A program made the translations under genes and the position numbers. The notes below the pieces were generated by a model. The model had not been told where the DNA came from, searched no databases, and saw only the letters and a program-made list of their open reading frames with translations. A stretch of DNA of 64,000 nt from Magnetospirillum sp. (GTDB lineage Bacteria > Pseudomonadota > Alphaproteobacteria > CACIAM-22H2): contig JAPZUA010000005.1 of assembly GCA_027532905.1 (NCBI GenBank), positions 186,001-250,000 on the forward strand, given 5' to 3'. Positions 1-64,000 of this stretch are shown in pieces; the stretch's first letter is position 1; each line of letters opens with the position of its first letter.

Positions 1-464
1 CAGCCCCCAAAGGGCGCGGAGCGCAGCATCGTATCGTGCGCGCCGACGGCACGCAGTTTCTGCTGATCGACGACAGCTACAACGCCTCGCCGCCCTCGAT
101 GCGCGCCGCCTTCGCCGTTTTGGCCGCCACACCGGCAACGCGCCGCGTGGCCGTGCTCGGCGACATGCTCGAATTGGGGCCGGACTCGCCCACCCTGCAT
201 GCCGATCTCGCCCCGGCCTTGGTCGAAGCGGGCATTGCCAAGGTTTTCTGCTGCGGCACCAACATGGCGCGGCTCTACGAAAAACTGCCCGCCTCGATGC
301 AGGCCGTGCACGCGCAGGATTCTGCAGCACTCGAACCCCTGGTTCTGGCCGGCATCGCTTCGGGCGACGCAATCGTCGTCAAAGGATCGCTCGGCAGCCG
401 CATGGGCCGCATCGTCGCGGCCTTGCTGGCGCAACACCAACCCTTGCCCGTCGGCGGAAGGTAG
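1..464 (+). CDS. murF: MurF, UDP-MurNAc-tripeptide--D-Ala-D-Ala ligase, C-terminal fragment
   Basis: The reading frame is open from base 3 and gives the last 153 residues of MurF, the cytoplasmic ligase that adds D-Ala-D-Ala to the UDP-MurNAc peptide. The segment [15 protein letters not shown], at the start of the C-terminal Mur ligase domain, matches the family motif DSYNANP. The rest (LGDMLELG, then [14 protein letters not shown]) fits the end of the domain. The N-terminal part with the ATP site lies outside the window. It is followed 10 bases later by mraY, the normal dcw order. Confidence 0.95.
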
Positions 465-474
465 CGACACGGCC

Positions 475-1560
475 ATGTTCTTCAATCTGCTCGTTCCCTT
501 CGCCGACGAATTTTCGCCGCTCAACGTGTTCCGCTATCTCACGTTCCGCTCGGGCGGCGCCGTGATGACCGCCTTGCTGATCTCGTTCCTGTTCGGCGAG
601 CGCATCATCGGCTGGCTCAAATCCAAGCAGCCCGAGCCGCCGATCCGCGAAGACACGCCCGAGCGCCACGCGCTGACCAAGAAGGGCACGCCCACGATGG
701 GCGGCGTCTTGATCCTGCTGTCGCTCGGCGTTTCGACGCTGCTGTGGGCGGATCTTAGCAACGGCTACGTGTGGGCGGTGCTGCTCGTCACACTCGGCTT
801 CGGCGCCATCGGCTTCTACGACGACTATCTGAAGCTGACCAAAAAGAACTCGAAGGGCCTCGCGGGCCGCTGGAAGCTCGTGCTGCAGTCGCTGATCGCG
901 TTCGTGGCGACGGCTTGGATCGTGTCGCTGACGCGCGAACCGCTCGACACGCAGCTCGCCATTCCCTTCGTCAAGGACATGCTCGTCAATCTCGGCTGGT
1001 TCTTCATGCCCTTCGCGATCTTCGTGATGGTGGGCTCGTCGAACGCCGTAAACCTCACCGACGGGCTCGACGGATTGGCGATCGTGCCGGTGATGATCGC
1101 GGCCGGCTGCTTTGCGGCGTTCGCCTACGTCGCAGGCAACGCGATCTTCGCCAACTATCTCCTGATCCACCACGTGCCGGGCTCGGGCGAGCTTGCAGTC
1201 GTGTGCGCGGCCATCGTCGGCGCTTCGCTCGGGTTCCTGTGGTTCAACGCGCCACCTGCCATGGTGTTCATGGGCGACACGGGCTCGCTGTCGATGGGCG
1301 GCGCACTGGGCAGCATCGCCGTCATCACCAAGAACGAGCTCACGCTCGCCATCGTCGGCGGGCTGTTCGTGGTCGAGGCCGTGTCGGTCATCGTGCAGGT
1401 CGCTTCGTTCAAGCTCACCGGCAAGCGCGTATTCCGCATGGCGCCGCTGCACCACCATTTCGAGAAGAAGGGCTGGGCCGAGCCCACCATCGTGATCCGC
1501 TTCTGGATCATTGCCTCCATCCTCGCGCTCGCGGGTCTCGCGACGCTGAAGCTGCGGTGA
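475..1560 (+). CDS. mraY: MraY, phospho-MurNAc-pentapeptide transferase
   Basis: A 361-residue polytopic membrane enzyme that moves phospho-MurNAc-pentapeptide onto undecaprenyl phosphate, giving lipid I at the inner face of the membrane. Family motifs seen in order are [17 protein letters not shown], the aspartate motif [21 protein letters not shown], and the His-rich loop [12 protein letters not shown] near the end. The length is normal (E. coli 360). The frame stays open upstream into murF, but the ATG at 475 gives the usual short N-terminus and has GGAAGG about 12 bases before it. It sits in the cell-wall operon between murF and murD. Confidence 0.97.
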
Positions 1561-1564
1561 GGGC

Positions 1565-2947
1565 ATGATCGAAGTCTATCCCTTCGCAGGCTATCCGGTG
1601 GGCGTGCTGGGGCTCGGCAAATCGGGCCTTGCGACGGCGCGCGCGCTGATGGCATCGGGGGCCGAAGTCTGGGCGTGGGACGACAGCGAAGACCGCCGTG
1701 CTGAAGCGCGCGCACTCGAAGTACCCCTCGTCGATCTCGGCACAGCCGACCTTGCCGAGCTCACGAGCCTCGTGATCTCGCCCGGTATTCCGCACACGCA
1801 TCCGGCCCCGCACCCGGTTGCGGTGCGCGCGAAGGCGGCCAAGCTCGAACTCATCTGCGACATCGAACTGCTCGTGCGGTCGCAGCGGGAAGCCGCCTAT
1901 ATCGGCATCACAGGCACCAACGGCAAATCGACGACGACGGCGCTGATCGGCCACGTGCTGCAGACGGCCAAGCGCGCCGTCCAGGTTGGCGGCAATATCG
2001 GCACGGCCGTTCTCACGCTCGATCCGCTGGGCGAAAACGGCGCCTTCGTGCTCGAACTGTCGAGCTACCAGCTCGAGCTGGTGCCGACGGCCGTGTTCGA
2101 CATTGCCGTGTTCTTGAATTTGTCGCCCGACCATCTCGACCGCCACGGCGGCATGGACGGCTATATCGCGGCCAAGAAAAACATCTTCCAGCGCCAGACG
2201 CGCCCGCGCGTCGCCGTGATCGGCCTCGACGACGACTATTGCCGCAAGATCCACGCCGAGCTCGTCGCGGCCGACGACCAGATCGTGATAGCGGTTTCGG
2301 GCATGGGTGCGGTCGCAGGCGGCGTCTATGCGCAAGACGGCACACTGCTTGATGCGCGCAGCGGTGTCCCCGTCGCGATCTGCGATCTTGCGGCGTGCGC
2401 TTCCCTTCCGGGCGCGCACAACCATCAAAACGCAGCCGCCGCTGCCGCCGTCGCCCTGCAGATCGGCATTCCGGCCGCGACGATTGCGGCAGCGCTCAAG
2501 AGCTTCCCGGGTCTCGCCCATCGCCAGGAGCGCGTCGCATCGGTCGACGGCGTGCTATTCGTGAACGACAGCAAAGCCACCAACGCCGACGCGGCCGCGC
2601 GTGCGCTCGGTTGCTACGAGACGATCTACTGGATCGCGGGCGGCCAAGCCAAAGAAGGCGGCATTGAAGCGTTGCGGCCGCACTTCAAGCGCATCGCCAA
2701 GGCCTACCTGATCGGTGCAGCCGCGAACGACTTCGCAAAGACGCTCGGCAACGTGCCGCACGAAATTGCGGGTGACCTCGACACGGCCGTGGCGCACGCG
2801 TTTGCCGACGCCAAGCAGGACGGCAAATCCAATCCGGTCGTGCTGCTGTCGCCCGCTTGCGCCTCGTGGGACCAGTTCAAGAGCTTCGAGCATCGCGGCG
2901 ATCGTTTCCGGTCGCTGGTCGAAGGCTTGCGCGGGGTGGCCGCATGA
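1565..2947 (+). CDS. murD: MurD, UDP-MurNAc-L-alanine--D-glutamate ligase
   Basis: A 460-residue cytoplasmic Mur ligase that adds D-glutamate to UDP-MurNAc-L-Ala using ATP. The N-terminal Rossmann motif VLGLGKSGLATARAL binds the uridine nucleotide. The ATP loop GITGTNGKSTTT lies at about residues 115-125. The central motif LNLSPDHLDRHG and the late VNDSKATNADA segment are typical of MurD. The gene starts 4 bases after mraY and its stop codon overlaps the ftsW start in an ATGA, which suggests coupled translation. Confidence 0.97.
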   Translation: MIEVYPFAGYPVGVLGLGKSGLATARALMASGAEVWAWDDSEDRRAEARALEVPLVDLGTADLAELTSLVISPGIPHTHPAPHPVAVRAKAAKLELICDIELLVRSQREAAYIGITGTNGKSTTTALIGHVLQTAKRAVQVGGNIGTAVLTLDPLGENGAFVLELSSYQLELVPTAVFDIAVFLNLSPDHLDRHGGMDGYIAAKKNIFQRQTRPRVAVIGLDDDYCRKIHAELVAADDQIVIAVSGMGAVAGGVYAQDGTLLDARSGVPVAICDLAACASLPGAHNHQNAAAAAAVALQIGIPAATIAAALKSFPGLAHRQERVASVDGVLFVNDSKATNADAAARALGCYETIYWIAGGQAKEGGIEALRPHFKRIAKAYLIGAAANDFAKTLGNVPHEIAGDLDTAVAHAFADAKQDGKSNPVVLLSPACASWDQFKSFEHRGDRFRSLVEGLRGVAA

Positions 2948-4065
2948 ACTTCGCGCGCGCCGACAATTCGGTGATGGCCCGTTGGTGGTGGACGGTCGAC
3001 AAATGGCTGTTGCTCGCCCTCGCCCTGCTGATCGGCACGGGTGCGGTGCTGATCATGGCGGCCTCGCCTGCGGTGGCCTCGCGCGTCGGCCTCGACATGT
3101 TCCATTTCGTGCGCAAGCAGCTGCAGCTGCTGCCGCTGGCGGCATTGATTCTGGTCGGCGTGTCGATGCTGGAGCCGCGCCAAGTGCGCGCCCTTGCCCT
3201 TGCGGGCTTTCTTGCGAGTCTCGCTTTCGTGGCCCTGACCTTCTTGGTGGGCACCGAAATCAAGGGTGCCAAGCGCTGGATCAGCCTGCCCGGCTTCTCG
3301 CTGCAGCCCTCGGAGTTCCTGAAGCCGACCTTCGCGGTCGTCGCGGCGTGGCTGTTCGCGCTCTCGCGCAAGCACGAACGTTTTCCGGGCGACACGATCG
3401 CGATCGCACTCTACGCGCTGGCGATCGGGCTCCTGCTGCTGCAGCCCGATATCGGCATGGCGTTCGTGGTCACGTGCGTGTGGTTCGCGCAGTTTTTCCT
3501 CGCGGGCTTGCGCATGCTCTGGGTCGTGGGCCTCGTGGGGGCCGGTGGGGGCGGTGCCGTACTTCTCTATATGCTGTTCCCGCATTTCGAGAGCCGCGTG
3601 AATCGCTTCCTCGATCCGGCCTCGGGCGACACGTTCCAGGTCAACATGGCAATGGAAGCCTTCATGAACGGGGGCCTCATGGGCCGCGGCCCCGGCGAAG
3701 GCCGCGCCAAGAGCCTGCTGCCGGATGCACATTCGGACTTCATCTTCGCGGTCGCGGCCGAAGAGTTCGGCCTGATCTTGTGCCTCATCGTCGTCGGGCT
3801 CTACGCGTTTGTGGTGCTGCGCGGCTTTGCGCGCGCACTCCAGGAGACCGATCTGTTCGTGCTGCTCGCGGTCGCGGGCCTCAGCGTGCAGTTCGGCGTG
3901 CAAGCGCTCGTCAATATGGGCTCCACGCTGCATCTCATCCCGACCAAGGGCATGACCTTGCCGTTCGTGAGCTACGGCGGCTCGTCGCTGCTGGCGATCG
4001 CCCTCGGCATGGGTTTCGTGTTGGCACTGAGCCGCAAGCGCTTCGGTGCGGGAGAAACGCTGTGA
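2944..4065 (+). CDS. ftsW: FtsW, SEDS-family septal peptidoglycan glycosyltransferase
   Basis: A 373-residue SEDS protein with about ten membrane spans, which polymerises lipid II at the septum with its partner PBP3/FtsI. The SEDS signature near the C-terminus is clear (LIPTKGMTLPFVSYGGSS), as are the loop NRFLDPASGD and the catalytic-loop region HSDFIFAVAAEEFG. An earlier in-frame start exists inside murD; ATG 2944 was chosen because it overlaps the murD stop (ATGA) and gives the usual short cytoplasmic N-terminus. It lies between murD and murG, as in most proteobacteria. Confidence 0.95.
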   Translation: MNFARADNSVMARWWWTVDKWLLLALALLIGTGAVLIMAASPAVASRVGLDMFHFVRKQLQLLPLAALILVGVSMLEPRQVRALALAGFLASLAFVALTFLVGTEIKGAKRWISLPGFSLQPSEFLKPTFAVVAAWLFALSRKHERFPGDTIAIALYALAIGLLLLQPDIGMAFVVTCVWFAQFFLAGLRMLWVVGLVGAGGGGAVLLYMLFPHFESRVNRFLDPASGDTFQVNMAMEAFMNGGLMGRGPGEGRAKSLLPDAHSDFIFAVAAEEFGLILCLIVVGLYAFVVLRGFARALQETDLFVLLAVAGLSVQFGVQALVNMGSTLHLIPTKGMTLPFVSYGGSSLLAIALGMGFVLALSRKRFGAGETL

Positions 4066-5147
4066 GCGCGCCGCTTGTGATCCTCGCAGCCGGCGGTACG
4101 GGCGGCCATGTGTTCCCGGCCGAAGCTTTGGCGGGTGCGCTTGCCGCGCGCGGCTTTCGCTTGGCCCTCGTCACCGACGATCGCGGCTCGGCCTATGGCG
4201 GCACGCTCGGCAGCCTCGAAACCCATCGCCTGCCGATCCGGAAAATGACCGGCACTCTGCTGCGCCGTTTGATCGGGGCTGCAAGCTTGCTGCCGGGCTA
4301 TTTGGCGGCACGCCGCCTGCTCGCGAAGCTGAAGCCTGCGGCCGTGGTCGGCTTCGGCGGTTATCCAAGCCTGCCGACGATGTTTGCGGCCGCGCCCAAA
4401 GGCCGCACCGCGATCCACGAACAGAATGCCATCCTCGGCCGCGTCAACCGCCTTGTCGCGGGCCGCGTCGATACGGTCGCAACGTCGTTTGCCGAAACCA
4501 AGGGTGTGGGGGCAAACGCCGTGCTCGTCGGCAATCCCGTGCGTGTTGCCGTGCAAGCTTTGCGCGACAAAGCTTATGCACCGCCCGCAGCGGGCGAAAA
4601 ACTGCGCCTGCTCGTGACCGGCGGCAGCCAGGGTGCGTCCGTGTTCGGGCGCGTGGTTCCCGCCGCCTTGGCGCTTCTGTCGCCCGACCAGCGCCAGCGC
4701 ATTTCGATCGTGCAACAGACGCGCGCCGAAGACGCCGAAACCGTGCAGACGCACTACCGCACGCTCGGCCTTGAAGCGACAGTCGCCCCCTTCTTCGCCG
4801 ATCTGCCGCAGCGTATGGCCGACGCCCATCTCGTGATCGCGCGCGCAGGTGCTTCGACCGTGGCCGAGCTTGCCTGCATCGGCCGCCCGGCGTTGCTCGT
4901 CCCCTACATGCACGCGACCGACGACCACCAGACCGCCAATGCGCAAGCCCTTGCCACGACCGGGGCTGCTTGGCTGATCCCCGAGCCGCAATTCTCGGCC
5001 GACGATCTTGCGGCACGCCTTTCGAACCTGCTGGCTGCGTCTTCGCCCCTCGGCGAGATGGCAAAAGCCGCGCACGGCTTCGGCCGGTCGGATGCCGCCG
5101 AGCGCTTGGCCGATCTCGTGCAGCGACTTGCGGAGGGCACACGATGA
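4062..5147 (+). CDS. murG: MurG, lipid II synthase (N-acetylglucosaminyltransferase)
   Basis: A 361-residue GT-B fold transferase that adds GlcNAc to lipid I at the cytoplasmic membrane face. The N-terminal glycine-rich loop [16 protein letters not shown] and the second loop [12 protein letters not shown] are characteristic, as is the late segment [19 protein letters not shown], which contacts UDP-GlcNAc. The start is GTG 4062, overlapping the ftsW stop (GTGA). Longer in-frame extensions would run through ftsW and are rejected. The end overlaps murC by four bases. Confidence 0.96.
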
Positions 5148-6556
5148 GAGCGCTGCCGTTGGACATCGGCCTTATCCATTTTGTCGGCATCGGCGGGATC
5201 GGCATGAGCGGTATTGCCGAAATCCTGCACAATCTCGGCTACAAGGTCCAAGGCTCGGACCAGTCCGACAGCGCGAACGTGAAGCGGCTTGTCGGCCTCG
5301 GCATTCCTGTCGCGATCGGACATCGCGCCGAAAATCTCGGCGGTGCCGAAGTCGTCGTCGTCTCGACGGCCGTGAAGCCCGACAATCCGGAAGTGCGCGG
5401 CGCGCGCGAGCGCCTCGTTCCCGTCGTGCGGCGTGCCGAAATGCTGGCCGAACTCATGCGCCTCAAATGGGCGATCGCGATCGCCGGCACGCACGGCAAG
5501 ACCACGACCACAAGCCTCGTGGCCGGCATGCTCGAGGCAGCCCAGTTCGATCCCACGATCATCAATGGCGGCATTCTCAACGCCTACGGCACCAATGCGC
5601 GGCTGGGCTCGGGCGACTGGATGGTCGTCGAAGCCGACGAGAGCGACGGCACCTTCATCAAGCTGCCCGCCACGATCGCGGTCGTGACGAACATCGACCC
5701 CGAGCATCTCGACTATTGGGGCACGTTCGATGCGGCGCGCAAAGGCTACCAGACCTTCGTATCGAACATTCCGTTCTACGGCTTCGCGGCGATGTGCATC
5801 GACCATCCGGAAGTGCAAGCGCTGATCGCGAACACGCAAGACCGCAAGATCCTCGCCTACGGCTTCTCGCCGCAGGCCGATGTGCGCGCGGTCGATATGC
5901 GCCTCGACGCCTCGGGCGGCCATTTCGACGTGATGCTGTCGGGCCGTGCGGGTCCTGAGCGCACGCTCAAGAACATGCATCTGCCGCTCGTCGGCCGCCA
6001 CAACGTCGAGAACTCGCTTGCCGCCATCGCGGTTGCGGTCGAGATGGGCATCGACGAGGCGACGATCCGCAAGGGTCTTGCCGGGATCAAGGGGGTCAAA
6101 CGCCGCTTCACGCGCACGGGCATGGGGGCCGGCATCACGGTCATCGACGATTACGGCCACCATCCGGTCGAAATTGCGGCCGTGTTGCGCGCGGCACGCA
6201 GTGCGACGTCGGCGGGCGTGGTCGCCGTCGTGCAGCCGCATCGCTACACACGGCTCAAATCGCTGTTCGACGAATTCTGCACCTGCTTCAACGACGCCGA
6301 CGCCGTGATCGTGGCCGATGTCTATGCGGCCGGCGAAGCGCCGATCGAGGGCGTTTCCAAAGAAGCGCTCGTCGAAGGTTTGCGCGGCCACGGGCATCGC
6401 AAGGTCGTGGCCCTCGAAAGCCCCGACGCACTCGCCGCCACGGTGCTGGAACTGGCACGCCAGGGCGACATGGTCGTGTGCTTGGGGGCCGGCACCATCA
6501 CGCAATGGGCCTACGCGCTGCCCGATGCGCTCGAAGCGCTGGAGGGCCGCAAATGA
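5144..6556 (+). CDS. murC: MurC, UDP-MurNAc--L-alanine ligase
   Basis: A 470-residue Mur ligase that adds the first amino acid (L-Ala) to UDP-MurNAc in the cytoplasm. The N-terminal loop [16 protein letters not shown], the ATP loop [11 protein letters not shown] at about residues 114-124, the EADESDGTF motif and the [11 protein letters not shown] motif of the C-terminal domain all match MurC. Length is normal for the family. The ATG overlaps the murG stop and the stop overlaps the murB start, so murG-murC-murB are probably translated in a coupled way. Confidence 0.96.
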
Positions 6557-7497
6557 TGGTCGAGACGCGGTCGCTTCGCCTGGTCGAGCGTTTGCCCAAG
6601 GTGCGCGGGCCCTATCGCGCCAATGTGAGCCTTGCTCAATACACGTGGTTCCGCGTCGGCGGCCCGGCCGAGATCCTGTTCAGACCGGAAGATGCCGACG
6701 ATCTTGCGGCGTTCATGGCAGGCAAACCCGCCGACGTGCCGGTGACGGTGCTGGGCGTGGGCTCGAACCTGCTCGTGCGCGACGGCGGCATTCCGGGCGT
6801 GTCGATCCGGCTTGGCAAAGGTTTTGCGGGCCTCACGCGCGACGGCGACATTTTGCGCGCCGGGGCCGGCTGCCTCGACGCCAACGTCGCTTTGCAGGCA
6901 GCACACTGGGGCATGGGCGGGCTTGAGTTTCTGTCCGGCATTCCGGGCACGGTCGGCGGCGCCTTGCGCATGAATGCGGGTGCTTACGGCCGCGAAATGA
7001 AAGACGTCACACTCGCGGCAGAAGCGATCGACGCCGACGGCAATCGCCAATACGCGACCAATGGCGCCATGTGCTTCAGCTATCGGCACACCGGCATGCC
7101 GGCCGACTGGATTTTCGTCGGCGCCGAACTCAAGACCAGCAGCGCCGATCCCGCCGCCATCGCATCCGTGATGGCCGACATCCAAGCCAAGCGCGAAGCA
7201 ACCCAGCCGGTGCGCACGCGCACGGGCGGATCCACCTTCGCGAACCCGACCGAGGCGAGTGCCGCGCACACCAAGGCCTGGGAACTGATCGACCAGGCGG
7301 GCTGCCGCGGCCTTGCGCGCGGCGGGGCCATGGTCTCGGAAAAACACTGCAACTTCCTTGTGAACACCGGCAACGCCACGGCGGCCGAGATCGAAGATCT
7401 CGGCGAAGAGGTGCGCGCGCGCGTGTTCGCCAAATTCGGCGTCGAGCTGCGCTGGGAGATCAAGCGCATCGGCGTGCGGTTGGAGAAATCCCAATGA
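6553..7497 (+). CDS. murB: MurB, UDP-N-acetylenolpyruvoylglucosamine reductase (type II)
   Basis: A 314-residue FAD enzyme that reduces UDP-GlcNAc-enolpyruvate to UDP-MurNAc with NADPH. FAD-domain motifs are [19 protein letters not shown] and [19 protein letters not shown]. The catalytic serine region reads GGSTFANP and the C-terminal part has [10 protein letters not shown]. The length and the absence of the extra C-terminal region of E. coli MurB fit the type II class. Two adjacent ATGs (6553 and 6556) are possible; 6553 overlaps the murC stop. Confidence 0.95.
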
Positions 7498-8441
7498 CCC
7501 GCGTTCTGCTACTCAAAGGCGGTCTGTCGAGCGAGCGCGAGGTGAGCCTCGTGTCGGGGGCGGAATGCGCCAAGGCGCTGCGCGCCAAAGGCTATGTCGT
7601 GGACGAGCACGATTTCACGTCGCTCGACGGCTTGATGGCCGCCCTCGCGACAAAACCGGACGCGGTTTTCAACGCGCTGCACGGCCGCTATGCCGAAGAC
7701 GGCACGATCCAAGGCGTGCTCGATCTCGCGGGCATCCCGTACACGCATTCGGGCCTGCTCGCCTCGGCGGTGGCGATGGACAAGCCGATGGCGCGCAAGA
7801 TCTTCGCGGGCCACGGCCTGCCGGTCGCCGAAGGCGGGGTATTCCACCGCGAAGACGTGCTCGCCGGCCGTGCAATCCCCGTCCCCTTCGTGATGAAGCC
7901 GACGAACGAAGGCTCGAGCGTGGGCGTCAAGATCGTGCTCGATGCAAGCGACCTTGCCGCCCTCGCGCGCGAAGCCTGGCCGTTCGACGAGGAAGTTCTC
8001 GTCGAAGCCTACATTCCCGGCCGCGAGCTCACGGTTGCCGTGCTTGGCACCAACGGCTCGGCGCAGGCCTTGGGCGTGCTCGAAATCCGCCCCAACAACG
8101 GCTTCTACGACTACACGGCCAAATACACGGACGGCAAAGCCATCCATCTGTGCCCGGCGCCCATTGCAGCGCAGGCTTATGCCAAGGCGATGCAGATCGC
8201 CCTCGAAGCACACCGCGCTTTGGGTTGCCGCGGCGTGAGCCGGGCCGACATTCGCTACGACGACACAAGCGGCGAGCCTGGTGCTTTGTGCCTGCTCGAA
8301 GTCAACACCCAGCCCGGCATGACGCCCTTGTCGCTGGTTCCCGAAATCGCCGCCGCCAGCGGCATAACGTTCGCCGATCTGTGCGCGCGTCTGGTCGAAG
8401 ATGCGCGGCACGACGGGCCGCGCGCGAGGCTCAATCCATGA
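7494..8441 (+). CDS. ddl: D-alanine--D-alanine ligase
   Basis: A 315-residue ATP-grasp enzyme that makes the D-Ala-D-Ala dipeptide used by MurF. The N-terminal motif GGLSSEREVSLVSG binds the first D-Ala. The ATP-grasp lysine region FVMKPTNEGSSVGVKIV, the VEAYIPGRELTVAV segment and the metal-binding end LLEVNTQPGMTPLS are all present. ATG 7494 overlaps the murB stop (ATGA). Its place between murB and ftsQ is the usual alphaproteobacterial dcw order. Confidence 0.96.
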   Translation: MTRVLLLKGGLSSEREVSLVSGAECAKALRAKGYVVDEHDFTSLDGLMAALATKPDAVFNALHGRYAEDGTIQGVLDLAGIPYTHSGLLASAVAMDKPMARKIFAGHGLPVAEGGVFHREDVLAGRAIPVPFVMKPTNEGSSVGVKIVLDASDLAALAREAWPFDEEVLVEAYIPGRELTVAVLGTNGSAQALGVLEIRPNNGFYDYTAKYTDGKAIHLCPAPIAAQAYAKAMQIALEAHRALGCRGVSRADIRYDDTSGEPGALCLLEVNTQPGMTPLSLVPEIAAASGITFADLCARLVEDARHDGPRARLNP

Positions 8442-9328
8442 CTCTGCGCCGCACATCCAAACCCAAAAAGCCCGCGCGCCGCTTCGGCTGGCGCCGCCTG
8501 CTGTCGTGGCATCCGTCGCAGCGCGTGCTCAAAACATCGCTTGTCCTTTTGGTTGCAGGATCGCTCGGCGGCGGTTTTGCGTGGGCGTGGCAGCGCGGCC
8601 TGCCGCAAGCGGCGGGCGATCTGCAGGACGAATTCGCCGAACGTACGCTCGCGGCCACTGCGCGCGCGGGCCTTGCCGTGCGCGACGTTCTGGTCGAAGG
8701 CCGCGTGCAGACCGATCCGCGCGATCTGCGCGCGGTCCTCGATGCGCGGCGTGGCGCGCCCATTCTTGCGTTCGACCCTTACGCCGCCAAAGCCGAGCTC
8801 GAGCAATTGCCGTGGGTGCGGCGTGCTTCCGTCGAACGCCGCCTGCCCGACACGATCTTCGTCCGGCTTGAAGAGCGCATCCCGCTCGCGCTGTGGCAGC
8901 GCCAGGGCCGCTTCGTCGTGATCGATTCCGAAGGTGTGGAGATCGCAGGTACGGATCCCGCGCGCTTTGCCGACCGTCTCGTCGTGGTCGGTGACGACGC
9001 ACCCGCACATGCAAGCGCCTTGATCGCGCTGCTCGAGACCGAGCCGCAGATGCTGCAGCGCGTGTCGGCCGCCGTGCGCGTGGGCGGGCGGCGCTGGAAT
9101 CTGCGTCTCGACAACGGCGTGGACGTCAATCTGCCCGAAGCCAATGCCGGGGCCGCCTACGAGCGCCTCGCCCAGCTCGTGCGCGAAAACGGCCTTATCG
9201 ACCGCAATCTCGTCGCGGTCGATCTGCGCCTGCCCGACCGCCTGATCTTGCGCGTCGGCAAAGACGCGACCCCGCCTGCTCAAACCCAGCCTGCGCAAGC
9301 TCAGCGCCGGCCCAACCGACCCACGTAA
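8438..9328 (+). CDS. ftsQ: FtsQ, divisome bitopic membrane protein
   Basis: A 296-residue division protein linking cytoplasmic and periplasmic parts of the divisome. A basic cytoplasmic N-terminus (RRTSKPKKPARR) is followed by one membrane span at about residues 30-48 and a periplasmic POTRA domain (RDVLVEGRVQTDPRDLRAVL, then LPWVRRASVERRLPDTIFV). The FtsQ/DivIB domain follows (RIPLALWQ, RFVVIDSEGVEI). The last residues are Gln/Pro-rich. ATG 8438 overlaps the ddl stop. The stop codon touches the ribosome-binding site of ftsA. Confidence 0.94.
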   Translation: MTLRRTSKPKKPARRFGWRRLLSWHPSQRVLKTSLVLLVAGSLGGGFAWAWQRGLPQAAGDLQDEFAERTLAATARAGLAVRDVLVEGRVQTDPRDLRAVLDARRGAPILAFDPYAAKAELEQLPWVRRASVERRLPDTIFVRLEERIPLALWQRQGRFVVIDSEGVEIAGTDPARFADRLVVVGDDAPAHASALIALLETEPQMLQRVSAAVRVGGRRWNLRLDNGVDVNLPEANAGAAYERLAQLVRENGLIDRNLVAVDLRLPDRLILRVGKDATPPAQTQPAQAQRRPNRPT

Positions 9329-9341
9329 AGGAGCCTCCCCG

Positions 9342-10595
9342 TTGGCCAAAAGCAAACGCAAGTCGCGCAGCGGTCTGGTTGCCGTGCTCGATCTGGGCTC
9401 GACCAAAGTTTCGTGCTTCGTCGCCAAGGCCGATGCCGACGGCAATGCGCGCGTCGTGGGTATCGGCCACCAGATCAGCCACGGCGTCAAAAGCGGCGCC
9501 ATCGTCGATCTCGACGAGGCCGAACATTCGATCCTGTCGGCCGTGTCGGCAGCCGAGCAAATGGCGGGCGAAACGCTCAAGAGCGTCGTCGTCAATCTCA
9601 TCGGCGGCCAGCCGCAATCGCGCACCGTCCCCGTCGAAGTCGCGATCGCCGGCCACGAGATCGGCGACCACGATCTGCGCAAAGTGCTCGAGCAAGCGCG
9701 CCAGACGCAGCTCGCCCCCGAACGGCGCCTCATCCACCAAATCCCCGTCGGCTTCACGATCGACGGCAGCCGCGGCATTCGCGATCCGCGCGGCATGTGC
9801 GGCGAGCGGCTCGGCGTGAAGATGCACATGGTCACGGCCTCGGCCGCTTCCGTGCGCAATCTCGAAAACGTCGTCGCCCGCTGCCATCTCGAAGTCGAAG
9901 ACGCGGTCGTTCCCGCCTATGCGGCAGGCCTCGCCTGCCTCGTCGAAGACGAGATGGATCTCGGCAGCTGCATCGTCGACATGGGTGGGGGCACCACGTC
10001 GCTTGCCGTGTTCTTCGACGGGCATTGCGTGTTCGCCGACACGATCGCGGTCGGCGGGGCGCACGTGACCAACGACATCGCGCGCGGTCTTTCGACTCCG
10101 CTTGCGCATGCCGAGCGCATGAAGACGCTGCACGGCAGCTGCATCCCCTCGCCCGCCGACGAGCGCGAAATCATCGACGTGCCGCTGGTCGGCGAAGAAG
10201 ACCAAGCGCAAGCCAACCATGTGCCCAAATCGATCCTGACCGGCATCGTCGCCCCGCGCCTCGAAGAAACCTTCGAGATGGTGCGCCAGCGCCTCGAAGC
10301 CTCGGGCTTCGACCGCGTGGCGGGACGGCGCGTTGTGCTCACGGGCGGCGCTTCGCAGCTGCAAGGTGCACGCGAACTTGCCGCCATGGTTCTCGACAAG
10401 CAGGTGCGCATGGGCAAGCCCGTCCGCCTGCAAGGACTTGCCGACCAGACAGGGGGCCCCGCCTTCGCCGCATGCGCGGGCCTCGTCGCTTTCGCCCTTG
10501 CCAAGGGCACCGAATCGCTGCGTCCTGACGCCGCTCCAACACCGGGAGTGGGCCTGTTTGGGCGCTTCGGAATGTGGCTGCGGGAGAATCTCTGA
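9342..10595 (+). CDS. ftsA: FtsA, actin-like Z-ring membrane anchor (TTG start)
   Basis: A 417-residue actin-family ATPase that tethers FtsZ to the inner membrane. The phosphate-1 motif [15 protein letters not shown] is near the N-terminus, the second ATP motif [15 protein letters not shown] lies mid-protein, and [12 protein letters not shown] is the adenosine motif. The C-terminus [14 protein letters not shown] is a likely amphipathic membrane-targeting helix. The start is TTG 9342, supported by AAGGAG at 9328-9333, 8 bases before it. No ATG gives a full-length N-terminus. A rare start codon may lower FtsA relative to FtsZ. Confidence 0.95.
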
Positions 10596-10653
10596 TGCCC
10601 ACAGCCAAACGCCAACCCAGCAATCGCACCCTTACCCAACGGAGGTAACGACC

Positions 10654-12348
10654 ATGGCCATCACTCTTGGAACAATCCCGGGCGAACTTAAGCCGCGCAT
10701 CACCGTCGTCGGTGTGGGCGGTGCAGGCGGCAATGCCGTCAACAACATGATCCGCGCGCGCCTCGAAGGCGTCGAGTTCGTCGTCGCCAACACCGACGCG
10801 CAAGCACTCGGCCAGTCGATCGCGGAGCGCAAGCTGCAGCTCGGCGTGGGCGTCACGCAAGGTCTGGGTGCGGGCTCGCGCCCCGACGTAGGCCGCGTGG
10901 CGGCCGAAGAATCGATGGGCGATCTTCTGGAGCACATCCAGGGCTCGCACATGGTGTTCGTCGCCGCCGGCATGGGCGGCGGTACGGGTACGGGTGCCGC
11001 CCCGGTCATCGCACGCGCTTGCCGCGAGCACGGTATTCTCACCGTGGGCGTGGTCACCAAGCCCTTCCACTTCGAAGGCACGCACCGCATGAAGCTTGCG
11101 GAAGCGGGCATTGAAGAACTGCAGCAGACGGTCGATACGCTCATCATCATCCCGAACCAGAATCTGTTCCGGGTCGCCAACGAACGCACGACCTTCGCCG
11201 ACGCCTTCAAGATGGCCGACGACGTGCTCTATTCGGGTGTGCGCGGTGTGACCGACCTCATGGTGATGCCGGGCCTCATCAATCTCGACTTCGCCGACAT
11301 CCGCTCGGTCATGGGCGAGATGGGCAAGGCGATGATGGGTACGGGCGAAGCCGAAGGCGACAGCCGTGCGATCGACGCCGCCCAGAAGGCGATCTCGAAC
11401 CCGCTGCTCGACGACGTGTCGATGAAGGGTGCGAAGGGCGTGCTCATCAACATCACCGGCGGCATGGACATGACGCTGTTCGAGGTCGACGAAGCGGCCA
11501 ACCGCATCCGCGACGAGGTCGATCCGGAAGCCAACATCATCTTCGGTTCGACCTTCGACGAGACGCTCAACGGCCGCATGCGGGTGTCGGTCGTGGCGAC
11601 GGGCATCGATGCCGCTGCCGCCGTCCAGCCCAAGCCGCAGACGACTGTGGTGAGCTTCGCGCGCCCGGCCGCCCGCCCGACCGTCCCGGCACCGATGACG
11701 ACGACGGCCCCTGCCGCCGTCGCGGCCGCCACGTCCATCCCGGCCATGCCGAATATGGTCCCGGCCACGGTCGCCCAATCGGCACCGATCCAGCAGACGG
11801 CCACCGCCCTCAAGCTCGAGGCGGCCCCGATCCCGGTGTTCGAAGCGGCCCCGCTTGCCGCCCCGGCCTTGCCGCTCGCGGTCGAACCGGCCCCGGTCGC
11901 GGCCCAGCCGGTCGCCCCGCAGCCGGTCGAGGCGTATATCCCGCCCAAGCCGGTTGAAGTGGCGCAAGCGGCGGCAAGCCCGGCCAACCCGTTTGCCGAG
12001 GCCGAGTTGGTCAACGCCGCCAAGACGGCCGCCCCGGCCGCCAAGCCTGCCCCGCGCAAGGTCTCGCTGTTCGAGCGCATGACCCGCACGGGCCAGGCCC
12101 GCAGCGAGGCGGCCCCGGCCGCCGCCGAACCGGTGCGTAGCCAGCCCACGCTGGCCGCCCCGATCGGCGCCATGACCCTACCGACGCAACCGGCCGCAGC
12201 TGCGGCCCCGGCTCCCGCGACGGCTCCGGCGGCCCCGGCCACAAGCCAGCCGCGCCTTGGCGGGCTTGACCCTGCTGACCGGATCCAGAGCAAGACCGAA
12301 GACGACCTGCTCGAAATCCCGGCCTTCCTGCGCCGCCAAGCCAACTAA
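10654..12348 (+). CDS. ftsZ: FtsZ, tubulin-like division GTPase with long Ala/Pro linker
   Basis: A 564-residue FtsZ that polymerises into the cytokinetic ring. The GTPase domain covers about residues 1-320, with [15 protein letters not shown] near the start, the tubulin signature [10 protein letters not shown] at 108-117 and the T7-loop region [12 protein letters not shown]. An Ala/Pro/Val-rich unstructured linker of roughly 220 residues follows, much longer than the roughly 50 of E. coli. The C-terminal peptide [15 protein letters not shown] should bind FtsA. ATG 10654 has GGAGG at 10641-10645. Transcription probably ends at the hairpin after the gene. Confidence 0.97.
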
Positions 12349-12365
12349 GTGCCTGACGTGCAAAA

Positions 12366-12384
12366 GCGACTTGCAACAAGTCGC
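12366..12384 (+). other. Short perfect hairpin just after ftsZ
   Basis: The sequence GCGACTTG-CAA-CAAGTCGC forms an 8-bp perfect stem with a 3-base loop, 17 bases after the ftsZ stop. It has no T-run of its own and lies just before the stronger terminator at 12398-12449. It could protect the 3' end of the ftsZ mRNA or help pausing. The role is inferred only from the symmetry. Confidence 0.5.
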
Positions 12385-12397
12385 AACAAAAGGTGAC

Positions 12398-12449
12398 TTG
12401 AGGCCCCGCGGTTGGTCTTGTACCAACCTTCGGGGCCTCAAACGTTTTT
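12398..12449 (+). terminator. Intrinsic terminator after ftsZ
   Basis: TTGAGGCCCCG at 12398-12408 pairs with CGGGGCCTCAA at 12431-12441 over 11 bp. Inside it GTTGGT pairs with ACCAAC. A run of five T starts four bases after the stem (12445-12449). This is a classic rho-independent terminator and should separate the ftsZ transcript from lpxC. Confidence 0.85.
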
Positions 12450-12531
12450 GGGCCCCTCGAGTCGCCGGGAAGAAGGACCGCACAGCAGCGTTGTGCATGT
12501 GGTAGGTCTCCGCACCGGACAGGAGTAGCAA

Positions 12532-13479
12532 GTGCTGGGCAATCGTTCGACCAAGCCGCGCCCGATCGCGCAACGGACTTTGAAGGGGCCGATCTCGTGC
12601 ACCGGGACGGGCTTGCATTCCGGGCGCAAAGTCACGATGCAGCTGCTGCCCGCCCCACCCAATCACGGCATCGTTTTCCGCCGCCGCGACATTGCGGGTC
12701 CGGCCGGCATCCTGAAGGCCGACTACCGCAATGTGCGCGACACGCGCCTGTGCTCGATGCTGATCAACGAAGCGGGTACCCGCATCGGCACGGTCGAGCA
12801 TCTGATGGCCGCACTTTACGGTGCGGAAATCGACAATTTGATCGTGGAAATCGACGCCGACGAAATTCCGGTTATGGACGGCTCGTCGGCCCCGTTCCTG
12901 TTTCTGTTCGAATGTGCGGGCACCATCGAGCAAGCCGCCACGCGCCGCGCCATCGAAATCCTCGCCCCCTTGACGATTCAAGACGGCGACGCGCGCCTCG
13001 AGCTGCTGCCTGGCAAGGGTTTCTCGGCCGAATTCGAGATCGACTTCCAAAGCGACGCGATCGGCCGCCAGCGCCTGAACGTAACGCTCGATCCGGCCGC
13101 CTTCCGTCAGGAAATTGCGCGCGCCCGCACCTTCGGCTTCGAGCATGAAGTGGCCCAGCTGCGCGCCATGGGGCTTGCGCGCGGCGGCTCGCTCGACAAT
13201 GCCGTCGTAATCTCCGACGGCCGCATTCTCAACGAAGACGGGCTTCGCTTCGAAGACGAGTTCGTGCGCCACAAGATGCTCGACCTGGTGGGCGACCTCT
13301 ATCTCGCCGGCGGCCCGCTGCTTGGCCATGTGCGCGCCACGCGCACCGGCCACCGCCACAACAACGCGGCCCTCCATGCGCTGCTCGGCAATCCGCAGGC
13401 CTGGCAATGGCGCGACGTGACGGCCGAAACCTACCGCCGCGCCAGCGGCGTGCGCCTGGCGGTCCAAGCGTCCGAGTGA
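12532..13479 (+). CDS. lpxC: LpxC, UDP-3-O-acyl-GlcNAc deacetylase
   Basis: A 315-residue zinc hydrolase that catalyses the committed step of lipid A synthesis in the cytoplasm. Zinc-site motifs are present: VEHLMAAL, with the first His ligand, and [12 protein letters not shown], with the second His and the Asp. The catalytic His lies in [21 protein letters not shown] is also typical. The start is GTG 12532 with AGGAG at 12521-12525. It lies behind a terminator, so it probably has its own promoter in the 80 bases before it; none was clear to me. Confidence 0.95.
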
Positions 13480-13521
13480 CGCTGGCTAAGCCCCGCCCCA
13501 TCCTGCCCCGCCAAAGCGGGA

Positions 13522-13550
13522 CTTAAAAATCTGCCCCGGATGCGCTATAT
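13522..13550 (+). promoter_or_regulatory. Candidate sigma70-type promoter before bamD
   Basis: CTTAAA at 13522-13527, a 17-base gap, then CTATAT at 13545-13550. This resembles the alphaproteobacterial housekeeping pattern CTTGAC-N17-CTATAT, with a perfect -10. The expected transcription start (about 13557) falls at the bamD ATG, so the mRNA may have almost no leader. Confidence 0.5.
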
Positions 13551-13557
13551 AAGCGGG

Positions 13558-14394
13558 ATGGACATGCCGCTTCGCCGTCGCCCGATTCGTTCTTTTCTTG
13601 CCGTCGCCCTCGTCGGCGTGGCGCTGGCCGCGTGCGGCGAAAAAGAAGAGGTCTATGTCGAAAAGCCGGTCGAGGAACTGTACAACGCGGCCGTAAACGC
13701 CATGGCCTCTGGCAACTATGTGCGCGCGGCCAGGCAGTTCGACGAGGTCGAGCGCCAGCACCCCTATTCGGTGTGGGCCACCCGCGCCCAGCTCCAGGGC
13801 GCTTACGCCCACTACCAGAACAACAAATACGACGACGCGATCGTGGCGCTGGACCGCTTCATCCAGCTCAACCCGTCCAACCGCGACGTCGCTTACGCCT
13901 ATTATCTGAAGGCGTTGTGCTACTACGAACAGATCACCGACGTGGCGCGCGACGCGCGCATGACCGAAGACGCGCTGCAGTCGCTGCAGGAAGTGGTGCG
14001 CCGCTTTCCCGAAAGCACCTATGCGCGCGACGCGCGCGTGAAGATCGACCTCACCTACGACCATCTCGCGGGCAAGGAAATGGAAGTCGGGCGCTTCTAC
14101 CAGCGCCGCAACCAGGCCCTTGCTGCGATCAACCGTTTCCGCACGGTGGTCGAGAAGTTCCAGACCACCAGCCACGTGCCCGAGGCTTTGCATCGGCTTG
14201 TGGAGAGCTACATGTCGTTGGGCCTCGTCGACGAGGCGCGGCGCACGACGGCCGTGCTCGGCCACAATTATCCCGGCAGCGAATGGTACCGCGATTCGTT
14301 TGCGCTGGTCGGGACCGGCGAAATGCCCAGGGACGAGCGACCGGGCATGGTCAATCGCACGCTGAACGCGCTCAATCCGGTCAACCTGTTTTAG
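13558..14394 (+). CDS. bamD: BamD, outer-membrane assembly lipoprotein
   Basis: A 278-residue lipoprotein (ComL family) of the BAM complex that inserts beta-barrel proteins into the outer membrane. The signal peptide ends in the lipobox VALAAC and the mature protein begins CGEKEE. TPR-like repeats follow, starting with YNAAVNAMASGNYVRAARQF and continuing through HPYSVWATRAQLQGAYAHY. Starts at 13540, 13558 and 13564 are in frame. I chose 13558 because 13540 would lie inside the likely -10 element. Length is slightly above the E. coli protein (245). Confidence 0.9.
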   Translation: MDMPLRRRPIRSFLAVALVGVALAACGEKEEVYVEKPVEELYNAAVNAMASGNYVRAARQFDEVERQHPYSVWATRAQLQGAYAHYQNNKYDDAIVALDRFIQLNPSNRDVAYAYYLKALCYYEQITDVARDARMTEDALQSLQEVVRRFPESTYARDARVKIDLTYDHLAGKEMEVGRFYQRRNQALAAINRFRTVVEKFQTTSHVPEALHRLVESYMSLGLVDEARRTTAVLGHNYPGSEWYRDSFALVGTGEMPRDERPGMVNRTLNALNPVNLF

Positions 14395-14535
14395 CCGCAA
14401 CGGGGCCTTTCGATGCCGCGCGCCCAACGAGTCATATCCGAACAAACCATGATCGAACCGGCCATTGCCGAAGCGATCCCGAGCGCCGATGTGCGCCGCT
14501 TCCCTCTGCGGCCGGTGTCGGCTACATCGATGGCC

Positions 14536-18341
<3,806 letters not shown>

Positions 18342-18344
18342 GCC

Positions 18345-18638
18345 ATGCCAAGCGTGACCACCACCGCCCCCGACGGCAGCGTTCTGACCGTCCATGTCTA
18401 TGCCGGCGACGAACTCGGCGAAGACTATTCCTTCGCCGACATCGTCGAGGCGTTTGGGCTGGGCTGCCCAGTCGAAGGCGGGCTCGAATTCACGCGCAAG
18501 GAGCTGCGCGATCTTCTCAATTTTGCCAACGCCTATTCCTTCGACCATCCCGAAGGCTTTATCGAAATGTGCCTTGAGGTTGCAAGGACTGCCGCGACTT
18601 TGCCGGGCGAGAAGCTGGTTTTCCATAGCGATTTCTAG
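18345..18638 (+). CDS. Small conserved-looking protein of unknown function
   Basis: A 97-residue acidic protein, cytoplasmic by appearance (no signal or membrane segment), 3 bases after ligA and so likely in the same transcript. It starts MPSVTTTAPDGSVLTVHVYA and contains DYSFADIVEAFGLGCPVEGG and FTRKELRDLLNFANAYSF. I do not recognise a family. Codon use matches its neighbours. Its TAG stop shares the palindrome CTAG with the stop of the converging aminopeptidase gene. Confidence 0.75.
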   Translation: MPSVTTTAPDGSVLTVHVYAGDELGEDYSFADIVEAFGLGCPVEGGLEFTRKELRDLLNFANAYSFDHPEGFIEMCLEVARTAATLPGEKLVFHSDF

Positions 18639-20671
18639 AGCGGGGCGGTTGCAGCTTTGAGCCACGCCTTCGTCGCGTCTTCGACCAAGGGGCCGATTTC
18701 GGCGGCCACGCGCGCATGGTAGGCGTCGAACCAAGCAAGTTCGCCCGCATCGAGCAGATCGCGATCGACGAGATTGCGGTCGATGGGGGCAAGGGTGAGT
18801 GTTTCGAAACCCAGCATCGCGCGTTCGGCGGCCGGCGCTTTGGGCAGATCTGCGACCGCGACGAGATTTTCGATGCGAATGCCGTAGGCCCCGGTTTTGT
18901 AGTAGCCGGGCTCGTTCGACACGACCATGCCGGGCTGGAGCGCCACGCTGTTCGGCATCTTGGAAATGCGCTGCGGACCTTCGTGCACCGAGAGGAACGC
19001 GCCCACGCCGTGGCCCGTGCCATGGTCGTAATCGAGGCCCGCGTCCCACAAAGCGCGACGGGCCAACACATCGAGCTGCGAGCCCGACGTGCCCGCCGGA
19101 AAGCGCGCGCGGGCGAGCGCAATATGGCCCTTGAGCACGCGCGTGAAGCGGTCGGCCACTTCGCGCTTGAAGCCGTCTTCGAGAGTACCGATCGCGATCG
19201 TGCGCGTGATGTCGGTGGTGCCGTCTTCGTACTGGCCGCCGGAATCGACGAGATAGACCATGCCGGCGCTGAGAACCTTCGCCGTCGCCGGCGTGGCGCG
19301 ATAATGCACGATGGCGCCGTTGGGCCCGGCACCCGAGATCGTCGAAAAACTCGTGTCGCGAAGGCAGCCGGTTTGTTTGCGGAATTCGAGCAATCGGTCG
19401 GCCAACGCAATCTCGTCGTATTTGCCGCTGCCGCCTTCGGCCGCAAGCCACGCAAGAAACCGCGTGACGGCGGCCCCGTCGCGCACATGGGCAGCACGAA
19501 TGCCGGCGAGTTCCTGCGGATTCTTGCAGGCTTTGGGCAACGCGCACGGGCAGACATCGCGGGTGAGGACCGCCCCGCTGTCGGCGAGCCTCTGGTCGAT
19601 CCAGGCCGAGGCCGTGAGCCGGTCGGTCAACACGCGGGCTTTGGCAGCCCCCAACGCATCGAGCGCCGCGCCCAACTCGTCGGGCCGACGAATGCGCACA
19701 CCATTGCCCAGCGCCGCTTTGGCAGCGGGCGTGAGTTTTATCGGTTCGATGAACAGATCGAGCGGCTGGGCCGCATCGGCGGGCAGGATGGCAAAACCCA
19801 ACGCCACGGGCGTATGCGGCACATCGCCGCCGCGCAAATTGAGCAGCCACGCCAGACTGTCGGGGGCCGAAATCACGGCCGCCGCGAGCTTGTCGGCGGC
19901 CAGACGCGACGCGATCTCGGCGCGTTTTTCGGCGGCCGACTTGCCTGCATAGGCAACGGCCTGCGGCACCACGGGGCCCAAGGGTGCGAGCGGCCGGTTG
20001 GCCCACACGGCATCGACCGGATTTGATGCAAGCGCCACCAACACGGCCCCAGCCTTGGCGCACGCTTGGCGCAACCGCTCGGCCGAATCGGTCGAATGCA
20101 GCCACGGGTCGTAGCCGATGCGCATGCCTGCGGCGGCATTGGCGGCAAGCCACACGGCGGGCGGATTGTCGACGAGATGGCAATATTCGAACAATTTTCC
20201 GTCGACCTGGTCGCGAACCTGCAGCGTGTAGCGCCCGTCGACGAAAATTGCCGCCTGCGCCGCCAGCACCACGCACGCGCCGGCCGAGCCCGAAAAGCCC
20301 GTCAGCCACAAAAGCCGCTCGGCACGCGGGCTCACATATTCGCCTTGATGTTCGTCGCCGCGCGGAAGCACGAAACCGTCGAGCGACTGGCGTTTCAGTT
20401 CGGCGCGCAGATCGGCGACGCGGGCCGGAACCCAAGCGCCGTCGGCGAGCCCGTCGGATCGGGTCGCGGCGAGTTCGGATTTCAACGCTTCGAGCTGCGC
20501 TTTGAGCGCGTCGGACGCATCGGCTGCAACCAGAACATGCCAGGCGTCGGGAACAAACGCCGGCGGGGCCGCCAGCACGCCCGCCACAAGCCGCCGTACG
20601 CCGGCAACGTCGAGAGCGGCCGTGTGCTTCGCCAAAAGACGCGCCAAAACTTCATCGCCCTGATAGCTCAT
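18635..20671 (-). CDS. Xaa-Pro aminopeptidase, M24B family
   Basis: A 678-residue cytoplasmic metallopeptidase that removes an N-terminal residue before proline. Creatinase-type N-terminal domains begin near residue 90 (PRGDEHQGEYVSPRAERL, WLTGFSGSAG). The C-terminal pita-bread domain holds the two-metal ligands: YLVDSGGQYEDGTTDITR gives two Asp, GTGHGVGAFLSVHEGP gives a His, and VVSNEPGYY and IRIENL give two Glu. About 80 residues before the first domain are not obviously part of the family core. Starts at 20752, 20725, 20707 and 20671 are possible and none has a good ribosome site. Confidence 0.88.
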   Translation of the reverse strand: MSYQGDEVLARLLAKHTAALDVAGVRRLVAGVLAAPPAFVPDAWHVLVAADASDALKAQLEALKSELAATRSDGLADGAWVPARVADLRAELKRQSLDGFVLPRGDEHQGEYVSPRAERLLWLTGFSGSAGACVVLAAQAAIFVDGRYTLQVRDQVDGKLFEYCHLVDNPPAVWLAANAAAGMRIGYDPWLHSTDSAERLRQACAKAGAVLVALASNPVDAVWANRPLAPLGPVVPQAVAYAGKSAAEKRAEIASRLAADKLAAAVISAPDSLAWLLNLRGGDVPHTPVALGFAILPADAAQPLDLFIEPIKLTPAAKAALGNGVRIRRPDELGAALDALGAAKARVLTDRLTASAWIDQRLADSGAVLTRDVCPCALPKACKNPQELAGIRAAHVRDGAAVTRFLAWLAAEGGSGKYDEIALADRLLEFRKQTGCLRDTSFSTISGAGPNGAIVHYRATPATAKVLSAGMVYLVDSGGQYEDGTTDITRTIAIGTLEDGFKREVADRFTRVLKGHIALARARFPAGTSGSQLDVLARRALWDAGLDYDHGTGHGVGAFLSVHEGPQRISKMPNSVALQPGMVVSNEPGYYKTGAYGIRIENLVAVADLPKAPAAERAMLGFETLTLAPIDRNLVDRDLLDAGELAWFDAYHARVAAEIGPLVEDATKAWLKAATAPL

Positions 20672-20787
20672 GCGGCACACCGAAACGCGTTTGGGGGGTT
20701 GAACCATGGGATCGAATTCGAGCATATCCGCCACGAATCTGAAACAAGCCATGCAAAATTAGGCAAAATCTGGGCGAATCCATGCGA

Positions 20788-20817
20788 ATTGCGCATTGCT
20801 GCATCGCAATATTGACC
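20788..20817. promoter_or_regulatory. Dyad and TTGACC in the aminopeptidase-DUF1127 intergenic region
   Basis: ATTGCG at 20788-20793 and CGCAAT at 20805-20810 form an inverted repeat with an 11-base spacer, directly followed by TTGACC at 20812-20817. A matching -10 at normal spacing was not found (CTAAAT at 20841 is too far), so the promoter part is weak. The rest of the 250-base intergenic region shows nothing else recognisable. Confidence 0.3.
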
Positions 20818-20922
20818 AGTTTCAATTGGGCCGATCGGACCTAAATAGAGATTGTTCGTCAACGAACGATCTGGGGACCCGATTGGCGGGTCCGGTTCGC
20901 GACGAAGATGGAGATTGAGATC

Positions 20923-21306
20923 ATGTCCGCCCCCTCGCTTTCGGCCCCGAATGCCTCTTCCAACGTCCAGGACCGTTTCCTGGCCGGTCAGGTGGATATG
21001 GCACTGGATGCGCGCCGTTTGCGTAGCCAAGCCTTTGCCGCTTTCACGGCCGACGCCCTTGTGACCGTCGGCGCCAGCTTCAAGGCTGCGGTTGCGCGCC
21101 TGAAAAACTGGAACGAACGCCGCGCCACCTTTGCCGAGCTCGAATCGCTCGACGACCGCATCCTGGCCGATATCGGCTTGAGCCGCAGCGAAATCAGCCA
21201 GGTGGCGAGCGGCCACTATGTGCGCGATTCGCAAGACTATCGCCAGAATGCGATCGAAACCGTGAAGGAAGCGGCCAACCAGGACCGCAACCGCAACGCC
21301 GCGTAA
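20923..21306 (+). CDS. DUF1127 (YjiS-like) small protein with N-terminal extension
   Basis: A 127-residue protein. The DUF1127 motif lies at about residues 60-95: a basic stretch with LKNWNERRATFAELESLDDR, then ILADIGLSRSEISQVASG. DUF1127 proteins are common in alphaproteobacteria, often as several paralogues, and some bind RNA or affect phosphate and carbon metabolism. The first 50 residues are an unconserved-looking extension. ATG 20923 was chosen over 20908 because GGAG sits 9 bases before it. A strong terminator follows, so it is probably monocistronic. Confidence 0.8.
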   Translation: MSAPSLSAPNASSNVQDRFLAGQVDMALDARRLRSQAFAAFTADALVTVGASFKAAVARLKNWNERRATFAELESLDDRILADIGLSRSEISQVASGHYVRDSQDYRQNAIETVKEAANQDRNRNAA

Positions 21307-21330
21307 CGGCCCAAACGGTCGAAATCGGCG

Positions 21331-21366
21331 AACGGCAGCCTTGTCCGCAAGGCTGCCGTTTTTGTT
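21331..21366 (+). terminator. Intrinsic terminator after the DUF1127 gene
   Basis: AACGGCAGCCTTG at 21331-21343 pairs perfectly over 13 bp with CAAGGCTGCCGTT at 21348-21360 around a TCCG loop. It is followed by a T-rich tract (five T, G, three T). It is one of the two strongest terminators in the window, with the one after rpmE. Confidence 0.93.
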
Positions 21367-21370
21367 TGTC

Positions 21371-21458
21371 CCGCGCGACGGATGCGCGACATAGACGCGA
21401 CATGCATGCGACGCCTGCGCGACATGGACGCGACATAGGCGCGACATAGGCGCGACAT
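21371..21458. repeat. Eight tandem 11-bp repeats
   Basis: Read on the minus strand this is eight back-to-back 11-mers with consensus ATGTCGCGCCT. All eight keep the GTCGC core in register, and six begin ATGTCGCG. In plus coordinates the units are 21371-81, 82-92, 93-403, 404-14, 415-25, 426-36, 437-47 and 448-58; the last two are identical. The unit length is about one helical turn, so the copies would face the same side of the DNA. It lies between a terminator and the 3' end of an HTH gene, and no credible gene covers it. Confidence 0.9.
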
Positions 21459-21480
21459 TTTTTGTACCAAATATCTGGAA

Positions 21481-22017
21481 TCATTCATCTATGTCCCCAA
21501 GTTCCAGGGGCGTTTCCTCGCCCTTGGGCGGCGGGGCGGAATTGCCGTCGGCATCGAGATGGTACGAACGGTCGGGATCCGGGATCGCCGCCTCGGCCGC
21601 AGCCACCTCGGCCATGTCGGCCGGCGTCAGTTTCTGGGTCGGATAGCCCCAGCTCGTAACGCTCAGCCGGTCGGCGACCCACAAGGCCGCGCGCAGATTG
21701 CCGTCTTTGACCTCGTTCAAGATGAGTTCGACCGCCGCACTGCGCGCCAATTCGAGCCGGGTCGCGGTCTCGACCGCGCGGCGCACGCGCACCTCGTGCA
21801 GCATGCCGCGCGCGACGTTCGACCGACGCAAGATGCGCCAGATCTGCGAGCGCGAGATGCCCGTAAAGCGTGCCACTTCATTGACTTTGTGGCCGCGACT
21901 CAACATCGCTACGACCAACGCCCAATCGTAGCTGCGCCCCGGCCCAGGCACCGCCCCTTCGCGCGCCGGTTTGGCCGCATAGGCGGCCGACGGATGGTTG
22001 GGGTGAAAGTCGACCAT
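21481..22017 (-). CDS. Orphan HTH protein, terminase-small-subunit-like or resolvase-type HTH
   Basis: A 178-residue protein. A helix-turn-helix is visible at about residues 32-68 (YDWALVVAMLSRGHKVNEVA, then TGISRSQIWRILRRS). A basic/helical middle (RVRRAVETATRLELARSAAV) and an acidic, Pro-rich tail (PPPKGEETPLELGDIDE) follow. The layout recalls phage terminase small subunits or DNA-binding resolvase-like HTH proteins, but the family is not certain. AGGAG and AAAGGAA precede the ATG. A perfect palindrome lies about 10 bases upstream and an 11-bp repeat array begins 22 bases beyond its stop. No phage genes are next to it. Confidence 0.72.
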   Translation of the reverse strand: MVDFHPNHPSAAYAAKPAREGAVPGPGRSYDWALVVAMLSRGHKVNEVARFTGISRSQIWRILRRSNVARGMLHEVRVRRAVETATRLELARSAAVELILNEVKDGNLRAALWVADRLSVTSWGYPTQKLTPADMAEVAAAEAAIPDPDRSYHLDADGNSAPPPKGEETPLELGDIDE

Positions 22018-22026
22018 TTCCTTTCT

Positions 22027-22047
22027 CCTATTTAAAGCCTAAATAGG
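22027..22047. promoter_or_regulatory. Palindromic operator candidate before the HTH gene
   Basis: CCTATTTA at 22027-22034 and TAAATAGG at 22040-22047 form a perfect 8-bp inverted repeat with a 5-base spacer, ending ten bases before the HTH gene start. It overlaps the ribosome-binding region of that gene and lies in an AT-rich leader. The position suggests autoregulation by the HTH protein, though an RNA hairpin is also possible. Confidence 0.55.
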
Positions 22048-22142
22048 ACATTAACACTTAATGAACATAAAGCAAACATTAGAGACATACGCCGCCGCCG
22101 ACTGCAGCAGAATTTTTCAGGAGACGGGATTCGCCTGGCGAA

Positions 22143-23345
22143 TCACTCGAATTTGCGCACGCCCGCAAGGTCGATGCCGTCGGTCACGGCGTCGACGAAG
22201 CTCGCGCGCGTGATGTCGGCGCCGCGCAGGATAGCGCCCGTCAGATTGGCTTTGTTGAAGATCGCGTGGGCGAGATTGGCGTTGCTGAGATTGGCCGGAA
22301 ACTTCCGGCCATTGGGCTTGCCGGCATGATCCTTGAGTTCGACCGGAACCAGACGCGCCTGGGTCAAATCGGCGCGGCGCAAGATCGCCCCCATCAGCAT
22401 CGCTCCCGCCATGTCGGCCATCGCGAGATTGGCGTCGGTCAGATTGGCCTGCACGAAGCTCGCGAGCCGCAGCAGACCCTGCGACAGGTTCGCGCGTGCG
22501 AGATTGGCGCGGTTCAGCGACGCCGCACTGAGATCGAGCCCGCGCAGATCCATGCCGCTCAAATCGCAGTCGTCGAGCATGGCGCGCATGCCCTTCGCAC
22601 CGCCCGACACGGTCCAGAGTTTGTGCGCCTCGAGCACCGAGCGCACGTCGATCTTCGGCGCGGGCGCTTCGCGCGGCGGCGCGAAATTGGCGCCCGTGAG
22701 ATTGGCGGTGCTGAGATCGATGCCGTCGAGCTTGACGCCGCGCAAGCTCGCCCCGCGCAAATCGCAGCCGGCCAAAACCGCGCCCTCAAGATTGACGCCG
22801 TCGAGGATCGCGTCCTTGAGCTTCGCCCCTTCGAGATTGGCGCCGCGCAGATCGGCGTTCGTGAACACGGCGGCCCCGGTCGCCGCGACGGGCTGGCCCG
22901 TCGATGTGCCGTCGGCAGCCGACGGCTCGCTCTGCGACTGCTGGCTCTCGCCGCTTTTGCCGAGACCGACGCTCCATTGCATATTCTGGCCCGGCCGGAA
23001 ATCGACGTCGCGCAGATCGGCGTCGCGCAGCACGGCCCCGTCGAAGCGTGCACCGCACGCTTTGGCGCGGCGCATCTTGGCCCCGCTCAGATCGGCAAAG
23101 CTGAAGGCCGCACCGAACAGATCGGCCATCGACAGGTCGCAATCCTGCATCTGCGCGCCCGCGAAATTGGCACCCGACAGCACCGCATTGGCGAGATTGC
23201 GGCCGCGCGCCACGACCGCGCCGTACTGTTCGCCGCGCGCGTCCATGCGCTTGCCGCCGGGTTTGATCATCAAATAGGCGCGGTGGACGGCGGCTGCCGC
23301 GTCGAACTTCTTCTGCTGCGGCGAAATCTCGGTGCTGGGCGTCAT
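22143..23345 (-). CDS. Pentapeptide-repeat protein
   Basis: A 400-residue protein dominated by A(N/D)Lxx repeats that form a right-handed quadrilateral beta-helix. Three repeat blocks are visible. They are broken by a Ser/Gln/Gly-rich linker (KSGESQQSQSEPSAADGTST, near residue 130) and by a non-repeat helical insert (SVLEAHKLWTVSGGAKGMRA, near residue 235). No signal peptide or membrane span is seen. Some pentapeptide proteins bind DNA gyrase; nothing here shows that role. An upstream in-frame ATG at 23390 exists; 23345 gives a more natural N-terminus. Confidence 0.85.
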   Translation of the reverse strand: MTPSTEISPQQKKFDAAAAVHRAYLMIKPGGKRMDARGEQYGAVVARGRNLANAVLSGANFAGAQMQDCDLSMADLFGAAFSFADLSGAKMRRAKACGARFDGAVLRDADLRDVDFRPGQNMQWSVGLGKSGESQQSQSEPSAADGTSTGQPVAATGAAVFTNADLRGANLEGAKLKDAILDGVNLEGAVLAGCDLRGASLRGVKLDGIDLSTANLTGANFAPPREAPAPKIDVRSVLEAHKLWTVSGGAKGMRAMLDDCDLSGMDLRGLDLSAASLNRANLARANLSQGLLRLASFVQANLTDANLAMADMAGAMLMGAILRRADLTQARLVPVELKDHAGKPNGRKFPANLSNANLAHAIFNKANLTGAILRGADITRASFVDAVTDGIDLAGVRKFE

Positions 23346-23439
23346 CGGCGTATTGCTCTTCTTTGCTGGATGCGAAAGCGCGCAAGGCAAAGGGCTGGAA
23401 GCCCCCGGGCGCTTGCGCTTCTGTGTTTCGAAAGTCGCG

Positions 23440-24459
23440 TCAGTAGATCAGGTCGTTGTCGTCGTCGGTCTTGTTGGACAGAACGATTTCCTCGCGCGCG
23501 GCGAGATCCTTTGCCGTCGCGATGATGGCGGCCTGCGCTTCGTAGACGTCCTTGCTGCGCAAGGGGCCGAGCGCTTCCATCTCCTCGCGCAGCATTTTGC
23601 CGGCACGTTCGGACATGTTCGAGAACACGAGATCGCGCAGTACTTCCGGCGCCCCTTTGAGGGCGGGCGCGAGCCTGTTTTTGTCGACCGCGCGCAGCAG
23701 CGTCTGCACGCCGCCCGGATCGAGCTTGGCGAGATCCTCAAACTTGAACATCAGCGACTTGATGCGTTCGGATGAGTCGCGGTTGCGCTCTTCGAGTGCG
23801 GACATGAAACGCGCTTCGGTGTCGCGCCCGAGGCCGTTGAAAATCTCGGCCATCAGCTCGTGCGTGTCTTTGCGGCTCGTCTTTGCAAGGTTCGACATGA
23901 ACTCGTTGCGCAGCACGCGCTCGACGTCGTCGAGAACTTCTTTGGGCACGCTTTCCATGCGCAGCATGCGCATGATGACTTCCATCGCGAAACTGTCGGG
24001 CAGCGAGCTCAGCACGCGCGCCGAATGATCGGGCCGGATCTTGTTGAGGATGACGGCCACTGTCTGCGGATATTCGTTCTTGAGGAAGTTCGCGAGCAGC
24101 ACTTCGTTGACGTTGCCGAGCTTGTCCCACATCGTGCGCCCGGCGGGCCCGCGCACCTCGTCGAGGATTTCGGCAGCGCGGTTCTTGTCGAGCACCTTGG
24201 ACAGGAGCCGCTCGGTCGAGTCGAAACTGCCCATGACCGAACCGCTCGCCGACATCTGGTCGGCGAATTCGATGATCAGGCGCTCGATGATCGCCGCATT
24301 GATGCTGCCGAGCGTCGACATGGTCTGCGAGATCTCTTTGATCTCGTCGTCGGTCATCAGCGCGAACAGTTTGCCGGCCGACTCTTCGCCAAGCGACAAG
24401 AGGATGATCGCGGCCTTCTCGGCGCCGGTCAGACTGCGATAGTCGTCTTTGACGCGCAT
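23440..24459 (-). CDS. fliG: FliG, flagellar motor switch protein
   Basis: A 339-residue switch-complex protein that couples the C-ring to the stator and sets rotation sense. The N-terminal domain starts LTGAEKAAIILLSLGEESAG. The middle domain has the EHPQ-type motif as NEYPQTVAVIL. The C-terminal torque domain includes MFKFEDLAKLDPGGVQTLLR and LVFSNMSERAGKMLREEMEA. Length matches the family (E. coli 331). No other flagellar gene is in the window. The nearest upstream gene, 15 bases away, encodes a PAS protein and is probably cotranscribed. Confidence 0.95.
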   Translation of the reverse strand: MRVKDDYRSLTGAEKAAIILLSLGEESAGKLFALMTDDEIKEISQTMSTLGSINAAIIERLIIEFADQMSASGSVMGSFDSTERLLSKVLDKNRAAEILDEVRGPAGRTMWDKLGNVNEVLLANFLKNEYPQTVAVILNKIRPDHSARVLSSLPDSFAMEVIMRMLRMESVPKEVLDDVERVLRNEFMSNLAKTSRKDTHELMAEIFNGLGRDTEARFMSALEERNRDSSERIKSLMFKFEDLAKLDPGGVQTLLRAVDKNRLAPALKGAPEVLRDLVFSNMSERAGKMLREEMEALGPLRSKDVYEAQAAIIATAKDLAAREEIVLSNKTDDDNDLIY

Positions 24460-24474
24460 GGCGGGTCCCTTGCC

Positions 24475-25035
24475 TCAGAGGACCGTCGGCATGCCGAGCC
24501 ATTGCGGGGCGACTTCGCTGCCGTTGAACGCGACAAAAAGAACCAGCACCAGCGCCACCCCCGGCGAAGCGCGCGTCGCGGCCAAGGGCGCTGCCAAAAA
24601 GCGGAAGCCGGCGATGGCGCTTTGGGACTCGGCGGCAAGCGTGAACTCGCCCGGGATGGGGCGCTGCTGGGCCAGGCACAGCTCGACCCCGGCGGCGAGG
24701 GCCCGCGCGCCGTCTTCGCGCGGCAGATTCTGCAGATCGTAGCCGGTGATGTCGGACCCCATTGCGGCGGCAACGCACGTACCCGCAAGCCGCACGCGAT
24801 TGCGGCCGGTATCGCCGCGCGCTTCGATCAGCAGCAGGTTGGGTAGCAGGGCCGGAATGGCGGCGGGGTCGAAATCGCGGCGCGTCGGCACCCCGCCTTT
24901 CGCGGCCGCGAGCGCACGCCAATGCGCGCCGAAATTTTCAATCTTGCCGCACACGGCTTCGTCGGCATGCCAACGCACGAGGGCAGGCCGCAAAGCAGCG
25001 GCAACGATACGCGGTTTCGGCGACAGACTGAGCAT
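24475..25035 (-). CDS. PAS_5-domain protein upstream of fliG
   Basis: A 186-residue single-domain protein of the PAS_5 (DUF1457) type found widely in Rhodospirillales. The opening LVRWHADEAV, the mid segment DFDPAAIPALLPNLLLIEA and RVRLAGTCVAAAMGSDITGYDL follow that pattern. No output domain or membrane anchor is seen. Being 15 bases from fliG, it may share its mRNA. A longer start at 25113 is possible; 25035 (MLSLSPKPRI) fits better. Any ligand is unknown. Function in motility is only a guess from position. Confidence 0.72.
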   Translation of the reverse strand: MLSLSPKPRIVAAALRPALVRWHADEAVCGKIENFGAHWRALAAAKGGVPTRRDFDPAAIPALLPNLLLIEARGDTGRNRVRLAGTCVAAAMGSDITGYDLQNLPREDGARALAAGVELCLAQQRPIPGEFTLAAESQSAIAGFRFLAAPLAATRASPGVALVLVLFVAFNGSEVAPQWLGMPTVL

Positions 25036-25270
25036 TTGGGAAGACCTTGCGCGAGAGCACCCGTCGCGCGACGGGAACTCACGCAACTTGGGCGACCGAA
25101 CGCCGTCCGCCAATCAACATCGGCGACGCTCAATACGAATCACGCGCCACTGTGGCGGCGCGCGAATTCGCTTCGCAAAATCGAATTTGTTTTACGAATA
25201 CTGGCGCGATTGCGGCGAATTTGTACGCATTTTGCGACAAGCTGCCGGCCTTGCCGGCGGCCGCACCGAA

Positions 25271-26137
25271 TCAGGCAGCGGCACTGTCCTCGGCCGTGCG
25301 CACGAGACTTTCGATTCGCGCGAGCAGCGGATCGAATGCGGCTTGTTCGGCTTCGGCCGAGGCAAGCGCTTGCTCCTTGGCGACGGCGTGTGCGGCCGCC
25401 GCTTCGAAGCGCGCTTGCGCCTCGGCGATCTGCGCTTCGGCAGCGGCAAGGCGCGTGTCGGTCGCTTTGGCGGCAGTGTTCGCTGCAGCCAGCGCCGTTT
25501 CGAGTTCGGCAATGCGCTTGCGCGTTTGCACCAAATCGCCTTCGGCGGTGCCTGCGCGCGCTTGGGCGTCGATCGCACGGCTGTCGGCATCGTCGGCGCG
25601 GGCACCCGTGTCGGCGAGTTCGGCTTCGAGGTCGGCCGCGCGGGCGATTGCGGCGGCGGCTTGCGCTTCGGCCGTGGCCGCACGCGCTTCGGCCTCGCCG
25701 AGCCGCTTGGCCATGTCTTCGGCCTTGGCGATCCAGCTTTGCGTGGCGGCTTCGGCGCGCGCGCGCGCCTCGTCGGCGGCTTTGGATTGCGCATAGGCGG
25801 CTTGCGCCGAATTCTCGGCGGCAGCCGCTTGCGCTTTGGCGATGGCAGCGTCTTCGCGCGCGGCTTCGGCCGCAGCAACAAGGGCCGGATCGACGATCGT
25901 GCGCGGCGGCTGGCCGCGCAGATCTTCGAGCGTGTCGTAGGCGGCGGCGAGTTCGTCGCCCAAATTGAGGGCGGCGAGCAGCATCAGTCGCGCATCGCCC
26001 GCTTGGCCGACTTGCGCCACAACCTCGCGCACCTTCTCGTCGACATAGCTGCCGATGCCCTGGATGCGCTCTTCGCGCCCGTCGTCGCAGACGATCGGAT
26101 AGTCGCGCCCGTTGACGCGTACGACGATCTGGCTCAT
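25271..26137 (-). CDS. zapA: ZapA-like division protein with a long coiled-coil tail
   Basis: A 288-residue protein. The first 95 residues are a normal ZapA domain (MSQIVVRVNGRDYPIVCDDG, then RLMLLAALNLGDELAAAYDT), which binds and bundles FtsZ filaments. About 190 further residues follow, almost all Ala, Glu, Gln and Arg in heptad-like order, predicted to form a long coiled coil. Typical ZapA is about 110 residues in total. The start at 26137 matches the family. The DUF4164-like gene stops 14 bases upstream, so the two form an operon. Confidence 0.85.
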   Translation of the reverse strand: MSQIVVRVNGRDYPIVCDDGREERIQGIGSYVDEKVREVVAQVGQAGDARLMLLAALNLGDELAAAYDTLEDLRGQPPRTIVDPALVAAAEAAREDAAIAKAQAAAAENSAQAAYAQSKAADEARARAEAATQSWIAKAEDMAKRLGEAEARAATAEAQAAAAIARAADLEAELADTGARADDADSRAIDAQARAGTAEGDLVQTRKRIAELETALAAANTAAKATDTRLAAAEAQIAEAQARFEAAAAHAVAKEQALASAEAEQAAFDPLLARIESLVRTAEDSAAA

Positions 26138-26150
26138 CGCGTCAGCTCCT

Positions 26151-26396
26151 TCAAACCGTTGCGGCCTTGAGGCGGTCGATCGCCTTGTCGAGGCGCGCTT
26201 CGACTTGGTCGGCGAGGCCTGCGAGGGCGTCGTACTCGGCCTGCAGCTTGGCGAGGGCCGCTTCGGCGGCGGCCGCCCGCTTGGCGGCGGCCGCAAGCTC
26301 GCCGCGCAGGCCCGATTCGGACTGCACGCGCGCTTCCAGAGCGCTTTCAAGGCGTTGCACGGCGGCGGTCAGGCGTTCGATGGGCGGCGTCGACAT
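26151..26396 (-). CDS. Small DUF4164-like coiled-coil protein preceding zapA
   Basis: An 81-residue protein that is almost entirely helical (IERLTAAVQRLESALEARVQ, AALAKLQAEYDALAGLADQV). Proteins of the DUF4164 group are usually found directly upstream of zapA in alphaproteobacteria and resemble the Z-ring-associated ZapB in size and shape. That functional link is inference from place and form. It ends 14 bases before zapA. Confidence 0.75.
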   Translation of the reverse strand: MSTPPIERLTAAVQRLESALEARVQSESGLRGELAAAAKRAAAAEAALAKLQAEYDALAGLADQVEARLDKAIDRLKAATV

Positions 26397-26556
26397 GGGC
26401 TGGAAAATCTTTCCGGCAATTGGGGTTAACGGCGAATCGGCGAGAGCTTAAGCGCATCTTTCGAGTCGCGCCAAAGCCCGATTATGTGCGGGGTTGACGG
26501 GCTGGGGCGTGGGCGTCATCTTCCGCGCGCTTTCGCCTCGCCCCGCCCCTCTCGCT

Positions 26557-26575
26557 GGCCCCGCCAGACGGGGCC
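26557..26575 (+). other. GC-rich hairpin in the tkt leader
   Basis: GGCCCCG at 26557-26563 pairs with CGGGGCC at 26569-26575 around a 5-base loop, ending 23 bases before the tkt ATG. There is no T-run. It could affect tkt mRNA stability or translation. The remaining 160 bases back to the DUF4164-like gene hold a TTGACG but no convincing -10. Confidence 0.4.
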
Positions 26576-26598
26576 TTCAAGGGAAGAAACCGCCCCCG

Positions 26599-28638
26599 AT
26601 GAGTGCAGCTCCCGACACGAAGCCCACCGCCGCCCCGCTCCCGCTCAGCGACAAGCAGAGCCAAGCGCATCAGCGCCTCGCACATGCGATCCGCGCGCTT
26701 GCGATGGATGCGGTCGAAAAAGCCAAGTCGGGCCATCCGGGCATGCCGATGGGCATGGCGGATGTGGCGACCGTGTTGTGGACCAAGCATCTTAAATTCG
26801 ATCCGACGTCGCCGTCGTGGCCCGACCGCGACCGCTTCGTGCTGTCGGCCGGGCACGGCTCGATGCTGCTCTATGCGCTCCTGCATCTGACCGGCTATGC
26901 CGACATGACGCTCGACGAAATCAAGAATTTCCGCCAGCTCGGTGCGCGCACCGCAGGCCACCCCGAATACGGCCATGCCGAAGGTATTGAGACCACGACC
27001 GGGCCACTCGGCCAGGGGCTTGCCAACGCGGTCGGCATGGCGCTCGCCGAACGGCTGCTTGCCGCCCGCTTCGGCGATGCGGCGGTCGACCACTACACCT
27101 ACGTGATCGCCGGCGACGGCTGCCTCATGGAAGGGATCAGCCACGAAGCGATCTCGCTCGCGGGCCATCTGCGCTTGGCGAAACTCATCGTGCTGTTCGA
27201 CGACAATTCGATCTCGATCGACGGGCCGACGGATTTGACCGTGTCCGACGATCAGGTCGCGCGCTTCAAAGCCTCGGGCTGGAACGCGGTTGCGATCGAC
27301 GGCCACGATCCGGCCGCCATCGATGCGGCCATCGCGGCCGCGAAGACCAGCGACCGCCCGACGATGATTGCTTGCAAAACCACGATCGGCTACGGCGCAC
27401 CCACCAAAGCAGGCACCGCCGGCAGCCATGGCGCACCTTTGGGTGCGGGCGAAATCGCAGGGGCCCGCGCGCGCCTCGGCTGGTCGCATGCGCCGTTCGA
27501 AATCCCGGCCGACATTCTGGCCGAATGGCGTGCTGCGGGCGAAGCGGGTGCGCCCAAGCGCGCCGCCTGGGAACGTCGCGTCGCCAAGCTCGAGCCGGAG
27601 AAGAAGGCCGAGTTCCGCCGCACGATGGACGGCAAATTGCCCAAGGGCTGGCTCGAGGCGTGTGCCGCGTTCAAGGAAAAGCTTTCGGCCGACAAGCCCA
27701 ACATCGCCACGCGCGTGGCCTCGCAGAACGCGCTCGATCTCTTGACCGGGATCGTGCCCGAACTCGTCGGCGGCTCGGCCGATTTGACGGGCTCCAACAA
27801 CACCAAAGCCAAGGCTCAAGCGGCCGTGACGGCCGCCAATTTCGCCGGCGGCTACATCCATTACGGGGTGCGCGAACACGCGATGGCTGCCGCGATGAAC
27901 GGCATCGCCTTGCATCGCGGGCTCATCCCCTATGGCGGCACGTTCTTCGTGTTCACCGACTATTGCCGCCCGTCGATCCGCCTGTCGGCGCTGATGGGCC
28001 AGCGCGCCATCTATGTGATGACGCACGATTCGATCGGCCTTGGCGAAGACGGCCCCACGCACCAGCCGGTCGAACATCTCGCCGCCATGCGCGTGATCCC
28101 CAATCTGTGGACCCTGCGCCCGGCCGACGCGGTCGAAACGCTGGAAGCCTGGCAGATCGCGATCGCGCGCGACGACGGCCCGAGCGTGCTGTGCCTCACG
28201 CGCCAGAATCTGCCGACCTTGCGCACGGTCTACACGGCCGAAAACCAGACGGCCAAGGGCGGCTATGTATTGGCCGAAGCCGAAGGCGGCACACGTCAGG
28301 CAACCTTGATCGCGACCGGCTCGGAAGTGGCCATCGCCATGGAAGCACGCAAGCTCCTTGCGGCCGAAGGGATCCAAGCCGCCGTCGTGTCGATGCCGTG
28401 CCTCGAAGCTTTCGACCGCCAGACGGCCAAGTACCGCAAGGACGTGCTGGGACCGGCACGCACGCCGCGCATCGTGTGCGAAGCGGGCCTCTCGGCGGGC
28501 TGGGACAAATACATCGACGGCAAGGGTGCGTTCGTGGGCATGACGGGCTTTGGTGCTTCGGCACCCGCCCCCGATCTCTACAGACATTTCGGCATCACCG
28601 CCGAAGCGATCGCGGCGGCCGCCAAGAAGTCGATCTAG
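26599..28638 (+). CDS. tkt: Transketolase
   Basis: A 679-residue thiamine-diphosphate enzyme moving two-carbon units between sugars in the pentose phosphate or Calvin pathway. Seen motifs: the substrate-binding His in [36 protein letters not shown], of which GPLGQG is diagnostic; the ThDP/Mg motif [20 protein letters not shown] with DDNSISIDG; and the pyrimidine-domain segments [13 protein letters not shown] and [23 protein letters not shown] 26599 is preferred over an upstream GTG-frame extension. It is followed by a HAD phosphatase and gap. Confidence 0.97.
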
Positions 28639-28639
28639 C

Positions 28640-29305
28640 ATGCGCGATACGCTGCTTTTCGATCTCGACGGCACGCTGACCGATACGGACGCGCTGCATT
28701 TCGCCGCCTACGGCGAATTGCTCGCTCCGTTCGGCAAGTCGATCACGCTCGAGACCTACAAGCAGCGCATCATGGGGGCCGCCAACGCCGCGACGATGGC
28801 GTGGCTGCTGCCGGACGAAGACGCCGAAGAGATGTCGCAGCGCAAGGAACGGCTGTTCCGCGCGCGCGTCGACGAACTGACGCCCACCGCGGGGCTCGGA
28901 CCTTTGCTCGCCTGGGCGGCAAAGCTCGGCTTGCGCACCGCCGTGGTGACCAACGCGATGCGCCCCAATACCGAGCTGATGCTGAAAGCGCTCAGGCTCG
29001 ATGCACGCTTCGACACGATCGTCATCGCCGACGAGTTGGCGCGCGGCAAGCCCGATCCGCTGCCCTATACGACGGCGCTCGAACGGCTCGGCGTGGCCGC
29101 ATCGCAAGCGCTCGCCTTCGAAGATTCGCGCGCCGGAATTGCCGCGGCGGTTGCCGCCGGCGTCGAAACGGTCGGGCTCACGACCGGGCTCGACGCCGCC
29201 ACTTTGCGCGGCGTCGGCGCCCGCATCGCCGTCGCCGATTTTGCCGACCCGCAGCTTTCGACGCTGCTTGCCACGAGCTTCGGCTCCGCCCCCGCTTTAC
29301 ACTGA
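28640..29305 (+). CDS. HAD-superfamily sugar-phosphatase/phosphomutase-like protein
   Basis: A 221-residue HAD hydrolase, one base after tkt. The nucleophile motif is FDLDGTLTDTDALHF, motif II is VTNAMRPNTELM, and the lysine and acidic motifs are RGKPDPLPY and AFEDSRAGIAAAVAAGV. The cap is of the helical beta-phosphoglucomutase/phosphoglycolate-phosphatase type. The exact substrate cannot be read from the sequence. Its place between tkt and gap suggests a sugar-phosphate or a damaged metabolite of central carbon metabolism. Confidence 0.85.
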   Translation: MRDTLLFDLDGTLTDTDALHFAAYGELLAPFGKSITLETYKQRIMGAANAATMAWLLPDEDAEEMSQRKERLFRARVDELTPTAGLGPLLAWAAKLGLRTAVVTNAMRPNTELMLKALRLDARFDTIVIADELARGKPDPLPYTTALERLGVAASQALAFEDSRAGIAAAVAAGVETVGLTTGLDAATLRGVGARIAVADFADPQLSTLLATSFGSAPALH

Positions 29306-29319
29306 AGGAGACAATCGAC

Positions 29320-30327
29320 ATGGCTGTCAAAATCGCAATCAACGGTTTCGGTCGCATCGGCCGCCTCGTGCTGCGCGCGATCGCGGAATCGGGCCGCAAG
29401 GATTTGCAGGTCGTCGGCATCAACGATCTCGGGCCGGTGAAGTCCAACGCCCATCTGCTCAAGCACGATTCCGTGCACGGCCTCTATCCGCACGCGATCT
29501 CGACCGGCGACGATTGGATGGATGTGGGCCAGGGGCGCATCAAGGTCACGGCCGAGCGGGACCCTGCCAAGCTGCCGTGGAAGGAACTCGGCGTCGACAT
29601 CGTGATGGAATGCACGGGCATCTTCACCAAGCGCGAACAGGCCGCCAAGCACATCGAAGCGGGTGCGCGCAAAGTGCTGATCTCGGCCCCCGCCGACGGC
29701 GTGGATCTCACGGTCGTCTACGGCGTGAACCACGACAAGCTCGCGGCCGGCCACACGATCGTGTCGAACGCGAGCTGCACCACGAACTGCCTCGCCCCCG
29801 TCGCCTTCGTGCTCAACGAAGCCTTCGGCATCGAAAAAGGCTTCATGACCACGATCCACGCCTACACGGGCGACCAGAGCACGGTCGACACGCTGCACAA
29901 GGATCTGCGCCGCGCGCGCGCGGCCGCCCTCTCGATGATCCCGACTTCGACCGGCGCCGCCAAGGCCGTGGGCCTGGTGCTGCCCGAACTCAAGGGCAAG
30001 CTCGACGGCACGTCGATCCGCGTGCCCACGCCCAACGTGTCGCTGATCGACTTCAAGTTCGTGACCAAGCGCAACGTGACGGTCGACGAGATCAACAACG
30101 CCGTGATCGCCGCGAGTGCGAACCGCCTCAAGGGCATTCTCGAAACCACGACCGAAGAGCTCGTCTCGAGCGACTTCAACCACAACCCGGCAAGCTCGAC
30201 CTTCGACCTCACCCAGACGCAGGTGCTCGAAGGCAATTTCGTGCGCGTGCTGGCCTGGTACGACAACGAATGGGGCTTTTCGAACCGCATGTCCGATACC
30301 GCCATCGCGATGGCCAAGCTCGGCTGA
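29320..30327 (+). CDS. gap: Glyceraldehyde-3-phosphate dehydrogenase
   Basis: A 335-residue enzyme that oxidises glyceraldehyde 3-phosphate to 1,3-bisphosphoglycerate. The NAD-binding start is KIAINGFGRIGRLVLRA, the catalytic Cys lies in SNASCTTNCLAP, and WYDNEWGFSNRM is the C-terminal family motif. A good GAAGGAG at 29304-29310 precedes ATG 29320. The next gene is not pgk, the common alphaproteobacterial neighbour, but a cytochrome b561 gene with its own short leader. Confidence 0.97.
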   Translation: MAVKIAINGFGRIGRLVLRAIAESGRKDLQVVGINDLGPVKSNAHLLKHDSVHGLYPHAISTGDDWMDVGQGRIKVTAERDPAKLPWKELGVDIVMECTGIFTKREQAAKHIEAGARKVLISAPADGVDLTVVYGVNHDKLAAGHTIVSNASCTTNCLAPVAFVLNEAFGIEKGFMTTIHAYTGDQSTVDTLHKDLRRARAAALSMIPTSTGAAKAVGLVLPELKGKLDGTSIRVPTPNVSLIDFKFVTKRNVTVDEINNAVIAASANRLKGILETTTEELVSSDFNHNPASSTFDLTQTQVLEGNFVRVLAWYDNEWGFSNRMSDTAIAMAKLG

Positions 30328-30369
30328 GGTGTGCGTGCAGGAGGCGCGGTTTTCTGATACCGTGCCTCC

Positions 30370-30921
30370 ATGCACAATACCCGAGACTCCTACGGTGCGG
30401 TCGCCAAGGCCCTGCACTGGCTGTCGGCGCTTCTGATCCTCGGCGGCTGGCTCCTGGGCCAGACGCTCGATTGGTTCCCGAAACCGATGGAAGGCGGCCT
30501 CAAGCTCGCTCATGTGTGGTCGGGGCTCGGCGTGCTGACGTTGCTGGCCGCCCGCCTTGCTTGGCGCTGGGCGAGCCCGCCGCCCGATCCGATCCCAAGC
30601 GCGCTGGACCCGTGGCTCGCGCGTGCGGCAAAAGCGGGCCATATGCTGCTCTGTGCGCTGCTGCTCGCGGTACCCGTGGCCGGCATCGTGCTGTCGTTTG
30701 CGCGCGGCGAAGCGGTCTCGCTGTTCGGGTTTTTCGAAATCCCCTCGCCCTGGGCGCGCGACCGCGCCTTTGCGCGCAATGTGGGCGAGGTGCACGAGCT
30801 GCTCGCCAACGCGATCCTGCTCGTGGCGGCCCTCCATGCGGCGGCGGCCTTGATGCACCACTATCTGCTCGGCGACGCCACGCTCAGCCGCATGCTGCCG
30901 GGTCGCCGAAAAGCCGCCTGA
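30370..30921 (+). CDS. Cytochrome b561-type membrane haem protein
   Basis: A 183-residue, four-span membrane protein of the prokaryotic cytochrome b561/CybB family, which passes electrons between quinol and partners such as superoxide or periplasmic proteins. Candidate haem-ligating histidines are in AKALHWLSALL, LAHVWSGLG, AKAGHMLL and LHAAAALMHHYLL. Length fits the family (E. coli CybB 176). Its physiological partner is unknown. It lies 42 bases after gap on the same strand. Confidence 0.87.
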   Translation: MHNTRDSYGAVAKALHWLSALLILGGWLLGQTLDWFPKPMEGGLKLAHVWSGLGVLTLLAARLAWRWASPPPDPIPSALDPWLARAAKAGHMLLCALLLAVPVAGIVLSFARGEAVSLFGFFEIPSPWARDRAFARNVGEVHELLANAILLVAALHAAAALMHHYLLGDATLSRMLPGRRKAA

Positions 30922-30928
30922 GCCGACG

Positions 30929-31870
30929 CTAGAGCAAATCGACGCAGCCGAGGATGGCCTCGATGCGCCCGTCGTCGCCGAACGGCAGCAGCAGGCGGCA
31001 ATAGCGGATCAAAAAGAAGCCCTCGATGCCTTTGACGAAGCGAAAATGCGGTCCGCGCGTGGCGAGCACGCGCGCATAGGCCGGCATCGCGTAATGCCGG
31101 TGCAAGGCCGACTGTTCGTCGACATGCGCGCCGGTCGGATCGCGCGCGAATTTCGCCAGAATGTCGGCGCCGATATAGGAATAGCGAAGACGCGGCCCCG
31201 GCTCGACCACGTCCACGACAAACGACGTGCGGTCGAACGGCGCTTGGCGTGCCACACCCCAGCGCGCGAGCATGTCCATCGTCGGAATGGCGTCGCCCGC
31301 ACAGCCAAGGCGCCAGATATCGAAGGCGGCGCGCAGTTTTTCGGATGCGTCGCGCTGGAACGAAAGCCCCTCCTCGGTCCGGCGCCAGACGCGTTTGGTG
31401 TAGCCGGGCTGGCGCAGCAAGGCCGCCACGATCTTTTCGCGCAGCTGTGCCGGCGACAGCGGCTTCACGATGTAGGCCGAGATCTCGCGCTCGCGCGCCG
31501 CGACAACCGCCCGCGAGCGCGCATCGCCGGTCACGAGCAGGAAGGGAATGTCCGCATCCAGGGCCCGGATTGCCTCGAGCAGTTCGAAGCCGTTGCGCTT
31601 GGGCATATGGAGGTCCGACAGCACCAGATCGATCTGCGCCATGCCCGACCGGAACAGCGCCAGCGCTTCGTCGCCGTCGGCGGCCAACAGGACGTTGGAC
31701 ACGCCGATCTGGCTCAGCATCTTGCCCAGAAGTGCGCGCGCGAAGGCATCGTCCTCCGCCACGAGCACGACAAGATCCGCAGGGAAGTTATCGGGAAGAC
31801 GCAGGTCCGATCGGCTCGCAAACAATCGATTTGGCCGCCTTGCTGTTCGTGAAGCTGGCGCCCAGCCCAC
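30929..31870 (-). CDS. Response regulator: REC domain plus PAS_5-like domain
   Basis: A 313-residue protein. The receiver domain spans about residues 33-155: acidic pair AEDD, phosphoacceptor Asp near residue 86 in LVLSDLHMPKRNG, Thr in FLLVTGDA, and Lys in YIVKPLSP. The C-terminal half looks like a PAS_5 fold (RLRYSYIGADILAKFARDPT, then a terminal EAILGCVDLL). It has no DNA-binding domain or enzyme output, so it likely acts through protein contacts. The first 30 residues are basic and low in conservation; a later start is possible. No partner kinase is adjacent. Confidence 0.78.
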   Translation of the reverse strand: MGWAPASRTARRPNRLFASRSDLRLPDNFPADLVVLVAEDDAFARALLGKMLSQIGVSNVLLAADGDEALALFRSGMAQIDLVLSDLHMPKRNGFELLEAIRALDADIPFLLVTGDARSRAVVAAREREISAYIVKPLSPAQLREKIVAALLRQPGYTKRVWRRTEEGLSFQRDASEKLRAAFDIWRLGCAGDAIPTMDMLARWGVARQAPFDRTSFVVDVVEPGPRLRYSYIGADILAKFARDPTGAHVDEQSALHRHYAMPAYARVLATRGPHFRFVKGIEGFFLIRYCRLLLPFGDDGRIEAILGCVDLL

Positions 31871-31977
31871 GCGAACGATGTTACGCCATCGCTTCCAGGC
31901 ATGTCGACGGCGCCTCGTCGGCCAGAACCGCCCGAGCCGGATTGCGCCAGCGGCCCGTCTCGCGTAGGTTCAAGCCC

Positions 31978-32286
31978 ATGGAACCGGTCCGCATCCAGGG
32001 TCTTGCCGATGCGCGCGAATATCTCGCGCGCGCCAAAGAACGCGGCGTGCGCGCGGTGCTGATCGCCCCCGCCGCCGCCGGTGTGGCGTGGTGCGCGGAA
32101 ATCGCCGCCTTGCTCGAACTCGAATTTCCCGACGCCCTCGAGAGCATTGCGCTCGATTGCGGCCAGGACACCGCGATGGCCTTCGAAGCCCTGCGTGCGG
32201 ACCTGCCCGCCATTTCCTACGACGGGCCGCATCGCCAGGCGGTGCAGGCACTGGCCTTGCGCCACGGAACGCAATTCTATGGCTGA
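31978..32286 (+). CDS. Unknown 102-residue protein overlapping epmA
   Basis: A cytoplasmic protein with no signal or membrane segment. It begins MEPVRIQGLADAREYLARAK and contains ALDCGQDTAMAFEALRADLP; predicted alternation of strands and helices suggests a small alpha/beta domain. I recognise no family. Its stop overlaps the epmA start by 8 bases, so it is very likely translated together with epmA-epmB and may assist EF-P modification or act in an unrelated step. Confidence 0.65.
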   Translation: MEPVRIQGLADAREYLARAKERGVRAVLIAPAAAGVAWCAEIAALLELEFPDALESIALDCGQDTAMAFEALRADLPAISYDGPHRQAVQALALRHGTQFYG

Positions 32287-33373
32287 CACCGCGGCGGCGT
32301 GGTGGCGGCCGGATCGGTTTGCCAGGAAGCGCGACAATCTGCGCGTGCGCCAGGCGATGCTGCGCGCCACGCGCGGCTATTTCGAGAGCGAAAAATTCGA
32401 CGAGGTCGAAACGCCCGCCTTGCAGGTGTCGCCCGGCCTCGAGCCGCATTTGATGGCGTTCCAGACCGTACTGCGCGATCCGGGCGAGCGGCTCACCCGG
32501 CGGCTCTATCTGCACACGAGCCCCGAATTTTCGATGAAAAAGCTGCTGGCGGCGGGCGTGCCGCGCCTGTGGCAGATGGCGCGCTGCTTCCGCAATTCCG
32601 AACGCTCGGCCACCCACCATCCCGAATTCGCGATGCTCGAATGGTACCGGGCCGCGAGCGACACGCGTGCGCTGATGGCCGATTGCGAGAACCTGCTGCG
32701 CGCCACGGCCGCCGCCGCCGGGGTCGCGCGCTTCGTATGGGGCAATGGATGGGCCGATCCGAGCGCGCCGTTCGAACGCCTGTCGGTCGCCGAAGCGTTC
32801 GCGCGCCATTGCGGGCTCGATATTCTGGCCGCGAGCCCGGACCCAAGCGATCCCGACGACGCACTTCGCGCCCTCGACCGTTTGGCGGCGGCCGCACGCC
32901 CGCTCGCCCAAGTGCCGCATGAGGGCGACCGCTGGGACGATTTTTTCTTCCGCCTGTTTTTCGAATATATCGAGCCCAAGCTCGGCCGCGAGCGGCCGAC
33001 TTTCTTGACCGACTATCCGATCGCGATGGCGGCCCTTGCGCGCGCCAAACCCGGCGATGCGCGCGTGGCCGACCGCTTCGAGCTTTACGTGTGCGGGCTC
33101 GAGCTTGCCAACGCGTTCGGCGAACTCACGCACGCGGGCGAACAGCGCCGCCGCTTCGAGGCCGACCAGGCGCTCAAAGCCAAGCTCTATCGCGAGCGCT
33201 ATCCGATCGACGAGGATTTCATGGCCGCCCTCGAACATGGGCTGCCGGAGTCGGCGGGCATTGCGCTCGGCTTCGACCGGCTCGTGATGCTGGCGACAGG
33301 GGCAACGCAGATCGAAGACGTGATCTGGGCGCCGGTGGCGCGGGCCGGATTCGGCGAACCGGGACCCACCTGA
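32279..33373 (+). CDS. epmA: EpmA, EF-P--(R)-beta-lysine ligase (PoxA/GenX)
   Basis: A 364-residue lysyl-tRNA-synthetase paralogue that attaches beta-lysine to EF-P instead of charging tRNA. It lacks the N-terminal tRNA-binding domain. Class II motif 2 is RCFRNSERSATHHPEFAMLE and motif 3 is GIALGFDRLVMLATGA. The N-terminus (FARKRDNLRVRQAMLRATRG) matches GenX. ATG 32279 lies inside the end of the preceding small gene. The stop overlaps the epmB start (TGATG). The substrate EF-P is encoded at 45.6 kb. Confidence 0.92.
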   Translation: MADTAAAWWRPDRFARKRDNLRVRQAMLRATRGYFESEKFDEVETPALQVSPGLEPHLMAFQTVLRDPGERLTRRLYLHTSPEFSMKKLLAAGVPRLWQMARCFRNSERSATHHPEFAMLEWYRAASDTRALMADCENLLRATAAAAGVARFVWGNGWADPSAPFERLSVAEAFARHCGLDILAASPDPSDPDDALRALDRLAAAARPLAQVPHEGDRWDDFFFRLFFEYIEPKLGRERPTFLTDYPIAMAALARAKPGDARVADRFELYVCGLELANAFGELTHAGEQRRRFEADQALKAKLYRERYPIDEDFMAALEHGLPESAGIALGFDRLVMLATGATQIEDVIWAPVARAGFGEPGPT

Positions 33374-34416
33374 TGGACGGCAACCAGCCCCGCACCTTGC
33401 GCAGCCTTGCCGACCTCGCGCGCGATGGCCTGATCGCTGCCGATGCGGCCGCAGATCCCGCTTTGGCCGAAGTGGCGGCCCGCTACGCGATCGCGATCAC
33501 CCCGGATGTGCGCGACACGATCGACCGCGCCGATCCGGCCGATCCGGTGGCGCGCCAATATGTGCCAGACGCGCGCGAAGGCGAAACGGGAACGGACGAA
33601 AACGCCGACCCGATCGGCGACGAGACGCACAGCCCCGTCAAGGGCATCGTGCATCGCTACAAAGACCGCGCCCTCTTGAAGCCCACGCACGCATGCGCCG
33701 TCTATTGCCGCTTCTGCTTCCGGCGCGAGATGGTGGGGCCCGGCGGGGCGGCGCTCGATGCGGCCGAAACCAAGGCGGCGCTCGACTATATCCGGGCAAC
33801 ACCGGCTATCCGCGAAGTGATCCTGACGGGCGGCGATCCGCTTGTACTGAGCCCGCGGCGCTTGGGCGAATTGCTTTCCGAACTCGCGGCGATCGCGCAT
33901 GTCGATTGGCTGCGCATCCATAGCCGCATTCCGGTCGCCGACCCCGCACGCGTGACCGACGCGTTAGTGGCCGCCCTCAAACAGCCCAAAGCCGTGTGGC
34001 TTGCCGTGCACGCCAACCACGCCAACGAGTTTTCGCCCGCCGCGATCGCCGCTTGCGCCAAACTTGCCGATGCCGGCATTCCGCTGATCGGCCAGACCGT
34101 GCTGCTGAAGGGTGTCAACGACACGCCAGAAGCGCTCGAAGCCCTGTTCCGCACGATGACGAAACACCGGATCAAGCCCTATTATCTGCACCATGCCGAC
34201 AAGGCGCCGGGAACCGCCCATCTGCGCACCGATCTTGCGACGGGCCAAAGCCTGATGCGGCACCTGCGTGCAAACCTGTCGGGCCTCGCACAGCCGGTCT
34301 ATGTGCTCGATATCCCCGGCGGGGCGGGCAAAGTGCCGGTGGGACCGAACTATTTGGGTCCCGACGGCACGGTCGCGGACCCGTCGGGGCGCGCGCACGC
34401 CTATCCCGGCGAATAG
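33373..34416 (+). CDS. epmB: EpmB, EF-P lysine 2,3-aminomutase (radical SAM)
   Basis: A 347-residue radical-SAM/PLP enzyme that turns lysine into beta-lysine for EpmA. The iron-sulfur motif CAVYCRFC gives Cys 108, 112 and 115 in CxxxCxxC spacing. Other family segments are EVILTGGDPLVLS, LRIHSRIPVADPARVT, GQTVLLKGVND and VYVLDIPGGAGKVPVGPNY, the last in the PLP-binding region. The C-terminus is short, as in EpmB rather than the longer KamA enzymes. It overlaps epmA by one base. Confidence 0.92.
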   Translation: MDGNQPRTLRSLADLARDGLIAADAAADPALAEVAARYAIAITPDVRDTIDRADPADPVARQYVPDAREGETGTDENADPIGDETHSPVKGIVHRYKDRALLKPTHACAVYCRFCFRREMVGPGGAALDAAETKAALDYIRATPAIREVILTGGDPLVLSPRRLGELLSELAAIAHVDWLRIHSRIPVADPARVTDALVAALKQPKAVWLAVHANHANEFSPAAIAACAKLADAGIPLIGQTVLLKGVNDTPEALEALFRTMTKHRIKPYYLHHADKAPGTAHLRTDLATGQSLMRHLRANLSGLAQPVYVLDIPGGAGKVPVGPNYLGPDGTVADPSGRAHAYPGE

Positions 34417-34441
34417 ACTTCTTTTGATGCAATACCGGGTC

Positions 34442-34461
34442 GGCCGCTATGCCCAGCGGCC
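34442..34461 (-). other. Hairpin between epmB and the RHH gene
   Basis: GGCCGCT at 34442-34448 pairs with AGCGGCC at 34455-34461 around ATGCCC. It lies between the converging epmB and ribbon-helix-helix genes and could act in either direction, but it has no T-run and may not terminate alone. Confidence 0.35.
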
Positions 34462-34468
34462 CGCAGCG

Positions 34469-34642
34469 TCACGGCTGCTTGACGTTCTGCGTGGCGGCCA
34501 AGTCCGCCTCCAGTAGCACGAGGGCGCGCTCCAGTGCTTGCACCAGCGACATATCATGCTGGGCACACAAGAGCTTGTAGCGCCGCCGAACCTCCGGCGT
34601 GACGGAGAAGTTCAACCCAACCTTTTTTTCGGATTTTTTCAT
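34469..34642 (-). CDS. 57-residue ribbon-helix-helix DNA-binding protein
   Basis: The minus strand encodes MKKSEKKVGLNFSVTPEVRR, continuing with a helical segment YKLLCAQHDMSLVQALERAL and ending in an acidic helix (LLEADLAATQ). A basic N-terminus, one beta strand (VGLNFSV) and two helices is the RHH/CopG/ParG layout seen in antitoxins and plasmid-partition proteins. No toxin or ParA gene is next to it. It sits at the edge of an AT-rich island and is too short to be noticed by length alone. GTTGAAAC precedes the start; the ribosome site is weak. Confidence 0.6.
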   Translation of the reverse strand: MKKSEKKVGLNFSVTPEVRRRYKLLCAQHDMSLVQALERALVLLEADLAATQNVKQP

Positions 34643-35153
34643 TGTTTCAACATGAGATTATCTGCCTTAAGTTTAGATATGAAGGATTCTAGATTATTGC
34701 AATTCGCTAAGGCAATAGAAAAAACCATGTAAGTTCATGGCTTTAGGTACTGGTTTCGATTTTTTCTGTTTTTTTGGTTATTGGGTTTTTAAGTTTCCAC
34801 ATCTTCCGAGTGGTTATCTGGGTGACTTACGGCGCCACTTCAAGCTCCGCAAATTTTGCGGCCTCTGACGTGGCGCGCGCGCACTCCTGAAAACCAAGAA
34901 GCCAGAAAAATACTTTCTTAAATAGAATTTTGTTCAAAATATTAATCCTGAATTCATGATTGTCCGGCACTGTCGCGAAACACCACCGGCGATGAGGTCG
35001 AACCATGACAGTCATTGCCCGCACGAGTGCCCTTTTCCTGGATCGGGCCATCGCGCAAAAAAGCGCGATCGGCGGTTTCCTCGCGCGCGTGCCCGCAGCA
35101 TGATTGGCCACGGCGCGCCGGCCGCGTTTCGCCGCCCGCCTTTGCATCGCCCA
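34643..35153. other. AT-rich intergenic island
   Basis: About 510 bases without a firm gene. The first 310 are visibly AT-rich, with runs such as TTTTTCTGTTTTTTTGG, unlike the GC-rich surroundings. A 26-codon plus-strand ORF (34652-34732, MRLSALSLDMKD at its start) could be chance. On the minus strand CCATG-N6-CATGG (34725-34740) followed by a T-run looks like a small terminator. The right part, from about 34960, returns to normal composition and leads into the kinase gene. Confidence 0.6.
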
Positions 35154-36833
35154 ATGTCGCTGCGCACGTTCCTGCGGCTGTGTGCCACGCTGGTGCTGGC
35201 GTTCGGGGCTGCCTATGTCGTCGCCGCCGAATTCCGCGAGGCGGCCAACGTGCTGCGCCATCAAACGATTGTGGCCACGTTCCAGGCGAACCGGAATCTG
35301 CATCTGACGCTCGAGAGTGCGCGCGCCCATCTCGATCTTGTCGCCGACAATGTCGACGCCGTGCGCGGCAAGCTTTTGCCCAACGCGGCGACCGACCGAG
35401 CGATCGACAGGGCCATGGTGCGCAGCACCGCCATTCGCGGCGTGATGGTTCAAGATGCGGACGGCACGGTGGTCGCCGCCGGCGAACCGCGCCTTGGGCT
35501 TGGCCGGTCGTTCGCCGAATACGACTTTTTTAGAGAGCTGCGCGCCGACGCTTCCCTCGTCTACAGCTTCGGTGCACCCTTCAGCTCGCGGATCCTTCAG
35601 GCGACCGTCATTCCTTTCGCGCGCACCATCCGCGATGCAGACGGCGGATTCGCCGGCGCCGCCGCGATCGGCGTGCCGATCGAAGCGATTCGAACCGCAT
35701 TGGCGGCCGATGCGGCCGCATCCGGTGTTCGCTGGTTTCTGTTCCGCAACGACGGCCGCCTGGTGGCCACCGACGACGGCGCGCAGGGTGACGATGCGCA
35801 AGCCATCCGCGACATTTGGGAGCAGCGGCTGATGCAACCGCTTGCGAATTACGGCACCGGCGACGTTAACGGCACGCCCATCCGCATCGTCGCTTGGCAC
35901 GCCGATGCCGACTTCCCGCTCACAGTCGTTGCGACGGCGGCGCGCGACCCGTTCCCGCCAGCGATCCGCCCGACGGTGCTGGCCTTGCTTCTCGCGTTCG
36001 GCGCGCTGATCGGGCTCATCTGGACGACCGCGTATCTGGCCGACCGCGAGATTCGACGCGTCGGTGAAGCCATGGTCGAAATTGTCGCGGCGCGCGATGC
36101 CGCCCAGCGCGCGCGCAATCTCGCAGAGAACGCCGCGCACGCCAAGACGCTGCTGCTCGCGCGCTTCAGCCACGAATTCCGCACGCCGCTCAACGCCGTC
36201 ATCGGCTTTGCCGACATGACGCGGCTCGGCTACAGCGGCGCCATCCCCGAACGCGCGCGCGAGAATCTCGCCATCATCCACCGGGCAGGCGACCAACTGC
36301 ACCGCATGATCGGCACGCTGCTCGATCTGTCGCGCCTCGAGCTCGACGGCGCGGCCCTCGCCAAGGAGAGCAGCGACCTCAAACAGATCCTGCGCGACGC
36401 GATCGAGATGGCGACGGCGGACGCGGCGGCGAAATCGGTCGAAATCGAGCTGCACGTGCCGGCCGGACCGTGCCGAGCGGATTGCGACCGCAACCGCCTG
36501 CTGCAAGTGCTCGTCAATCTCTTGTCGAACGCGGTGCGCAACGGCCCGCATCGCAGCGTCGTTGCGGCAACACTGCAGATCAATGCCGACGGTGCGGGCT
36601 TCCGCGTGCTCGATCAGGGGCCAGGCATTGCGCCCGAACGGCTGGAGACGATCTTCGAGCCGTTCGGCGGCGACAATCCCAACACTTCGCGACCCAACGG
36701 CATGGGGCTTGGCCTTGCGATCTCGGCCCAGATCATGGCCGCGCACGGCGGCAGCCTCACGCTCGAGAATCGCCGCGAAGGCGGGCTGTGCGCGACCGCG
36801 ATCCTGCCCGGCGGCTTTGCCCTGGCTGCTTGA
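35154..36833 (+). CDS. Membrane sensor histidine kinase with periplasmic Cache-like domain
   Basis: A 559-residue two-component sensor. A first membrane span at about residues 6-25 and a second at about 272-294 enclose a periplasmic region that resembles a double-Cache sensor (VMVQDADGTVVAAGEPRLGL; WFLFRNDGRLVATDDG). The HisKA domain carries the phospho-accepting His near residue 340 in FSHEFRTPLNAVIGF. The HATPase domain has NLLSNAVRNG, DQGPGIAPERLE and GMGLGLAIS. No response regulator adjoins it. A start at 35100 is also possible. Confidence 0.87.
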   Translation: MSLRTFLRLCATLVLAFGAAYVVAAEFREAANVLRHQTIVATFQANRNLHLTLESARAHLDLVADNVDAVRGKLLPNAATDRAIDRAMVRSTAIRGVMVQDADGTVVAAGEPRLGLGRSFAEYDFFRELRADASLVYSFGAPFSSRILQATVIPFARTIRDADGGFAGAAAIGVPIEAIRTALAADAAASGVRWFLFRNDGRLVATDDGAQGDDAQAIRDIWEQRLMQPLANYGTGDVNGTPIRIVAWHADADFPLTVVATAARDPFPPAIRPTVLALLLAFGALIGLIWTTAYLADREIRRVGEAMVEIVAARDAAQRARNLAENAAHAKTLLLARFSHEFRTPLNAVIGFADMTRLGYSGAIPERARENLAIIHRAGDQLHRMIGTLLDLSRLELDGAALAKESSDLKQILRDAIEMATADAAAKSVEIELHVPAGPCRADCDRNRLLQVLVNLLSNAVRNGPHRSVVAATLQINADGAGFRVLDQGPGIAPERLETIFEPFGGDNPNTSRPNGMGLGLAISAQIMAAHGGSLTLENRREGGLCATAILPGGFALAA

Positions 36834-36876
36834 AGACGGCGAAGCGGCTTAAGCGAACCGGCTTAGCCGAACCCAC

Positions 36877-37566
36877 TTAGGCGAAATCGTCGCCGCCCCC
36901 GAAGCTGCCGCCATCGTCGTAGCCCGCATCGTTCGAGGCGACGTCGTGGTAGCCCGGATCTTCGTAAGGCTGCTCGGGCGCCTGCGCCATCTCGTTCGGG
37001 GCCATTTCGGCCGGCGCCGGAGTCTCGGCAGCCGGGCTTGCGGCCTGCGCCGATTGCTGGAAAGCCCCGCCGGGCTCGCTCGCCATCAGCCCGCGCACCG
37101 CTTCGAACAGCATGAGTCCGCCCGCCACACCGGCGGCCGTCGCAAAAGCCGAGCGCAGAAAAGAGCCGCCCTGGGGAGCCGCCGCCTGCGCACCGGCGTT
37201 TTGGCCGAACATGCCGGGCCGCACCATCGGCTGGGCGCCCGCACCTGTTGCGGGCACCGAGCCTTTGCGGGCCCAGGGCGAATTCGGCAGCAGCCCGTCG
37301 AGGAAGCTCGATTTGGCCGGCGCTGCGGGTGCATGGGCCGCAGGCCCGAGTTTGGCTTCAAGCTCGCGGATCCGTTCGTCGGCGAGCTTCAGCGCATGCT
37401 CCTGCACGAGCGCCATCTGGGTAAGCGTATAGGCGGCCCCGGCGTCGCGCTGGACGGCGTCGCGGATGAAGGCTTCGGCCTCGCGGTCTTTCTGTGCGGC
37501 CGGTTCCTGGTTTTTGGCGATGCGCTCGAACAGCTCGCCGATCATTTTCTTTTCGTCGGGCGTCAT
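36877..37566 (-). CDS. DUF2076-family protein
   Basis: A 229-residue protein. The N-terminal part is helical and charged (MTPDEKKMIGELFERIAKNQ) with DAGAAYTLTQMALVQEHALK, the pattern of DUF2076. A Pro/Ala/Gly-rich middle contains a short hydrophobic stretch (SAFATAAGVAGGLMLFEAV) that could insert in a membrane. The end is acidic and Gly/Asp-rich. Function is unknown; the family is common in proteobacteria. Confidence 0.78.
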   Translation of the reverse strand: MTPDEKKMIGELFERIAKNQEPAAQKDREAEAFIRDAVQRDAGAAYTLTQMALVQEHALKLADERIRELEAKLGPAAHAPAAPAKSSFLDGLLPNSPWARKGSVPATGAGAQPMVRPGMFGQNAGAQAAAPQGGSFLRSAFATAAGVAGGLMLFEAVRGLMASEPGGAFQQSAQAASPAAETPAPAEMAPNEMAQAPEQPYEDPGYHDVASNDAGYDDGGSFGGGDDFA

Positions 37567-37650
37567 GGCAATTCACCTTTTTGCGGGGGAAAATTTCGAC
37601 TTCAAGTATGCCACAGCGCGCATGACAAAACGAATCGACCCCGCGACCTA

Positions 37651-38400
37651 TCAAGCCGGCTCCGCCACGAATTCGGCAAGATCCTTGGCGAGATCGGCCA
37701 CGGCCGCATCCCACAGACGCTGGCCCGCTTCGATCGACGCAAGGTTCGGGTTCGAGCCGATCCGCCCATCGGGGAAATTGCGCCGATAGTCGGCAGCATC
37801 GGTGAAACTGCCGCGCGGGGCGATCTCGGGCTCGAGCTTCATCTTGCGCACGGCCTCCGGATAGACGGCCCAGGTCAACGACACTTCGGACGGCGTCGCA
37901 TGGCTGCCTTCGGCACCGGCATAAAGCTCGCGGCTGATTTCTTTGACGCGGCCCGAATCGTACCAGTTGCGCAGGCGGCAGCGAATGTTCGGGCGGTTGG
38001 ACGCGCGCATCAGCGACGCCTCGGCATAGATCTCCGAGAAGGCGGCACTGAAGGGAGCCACGTTGCCGCCATGCCCATTCACGAAATAAAAGTGCGAAAA
38101 ACCATGGCGCGCGAGACTCTCGACATTGTCCTTCACGACAGCGATCAGGGTCGATGGACGCAACGTCATCGAGCCCGGAAAGGCCAGATGGTGCTGCGCC
38201 ATGCCGACCGCGATCGTGGGTGCCACCAGCGTTTTCGTGGTCTCGCCAAGCTTGCGGCCCACCGCCTCGCCGCAGATCGCATCGGTGCCGATGAGGCCCG
38301 TGGGCCCGTGCTGCTCGGTCGAACCGATCGGCACGATGATGGCGGTCGAACGCTTCAGATAGGTTTCGACCTCGGGCCAGGTTTGCAGATGCAGCAGCAT
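37651..38400 (-). CDS. Creatininase-family amidohydrolase
   Basis: A 249-residue metal-dependent hydrolase of the creatininase family, whose members act on creatinine, N-formylated or cyclic amides, or mycofactocin-type peptides. Metal-ligand motifs are VPIGSTEQHGPTGLIGTD (Glu, His and Asp) and FYFVNGHGGN (His), and GSHATPSEVS supplies a further conserved segment. The substrate cannot be told from sequence. Upstream of it and diverging is the aldolase gene, 130 bases away. Confidence 0.85.
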   Translation of the reverse strand: MLLHLQTWPEVETYLKRSTAIIVPIGSTEQHGPTGLIGTDAICGEAVGRKLGETTKTLVAPTIAVGMAQHHLAFPGSMTLRPSTLIAVVKDNVESLARHGFSHFYFVNGHGGNVAPFSAAFSEIYAEASLMRASNRPNIRCRLRNWYDSGRVKEISRELYAGAEGSHATPSEVSLTWAVYPEAVRKMKLEPEIAPRGSFTDAADYRRNFPDGRIGSNPNLASIEAGQRLWDAAVADLAKDLAEFVAEPA

Positions 38401-38530
38401 GGGGCGGTTCCTCCGATTCTGGGGCGCGGATCATGCGGCGCTTTGGCCCTCTCGACAAGACGGGCCGACGCGGGCTAGAAGCCCGTACCCATTCGACTGG
38501 CTATTCGACCCCGATCAGGAGTGCGGCCCC

Positions 38531-39445
38531 GTGAAGATCACCCAGAAGGTCAAAAAGATCCTCGCCAACTACGAAAGCGACAATCCCGGCACCAAGGCGA
38601 ACTTGGCCCGCATCCTTTCGACCGGCAAACTCGCCGGGACCGGCAAGCTCGTGATCCTGCCGGTCGACCAGGGCTTCGAGCATGGCCCCGCCCGCTCCTT
38701 CGCACCCAACCCCGACGCCTACGATCCGCATTACCATTACCAGCTCGCGATCGACGCGGGCTGCTCGGCCTATGCGGCCCCGTTGGGCCCGCTCGAGGCG
38801 GGGGCGGACACGTTTGCCGGCGCCATCCCGACCATCCTCAAAATGAATTCGTCCAACAGCCTTGCCACGATCAAGGACCAGGCCGTGACCGCGTCGGTCG
38901 GCGATGCGCTGCGCCTGGGCTGTGCGGCCATCGGCTTTACGATCTATCCCGGTGCCGAAGACCAGTTCGCGATGATGGAAGAAATCCGCGAGCTGTCGGA
39001 AGAAGCCAAGTCGGTCGGCATTGCGACCGTGATGTGGAGCTATCCGCGCGGCGGCAAGCTCGACAAGGCCGGCGAAACCGCACTCGACGTGACGGCCTAT
39101 GCCGCACACCTCGCGGCTCTGTTGGGCGCGCACATCATCAAGGTGAAGCCGCCGACCAACGTTCTGTGGCAGCCGGAAGCCAAGGCCGCCTACGAAAAGG
39201 CCAATGTCGACATCTCGACGCTCGACAAGCGCATCGCGCACGTGGTGCAGAGCTGCTTCAACGGCCGCCGTCTTGTCGTGTTCTCGGGCGGCGAAGCCAA
39301 GGACGAAGCCGCGTTGCTCGCCGAAGTGACGGCCCTGCGCAACGGCGGGGCGACGGGCTCGATCATCGGGCGCAACGCCTTCCAGCGCAAACGCGAAGAC
39401 GCGCTGTCGCTGCTCGGCAAGATCATCGACATCTACAAGAGCTGA
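38531..39445 (+). CDS. Class I fructose-bisphosphate aldolase (DhnA/FbaB type)
   Basis: A 304-residue Schiff-base aldolase of the archaeal-type DeoC/LacD fold, cleaving fructose 1,6-bisphosphate. Typical segments are VILPVDQGFEHGPARSF, GFTIYPGAEDQFAMMEEI and HIIKVKPPTNV, which holds the likely Schiff-base lysine; the phosphate-binding end is GATGSIIGRNAFQR. The start is GTG 38531 with AGGAG at 38517-38521; upstream frame extension lacks conservation. thiE follows 11 bases later. In many relatives the gene sits near gap and pgk. Confidence 0.9.
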   Translation: MKITQKVKKILANYESDNPGTKANLARILSTGKLAGTGKLVILPVDQGFEHGPARSFAPNPDAYDPHYHYQLAIDAGCSAYAAPLGPLEAGADTFAGAIPTILKMNSSNSLATIKDQAVTASVGDALRLGCAAIGFTIYPGAEDQFAMMEEIRELSEEAKSVGIATVMWSYPRGGKLDKAGETALDVTAYAAHLAALLGAHIIKVKPPTNVLWQPEAKAAYEKANVDISTLDKRIAHVVQSCFNGRRLVVFSGGEAKDEAALLAEVTALRNGGATGSIIGRNAFQRKREDALSLLGKIIDIYKS

Positions 39446-39456
39446 GGACCGCAAGC

Positions 39457-40104
39457 TTGCCCGCACGCACGGCACTCTATCTGATCACCCCGCCCGAACT
39501 CGATCCGGCGAAGTTCGCTCCCTTGCTCGACGAAGCGCTGGAGGCGGGCGACGTCGCCAGCTTCCAGCTGCGCTTGAAGGGAGCGACGGATGCCGCGATC
39601 GCCAAAGCGGTCAAGGTTTTGATGCCGATCGTGCACAAGCACAATGTCGCGTTCCTGATCAACGACCGGCCGGATCTTGCGACCAAGCTCGATTGCGACG
39701 GCGTGCATATCGGCCAGGAAGACGGCACGTTGGCCCAAGCGCGCGCCATCGTCGGCAAGGACCGCATCTTGGGCGTCACCTGCCACGATTCGATGGATCT
39801 GGGCTTCGAAGCCGCCGACGGCGGTGCCGACTATGTGGCGTTCGGCGCCTTCTTCGCCTCGAAGACCAAAGAAAAGCCCAAGGGCCAGGCAACGGTCGAT
39901 CTTATCGAAGACTGGGCCGCAACGATCACGGTGCCGTGCGTGGCGATCGGCGGCATTACGCCCGAAAATTGCGGGCCGTTGGTTGCCGCCGGGGCCGATT
40001 TCCTCGCCGTCAGCGACGCCGTGTGGAACCACAAAAACGGTCCCGCCGCCGCGATGAAAGAATTCGCGGAAGCGATCAAGGCGAATACGCCGAGCGACGC
40101 CTAG
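39457..40104 (+). CDS. thiE: Thiamine-phosphate synthase
   Basis: A 215-residue TIM-barrel enzyme joining the thiazole and pyrimidine phosphates into thiamine phosphate. Motifs include LYLITPPE at the start, FLINDRPDLATKLDCDGVHI, GQEDGTLAQARAIVG, VTCHDSMDLGFEAADGGADY, VAFGAFFASKTK and IGGITPENCGPLV. The start is TTG 39457 with AGGA about 9 bases before it. It overlaps nothing but directly follows the aldolase, as in other Rhodospirillales. Its stop lies in a hairpin shared with phnM. Confidence 0.9.
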   Translation: MPARTALYLITPPELDPAKFAPLLDEALEAGDVASFQLRLKGATDAAIAKAVKVLMPIVHKHNVAFLINDRPDLATKLDCDGVHIGQEDGTLAQARAIVGKDRILGVTCHDSMDLGFEAADGGADYVAFGAFFASKTKEKPKGQATVDLIEDWAATITVPCVAIGGITPENCGPLVAAGADFLAVSDAVWNHKNGPAAAMKEFAEAIKANTPSDA

Positions 40105-40137
40105 GCCGCGCGGCTTTCAGGCGGCGCGCTGGCCTAG
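40101..40137. terminator. Symmetric hairpin at the thiE/phnM convergent ends
   Basis: CTAGGCCgCGCG at 40101-40112 pairs with CGCGCtGGCCTAG at 40125-40137, about 11 paired bases with one bulge. It contains or touches both stop codons (thiE at 40104, phnM at 40117). There is no T-run, so it is at best a weak or rho-assisted bidirectional terminator. Confidence 0.45.
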
Positions 40138-41262
40138 ATACGCAGCGTCGTAGACCATGCGGCCTGCGACGAAGGTTGCCGCGACGCGCGGCAGTGCGCC
40201 CGACACGTCGATGGCGATGCAATCGGCGCGTTTGCCGAGTGCAAGCGTGCCGCGGTCGGCGAGACCGGCGGCCCGCGCCGGGTTTTCCGAAATCAGCGGC
40301 CAGAATTCGGCCAAGCCCGCCGCACCGCCGCCCAAACGCCACGCGGCCTGCAGCAAAGCCGGATAGTAGTAGTCCGACGCTAGGATGTCGCACAGGCCCG
40401 CGCGCACCAACGTCTCGGCCGACACGAGTGCGAGATGGCTGCCGCCGCGCACCACGTTCGGCGCCCCCATGATCACATGGTCGCCTGCGGCTTTTGCGGC
40501 CTCGGCGGTGGCGCGCGTCAGCGGAAATTCGGAAATGCGGCACCCCAATGTGCGGAATGCGGCGCGGTCTTCGGGGCTGCGGTCGTCGTGGCTGGCGAGC
40601 GCAATGCCGGCAGCACGCGCCGCCGACGCAAGCCGCGCGTTGGCGGCCGCCACGGCGGGCGCATAGGCCGCAATTCGATCGAGAAGTACGGCGTAGTCTT
40701 CGGCCTTCAACCCCGTGCGTTCCACGACCTTGGCGGCGTGCGCCGGCCCGCGCGACGCTTTCAGCATGCCGGTCGTGTGGTCGTTGAAAGCCAGCAGCGC
40801 CACGCGACCGTCGCCAAGCCACGCTTCGGCCGCGTCGAGCGCATCGAGATTGAACGTCTCCCAGCGCAAATGCAGCTTCGTGTCGCACGCCAGCTGCGCC
40901 CCGATACGCTCGAGTGCCGCGACAAAACGTTGCGCACGCTCGGTGCTGCGCAAGCCCGGCTCCCACGACCAGGTCAGCGCATGGAACGCCGTCGTAATGC
41001 CGTTGGCGACCAATTGCCGGTCGGTTTCGAGCAGCGCGATGTCGTCGTCGAAAAAGACGCCCGGTCGCGGCATCGCCTGGCGCTCGAATGCGTCGCCGTG
41101 GATGTCGACGATGCCGGGCAGCAGCAGCAAGCCGCGCGCGTCCCAAATCTTGGCGGTGGCGCCGACGGTCCCGAACCGGCCGTCGACCATTTCGATTTCG
41201 GCGGCGGCCAGAGCTCCGTCCGGGCCGGGAATGCGGGCATTGACGATACGCGTCGGGTGCAT
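40117..41262 (-). CDS. phnM: PhnM, ribose 1-methylphosphonate 5-triphosphate diphosphatase
   Basis: A 381-residue amidohydrolase-fold enzyme of the C-P lyase pathway that removes pyrophosphate from the ribose-phosphonate intermediate. Seen motifs: LPGIVDIHGDAFERQAMPRP, with the first His and the typical DIHGDAFE signature; SHDDRSPED; MGAPNVVRGGSHL; and DILASDYYYPALL. It runs away from phnDCE, with 165 bases between them. The C-P lyase core genes phnGHIJKL are not in the window. Confidence 0.93.
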   Translation of the reverse strand: MHPTRIVNARIPGPDGALAAAEIEMVDGRFGTVGATAKIWDARGLLLLPGIVDIHGDAFERQAMPRPGVFFDDDIALLETDRQLVANGITTAFHALTWSWEPGLRSTERAQRFVAALERIGAQLACDTKLHLRWETFNLDALDAAEAWLGDGRVALLAFNDHTTGMLKASRGPAHAAKVVERTGLKAEDYAVLLDRIAAYAPAVAAANARLASAARAAGIALASHDDRSPEDRAAFRTLGCRISEFPLTRATAEAAKAAGDHVIMGAPNVVRGGSHLALVSAETLVRAGLCDILASDYYYPALLQAAWRLGGGAAGLAEFWPLISENPARAAGLADRGTLALGKRADCIAIDVSGALPRVAATFVAGRMVYDAAYLGQRAA

Positions 41263-41293
41263 GCGTTTGGCTCCTTGGGACGTTTCGCGCTGT

Positions 41294-41322
41294 CGTAACT
41301 GCGAAACGTTACGGTTTTTCGC
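41294..41322. promoter_or_regulatory. Overlapping dyads between phnM and phnD
   Basis: CGTAAC (41294-41299) pairs with GTTACG (41308-41313), and GCGAAA (41301-41306) pairs with TTTCGC (41317-41322). The two dyads interlock, next to the Pho-box candidate and about 32 bases before the phnM start. They may be an operator for phnM or a second regulator's site. Confidence 0.4.
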
Positions 41323-41335
41323 TTTTCCTGCGCGA

Positions 41336-41364
41336 GAGTCACATAACGCTCACGGATGCGTCAT
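41336..41364 (+). promoter_or_regulatory. Three-unit Pho-box candidate before phnD
   Basis: GAGTCAC-ATAA-CGCTCAC-GGAT-GCGTCAT at 41336-41364 gives three 7-base units spaced exactly 11 bases apart. Each matches the PhoB half-site CTGTCAT/C at five of seven positions, with TCA invariant, and the first gap is the expected AT-rich ATAA. It ends 63 bases before the phnD start. A possible -10 is CAATAC at 41372-41377. This fits phosphate-starvation control by PhoB. Confidence 0.55.
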
Positions 41365-41427
41365 GTCGAAGCAATACCGCGGCGCGATGAAGAGAGGCTT
41401 CGTCACACCGTTTCGGGAGGACCGACC

Positions 41428-42300
41428 ATGATCCGCCGCCATTTCCTGGCCCTTGCAGCGCTCGCAGCCATCGCAAGCCCCGCCCACGCGCAAGCGCCTG
41501 CCGAGCTGCGTTTTGCCGTGACCGACGTCGTCGGCCTCGAGAATCTGCAGCGCGAATGGGGACCGTTCCAGAAGGCCCTCGAAGCGCGCACCGGCCTCAA
41601 GCTCGCGTTTTTCGCCGTCACCAACCGTACGGCGGCGGTCGAGGCGATGAATGCCAAGCGCGTCGATCTCGTCTTCACCGGGCCTGCCGAATACGTCGTG
41701 TTCCGCACCCGCACCAACGCCGTGCCGGTCATCGCGCTGCAACGCACCGACTACTACGCCAACGTCGTCGTGCGCGCCGACAGCGGCATCACAGAAGTGT
41801 CCGAACTCAAGGGCAAGAAGGTCGCATTCGGGTCGATCGGCTCGACCTCGCGCCATCTGGGGCCGATGCAGGTGCTGGCCGATCAAGGCCTCAATCCGCG
41901 CGAAGACTTCCAGGTCACGCATGTGTCGGCCAATGTCGGCTTCGAAGCGCTCAAGCGCGGCGACATCGCGGCCATGGGCATGAACTACACCGACTTCCAG
42001 CGCCTCGTCGAACGCGATCCGGCCACGCCGTACTTTGTGATTGCGCGCGGCCGCGACTTGCCGCTCGACCTCATCCTGGCGGGCGCGCATATCGAGGCGT
42101 CGGTCGTCGAGCGACTGCGCAAGGGCATCGCCGACAACGCGGCCGAAATGACCAAAGCGATCCTCGCGGGCGAAGGCGAGAACGTGAAGTTCAAAGGCAT
42201 GTCGTGGGTGCCGTCGATCCGCGACGCGGACTACAACTACGTGCGCAAGATGTACCGCACGATCGGCCAGACCCAGTTCGGCGAATTCGTCGGAAACTGA
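41428..42300 (+). CDS. phnD: PhnD, phosphonate ABC transporter substrate-binding protein
   Basis: A 290-residue periplasmic protein that delivers phosphonates to PhnCE. A signal peptide covers residues 1-20 (HFLALAALAAIASPAHA). The mature part has the PhnD pattern LRFAVTDVVGLENLQREWGP, NAKRVDLVFTGPAEYVVF, LKGKKVAFGSIGSTSRH and VKFKGMSWVPSIRDADY. GGGAGG at 41415-41420 supports ATG 41428. It heads the operon phnD-phnC-phnE. Confidence 0.92.
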   Translation: MIRRHFLALAALAAIASPAHAQAPAELRFAVTDVVGLENLQREWGPFQKALEARTGLKLAFFAVTNRTAAVEAMNAKRVDLVFTGPAEYVVFRTRTNAVPVIALQRTDYYANVVVRADSGITEVSELKGKKVAFGSIGSTSRHLGPMQVLADQGLNPREDFQVTHVSANVGFEALKRGDIAAMGMNYTDFQRLVERDPATPYFVIARGRDLPLDLILAGAHIEASVVERLRKGIADNAAEMTKAILAGEGENVKFKGMSWVPSIRDADYNYVRKMYRTIGQTQFGEFVGN

Positions 42301-42304
42301 GCCG

Positions 42305-43141
42305 ATGGTGCTGCCGGGTCTGCTGGAAGCCGAGCGCGCAGCGGCACTGCCGCAAAAGCCTGCGCGCCCGGTGCCCGGCACGTCTGCGCCCGTTCTCGAA
42401 GTGGCCGGCCTTGCCAAGCGCTTCGGCGCCGACAAGCCGGTCTTTTCCGACATCTCGTTTGCCGTCGGCAAAGGCGAGGCGGTCGCCCTGCTCGGCGCCA
42501 ACGGTGCCGGCAAATCGACGCTGCTGTGCTGCTGTCTGCGGCTGGCCGAGCCCGATGCGGGGTCGGTCAAGCTGTTCAGCCGCGAACTTGTCGGTGCGTC
42601 GGCGGCACCGTTGCGCGAACTTCGCGCACGGGTCGGCTTTGTCTTCCAGCGCCACAATCTGGTGCCGCGCCTCAGCGCGCTTTCGAACACGATCCACGGC
42701 GCGCTGGGCCGCCGTGAATCCGCGCGCCTCTGGCCGCCGCAGCTTTGGTCGCAAGCGCTCGCCCCCGACGGCTTACGCGCCGAAGCGCTCGCGTGCCTTG
42801 CGCGCGTCGGCCTGGCCGAAATCGCCGCGCGGCGCTCAGACCGGCTGTCCGGCGGCCAGTCGCAACGCGTGGCGGTGGCGCGGGCCCTCATGCAAAAAGC
42901 CGAGATCGTTTTCGCCGACGAACCGGCGGCAAGCCTCGATCCGGCGGCGGGCGCCGAGGTGATGGCGCTGTTTGCCGATCTCAACCGGCGCGAAAAACTG
43001 ACGTTCGTCTACACGACGCACAACCTTGCGCACGCGCTCGAGTTTTCCGACCGCGTGGTCGCCCTGCGCGCGGGCCGCGTGGAAATCGACGCGGCCACGC
43101 ACAGCCTGCGCGCCGACGATCTGCGGGGCCTCTATGGTTGA
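42305..43141 (+). CDS. phnC: PhnC, phosphonate ABC transporter ATPase
   Basis: A 278-residue ABC ATPase. Walker A is LLGANGAGKSTLLCC, the signature is RLSGGQSQRVAVARAL, and Walker B is IVFADEPAASLDP, with the switch His in TTHNLAHAL. RVGFVFQRHNLVPRLSALSN is the Q-loop region typical of PhnC. The first 25 residues are a short extra N-terminus. It starts 5 bases after phnD and overlaps phnE by 8 bases. Confidence 0.92.
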   Translation: MVLPGLLEAERAAALPQKPARPVPGTSAPVLEVAGLAKRFGADKPVFSDISFAVGKGEAVALLGANGAGKSTLLCCCLRLAEPDAGSVKLFSRELVGASAAPLRELRARVGFVFQRHNLVPRLSALSNTIHGALGRRESARLWPPQLWSQALAPDGLRAEALACLARVGLAEIAARRSDRLSGGQSQRVAVARALMQKAEIVFADEPAASLDPAAGAEVMALFADLNRREKLTFVYTTHNLAHALEFSDRVVALRAGRVEIDAATHSLRADDLRGLYG

Positions 43142-43931
43142 CCGCAACGTCGCCGCACTGCCGCCGCGCTTCGAACGGCCCGGATTGCTCGCCTTCGTGC
43201 TGTGGGTGGCGGCGGGTGCTTTGTTCGTGTCCGCACTGCGCGGCACCGGATTTTCGGCGACGGAGTTCGTTCAAGGCATTCCCAATATCGCGCGCATCGT
43301 GGGCGAGATGTTTCCGCCCTCGCCCGACCGGCTGGCCAAGGTCGGCTGGGCGCTGCTGGAGACGTTCCAGATGGCGTTGGTGGGTACTGCGGCCGGCGTG
43401 GTGCTGAGCCTGCCGCTCGCGATCCTCGCCACGCGCCATCTGACGCCGCACCCGGTTTTCTACCATGCGTCGCGCGCGCTCATCGCCCTGTTCCGGACCG
43501 TGCCCGACCTTGTCTGGGCGCTGGTTTTCGTCGTTGCGGTCGGGCTCGGCCCGTTTGCGGGCACGCTTGCGATCATGATCGACAAGATCGGTTTCTGCGG
43601 CCGCTTTTTTGCCGAAGCGATGGAAGAGGCCGACCGCAACCCGCAAGAAGCGCTGCGCGCGATCGGGGCGGGCCGCGTGTCGATCATTGCGGCGGCCGTG
43701 CTGCCCGCCGCAATGCCCTCGATGGTCAACACGTCGCTGTTCAGCCTCGAAAAGGCGACGCGGTCGTCGGTCGTACTGGGCCTCGTCGGGGCGGGCGGCA
43801 TCGGCATCGAACTGCAAGTCTCGATGGAGCTGTTCCGCTACCCCGAGGCCGCGACGATCATCATCGCGATTTTCGTCCTCGTCATCGCGGTCGAGCGTTT
43901 CAGCGCGTGGCTGCGCCGCCGCATGATCTGA
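43134..43931 (+). CDS. phnE: PhnE, phosphonate ABC transporter permease
   Basis: A 265-residue inner-membrane permease with about six spans. The coupling-loop EAA motif is AEAMEEADRNPQEALRAIGA, and SLEKATRSSVVLGLVGAGGIG is the conserved late segment of PhnE. It overlaps phnC by 8 bases, so the three transporter genes form one operon. It ends 9 bases from the converging LysE-family gene, without an obvious terminator. Confidence 0.92.
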   Translation: MVDRNVAALPPRFERPGLLAFVLWVAAGALFVSALRGTGFSATEFVQGIPNIARIVGEMFPPSPDRLAKVGWALLETFQMALVGTAAGVVLSLPLAILATRHLTPHPVFYHASRALIALFRTVPDLVWALVFVVAVGLGPFAGTLAIMIDKIGFCGRFFAEAMEEADRNPQEALRAIGAGRVSIIAAAVLPAAMPSMVNTSLFSLEKATRSSVVLGLVGAGGIGIELQVSMELFRYPEAATIIIAIFVLVIAVERFSAWLRRRMI

Positions 43932-43940
43932 CGCGCGGCC

Positions 43941-44576
43941 CTAAACCTCGAACCCTGCGAGCCGCGCCACGACGAGCACGGCGAACGCTGCCAAGCCCGC
44001 CGCACAGCCGAAATTGAGCGTGCGCCACAAAAACGGCCCGATCATGCGGCGCGTGGCGGCGACAAGGCCGGCACACACGAAACACCAGAGCAGCGACGAC
44101 GTCATGAAGCCCGCCAGAAACACGGCGAAGGGCTGCCAGCCTGCGTGGCCCGGCGCGAGCACGGCGATGGTACCGCCCAAACCCGCCCAGTAGGTGATGT
44201 TCATCGGGTTCGACAGCGACATGGCCGCCCCCACGGCGATCCCGGTTTTGTCCGCGACACCTTCGGGTTCGTTCGGATCGAAGGCGGGCACCGGTGCCAG
44301 GCCATCGCGCACACTTTGGGCGGCGAGCCACAGCAGCAACGCCGCACCGGCAAGGGCAAGCGGTGCTTCCACATGCGGCAGCGTGAACAACGCACCCGCT
44401 CCCGCCAAGCCCAGCACGGCCCAGGTGAAGTCGCCCACGAGCGAGCCCACTTGCACCGCGAAGGCGGGGCCGTAGCCGCCGCGCAAACCGCGCCGCAACG
44501 TTTCGGCGAACACGGCACCCGGAACGACGTTGAACAGCAGGCCCAGAAAAAACGCCGCGACGAAGAGTTCGCTCAC
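43941..44576 (-). CDS. LysE/RhtB-family amino-acid exporter
   Basis: A 211-residue membrane protein with about six spans. The N-terminus LFVAAFFLGLLFNVVPGAVF matches the family motif around a conserved Pro-Gly, and GAAMSLSNPMNITYWAGLGG is the second conserved block with the Asn-Pro. Substrate is unknown; relatives export lysine, threonine or cysteine derivatives. The start is GTG 44576, overlapping the stop of the SMP-30-like gene (GTGA), so the two genes form an operon. Confidence 0.83.
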   Translation of the reverse strand: MSELFVAAFFLGLLFNVVPGAVFAETLRRGLRGGYGPAFAVQVGSLVGDFTWAVLGLAGAGALFTLPHVEAPLALAGAALLLWLAAQSVRDGLAPVPAFDPNEPEGVADKTGIAVGAAMSLSNPMNITYWAGLGGTIAVLAPGHAGWQPFAVFLAGFMTSSLLWCFVCAGLVAATRRMIGPFLWRTLNFGCAAGLAAFAVLVVARLAGFEV

Positions 44577-45463
44577 GCCGGCAACTCCGCCGCCAAGACT
44601 TGGCCCGTATCGGAATCGGTCAGATACAGCGTGCGGCCGTCGGGCGCGAGCACGGCATTCGTGATCGCGCGCCCGCCGCAGCTCACCAGCCGTAACAACG
44701 GCTCGCCCCAGTTGCTCAGAACCCACGCGCACCCATGCCCCGGATCGCACACGATCACGCGGTCTTGGCCGTCGACGACGAGCCCGTCGGGGCCCGACAC
44801 GCCGCCCGGCAATTGCGCGAAGAGCTGCGTCTTGGCGCCGAGCGTGCCGGGATCGGCATTCACGCGCCAGATTTGGCCCGCCCGCGTCAACGCGACATAA
44901 AGATGCGTGCCCGCCCGGTTGAAGGCGAGGCCGTTGGGGCTCGGGCAATTGGCGAGAATGCGCGCGAGTGCGCCATCCGCGCCCAGCCGATAGACGCGGC
45001 CCGTGGGATCGTGCAGACCGGTTTGGCCCTGGTCGGTAAACCACACCGACCCGTCGGCCGCCAAAGCGAGATCGTTGAGACCCTTGAAGCTCTCGCTGTG
45101 CTGGGTCGCCAGCACGGGGGCGACAGCGCCGGTGCGCGCATCGATCGCAACGAGGCCGCGGCGATAGTCGGCCACCAACAGCGAGCCGTCGGCGCGGATT
45201 TTAAGGCCGTTGGGCCAGCCTTCGTATTGCGCCACCACGCGCCAATCGCCCGAAGGCGACACGGCCAGCACGCGCCCGAACGGAATATCTACAAGATAAA
45301 GCGTGCCGTCGGCGGCCAAGCACGGGCCTTCGAGAAAACTATCGACCGCCTGCCCGCCTTTGTTGGCGTCGGCCCACGCTGTGCGGGCTGGGGCACGCAA
45401 GCTTTCGGGCAGGCGCGCATGCATCTTCGTGTCGATGTCGCGCGGACGGGCAAACCAGCTCAT
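44573..45463 (-). CDS. SMP-30/gluconolactonase-like beta-propeller protein
   Basis: A 296-residue six-bladed propeller of the SMP-30/strictosidine-synthase-like superfamily, which hydrolyses lactones or related compounds. Family segments are FLEGPCLAADGTLYLVDIPF, NGLKIRADGSLLVADYRRG, NDLALAADGSVWFTDQGQ, CPSPNGLAFNRAGTHLYVAL and SGPDGLVVDGQDRVIVCDPG. No signal peptide is seen, so it is probably cytoplasmic. AGAGGAAG precedes the ATG. It is cotranscribed with the LysE-type exporter; the true substrate is unknown. Confidence 0.82.
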   Translation of the reverse strand: MSWFARPRDIDTKMHARLPESLRAPARTAWADANKGGQAVDSFLEGPCLAADGTLYLVDIPFGRVLAVSPSGDWRVVAQYEGWPNGLKIRADGSLLVADYRRGLVAIDARTGAVAPVLATQHSESFKGLNDLALAADGSVWFTDQGQTGLHDPTGRVYRLGADGALARILANCPSPNGLAFNRAGTHLYVALTRAGQIWRVNADPGTLGAKTQLFAQLPGGVSGPDGLVVDGQDRVIVCDPGHGCAWVLSNWGEPLLRLVSCGGRAITNAVLAPDGRTLYLTDSDTGQVLAAELPA

Positions 45464-45580
45464 AAAAGCTTCCTCTTGATGCCGGGCTTTTGGTGCCGGG
45501 GTTTCCCGGTTGCCAAGCGGGCGAACCCACGTTAGTTTCCCGGCCCTTCCCGAACCCTGGACATTTCGGCGGATATTAGA

Positions 45581-46147
45581 ATGAAGATCATCGGCAGCGC
45601 CATCCGTGCGGGCAACGTCATCGAAGTCGACGGCAAGATGTGGCGCGTCATCAAGCACAATATCGTGAGCCCGGGCAAAGGTGGCGCCTTCAACCAGATC
45701 GAAGTGCGCGACATCAAGACCGGCACGAAGTCGAACATGAAGTTCCGCTCCGACGAAACGTGCGAGCTTTTGCGCGTCGAAGAGAAGGACCTCCAGTATC
45801 TGTACAAGGAAGGCGAACAATACACGTTCATGGACAACCAGTCCTACGAACAGGTGATGCTCGTCGAAGAGATGATCGGCGATCCGGCGGCGTTCCTGAC
45901 CGACAACATGGTCGTGTCGGTGCAGTTCATCGAAGGCATTCCGGTCGGCGTCGAATTGCCGGTTACGGCGATCTGCACGATCGTCGAGGCCGATGCGGTC
46001 GTCAAAGGCCAGACGGCGTCTTCGTCGTACAAGCCCGCTTTGCTCGACAACGGCGTGAAGATCGGCGTGCCGCCGTTCGTGGCGGCTGGCGAGCGCGTGG
46101 TCGTGAACATCGCCGAGCGCGCCTATGTCGAGCGCGCCAAAGACTAA
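45581..46147 (+). CDS. efp: Elongation factor P
   Basis: A 188-residue EF-P, which binds the ribosome between the P and E sites and relieves stalling at polyproline. The three OB-like domains are complete. The tip loop SPGKGGAFNQIEV keeps lysine 33, the position (Lys34 in E. coli) that EpmA modifies with beta-lysine. The C-terminal domain includes DNGVKIGVPPFVAAGERVVV. epmA-epmB are encoded 11-13 kb upstream. The inositol-monophosphatase gene begins at the base after its stop. Confidence 0.97.
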   Translation: MKIIGSAIRAGNVIEVDGKMWRVIKHNIVSPGKGGAFNQIEVRDIKTGTKSNMKFRSDETCELLRVEEKDLQYLYKEGEQYTFMDNQSYEQVMLVEEMIGDPAAFLTDNMVVSVQFIEGIPVGVELPVTAICTIVEADAVVKGQTASSSYKPALLDNGVKIGVPPFVAAGERVVVNIAERAYVERAKD

Positions 46148-46969
46148 ATGCGCCCGACCGCCCGCTCAGCCCTCTACAACGTGATGGAACGCGCGGCCCG
46201 CAAGGCCGGGCGCAATCTCGTTCGCGATTTCGGCGAGGTCGAACAGCTGCAGGTGTCGGTCAAAGGCCCCAGCGACTTCGTGTCGACCGCCGATCTCGGC
46301 GCCGAGCGCACCTTGCGCAGCGAGCTTGAGAAGGCGCGCCCCGGCTATTCCTTCCTGCTCGAAGAAGGCGGGGCGGTCGTAGGCAAAGATCCCGACCATT
46401 GCTGGATCATCGATCCGCTCGACGGCACGACGAACTTCCTGCACTCGATCCCGCATTTCGCGATTTCGATCGCTCTCGTCCACAAAGACGACATTCTTGC
46501 GGGGCTCATCTTCAACCCGGTCACGGACGAGCTTTATTTCGCCGAAAAGGGCCGCGGTGCCTTCCTCAACGACCGCCGCTTGCGCGTGTCGGGCCGCCGC
46601 GATTTGGGCGAAGCTTTGATCGGCACGGGCGTGCCGTTCCGGGGCATGGGCGACCATCCGCATTATCTGAAGCTTTTGGCCGCCACGATCGCCGAGACGG
46701 CGGGCGTGCGCCGGGCCGGTGCCGCCGCCCTCGATTTGGCTTATGTCGCGGCCGGGCGACTCGACGGGTTTTTCGAAATCGGCCTCAAAAAATGGGACAT
46801 CGCGGCAGGCCTGCTGCTGATCAAGGAAGCAGGCGGTTTTGCGGGCGACATCGACGGCGGGCCCGATGCGCTCGCCACCGGCAACGTCGTGGCCGGCAAT
46901 GCCAAATTGTTCGACCGGCTTGGCAAATTGCTTCGCGAAGCGGGCGGGTCGAGTTCTCCCCAGGTTTGA
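46148..46969 (+). CDS. suhB: Inositol-1-monophosphatase-family phosphatase
   Basis: A 273-residue Mg-dependent phosphatase. The metal motifs are FLLEEGGAVVGKD (Glu), the signature CWIIDPLDGTTNFLHSIPHF, and GLKKWDIAAGLLLIKEAGGF (Asp). It starts directly after efp and should be cotranscribed. The true substrate may be inositol phosphate or another sugar phosphate; in E. coli SuhB also affects rRNA transcription. The symbol is a family label, not proof of function. Confidence 0.9.
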   Translation: MRPTARSALYNVMERAARKAGRNLVRDFGEVEQLQVSVKGPSDFVSTADLGAERTLRSELEKARPGYSFLLEEGGAVVGKDPDHCWIIDPLDGTTNFLHSIPHFAISIALVHKDDILAGLIFNPVTDELYFAEKGRGAFLNDRRLRVSGRRDLGEALIGTGVPFRGMGDHPHYLKLLAATIAETAGVRRAGAAALDLAYVAAGRLDGFFEIGLKKWDIAAGLLLIKEAGGFAGDIDGGPDALATGNVVAGNAKLFDRLGKLLREAGGSSSPQV

Positions 46970-46974
46970 GCCCA

Positions 46975-46997
46975 AACGGCACGCAAAGCCGTTGTTT
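46975..46997 (+). terminator. Weak hairpin after the inositol-monophosphatase gene
   Basis: AACGGC at 46975-46980 pairs with GCCGTT at 46988-46993 around seven bases, followed by GTTTG. The stem is short and the T-run broken, so this is at best a weak terminator. Confidence 0.35.
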
Positions 46998-47030
46998 GCC
47001 GCCGCTGCATCGCGGTAAGGTCAGGGCCTT

Positions 47031-48194
47031 ATGAGCGCACATCAGATCCCCCGCACCCCTCTCTTGGCCACAAGCGTCCTGGCCTTGGGCCTTGCCGTTG
47101 CCGCCACCCCGCTGGCCGCCCAACAGCAATTGCGCCAGCCGCGCCCGAGCGTCGAGGTCGATTGGTCCGTCCTCGACGAGATGCCGGTCCCCGGTGCTGA
47201 AACGCCGCAATTGCGCCTGCCGCGCAGTGCCACGGGCCCAGGTGCTGCCGCCCCTGCTGCAAATTTCGGCGGTTTGACGCCGCCGCGTACGGCACCCACA
47301 CCGCTTGCCGCCGCGCCGACAAGCCCGGTGACGCGCGCCCCCTTGGTGCCGCCGTCGGGCAGCGGTTTTGTGCCGCCCGCAGCCCCGCCGACCTTCGGCG
47401 ATGCCGCCCCCTCGACCGCCGTACCCGTGCCCGCAACGCCGGCCAATCCGCTCGGCACGCCGTCTGCCCCGCCGCCCGCGATGGCCGCCGCACCGCAAGC
47501 CATCACGCCGCCGCCGGCTGCCAATGCCCCCGCAAGCAGCGCCGGGCGCCCGACCCCGCCGACGCTCAATTCGTCCACACCCGCACCGACCGCGATGGCA
47601 AGTGCGCCGCCGCCGCCGCCCTCGGCCAACGTGATGCGCGCGCCGCAGACGATCGTACCGCCGCCTGCTGCGTCGGCGCCCAGCGCCCCGGCTCAAAACG
47701 CATCGGCACCGGCCGCCATCGCACCGCCGCCGGCGCAAATCGCTGCCCCAGCACCAGCACCGACTCCAGCACCCGCACCTGCCCCCGTGGCTGCACCGGC
47801 ACCGGCACCGGCACCCGTTGCCGCACCGGCACCCGCCGCTGCGCCGGCACAAGTCGCAGCCGCACCGGCAGCTCGCGCGGCAACCGATCCGGTCGCACGG
47901 CTGGGCTTTGCCGCGGGCGGTGCTGAGCTCGGCGCCGACGCGCGGCCTTCGCTCGCGCGCGTGATCGAAGAATTGCAGCGCGATACGGCTGCGCGCTTGC
48001 AACTGCAGGCCTTTGCCTCGGGCGGCGACGACCAGGGCGGCCAAGCGCGGCGCCTGTCGCTGTCGCGTGCGCTCGCCGTGCGCGGCTATCTGATCGAGCA
48101 AGGGATCGCGTCCACGCGCATCGACGTGCGGGCACTGGGCCGTGCGAGCGACGGCCCGCCCGACCGCGTCGATGTGCTGCTGATCCGCCGCTAG
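47031..48194 (+). CDS. Secreted Pro/Ala-rich protein with C-terminal OmpA-like domain
   Basis: A 387-residue envelope protein. A signal peptide (LLATSVLALGLAVAATPLAA) is followed by about 250 residues rich in Pro and Ala (tracts such as APAPAPTPAPAPAPVAAP), likely an extended spacer. The C-terminal 100 residues form a divergent OmpA/MotB-type peptidoglycan-binding domain (LGFAAGGAELGADARPSLAR, RRLSLSRALAVRGYLIEQGI, RIDVRALG). It could span the periplasm and hold peptidoglycan. A channel gene starts 29 bases downstream. Confidence 0.82.
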   Translation: MSAHQIPRTPLLATSVLALGLAVAATPLAAQQQLRQPRPSVEVDWSVLDEMPVPGAETPQLRLPRSATGPGAAAPAANFGGLTPPRTAPTPLAAAPTSPVTRAPLVPPSGSGFVPPAAPPTFGDAAPSTAVPVPATPANPLGTPSAPPPAMAAAPQAITPPPAANAPASSAGRPTPPTLNSSTPAPTAMASAPPPPPSANVMRAPQTIVPPPAASAPSAPAQNASAPAAIAPPPAQIAAPAPAPTPAPAPAPVAAPAPAPAPVAAPAPAAAPAQVAAAPAARAATDPVARLGFAAGGAELGADARPSLARVIEELQRDTAARLQLQAFASGGDDQGGQARRLSLSRALAVRGYLIEQGIASTRIDVRALGRASDGPPDRVDVLLIRR

Positions 48195-48223
48195 ACGCCG
48201 AGACCGGAAAGGCGAGCGCCGCG

Positions 48224-49381
48224 ATGGACCAGCCGATCGGCCGCCCGACACGTTTTCTGGTTCGCACCTTGCTGTTCCTGGCGGCCGTCGGCGGCGTGGT
48301 CTATCTGCTGTTCGACGGCATATCCGAAGCCTTCCAACACCATCTGGCGCTGAACGGCCTCATCCTCGGCGTGCTCGCTTTGGGCATTCTGTTCAATTTC
48401 CGCCAGATCGTTTCGCTGAATGCCGAGATCGCGTGGATCGACAAGTTCCGCGCCAACCGCCCGGCCCTGTCGAACGAAGCGCCGCCGCGCCTGCTTGCCC
48501 CCATGGCCAAGATGCTTGGCGAACGCACCGGGCGCTTCAGTCTTTCGACCGCTTCGATGCGCTCGCTGCTCGATTCGATCGGCAGCCGCATGGACGAGAG
48601 CCGCGATCTGTCGCGCTATCTCGTAGGCCTGCTGATTTTCCTCGGATTGCTCGGCACCTTCTGGGGCTTGCTGCAGACCGTGGCGGCGGTGGGCGGCGTC
48701 GTTTCCACGCTGTCGGCCTCGACCGACACGGCCACCCTCTTCAACGATCTGCAAGCCGGCCTCAAAGCGCCGCTATCCGGCATGGGGACGGCCTTCGGCA
48801 CGTCGCTGTTCGGGCTTGCGAGCTCGATCGTGCTCGGCTTCTGCGATCTGCAGGCGGGCCAGGCGCAGAACCGCTTCTACAACGATCTCGAAGAATGGCT
48901 GTCGGCGCAGACGCGCCTGTCGAGCGGATCCATCGGCGGCGGCGAAGGCGGGGAAACCGTGCCCGCCTACATCCAAGCCCTGCTCGAGACGACGGCCGAC
49001 AATCTCGAGAATCTGCAGCGCACGATGGCGCGTGCCGAAGACGGCCGCGCCACCTCCGCAGGTGCGAGCCTGCAGCTCATCGACAAGCTCGGCCAGCTCG
49101 CCGACCAGATGAAGGCCGAGCAGCAATTGCTGCTGAAACTCGCCGAAGGCCAGATCGAATTGCGCACCGCCCTCGTCAAGATGGCCGAAGCGCCGCGCGG
49201 CGGCGGCGGGGCCGCGATGGACGACGCCACGCGCCTGCATATCCGCAACATGGATCTGGCCCTCGCGCGCGTGGTCGAAGAAGGCAGTGCCGGCCGCCTG
49301 CAGATGACGCAGGACATCCGCAACGAGATCCGGCTGTTGGCGCGCACCATCGCCAACCTCGCCGAAGAACCGCGGAGCTAG
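48224..49381 (+). CDS. MotA/TolQ/ExbB-like proton-channel protein
   Basis: A 385-residue inner-membrane protein with four spans at about residues 11-31, 43-60, 131-150 and 185-207. The last two carry the MotA/ExbB core LGLLGTFWGLLQTV and LSGMGTAFGTSLFGLASSIV. A cytoplasmic helical tail of about 175 residues follows (LENLQRTMARAEDG; NMDLALARVVEEG). Together with the next gene it has the parts of a proton-driven stator. There are no flagellar, tol or ton genes beside it, so its load is unknown. Confidence 0.82.
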   Translation: MDQPIGRPTRFLVRTLLFLAAVGGVVYLLFDGISEAFQHHLALNGLILGVLALGILFNFRQIVSLNAEIAWIDKFRANRPALSNEAPPRLLAPMAKMLGERTGRFSLSTASMRSLLDSIGSRMDESRDLSRYLVGLLIFLGLLGTFWGLLQTVAAVGGVVSTLSASTDTATLFNDLQAGLKAPLSGMGTAFGTSLFGLASSIVLGFCDLQAGQAQNRFYNDLEEWLSAQTRLSSGSIGGGEGGETVPAYIQALLETTADNLENLQRTMARAEDGRATSAGASLQLIDKLGQLADQMKAEQQLLLKLAEGQIELRTALVKMAEAPRGGGGAAMDDATRLHIRNMDLALARVVEEGSAGRLQMTQDIRNEIRLLARTIANLAEEPRS

Positions 49382-49387
49382 GCCACC

Positions 49388-50518
49388 ATGCGCGGCGGCT
49401 CGCGCCGGCACGTGCGCACGATCGACGTGTGGCCGGGCTTCGTCGATGCGCTTGCGACGCTCGTCATCGCGGTCGTTTTCGTGATGATGGTGTTCGCGGT
49501 CTTCCAGTTCTATCTCAAAGACGTGATCGCCGGGCGCGACGACCAGCTCGCGCGCGCGTCCGCCCAGATCTCGGAGCTTGCGGCAACCCTCGCCCTCGAG
49601 CGCCGCCAGACGCAAGACATCCGCCAGCGCTTCGATGCCGTCGTCGCCGAATTGCAGGCGAGCCTTGCCGAGGCCGACAGGTTGAAGACCGAGGCGGCCG
49701 CCGCCACTTCCCTCTCGGCCGAGCGCGCCAAAGCGCTCGAAGACGCAAACAAAACGATCGACGCCGACCGCGCCAAGGTCGAAATGCAGCTGCGCGAGCT
49801 CGAAGCGCTCGCCTCGATGCGGCTCGAGATGGAGCGGCGCCTCGCCGCCGCCGAAGAGGCCACCACGGCCGAAAGGCGCGTGTCGAGCGAAGCGCAGGCG
49901 CAGGTCGCCTTGCTCAATCGCCAGACGGCCGAATTGCGCGAGCAATTGCGCCGCCTTGAAGCGATCCTCGCCGATTCGGAACGCAAATCGGCCGAAGCGC
50001 AGGCGCAGATCGTCGATCTCGGACGGCGCTTGAACTTGGCGCTCGCAAGCCGCGTGGAAGAACTCAGCCGCTACCGTTCGGAGTTTTTCGGCCGCCTGCG
50101 CCAAGCGCTCGGCGACCGCGCCGAAGTGCGCATCGTCGGCGACCGCTTCGTGTTCCAGTCCGAAGTGCTGTTCGCCTCGGGTGCCGCCACCATCGAACTC
50201 GACGGCGGGCGCCAGTTGCAGCGCCTCGCCGAAGTGCTGCGCGACACCACATCGCGCATCCCCAAGGAAATCGACTGGGTGCTGCAGGTGACGGGCCATA
50301 CCGATCGGCGGCCCATCGCGACGCGCGAGTTTCCGTCGAACTGGGAGTTGTCGTCCGCACGCGCGATCTCGGTCGTGCGCTTCTTGATGGCCAACGGCCT
50401 GCCGGCCGAGCGGCTGCAAGCCGCCGGCATGGCCGAGTTCCAGCCCATCGACGAGCGCGACGACGAGGTGGGTTGGCGGCGCAATCGACGCATCGAATTG
50501 CGGCTCACCAATCGATGA
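49388..50518 (+). CDS. MotB-like protein: membrane anchor, coiled coil, OmpA domain
   Basis: A 376-residue protein. One N-terminal span carries Asp 20 in WPGFVDALATLVIAVVFVMM, in the place of the proton-binding Asp of MotB. About 190 residues of coiled coil follow (SAQISELAATLALERRQTQD through DLGRRLNLALASRVEELSRY). The C-terminal OmpA domain has FASGAATIELDGGRQLQRLA, TGHTDRRPI, NWELSSARAISVVRFLM and RRNRRIELRL. It starts 6 bases after the channel gene and overlaps the CAP gene by four bases. Confidence 0.83.
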   Translation: MRGGSRRHVRTIDVWPGFVDALATLVIAVVFVMMVFAVFQFYLKDVIAGRDDQLARASAQISELAATLALERRQTQDIRQRFDAVVAELQASLAEADRLKTEAAAATSLSAERAKALEDANKTIDADRAKVEMQLRELEALASMRLEMERRLAAAEEATTAERRVSSEAQAQVALLNRQTAELREQLRRLEAILADSERKSAEAQAQIVDLGRRLNLALASRVEELSRYRSEFFGRLRQALGDRAEVRIVGDRFVFQSEVLFASGAATIELDGGRQLQRLAEVLRDTTSRIPKEIDWVLQVTGHTDRRPIATREFPSNWELSSARAISVVRFLMANGLPAERLQAAGMAEFQPIDERDDEVGWRRNRRIELRLTNR

Positions 50519-50949
50519 GCTGGCCGGTGAAGCGGCGGCGCTTTCTGATTTCGGGATTTTGCTTGCTCGGCATGCCGGCCGCCGCCGCCCAAACTCCGGC
50601 CTTCGATGCGGGCTTCGCCGAATTCCGCCGCACGCGCGGTCTGCAAGTGACCGCTCCCGATGCACGGCTTGTGGCGGTCGCAGCCGCAATCGCAGCCGAC
50701 AACGACGCGCGCGGCCGCCTCGACCATCGCGACGGGCAAGGCCGCGATCTTGGCGAGCGCGCGGCCGCAACGCGCGTCGCCTGGCGCATCGTCGCCGAAA
50801 ATCTCGCGGTGGGGGCGGCAAGCGAAAGCGAAGCGCTCGATCTGTGGGTCGCCTCGCCGCCGCATCGCGCCAATCTCGAACTGCCTGCGATCACGCGCCA
50901 CGGGCTGGCGCGCGCACGCACCTATTGGGCGCTCGTGGTGGCGGGCTGA
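50515..50949 (+). CDS. Exported CAP/SCP-domain protein
   Basis: A 144-residue protein of the CAP (cysteine-rich secretory/antigen 5/PR-1) type. The N-terminus is a signal peptide with an Arg-rich start (VKRRRFLISGFCLLGMPAAA). The core has RLDHRDGQGRDLGERAAATR, AENLAVGAASESEALDLWVA and SPPHRANLELPAITRHGLAR, matching the conserved His and Glu of the CAP cavity. ATG 50515 overlaps the MotB-like stop, so it is the fourth gene of the envelope operon. Confidence 0.8.
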   Translation: MSWPVKRRRFLISGFCLLGMPAAAAQTPAFDAGFAEFRRTRGLQVTAPDARLVAVAAAIAADNDARGRLDHRDGQGRDLGERAAATRVAWRIVAENLAVGAASESEALDLWVASPPHRANLELPAITRHGLARARTYWALVVAG

Positions 50950-51045
50950 CGCGATGGCACCGGCTTTCGTCTTCGCACAAGCCGCCGCCGTTCGGCGACG
51001 TCATCAGGCGCATCCGACCGAACTTGGGTCGGTCGAGGTTGGGTA

Positions 51046-51074
51046 TTGCCTTATTGACTTGTAGATAATACAAT
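51046..51074 (+). promoter_or_regulatory. Promoter with overlapping inverted repeat before the dioxygenase cassette
   Basis: TTGCCT at 51046-51051, a 17-base gap and TACAAT at 51069-51074 make a good sigma70-type promoter. The perfect dyad TTGTA-GATAA-TACAA (51059-51073) covers the spacer and the -10. This form is common for operators of GntR-type repressors. It lies 122 bases before the dioxygenase ATG, in an AT-rich patch. Confidence 0.6.
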
Positions 51075-51195
51075 TTCCCAAATGGCGGAAATGGCAGGTG
51101 CGGTCTAGCAACCGCTCGACTGCTCGACAAAAAAGACGCCGGTCCGACGCAGCGTGTTCTGCCCGCGCCGGAACGCTCTGCTGGGGGACCCCACG

Positions 51196-52083
51196 ATGCC
51201 CGACGACCACGCCAATGATCGGCACGTTTCATTCGAAATCCGCCCGCTCTCGGACCAATTCGCTGTCGAAATCGTCGGATTGGACCTGCGCAATCCGCTC
51301 GATGCCGCCGCGCGCGAGGCCGTGCTGGAGACGCTGATCCGGTTCAAGGCGGTCTGTTTTCGCGACCAGACGCTCAGCGGGGAGCAGCAGGTCGCATTCA
51401 CGCAGCAATTCGGCCCGTTGGAGCTCTTCACGATCGCCAACCGGGGCATCGACAACCCGCTGCCGCTGCTGAATATCGTCACCAATCTCGGCAAGGACGG
51501 CAAGCCGACGGGCAATCTGGAGACCCGGCGCTGGCACACCGACAAATCCTTCCTTTCCACGCCCTGCTTTGCCACCATTCTGCATCCGGTGATCCTACCG
51601 TCGGCCGGCGGCGAGACATGCTTTGCCGACATGAATGCGGCATACGACGCGCTGTCGGCGCAGGAGAAAGCCAAACTCGAGAACGTCCGAGTGGTCCACA
51701 GCCGCGAATATTCCATTCGGCGGGCCGGCAAGGTGCCCACGCCCCAAGAGATCGAGGACGCCGGCCCGCCGATGGCCCATCCGCTGGTCCGCATCAACCC
51801 GTACTCGGGACGCAAAGGACTGTTCATGGGCGAGCACGCCTCGCATCTGGAAGGCCAGGAAGCTGCCGGGCGGGCGCCCATCGATGCCCTGGAGGCCTAT
51901 GCAACCCAGGAGCAGTTCGTCTACCGCCATTCCTGGCGCCGGGGCGACGTGCTGATGTGGGACAATGGCAGCCTGCTGCATCGCGGCGACGACAACTTCA
52001 ATGTCGGCGTCCAAGCGCGCGTCCTGCATCGTACGTGCCTGAGCGGCTTGGCGGCCAAGGCGGAGATTGCGGCGGTTTCCTGA
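51196..52083 (+). CDS. TauD/TfdA-family alpha-ketoglutarate-dependent dioxygenase
   Basis: A 295-residue non-haem Fe(II) dioxygenase. The metal-binding HxD is in ETRRWHTDKSFL (His 114, Asp 116) and the distal His is in NGSLLHRGDDNF. An Arg in VLHRT may bind alpha-ketoglutarate. LRFKAVCFRDQTL-type N-terminal segments fit the family. The substrate is not readable from sequence; possible types are sulfonates, chlorophenoxy acids or other small acids. It is followed on the same strand by a tripartite tricarboxylate transporter, which probably imports the substrate. Confidence 0.87.
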   Translation: MPDDHANDRHVSFEIRPLSDQFAVEIVGLDLRNPLDAAAREAVLETLIRFKAVCFRDQTLSGEQQVAFTQQFGPLELFTIANRGIDNPLPLLNIVTNLGKDGKPTGNLETRRWHTDKSFLSTPCFATILHPVILPSAGGETCFADMNAAYDALSAQEKAKLENVRVVHSREYSIRRAGKVPTPQEIEDAGPPMAHPLVRINPYSGRKGLFMGEHASHLEGQEAAGRAPIDALEAYATQEQFVYRHSWRRGDVLMWDNGSLLHRGDDNFNVGVQARVLHRTCLSGLAAKAEIAAVS

Positions 52084-52190
52084 TGCCGGGAAATCAACCC
52101 CGGCATCCGACCGAATAGTTCCTCCAAAATTGCGGCGACGCGCATGGCGCCGCCGCGCGACGATGTTTCCCCTATGAAGGAGAAAACCCG

Positions 52191-53159
52191 ATGACGCGCC
52201 TCGCCGATCTGTCCCGCCGCATGCTGCTGTCCGCGGCCGCCCTGTTGAGCCTCGCATCCGCGGCGCACGCCCAGTCCTATCCGAGCCGCGACATCACGCT
52301 CGTCATCCCCTTCGGCATCGGCGGATCGACCGACATCATCGGGCGCCAGTTCGCCGGCGATCTGGCGAAGGTGCTGGGTGCGAAGATCAACGTCGAGAAC
52401 AAGCCCGGCGGAACGGGCACGATCGGCAGCACCCAGGTCATCCAATCCAGGCCGGACGGCTACACGATCGGCTTCGTCGCGAACGATGCGCTGGTGTTGC
52501 AGCCGCTGCTGAACCCCGCTCTGGTCTTCAAGACGTCCGACGACTACCAGCCGATCGTCAAGCTGGGCTACCGCTCGGACGTGCTTTACGTGCGGGCCGA
52601 CGCGCCGTGGAAGACCTACGCCGACTTCGTCGCCGACGCCAAACAGAACCCCGGCAAGATGCGTGTGGCCATCCCGGGCGTCGGTACGCTGGGCGAACTC
52701 ACGATCCAGAAGCTGAACAAAGTGGCAGGCGTGCGCATCGTCACGGTTCCCTTCAGCGGCGGCGGCGCCGAGGCCACGCTGGCCGTGCTCGGCGGTCGTG
52801 TCGAAGCCAGCGCCGGTTCGGTGTCGGTGGGTGCGGGCCATGTCGCTGCGGGCCGGTTGCGTGCGCTCGCGGTGTTCCAGCGCGGCAAACACGCGGTGTA
52901 TCCCGAAGCGGCCTCGATCGACGACACCCACGGCGACGTGTCGATCCTTGCCGAGTTCTACGTCTTCGCGCCGAAGGGATTGCCCAAAGACGTGCTCGAC
53001 AAGCTGGTCGCTGCCTCGACGCAGGTCGGTCGCAGCGACGATTGGGCTGCGTTCGCCAAGAAGCAGGATTTCGTGCCCGACGTGAAGGGCCCCGACGCGA
53101 CGCGCGAGGACCTGCTCAAGCAAGGCAAGGACTTCGCCGAGCGGCTCGCCGACAAATAG
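52191..53159 (+). CDS. Tripartite tricarboxylate transporter receptor (TctC/Bug family)
   Basis: A 322-residue periplasmic binding protein. The signal peptide covers about 28 residues (MLLSAAALLSLASAAHA). The mature protein starts with SYPSRDITLVIPFGIGGSTD, the Bug-family signature, followed by NVENKPGGTGTIGSTQVIQS and GFVANDALVLQ. TctC proteins bind carboxylic acids for TctAB. It lies 107 bases after the dioxygenase gene and 18 bases before tctB. Confidence 0.92.
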   Translation: MTRLADLSRRMLLSAAALLSLASAAHAQSYPSRDITLVIPFGIGGSTDIIGRQFAGDLAKVLGAKINVENKPGGTGTIGSTQVIQSRPDGYTIGFVANDALVLQPLLNPALVFKTSDDYQPIVKLGYRSDVLYVRADAPWKTYADFVADAKQNPGKMRVAIPGVGTLGELTIQKLNKVAGVRIVTVPFSGGGAEATLAVLGGRVEASAGSVSVGAGHVAAGRLRALAVFQRGKHAVYPEAASIDDTHGDVSILAEFYVFAPKGLPKDVLDKLVAASTQVGRSDDWAAFAKKQDFVPDVKGPDATREDLLKQGKDFAERLADK

Positions 53160-53177
53160 GCAGGGCGAGCGTCCGCA

Positions 53178-53651
53178 ATGAACGTCTCCCGCCTCCAGAA
53201 GCGCAAGGCCTACCTCGCGCTCGGCGCCGGAGGGCTGGCAATGTCCGCCGGATATCTCGGCATGTCGGTCCAGCTCCCGTTCGGCGAGCTGGCCCGGCCC
53301 GGCGCCAGCCTCTTTCCGATCGCGGTCGGCGTCATTCTCGCGTTCGCGAGCCTGAGCACCGTGTGGGAGGGTTGGCGCATGCCGGCCGCCGAGCAAGTGG
53401 AATTCCCTGCCCGCCAAGACGCTCGGCGCCTGCTGGTGCTGCTGGGCGCGCTGTTCGTGTACATCGTGGCGCTGCCGTGGCTGGGGCAGATCATCGCGAG
53501 TTCGCTGTTCCTGATCATGCTCATGCGCGTGCTGTCCGACGTGGGCTGGCCGCGCGTGATCGCCTATTCGCTGGCCATCTCCGGCACGCTTTACGCCGTC
53601 TTCGTGCGCTTGCTCAACGTCCCGATGCCGCGCGGCCTCCTGGATCTTTGA
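53178..53651 (+). CDS. TctB-family small membrane subunit
   Basis: A 157-residue membrane protein with about four spans (LALGAGGLAMSAGYLGMSV; LFPIAVGVILAFASL; LLVLLGALFVYIVALPWLG; VIAYSLAISGTLYAVF). Size, topology and position between the receptor and the TctA gene define it as the TctB subunit. It begins 18 bases after the receptor gene. Confidence 0.87.
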   Translation: MNVSRLQKRKAYLALGAGGLAMSAGYLGMSVQLPFGELARPGASLFPIAVGVILAFASLSTVWEGWRMPAAEQVEFPARQDARRLLVLLGALFVYIVALPWLGQIIASSLFLIMLMRVLSDVGWPRVIAYSLAISGTLYAVFVRLLNVPMPRGLLDL

Positions 53652-53667
53652 CCGGAGTCGGCGCGAA

Positions 53668-55176
53668 ATGGACCCCATCGAAGGACTATGGTACGGGCTG
53701 AGCCTCGCCTTTACGTACCAGAATCTTCTCGCCGCATTCGCAGGCGCGTTTGCCGGCACCGCGATCGGCGTGCTGCCGGGTTTCGGCCCGACGGCGGGCC
53801 TCGCGCTGCTGCTGCCTTTCACCTATGCGATGGGGCCAAGCACCGGGCTCATCATGATGGCGAGCATGCTCTACGGCGCGATGTATGGCGGCTCGACCAC
53901 CGCCATCTTGATGAACATGCCGGGCGAAGCCGCCTCGGTGATGACCTGCATCGACGGCTACAAGCTCACCAAAAAGGGCCGCGCGGGCGCCGTGCTGTTC
54001 ATCGTCGCCGCCGGCTCCTTTGTCGGCGGCACGATCTCCATCGTCGGCGTCATGTTGTTCGTGCCGACGCTTGCGGAGCTGGCCATCATTTTCGGCCCGG
54101 GCGAGTTTTTCGCGCTGACCGCAGGCGGCCTCTTGTTACTGTCGCGCATTTCCGCGGGCACGATGGCGGCCGGCTTGCTGCCGATGGCCATCGGCCTCCT
54201 GCTCAGCACCGTCGGCCAGGAAGCGGTGTCCGGACAGTATCGCTTCACCTTCGGTATCAACGACCTCGCCCAGGGGCTGGAACTGGCGGTGCTGGCGGTG
54301 GGTGTCTACGGCATTGCCGAGGTCATGGTCGTCGTCGAATCGCTGGCCGATCAGGCCAAGCCCATGCGCGTGCGGGTCCGCGAGATGCTGCCGACGCGCG
54401 CGGAAATACGTCGCTCCTGGGCGCCGATGGGGCGCGGCACGATCGTGGGCTTCCTCTTCGGACTGCTCCCGGGGCCGGCCACGACGCTGTCCACGTTCAC
54501 GGCATACCGGCTCGAGAAGGCGGTCTCCAAGTACAAGCACGAGATCGGCGAAGGTGCGATCGAGGGAGTCGCCGCGCCCGAGACGGCCAACAACGCGGCG
54601 GCGACGTCGCTGATGGTGCCATTGCTCGGGCTCGGCATCCCCTTCAGCTCGGCGACGGCGCTTATGCTGGGCGCCATGATGGTGCACAACGTGCAGCCCG
54701 GCCCGCTGCTGATGACCATCCACCCGGAAATCTTCTGGGCCGTCATTGCTTCGATGTTCGTGGGCAACATCATGCTGGTGGTGATCAACGTCCCAATGAT
54801 CGGGCTCTGGGTCAATATGCTGCGCATTCCCGCATACATCCTGCTGCCGACCATCCTGATGATGGCCGTCATCGGCTCCTACAGCCTGCGCAACAGCATG
54901 TTCGACGTATCCCTGCTGCTGGGGCTCGGCATCCTGGGCTACGTGCTGCGCAAGCTGGAATTCCAGCTCGCACCGCTGGTGGTCGGCGTGGTGCTCGGGC
55001 CGATGATCGAAAAGCATTTCCGCGAAGGGCTCTACATGAGCCAAGGCGACCTTTCCGTGTTCTGGAGCAGTCCGATCACGATCGGAATCTGGAGCGTGGT
55101 CTTCATCGTCGTCGCACTCGGCGGTATGTCGCGCCTTTGGAAGCGCATTTTCCCGCCGGGCGAGGGGGAAGGGTAG
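53668..55176 (+). CDS. TctA-family large membrane subunit
   Basis: A 502-residue polytopic membrane protein with about 11-12 spans. Early Gly/Pro-rich segments (AIGVLPGFGPTAGLALLLPF, MYGGSTTAILMNMPGEAASV) match the TctA motif that forms part of the substrate path. Later blocks are GPATTLSTFTAYRLEKAVSK and AAPETANNAAATSLMVPLLG. With the receptor and TctB it forms a secondary transporter using an ion gradient. Confidence 0.93.
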   Translation: MDPIEGLWYGLSLAFTYQNLLAAFAGAFAGTAIGVLPGFGPTAGLALLLPFTYAMGPSTGLIMMASMLYGAMYGGSTTAILMNMPGEAASVMTCIDGYKLTKKGRAGAVLFIVAAGSFVGGTISIVGVMLFVPTLAELAIIFGPGEFFALTAGGLLLLSRISAGTMAAGLLPMAIGLLLSTVGQEAVSGQYRFTFGINDLAQGLELAVLAVGVYGIAEVMVVVESLADQAKPMRVRVREMLPTRAEIRRSWAPMGRGTIVGFLFGLLPGPATTLSTFTAYRLEKAVSKYKHEIGEGAIEGVAAPETANNAAATSLMVPLLGLGIPFSSATALMLGAMMVHNVQPGPLLMTIHPEIFWAVIASMFVGNIMLVVINVPMIGLWVNMLRIPAYILLPTILMMAVIGSYSLRNSMFDVSLLLGLGILGYVLRKLEFQLAPLVVGVVLGPMIEKHFREGLYMSQGDLSVFWSSPITIGIWSVVFIVVALGGMSRLWKRIFPPGEGEG

Positions 55177-55185
55177 CGCTCGATC

Positions 55186-55488
55186 TTGCGGATCGCCGCA
55201 ACGCTGCGCCTCGTGCGCGTCGCTGGCGAACTCGCGGGCAGCATCGCCCGCAGCCGCCGCGACGACGCGTTCGAGATCGAACATTTTTTCATCGCACACA
55301 AACGGCAGAAAAGCGGTCTCGGCAGTAACGTGCTCGCCGCCATCCTCGCCGAGACCGACGCGGCCGGCTTGCCGGTGCGTTTGGGCGTGCTCAAACGGAG
55401 CGACGCCGCGCGGCTCTACGAACGCCACGGCTTCCGCCGCACGCACAGCGAAGAATGGGACGATTATTTCGAGCGGCCTACAGGTTGA
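55186..55488 (+). pseudogene. GNAT acetyltransferase, N-terminally shortened (possible remnant)
   Basis: About 100 residues from a TTG at 55186. The acetyl-CoA motif is IEHFFIAHKRQKSGLGSNVL, with QKSGLG as the Q-x-x-G-x-G loop, followed by LPVRLGVLKRSDAARLYERH and GFRRT, the usual C-terminal half. The first 50-60 residues of a GNAT fold are missing, and there is no ATG. The gene follows the TctA gene by 9 bases and may have been cut when the cassette arrived. Its end overlaps the kup end by 11 bases. Confidence 0.6.
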
Positions 55489-57397
55489 CTTGCGTGCCGA
55501 TTTCGACCACGCGTCCGGCCGGAATCTGGAAATAGTCGGTCGCACCGGCCGCATTGCGGTTGAGCAGAATGAAAAGCCGGTTCTGCCACAGCGGCAGCGG
55601 GCTGTCGGCTGCAGGCTTCAGTGCGCGCCGCGACACGAGGAACGACGTCGACATCGCGTCGAAATCCCAGCCCAGAGGTGCACACAGCGCAAGGGCGCGC
55701 GGCACGTTGGGTTCGTCCATGTAGCCGAAGGTCAGCGTGACGGCGGTGAAGTTGGCAGCCAGTCGCCTGAGCTTCACGCGGTCAGCGTCGGACACACGCG
55801 GTACGTCGGCGGTGGCGACGGTCAGGATCACGTTGTGCGCGTGCAGCACCTTGAAATGCTTGAGGCTGTGCATCAGGGCGACGGGCGCCATGTCGGGATG
55901 CGCCGTCAGGAACACGGCCGTTCCCGGCGTTTGGGCAGGCGGGCGCCGCTCGAGCATGGCGAGCAGGTCGGCAAGCGGCGTCTCGGCAGCGCGGTCTTTC
56001 TGCGCCAGCAGCTGCGCGCCCTTGCGCCATGTGCGCATCGTGGCCAGCACCAATGCCGCAACCAGAATCGTTGCATAGCCGCCTTCGAGTATCTTGACCA
56101 TGTTTGCCCCCAGGAACACCACATCCACCGCCATCAGCGGCGCGAACAGCAGAGCCGCGCGCCACAGCTGCCAGCCCCAGCCGCGCACGGCGACTATCGC
56201 GGCCAGGATCGTCGTGAAGAACATCGTGCCGGTCACGGCGATGCCGTAGGCGGTGGCAAGCGAAGACGAGGTGCCGAACGCCAGCACCAGCGCCACGACG
56301 CCAACGGCGAGCAGCGCGTTGACGAGCGGCATGTAGATCTGACCCGCTTGCGCGTGCGACGTGTGCAGCACGCGCATCCGCGGCAGCAGTTTGAGTTGGA
56401 TCGCCTGGCGGGTCAGCGAATAGGCGCCCGTGATCACCGCTTGGCTCGCGATGATAGTCGCCATCGTGGCCAGCACCACCATCGGGATCAGCGCCCATTC
56501 GGGATAGAGCAGGAAAAACGGATTCTCGAGCGCTTCGGGATTCTGCAGCACGAGAACGCCCTGGCCGAAATAGTTCGTGACGAGGGCCGGGAACACCGCG
56601 AACAGCCAAGCGGTTTGGATCGGTCGGCGGCCGAAATGGCCGAGATCGGCATAAAGCGCCTCGGCCCCGGTCACCGCCAGAAACACCGCCCCCAACACGA
56701 CGAAGCCGACGGCCCCGTTGCGCGCAAGAAAGCCCGCCGCATGCGAGGGATCCGCCGCCGCCAGGATCGTCGGATCGCCGACGATGTGCACGAGGCCGCC
56801 CACGCCCATTGCCAAGAACCAGACGAGCGTGATCGGCCCGAACCACCCCGCCACAGCCGCAGTTCCCCGGCTCTGCACGGCGAACAGCGCCAGAATGATC
56901 GCAACCGTCGTCGGCACCACGAACGGCGCCAATTCGGGCGCGATCAACTTCAGGCCTTCGACCGCCGAAAGAACCGAGATCGCGGGCGTAATCAGCGCAT
57001 CGCCGTAAAAGAGTGCGGCACCAATGGCGCCGATCACAAAGACCACCGGAGCGGAACCGCCAAGCGCGCGTTGGGCAAGGGCAACCAGCGACAACGTGCC
57101 GCCTTCGCCGCGATTGTCGGCGCGCAGCAGCACGAAGACGTATTTGAGCGTGACGACGATCACGAGCGCCCACACGATCAGCGACAGCAGGCCCAGCACC
57201 TGTTCGCGCAAGGCGGCTGCATTGGCGGCTGCATCGACGCCGCCCGCAGCCAAAATCGCCTCGCGGAACGCGTAGAGCGGCGAGGTGCCGATGTCGCCGT
57301 AGACGACGCCGATCGAGCCGAGCGTGAGGCCCCAGAATCCGGCGGGTGTTGCGGCGGCAGCGGCAGTGGAAGAAGAGGTGCGAAGGGCGGTGGTCAT
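55478..57397 (-). CDS. kup: Kup, low-affinity potassium uptake protein
   Basis: A 639-residue K+:H+ symporter with about 12 membrane spans and a cytoplasmic C-terminal domain. The N-terminal family signature is [40 protein letters not shown] and [20 protein letters not shown] are also diagnostic. The C-terminal domain ([20 protein letters not shown]) is complete. ATG 57397 gives the usual short N-terminus; an earlier in-frame start at 57550 is unlikely. It diverges from a KdpD-like kinase gene. Confidence 0.95.
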
Positions 57398-57543
57398 AAC
57401 GGCTCCAAGGGCCCGGGATGCAAGCGGGCCACGCCCCCCGAAGATCGCCGGCGGCGCGTAAAGATTCGATGGGGATTGCGAGGTGCCTGCATAAAGAACC
57501 CGTAAAGACGGTGGACAAAGCAAGCCCGCCTGCCGCACACAAG

Positions 57544-59037
57544 ATGCCAATGCGACGCCTTGCCTCTCCTTCGTCCACTGTCGGGGCCACTATCGGGGCC
57601 GCCGCCGCGATCGTCGCCGCCGTCACGGCGCTGAGTTCGATCGCTGCACAATTCCTGCCGGCCGCAAGTCTGCCGCTGCTGTTTCTGGTCGGCGTGCTGG
57701 TGGCGGCTCTGCGGCTCGGAATGTCGGGCGGCATCGCCGCATCGCTCGGCGCGTTCGTCGCCTACAATTTCTTTTTCATCGAACCCGTGCACACGCTGCG
57801 CGTCGCAGCACCGGCCGATCTCTTGTTGCTGGCCGTCTTCCTGTTTGCCGCCGCGACGACCGGATGGCTCGCAAGCCGTATGCGCGCCGAAGCCAGAACG
57901 GCGGCTGCGCGCGCGGCCGCCCTTGAGCGGCTCGCCGCCTTCACTGCCGAGATCGCCGCTTCGCGCGACGCTGGCGAGATCGAACGCCTGACGGTCGAAC
58001 ATCTTGCGGCGGCAGCCGGCGCTGCCGTGCTGCTGCGCTGGCGCCACGACCGGCTTGCGGTCGTGCACCGCATGCCGGAGAGCTTGGTGCTCGACGCGGT
58101 CGAACTGCAAGCGGCCGACCGCGCCTGGCGCCACGGCACGCGCGAAAGCCGCACCGTGCCCGGATGGGCCGGCAACATGTTCGTGTTCGTGCGGCTCGCC
58201 GACAGCGATGCCGTGGTCGGATTTCGCCCCGCAAACGACGCCCCCGATGCGGTGCTCGACGCCATGCTGCTGCAAGGCCAACTTGCCGCCGCGCGCGCGG
58301 TTTTGGGCGAAGCGGCGCGCAGCGCCAAGGAAGAGGCCGAAAAAGCGAATGTGCGTGCGGCCATGCTCGCGTCGCTGTCGCACGACCTCAAAACGCCGCT
58401 TGCGACCATTCTGGGGGCTGCGTCGAGCTTGCGGGAACTCGACAGCGGACTTTCGCCGGCGGCACGCGGCGAACTCGCGGCGGCGATCGAGGAGGAGGCG
58501 GGGCGCCTTGCGCGCTACGTCGCCAACCTCCTGCACATGACGCGGCTCAAATCCGGCATCGAGCCGAACGTCGATTGGGCCGACGCCAACGACATCGCCC
58601 AAGGGGCCGTCGCGCGCGCCAAGCACGCCTTCCCCACCGTGCGCTTCGCACTTGCTGCGGCGCACGCCGCACCGCTGCTGCACACCGATGCCGTATTGCT
58701 CGAACAGGCGATTTTCAACGTGCTCGAAAATGCCGCGCGCGTCTCGCCGCCCGGCCGGGTCGTCGCAGTGCGCGTCTGGGCCGACGGCGGGATGGTACGC
58801 GTTGCCGTCGCCGACGACGGACCGGGCATTGCCGCCGGCGATCTTGCGCGCGTCTTCGACCCGTTTTTCCGCGGTGCGGATGCGCGGCCGGGCGGAACCG
58901 GGCTTGGCCTTACGATCGCGCGCGACATTGCCCGCACACTCGGCGGCACCGTCGACATCGCGAGCCCCAAGGCCGACGGTACGGGCACGCAGATCGTCTT
59001 CGCATTCGCGGCTGCGAGCCCGCCAGGTGCCCCATGA
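57544..59037 (+). CDS. KdpD-like sensor kinase lacking the N-terminal KdpD/Usp region
   Basis: A 497-residue histidine kinase. Four short spans of the DUF4118 type ([55 protein letters not shown]) are followed by a GAF-like region, a HisKA box with His 280 in [20 protein letters not shown], and a HATPase domain ([46 protein letters not shown]). Full-length KdpD has about 400 more residues before these spans. Starts at 57469 and 57550 are also possible. It overlaps the response-regulator gene by four bases. Confidence 0.85.
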
Positions 59038-59732
59038 GTGCGGCTGTCCTGATCGTGGACGACGAACCGCATATCCAGCGCTTTTTGCGCCACGCGCTGG
59101 AGGCTGCCGGCTACCGCGTATTGTCGGCCGAAACGGCGGCCGCCGCTTTCAGCGCCGTAAAGGCCACACCCCCCGACATCGCGATCGTCGATCTGGGCCT
59201 GCCCGATACCGACGGCATCACGCTCATCGGGCAGATCCGCCAGACCTCGATGCTGCCGATCATCGTGCTGTCGGCGCAGGACGACGAGGCGCGCAAGATC
59301 GCGGCACTCGACATGGGTGCGGACGATTTCGTGGCCAAACCCTTCGCGATCGGCGAATTGCTGGCGCGCTTACGCGCGTGCTTGCGTGCGCGCGCAAGCA
59401 CGGGCCCCGTCGCGGGCGTGCTGCGCCTGGGCAATCTTGCGATCGACGCCGCCGCCCACGACGCCGCGCGCGACGGGCGGAAACTCAAACTCACCCCCAA
59501 ACAATTTGAGCTTCTGGAATTGCTGGCCCGCAATGTCGGCCGCGTGCTGACGCATCGCCAGATCTTGACGCGGATCTGGGGGCCTGCGCATGTCGAAGAC
59601 GTCGCGTATCTGCGCGTGTTCGTAAGCCAGCTGCGCCAGAAGATCGAAACCGATCCGGCACAGCCGCGTCTGATCGCGACGGTGCCGGGTGTGGGTTACC
59701 GGGCCGAAGAAAACGGCACCGGCGGCGTTTGA
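59034..59732 (+). CDS. KdpE-like OmpR-family response regulator
   Basis: A 232-residue regulator. The receiver has AVLIVDDEPHIQRFLRHAL, the phosphoacceptor Asp 53 in IAIVDLGLPDTDG and the lysine in DDFVAKPF. The C-terminal winged helix has KLTPKQFELLELLARNVGRV and YLRVFVSQLRQKIE with the end GVGYRAEE. Its ATG overlaps the kinase stop. Given the next gene is the Kup transporter, it may control potassium uptake; no kdpFABC is present in the window. Confidence 0.88.
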   Translation: MSAAVLIVDDEPHIQRFLRHALEAAGYRVLSAETAAAAFSAVKATPPDIAIVDLGLPDTDGITLIGQIRQTSMLPIIVLSAQDDEARKIAALDMGADDFVAKPFAIGELLARLRACLRARASTGPVAGVLRLGNLAIDAAAHDAARDGRKLKLTPKQFELLELLARNVGRVLTHRQILTRIWGPAHVEDVAYLRVFVSQLRQKIETDPAQPRLIATVPGVGYRAEENGTGGV

Positions 59733-59733
59733 G

Positions 59734-60807
59734 CTAGCAGCCCGCTGCCCCCGACAGGACTTCGCGCACGCACGACGAGGTCAGCATGCCGCGCAAGCTG
59801 CCGTCGGCCCCGCGCACGATAGCACTGCGCACGCCAGAAGGCGCACCGCCGATATAGGCCGCAAGATGGCGCAAATAGGTCTCGAGCCGCTCGACGCGGT
59901 TGCGGCCCTGCGCCATTGCCTCGCAGCCGCGATCGGTGCCCTCGATCTCGCGTTCGGCGCGCAGCAGCAGAATGTCCGACGCCGCGTATTCGGCCGCCAT
60001 GTCGCGCGCGAGCTGGCCTGCGGCATAGGCCGGCGCCACCACCGTGCCGTAGGGCCAAAGCTGGTAGCCTGCACAGCGGTCGCGCTCGACGAGGGCGAAG
60101 GGTGCGTCGGCGCGCGGGGCGCGGCGGTCGTCGAAATAGAGATGGGATTCGGGCGACAGCACCACGTAGCGCACGCGAATGCCGGCCGCACGCGGGGGCC
60201 CAAGCCCCTTGGCGACGGCGGCATAAAGCTGGATGAGGCGCGCACTCGCCCCGTAGCCGACGAGCTGGATCTCCTCGAGATCGGGATATTGCTGGCGGTC
60301 GGCCAGATACAGCAGCAACGCGTCGAGCACCGCGAACGACGAGACCGGTACTGCCGCATCGCGCAGCGTGACGGGCCGCGTCGATCCGCCGACCATCCAA
60401 TTGTCGACCGTCCAGCGCGCGAAATCGGGGCCGAGCTGGTGGCGGTCGATATCCTGCTGCGAGAGGAACTGCGGCACCAGCAACGCCGCGTCGCCGCCTT
60501 CGGCGAGCCGTGGGCCGAGCGACGTTTTCAGCGCGTCGTAGACGGCAAAGGCGTCGCGCGTCGGCGTCTGGATCGCGATCGTGGCGCGCTTGATGCCGGG
60601 ATGCGCTTCGACGAGCTTCACGTTCGAATAGACCGGCAGCAGCGTGGTGAGGCCGCCCTCGACCGGGACCGCAAAATCCTGGTCGGACAGAACTTCGGTC
60701 GCGCGCAGCACCTGGTTGCGCTGGCTGATCGTGGGCGCACTGCTGCACGCGGCCAACACGGCAAGCGTCGCTGCGACCAGCATTGCGCGCATACACGGCG
60801 ATTTCAT
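59734..60807 (-). CDS. Lipoprotein of unknown function
   Basis: A 357-residue lipoprotein. The signal peptide ends in the lipobox VLAAC, with mature Cys followed by SSAPTISQRNQ. The rest is soluble and shows segments such as LEEIQLVGYGASARLIQLYA that could come from an alpha/beta-hydrolase-like fold, but I cannot name a family. Its start overlaps the MsbA-like gene stop by four bases (ATGA), so they form an operon. It could work with that exporter at the envelope. Confidence 0.75.
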   Translation of the reverse strand: MKSPCMRAMLVAATLAVLAACSSAPTISQRNQVLRATEVLSDQDFAVPVEGGLTTLLPVYSNVKLVEAHPGIKRATIAIQTPTRDAFAVYDALKTSLGPRLAEGGDAALLVPQFLSQQDIDRHQLGPDFARWTVDNWMVGGSTRPVTLRDAAVPVSSFAVLDALLLYLADRQQYPDLEEIQLVGYGASARLIQLYAAVAKGLGPPRAAGIRVRYVVLSPESHLYFDDRRAPRADAPFALVERDRCAGYQLWPYGTVVAPAYAAGQLARDMAAEYAASDILLLRAEREIEGTDRGCEAMAQGRNRVERLETYLRHLAAYIGGAPSGVRSAIVRGADGSLRGMLTSSCVREVLSGAAGC

Positions 60808-62645
60808 GGTGCCACCTTGCGATAGTTGGACGGCAGAACGGCCTCACCCGCGCCCAGATCGAGCGGGCCGACATTGAACTGCAGGGCCGCAAGCCGCGCA
60901 TAGAGCCCGCCTTCGGCGGCCAGGCGCGCATGCGGTCCTTCGGCGACTTTGCGCCCGCGATCGAGCACGATGAGCCGGTCGGCGCGCACGACCGTCGCCA
61001 AACGATGCGCGATTGCCACGACCGTGCGGCCCTGGCCGAGCTTCTCGAGGGCCGCTTGCACGTAGCGCTCGCTCTCGGCATCGAGGGCACTCGTCGCTTC
61101 GTCGAGCAGCAATAGGGCCGGATCGCGCACAAGCGCACGCGCGATCGCGATGCGTTGGCGCTGCCCGCCCGACAGGCGCACGCCGCGCTCGCCCAGATAC
61201 GTGTTCCAGCCTTGCGGCAGGCGCTCGGCGAATTCGTCGACATAGGCAGCACGGGCGGCCGCCATCACTTCGGCGTCGCTCGCACCGGCACGGCCGTAGC
61301 GGATATTCTCGAGCACGTCGGCCGCGAAAATCGTCGGCTCTTGCGACACAAGGCCGATGCGCGCGCGCACGTCGGCGGGATCGGCCTTGGTCAAATCCAC
61401 GCCGTCGAGCCGCACGGTGCCGATCTGCGGATCGTAGAAGCGCAGCAACAATTGGAACACGCTGGTTTTGCCGGCCCCCGAGGGGCCGACGAGCGCGACC
61501 GTCTCGCCCTCGCGCACGGCGAAGGAAAGGTCTTCGAGTGCGGCACGATCGGGCGCGGACGGATAGCGGAAGGTGACGTTCTCGAACGACGCCGCACCGC
61601 CGCGGCCCGCGGGGAAGATCGCGGGCGATGCGGGGCGCGCAATATCGGGCCGGCTGTCGAGCAGTTCGAACAGCCGCTCGGAGGCCCCGGCCGCACGCTG
61701 CATGTCGGCCATGAATTCCGAAATGGCGCCGAAAGCGCTTGCAACCACGATCGCGTAGAACACGAAGGCGCTGAGTTGGCCGACCGTAATTTCGCCCTTG
61801 AGTGCCCCATGGCCGCCGATCCACAGCACGAAGCCGACCGCGCCGAACACGAGCAGCATCACCAGCCCGATCATTGCCGAGCGTGCGGCCGCTCGGCGCG
61901 CATTCGCACCGAAGGCTTCTTCCACCCGCGCGTCGAACTTGTCGCCGTCGGCTTGCTCGCGGTTGAAAGCCTGGACCGTGCGGATCGCGTTCAGCGTTTC
62001 GTCGATGTCGGCACCGACGTCGCCGAGCCGGTCCTGGCTTTCGCGGCTCAATGCACGCACGCGGCGGCCGAAGAAGATGATCGGGGCGACCACGAGCGGC
62101 ACCACCAAAAGCGCCATCATCGTGAGCTGCGGCGAGGTGATCGCCATCATCGCAATGCCGCCCACCAGCAGCAGCACGTTGCGCAGCGCCATCGACGCGG
62201 TCGAGCCGACGATGGTCTGGATCGCGGTCGTGTCGGCCGTGAGGCGCGAGACGACCTCGCCCGTACGTGTGGCTTCGTAGAAGGCCGGCGACAGGCGCAG
62301 CGTGCTGGCGAACACGGCCTTGCGCAGATCGGCCGTCACGCGCTCGCCGAGCCAGGTTACGAGATAGGAGCGCGCGTAGGTCGCCCCTGCGAGCAGCAGC
62401 ACAAATCCCACAAGCCCGCCCAAGGCCGCATCGAGCAGCGTTGCGTCGCCGCTCGCGAAGCCGGCATCGATGAGCCAACGCAAGGCACTGCCGAGCCCGA
62501 GCACGGAGGCGGCCGCAAGCGTGAGGGCAACGGCCGCAGCGAGCATGCGCAGGCGATAGGGGCGCAAGAATCCGCCGAGCCGTAGCAGGATGCGGAAATT
62601 GCGGCTGACGGGACGCGGGGCGGTGGGGGAGCGAGGATCGGCCAT
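60804..62645 (-). CDS. MsbA-type ABC exporter (fused membrane and ATPase domains)
   Basis: A 613-residue half-transporter. Six membrane spans occupy about residues 25-300, and the ATPase domain follows. Walker A is [20 protein letters not shown], the Q-loop [13 protein letters not shown], the signature [17 protein letters not shown] and Walker [19 protein letters not shown] with the switch His in AIAHRLAT. Relatives export lipids, drugs or peptides. The start 62645 ([10 protein letters not shown]) is preferred over a longer one. It lies upstream of a lipoprotein gene. Confidence 0.88.
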
Positions 62646-62658
62646 CGGATGCGCCACT

Positions 62659-62988
62659 CTATCCCAAGGCCACCGAATGTCCGACGCATTCGGCAAGGTC
62701 GGCGCTGAATTGTGCGGCAAGCGTCTGGGGCCCGCGCGTCGAGCGCCAGGCGTCGGCGGCCGCATCGAAGGTGTAGTGCGAAGCGCCCGAGATCGGCGAG
62801 GACAGCCAGATCTGGCGCGTCGGCTGGTGCTTGTTGGCGATGAAAGTGCGCCCGTCTTCGAGTTCGACGGTCAGAATGCCGTGCGCCAGATCGATGTCCG
62901 GATCGTCGGCATCGAGGGCGGTTTCGAGATTTTGCGCGAGCCGCACCAAGGTCCGGTCGGCCACAAGGGCGAATTCGCTGTCGTCCAT
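62659..62988 (-). CDS. cyaY: CyaY, frataxin-like iron-donor protein
   Basis: A 109-residue frataxin homologue, binding iron and assisting iron-sulfur cluster assembly. It starts [20 protein letters not shown], with an acidic first helix and an acidic patch [11 protein letters not shown]. The beta-sheet has [20 protein letters not shown] and [17 protein letters not shown]. Length matches E. coli CyaY (106). It lies 13 bases upstream of the ABC exporter on the same strand. Confidence 0.88.
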
Positions 62989-63099
62989 GCGCGTGTGCGG
63001 TCTCCCGAAAAAGCTCAATCCGACCCGCGAATTAGCATGGCTCCCGCAAAAGGTCGAGAGGGGCTTGGGCAGGGTGCGCGAGCCCCGTTTTGCGTTGCC

Positions 63100-63128
63100 T
63101 TGCAAGCGGGCGGACAAGCCTGTATAAG
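63100..63128 (+). promoter_or_regulatory. Promoter before rpmE
   Basis: TTGCAA at 63100-63105, a 17-base gap and TATAAG at 63123-63128 form a clear sigma70-type promoter. It would give a leader of about 60 bases before the rpmE start. Confidence 0.7.
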
Positions 63129-63195
63129 CGCCCGTCTTGAAACGGGGTGCCCTTTGGCGGCCCCGGTCCTGTTTGGGGAAATCCCGGAGCGTTCC

Positions 63196-63543
63196 ATGAA
63201 GGCCAATGTCCATCCTGAGTACCATGAAATCAACGTCGTGATGACCGACGGCACGACGTTCAAAACGCGCTCGACGATGGGCAAGGCCGGCGACACGCTG
63301 CGTTTGGACATCGATCCCAAGACGCATCCGGCCTGGACCGGCCAGCAGCGCATGATGGACACGGGCGGCCAGGTCGCCAAGTTCAACAAGCGCTTTGCCG
63401 GCATGGGCATGAAGGCCGGCCCCACGGGTCCGTCGCCGACCGGCAAGGCCACGGCTGCTCCGGCAGCGCCGAAGGAAGCTGCGGCGCCGGCCGCCAAGGC
63501 TGCCGCCCCGGCCGCCAAGAAGGCGCCCGCCGCCAAGAAATAA
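63196..63543 (+). CDS. rpmE: Ribosomal protein L31 with C-terminal Ala/Lys tail
   Basis: A 115-residue protein. Residues 1-72 are a complete L31 (bL31) of the alphaproteobacterial type, without the Cys of zinc-binding forms: [49 protein letters not shown]. The last 40 residues are a linker rich in Ala, Pro and Lys ([20 protein letters not shown]), typical of nucleic-acid-binding basic tails but absent in E. coli L31. GGAG lies 8 bases before ATG 63196. A clear promoter and a strong terminator make it monocistronic. Confidence 0.93.
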
Positions 63544-63572
63544 ACCGCTTCGCAAAATCTTTGCGACGGTCG

Positions 63573-63606
63573 AAACGGGTGCTGGCAACAGCACCCGTTT
63601 TTGTTT
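63573..63606 (+). terminator. Intrinsic terminator after rpmE
   Basis: AAACGGGTGCTG at 63573-63584 pairs perfectly over 12 bp with CAGCACCCGTTT at 63589-63600 around a GCAA tetraloop, followed by a T-rich tract. Strong rho-independent terminator. Confidence 0.93.
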
Positions 63607-63631
63607 GGTGGCGTTCGAATGCCGCAACCGC

Positions 63632-64000
63632 TCAGGCGCGGTAGAAGCTCAGTAGCGGATCAAGCCGGAATTCGGCGCCCAAGAATTCGACCATCGCGCG
63701 CACCTTGTGCGGGACGAAGCGGCGCGACGGATAGACGGCGTTGATCGGCAAGCGCGCAGGCTCGTATTCCGCAAGCACGGTTTGCAGTTGGGCGCGTTCG
63801 GCTTCGTCCGCCAACAGCCACACGGGCACAACGCCGATACCGAGCCCCGCCAGGATCGCTTCGCGCACGGCTTCGGAATTGTTGGCGCGGAAGCGCCCGT
63901 CGACTTCGATCTCCCACGGGCCGCCGGGGCCGCCGAAATGCCAGCGCGCGCCTGTCGCCAGCCGCGTATAGACGATGCAATCGTGTTCGCCCAAATCGCG
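63632..64000 (-). CDS. LysR-type transcriptional regulator, C-terminal fragment
   Basis: The last 122 residues of a LysR-family regulator, open to the window edge. The segment FRANNSEAVREAILAGLGIG and VVPVWLLADEAERAQL is the typical C-terminal part of the effector-binding domain, and PSRRFVPHKVRAMVEFLGA is the usual last helix. The DNA-binding half lies outside, so no target gene can be named. An apparent TTG start at 63994 is internal to the gene. Confidence 0.85.
   Translation of the reverse strand, partial: RDLGEHDCIVYTRLATGARWHFGGPGGPWEIEVDGRFRANNSEAVREAILAGLGIGVVPVWLLADEAERAQLQTVLAEYEPARLPINAVYPSRRFVPHKVRAMVEFLGAEFRLDPLLSFYRA

Follow-up and report, generated by a model that had tools for sequence, protein, structure and literature searches.

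Antitermination through boxA is a feature of rRNA operons, of CRISPR leaders and of a few genes. A boxA upstream of CRISPR arrays is reported in PMC7862264, citing Stringer et al., and a survey counted zero to seven putative boxA copies outside rRNA per genome (PMC5725501). Oligomeric or array-coating proteins have also been described: the TerS rings on pac sites provide a model of an oligomer reading repetitive DNA (PMC4737164), RemA of Bacillus is a proposed oligomer that would wrap repetitive DNA of low conservation (PMC8481266), and Cbp1 of Sulfolobales is an HTH protein which covers a repeat array and influences how it is transcribed (PMC10883916). No description of an array and boxA family such as the one presented here was found in the open-access papers searched.

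Analysis of the window (the whole stretch of DNA under study, 64 kb) revealed eight exact head-to-tail 11-mers on the minus strand at 21374-21461, in register with the conserved core; positions 21371-21458 delimit the identical array in another phase. All eight units carry GTCGC on the minus strand while the variable part differs between units, and the consensus of the family to which they belong is GTYGCRYNNRT. Tandem Repeats Finder reported a period of 11/33 at the array. A search for five GTCGC spaced 11 bp apart matched four times in the window, always inside the array, and gave 0.00 matches in 100 dinucleotide shuffles. The array starts approximately 20 bp past the stop codon of a gene coding for an HTH protein, here HTH-A (21481-22017, minus strand), and approximately 12 bp beyond the adjoining intrinsic terminator (21330-21361, plus strand, 14-bp stem) of the convergent DUF1127 gene (20908-21306, plus strand; PF06568, 1.2e-13). 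The sequence-only reading, which had described eight back-to-back 11-mers with a GTCGC core between a terminator and an HTH gene, was thus correct as to both the repeats and their neighbours. The segment from the HTH-A stop to the first unit (21462-21480, minus strand) ends in an A-tract and has a weak likeness to the AATCAAYGG.TTA...AAAAA segment preceding other arrays; a mini-ORF in the AATCAAYGG motif was dropped, as it is not kept across copies. A coding role of the array was likewise dropped: the minus-strand consensus is stop-free in every frame, and open frames through the array mean little because the 11-mer runs through all phases. A Rho rut site was discarded on reading, the plus-strand consensus unit being without YC. 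Elsewhere in the window, positions 47684-47850 hold dense GC-rich tandem repeats with periods of 6-30 bp, probably a low-complexity coding stretch.

The genome to which the window belongs (G000; 4.26 Mb, 13 contigs) contains 13 arrays of the GTYGC-type unit scattered over its length, with 6-8 units each when partly decayed ones are counted, all spaced by exactly 11 bp, a result that refutes a simple local slippage expansion. In the 40 arrays read in four genomes, 5-8 units of GTYGCRYNNRT were again spaced by exactly 11 bp, and position 7 was C or T, about half each, in 231/231 units with a perfect core. The arrays are confined to four of the 11 congeners; the array pattern gave 44 matches in G000, 35 in G002, 42 in G003 and 66 in G004, and none in the seven others. 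For most G000 loci a like element is present at the syntenic position in G002, and for several also in G003 or G004. The flanks of these loci are approximately 75-92% identical between species, and at orthologous loci the boxA motif described below and the core pentamers are kept, but the variable positions of the units differ. The arrays of G004 (L208-L227) look as though they had been homogenised, being strongly alike across loci: units end in CAGAT or TCTAT, and the centre reads TTSGAATCGC. A simple gene caller of our own placed a convergent gene 3' of 22 of 26 arrays, often within 60 bp.

When the flanking sequences were aligned in the minus-strand (GTYGC) orientation, a shared motif, GCTGTTTGAMA..GTGAA, emerged approximately 100-180 nt upstream of most arrays. 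The motif agrees in sequence with the boxA in this organism's rRNA operon: one of the 26 copies found in G000 by pattern, GCTGTTTGACATGGTGAA, sits between tRNA-Ala and 23S (L132), 25 further matches lie elsewhere in that genome, and the reversed pattern had none. A copy was also read ahead of 16S-like sequence in a genome of another genus (G021). Because these copies precede 23S and 16S-like sequence, respectively, the upstream motif is judged from sequence to be an rRNA-type boxA, with putative NusB/NusE binding and antitermination. For 33 of the 40 arrays a boxA-like motif on the array's own strand was present at a distance of 88-183 nt upstream; no array had it on the opposite strand. The seven arrays lacking it comprise four that follow the HTH-A gene, together with L078, L080 and L198. 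Unlike most arrays, the window copy has no boxA upstream; it is a boxA-less member placed after a protein gene. Instead of boxA, the minus strand ahead of L078 was read as carrying a ribosome-binding site plus an ORF of 14 codons; at L080 and L198 a short ORF possibly enters the array.

About a third to half of the other 25 boxA copies in G000 precede 11-bp arrays. Most of the remaining copies introduce a second type of unit, type B (about 13 units in G000), with two or three pentamers (GTYGC, GTAAC or GTTAC) that are often 10 nt apart and often closed by an AAATAGG...CCTATTT inverted repeat. More than one spacing occurs in type-B units, so the family as a whole does not require helical phase. 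The 3' neighbour is convergent for 23 of 37 type-B units (two uncalled), often within 60 bp. L127 of G000 is type B while L224 of G004, at a syntenic locus, is an 11-bp array, so the two types may interconvert. The boxA pattern was found 26, 30, 28 and 30 times in G000, G002, G003 and G004, respectively, 5-7 times in G006-G008 and 0-1 times elsewhere; distant Alphaproteobacteria with HTH homologues had almost no boxA units by this pattern, and their boxA may differ. The region upstream of boxA is AT-rich and promoter-like by inspection. A consensus promoter scan of two regions found nothing, so the predicted promoters are those recognised by inspection only. LexA-box promoters were considered on account of a few GTTCN7GTTC-like matches seen by eye, and were dropped as inconsistent across copies.

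HTH-A is a protein of 178 aa matching PF02796 (HTH_7, 8.4e-8) and PF13384 (3.8e-7); its Pfam matches are of the HTH_7/HTH_23/HTH_29 kind and not ParB. An inverted repeat, CCTATTTAAAGCCTAAATAGG, lies at its ribosome-binding site (22027-22047), is partly kept in related genomes and is a possible operator or 5'UTR hairpin. The congeners with HTH-A are precisely the four that have 11-bp arrays; the proteins of G002, G003 and G004 are 94%, 92% and 68% identical to that of the window, and in all four genomes an array directly follows the stop codon of the HTH-A gene. The sequence-only reading had stated that a variable period at other sites, or absence of the repeat beside orthologues of the HTH gene, would speak against its proposal; the opposite was found in both respects. 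Its description of the HTH gene as an orphan holds for the neighbourhood only, since a paralogue of about 250 aa, HTH-B, is present in the same genome and in each of the other genomes with HTH-A. In G000 the HTH-B gene (C1:704677-705366; L255/L260) is directly upstream of an mtnP-like gene, a place kept in several congeners, and HTH-B is a candidate partner of the type-B boxA units. G006, G007 and G008, which lack 11-bp arrays and match the boxA pattern 5-7 times, carry one diverged HTH copy each; in G006 and G008 this copy is beside the same mtnP-like gene. No HTH match was found in the other 54 genomes searched. Distant HTH-A homologues were found in 8 further genomes of Alphaproteobacteria among 385 searched, and L261, the one inspected in sequence, has no such array after the gene. 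At 23440-24459 the window carries a fliG-like match; the congeners have several such matches per genome, also on other contigs, and many are truncated where a contig stops, suggesting that fliG forms a multi-copy family which breaks the assemblies.

The ligA phylogenetic tree, which included six carriers (G007 gave no ligA match and was left out), showed that the non-carriers formed one clade while the carriers formed two clades around an unresolved fork. The co-occurrence of arrays and HTH-A is only suggestive because it represents one or two gains on the tree; since the co-distribution tracks the species tree, the same pattern would be expected of any other gene specific to the clade. The shared distribution points to an undescribed, clade-specific system of a protein and its predicted binding sites.

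The AlphaFold2 model of HTH-A, built from a 10-sequence alignment and of modest confidence overall (mean pLDDT 63.9), predicts a resolvase/homeodomain-like HTH at residues ~31-66, a long helix at 67-104 and a short helix at 108-117, with pLDDT of about 80 in these parts. Foldseek gave no match to the model at E <= 0.001. The best structural neighbour was the phage protein 2ao9 (Z 6.5, 84 aligned, rmsd 5.6), followed by resolvase HTH-DNA complexes and then by small terminases at Z ~4. A match at Z ~6 may reflect merely the common HTH; the modelled structure is compatible with an oligomeric DNA-binding protein.

From these data we propose, tentatively and at a little less than an even chance, that the window array is a member of a dispersed family of phased arrays which are candidate sites for HTH-A and mostly end boxA units. 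Most arrays would make up the 3' portion of short transcription units. Each of these would open with an AT-rich, promoter-like stretch followed by an rRNA-type boxA, continue for approximately 100-180 nt of poorly conserved, apparently non-coding and moderately structured sequence, and close with 6-8 GTYGCRYNNRT units, usually just ahead of the end of a convergent gene. HTH-A, whose HTH and long helices are reminiscent of phage small terminases, would oligomerise so that several HTHs touch successive major grooves on one face of the DNA, perhaps wrapping about 80 bp. Since the 3' neighbour is convergent for most arrays, bound HTH-A may act as a roadblock, stopping or slowing a boxA-modified, Rho-resistant RNA polymerase before it enters the convergent gene; alternatively, it may control the transcript of the boxA unit in some other way. 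The window array comes directly after the gene for HTH-A, which may therefore regulate its own transcript. The suggestion of the sequence-only reading that a protein, with the adjacent HTH protein as candidate, binds along one face of the helix receives indirect support from the constant phase in 40 arrays, the linkage of gene and array in four of four genomes and the matching distribution. Constant 11-bp phase and an HTH favour reading at the level of DNA, and the strict strand polarity of the arrays relative to boxA fits a role of either DNA or RNA. It is conceivable, with somewhat less than even confidence, that the whole constitutes a new two-part system of about 25-30 boxA-led units per genome, each ending in a predicted protein-binding cluster, in which HTH-A would serve the 11-bp arrays and HTH-B the shorter clusters.

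We asked whether the array may instead act as RNA, the units being a multi-copy, boxA-started family of non-coding RNAs that display GUYGC/GUAAC motifs to a protein (possibly HTH-A or HTH-B) or to a partner RNA, with a sponge or regulatory function. This we regard as rather unlikely. The units are led by an rrn-type boxA, the array motif is always on the transcript strand (33:0), and in non-array units only the sense strand is enriched in GTYGC, about fivefold relative to control (201 against 57 on the reverse; controls 40 and 48). The leader from boxA to array is more foldable than the upstream control (mean z -1.3 against -0.2), but its z-score is equal on the antisense strand. The ends of type-B units resemble stem-loops by eye (AAATAGG..GTTACC / GGTAACCTATTT). 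RNA hairpins between array units also appeared convincing by eye, but permuting the units within arrays left the RNA folding energy unchanged (mean z 0.10 and 0.04 on the two strands; Stouffer 0.65), which argues for an array without a selected RNA fold. Against an RNA role, moreover, a linear RNA motif would not need exact 11-bp phase, the Rfam search returned tRNA and rRNA only and had no match for the array units, and HTH proteins usually bind DNA.

An interspersed repeat of the MITE or REP kind, non-functional or selfish, which spread in the ancestor of the clade and is now decaying, appears improbable. It would account for the 13 arrays and 26 boxA copies of G000 being intergenic, often past gene ends, and restricted to the clade. 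Against it, the copies have only short motifs in common and no long backbone, phase, unit number and the strict pyrimidine at position 7 are conserved, and boxA and array core persist at loci that are syntenic between species at the flank identities given above. Recent transposition would leave differing locations in close relatives, but most loci of G000 and G002 are syntenic.

Viral contigs matching the 11-bp pattern numbered 53, a modest excess over the 35 and 11 for control patterns; many of the arrays in these contigs (L277-L329) lie inside long open frames that are initiator-like (peptide NTDATLTQ...) and are possibly origin iterons. Because the controls gave 11 and 35 matches and many arrays lie in initiator-like frames, the phage arrays are treated as unrelated. 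The iterons, centromere-like parS array or phage packaging site offered by the sequence-only reading, which could draw on such GTYGC arrays in phage genes that look like replication initiators and on a weak likeness of HTH-A to small terminases (phrog_4102, E 0.016), are highly improbable in view of 13 dispersed chromosomal arrays with boxA leaders, of a window copy without an adjoining rep or other initiator gene, parAB, large terminase or phage gene (tested neighbours: M24 peptidase, DUF1127 and a pentapeptide-repeat protein), and of HTH-A being neither ParB in Pfam nor matched in 50,697 phage records.

Compared with known systems, the proposed family of boxA-led arrays is nearest to rRNA boxA/Nus antitermination, its boxA being identical to that of the organism's own rrn spacer, and to the CRISPR leaders reported in PMC7862264, where a boxA also precedes a non-coding repeat array. 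It differs from the boxA systems of rRNA, CRISPR and suhB in having about 25 non-rRNA units per genome, against 0-7 (PMC5725501), and in the short units with contiguous 11-mer repeats without spacers. A CRISPR array was rejected for the window since the repeats are contiguous 11-bp units with about four variable bases and are not separated by spacers. HTH-A, as modelled, resembles phage TerS (PMC4737164) in an HTH followed by a helical region and, as proposed, in the cooperative reading of several weak sites. It differs in its many chromosomal sites without phage context; the match is weak, and a ring of HTH-A would be hypothetical. RemA (PMC8481266) is alike as a proposed oligomer on repetitive DNA, but it is an activator of biofilm genes with a LytTR-related domain and without an HTH. 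Cbp1 likewise pairs an HTH protein with a repeat array and is a weak profile match of HTH-A (E 0.011), at 15.6 bits against an NCBIfam cut-off of 140, and a CRISPR array is absent here. An rRNA boxA before about 25 short non-coding units, together with apparently paralogous DNA-binding proteins, would provide a natural example of Nus factors at work outside rRNA. The clade offers a ready test of how a boxA-modified polymerase gets stopped, and the arrays a clean natural target for studying how HTH oligomers read helically phased sites. If true, the two-part system would be a new way to organise or police transcription of a bacterial chromosome, in which a dedicated protein coats DNA in a sequence-phased manner.
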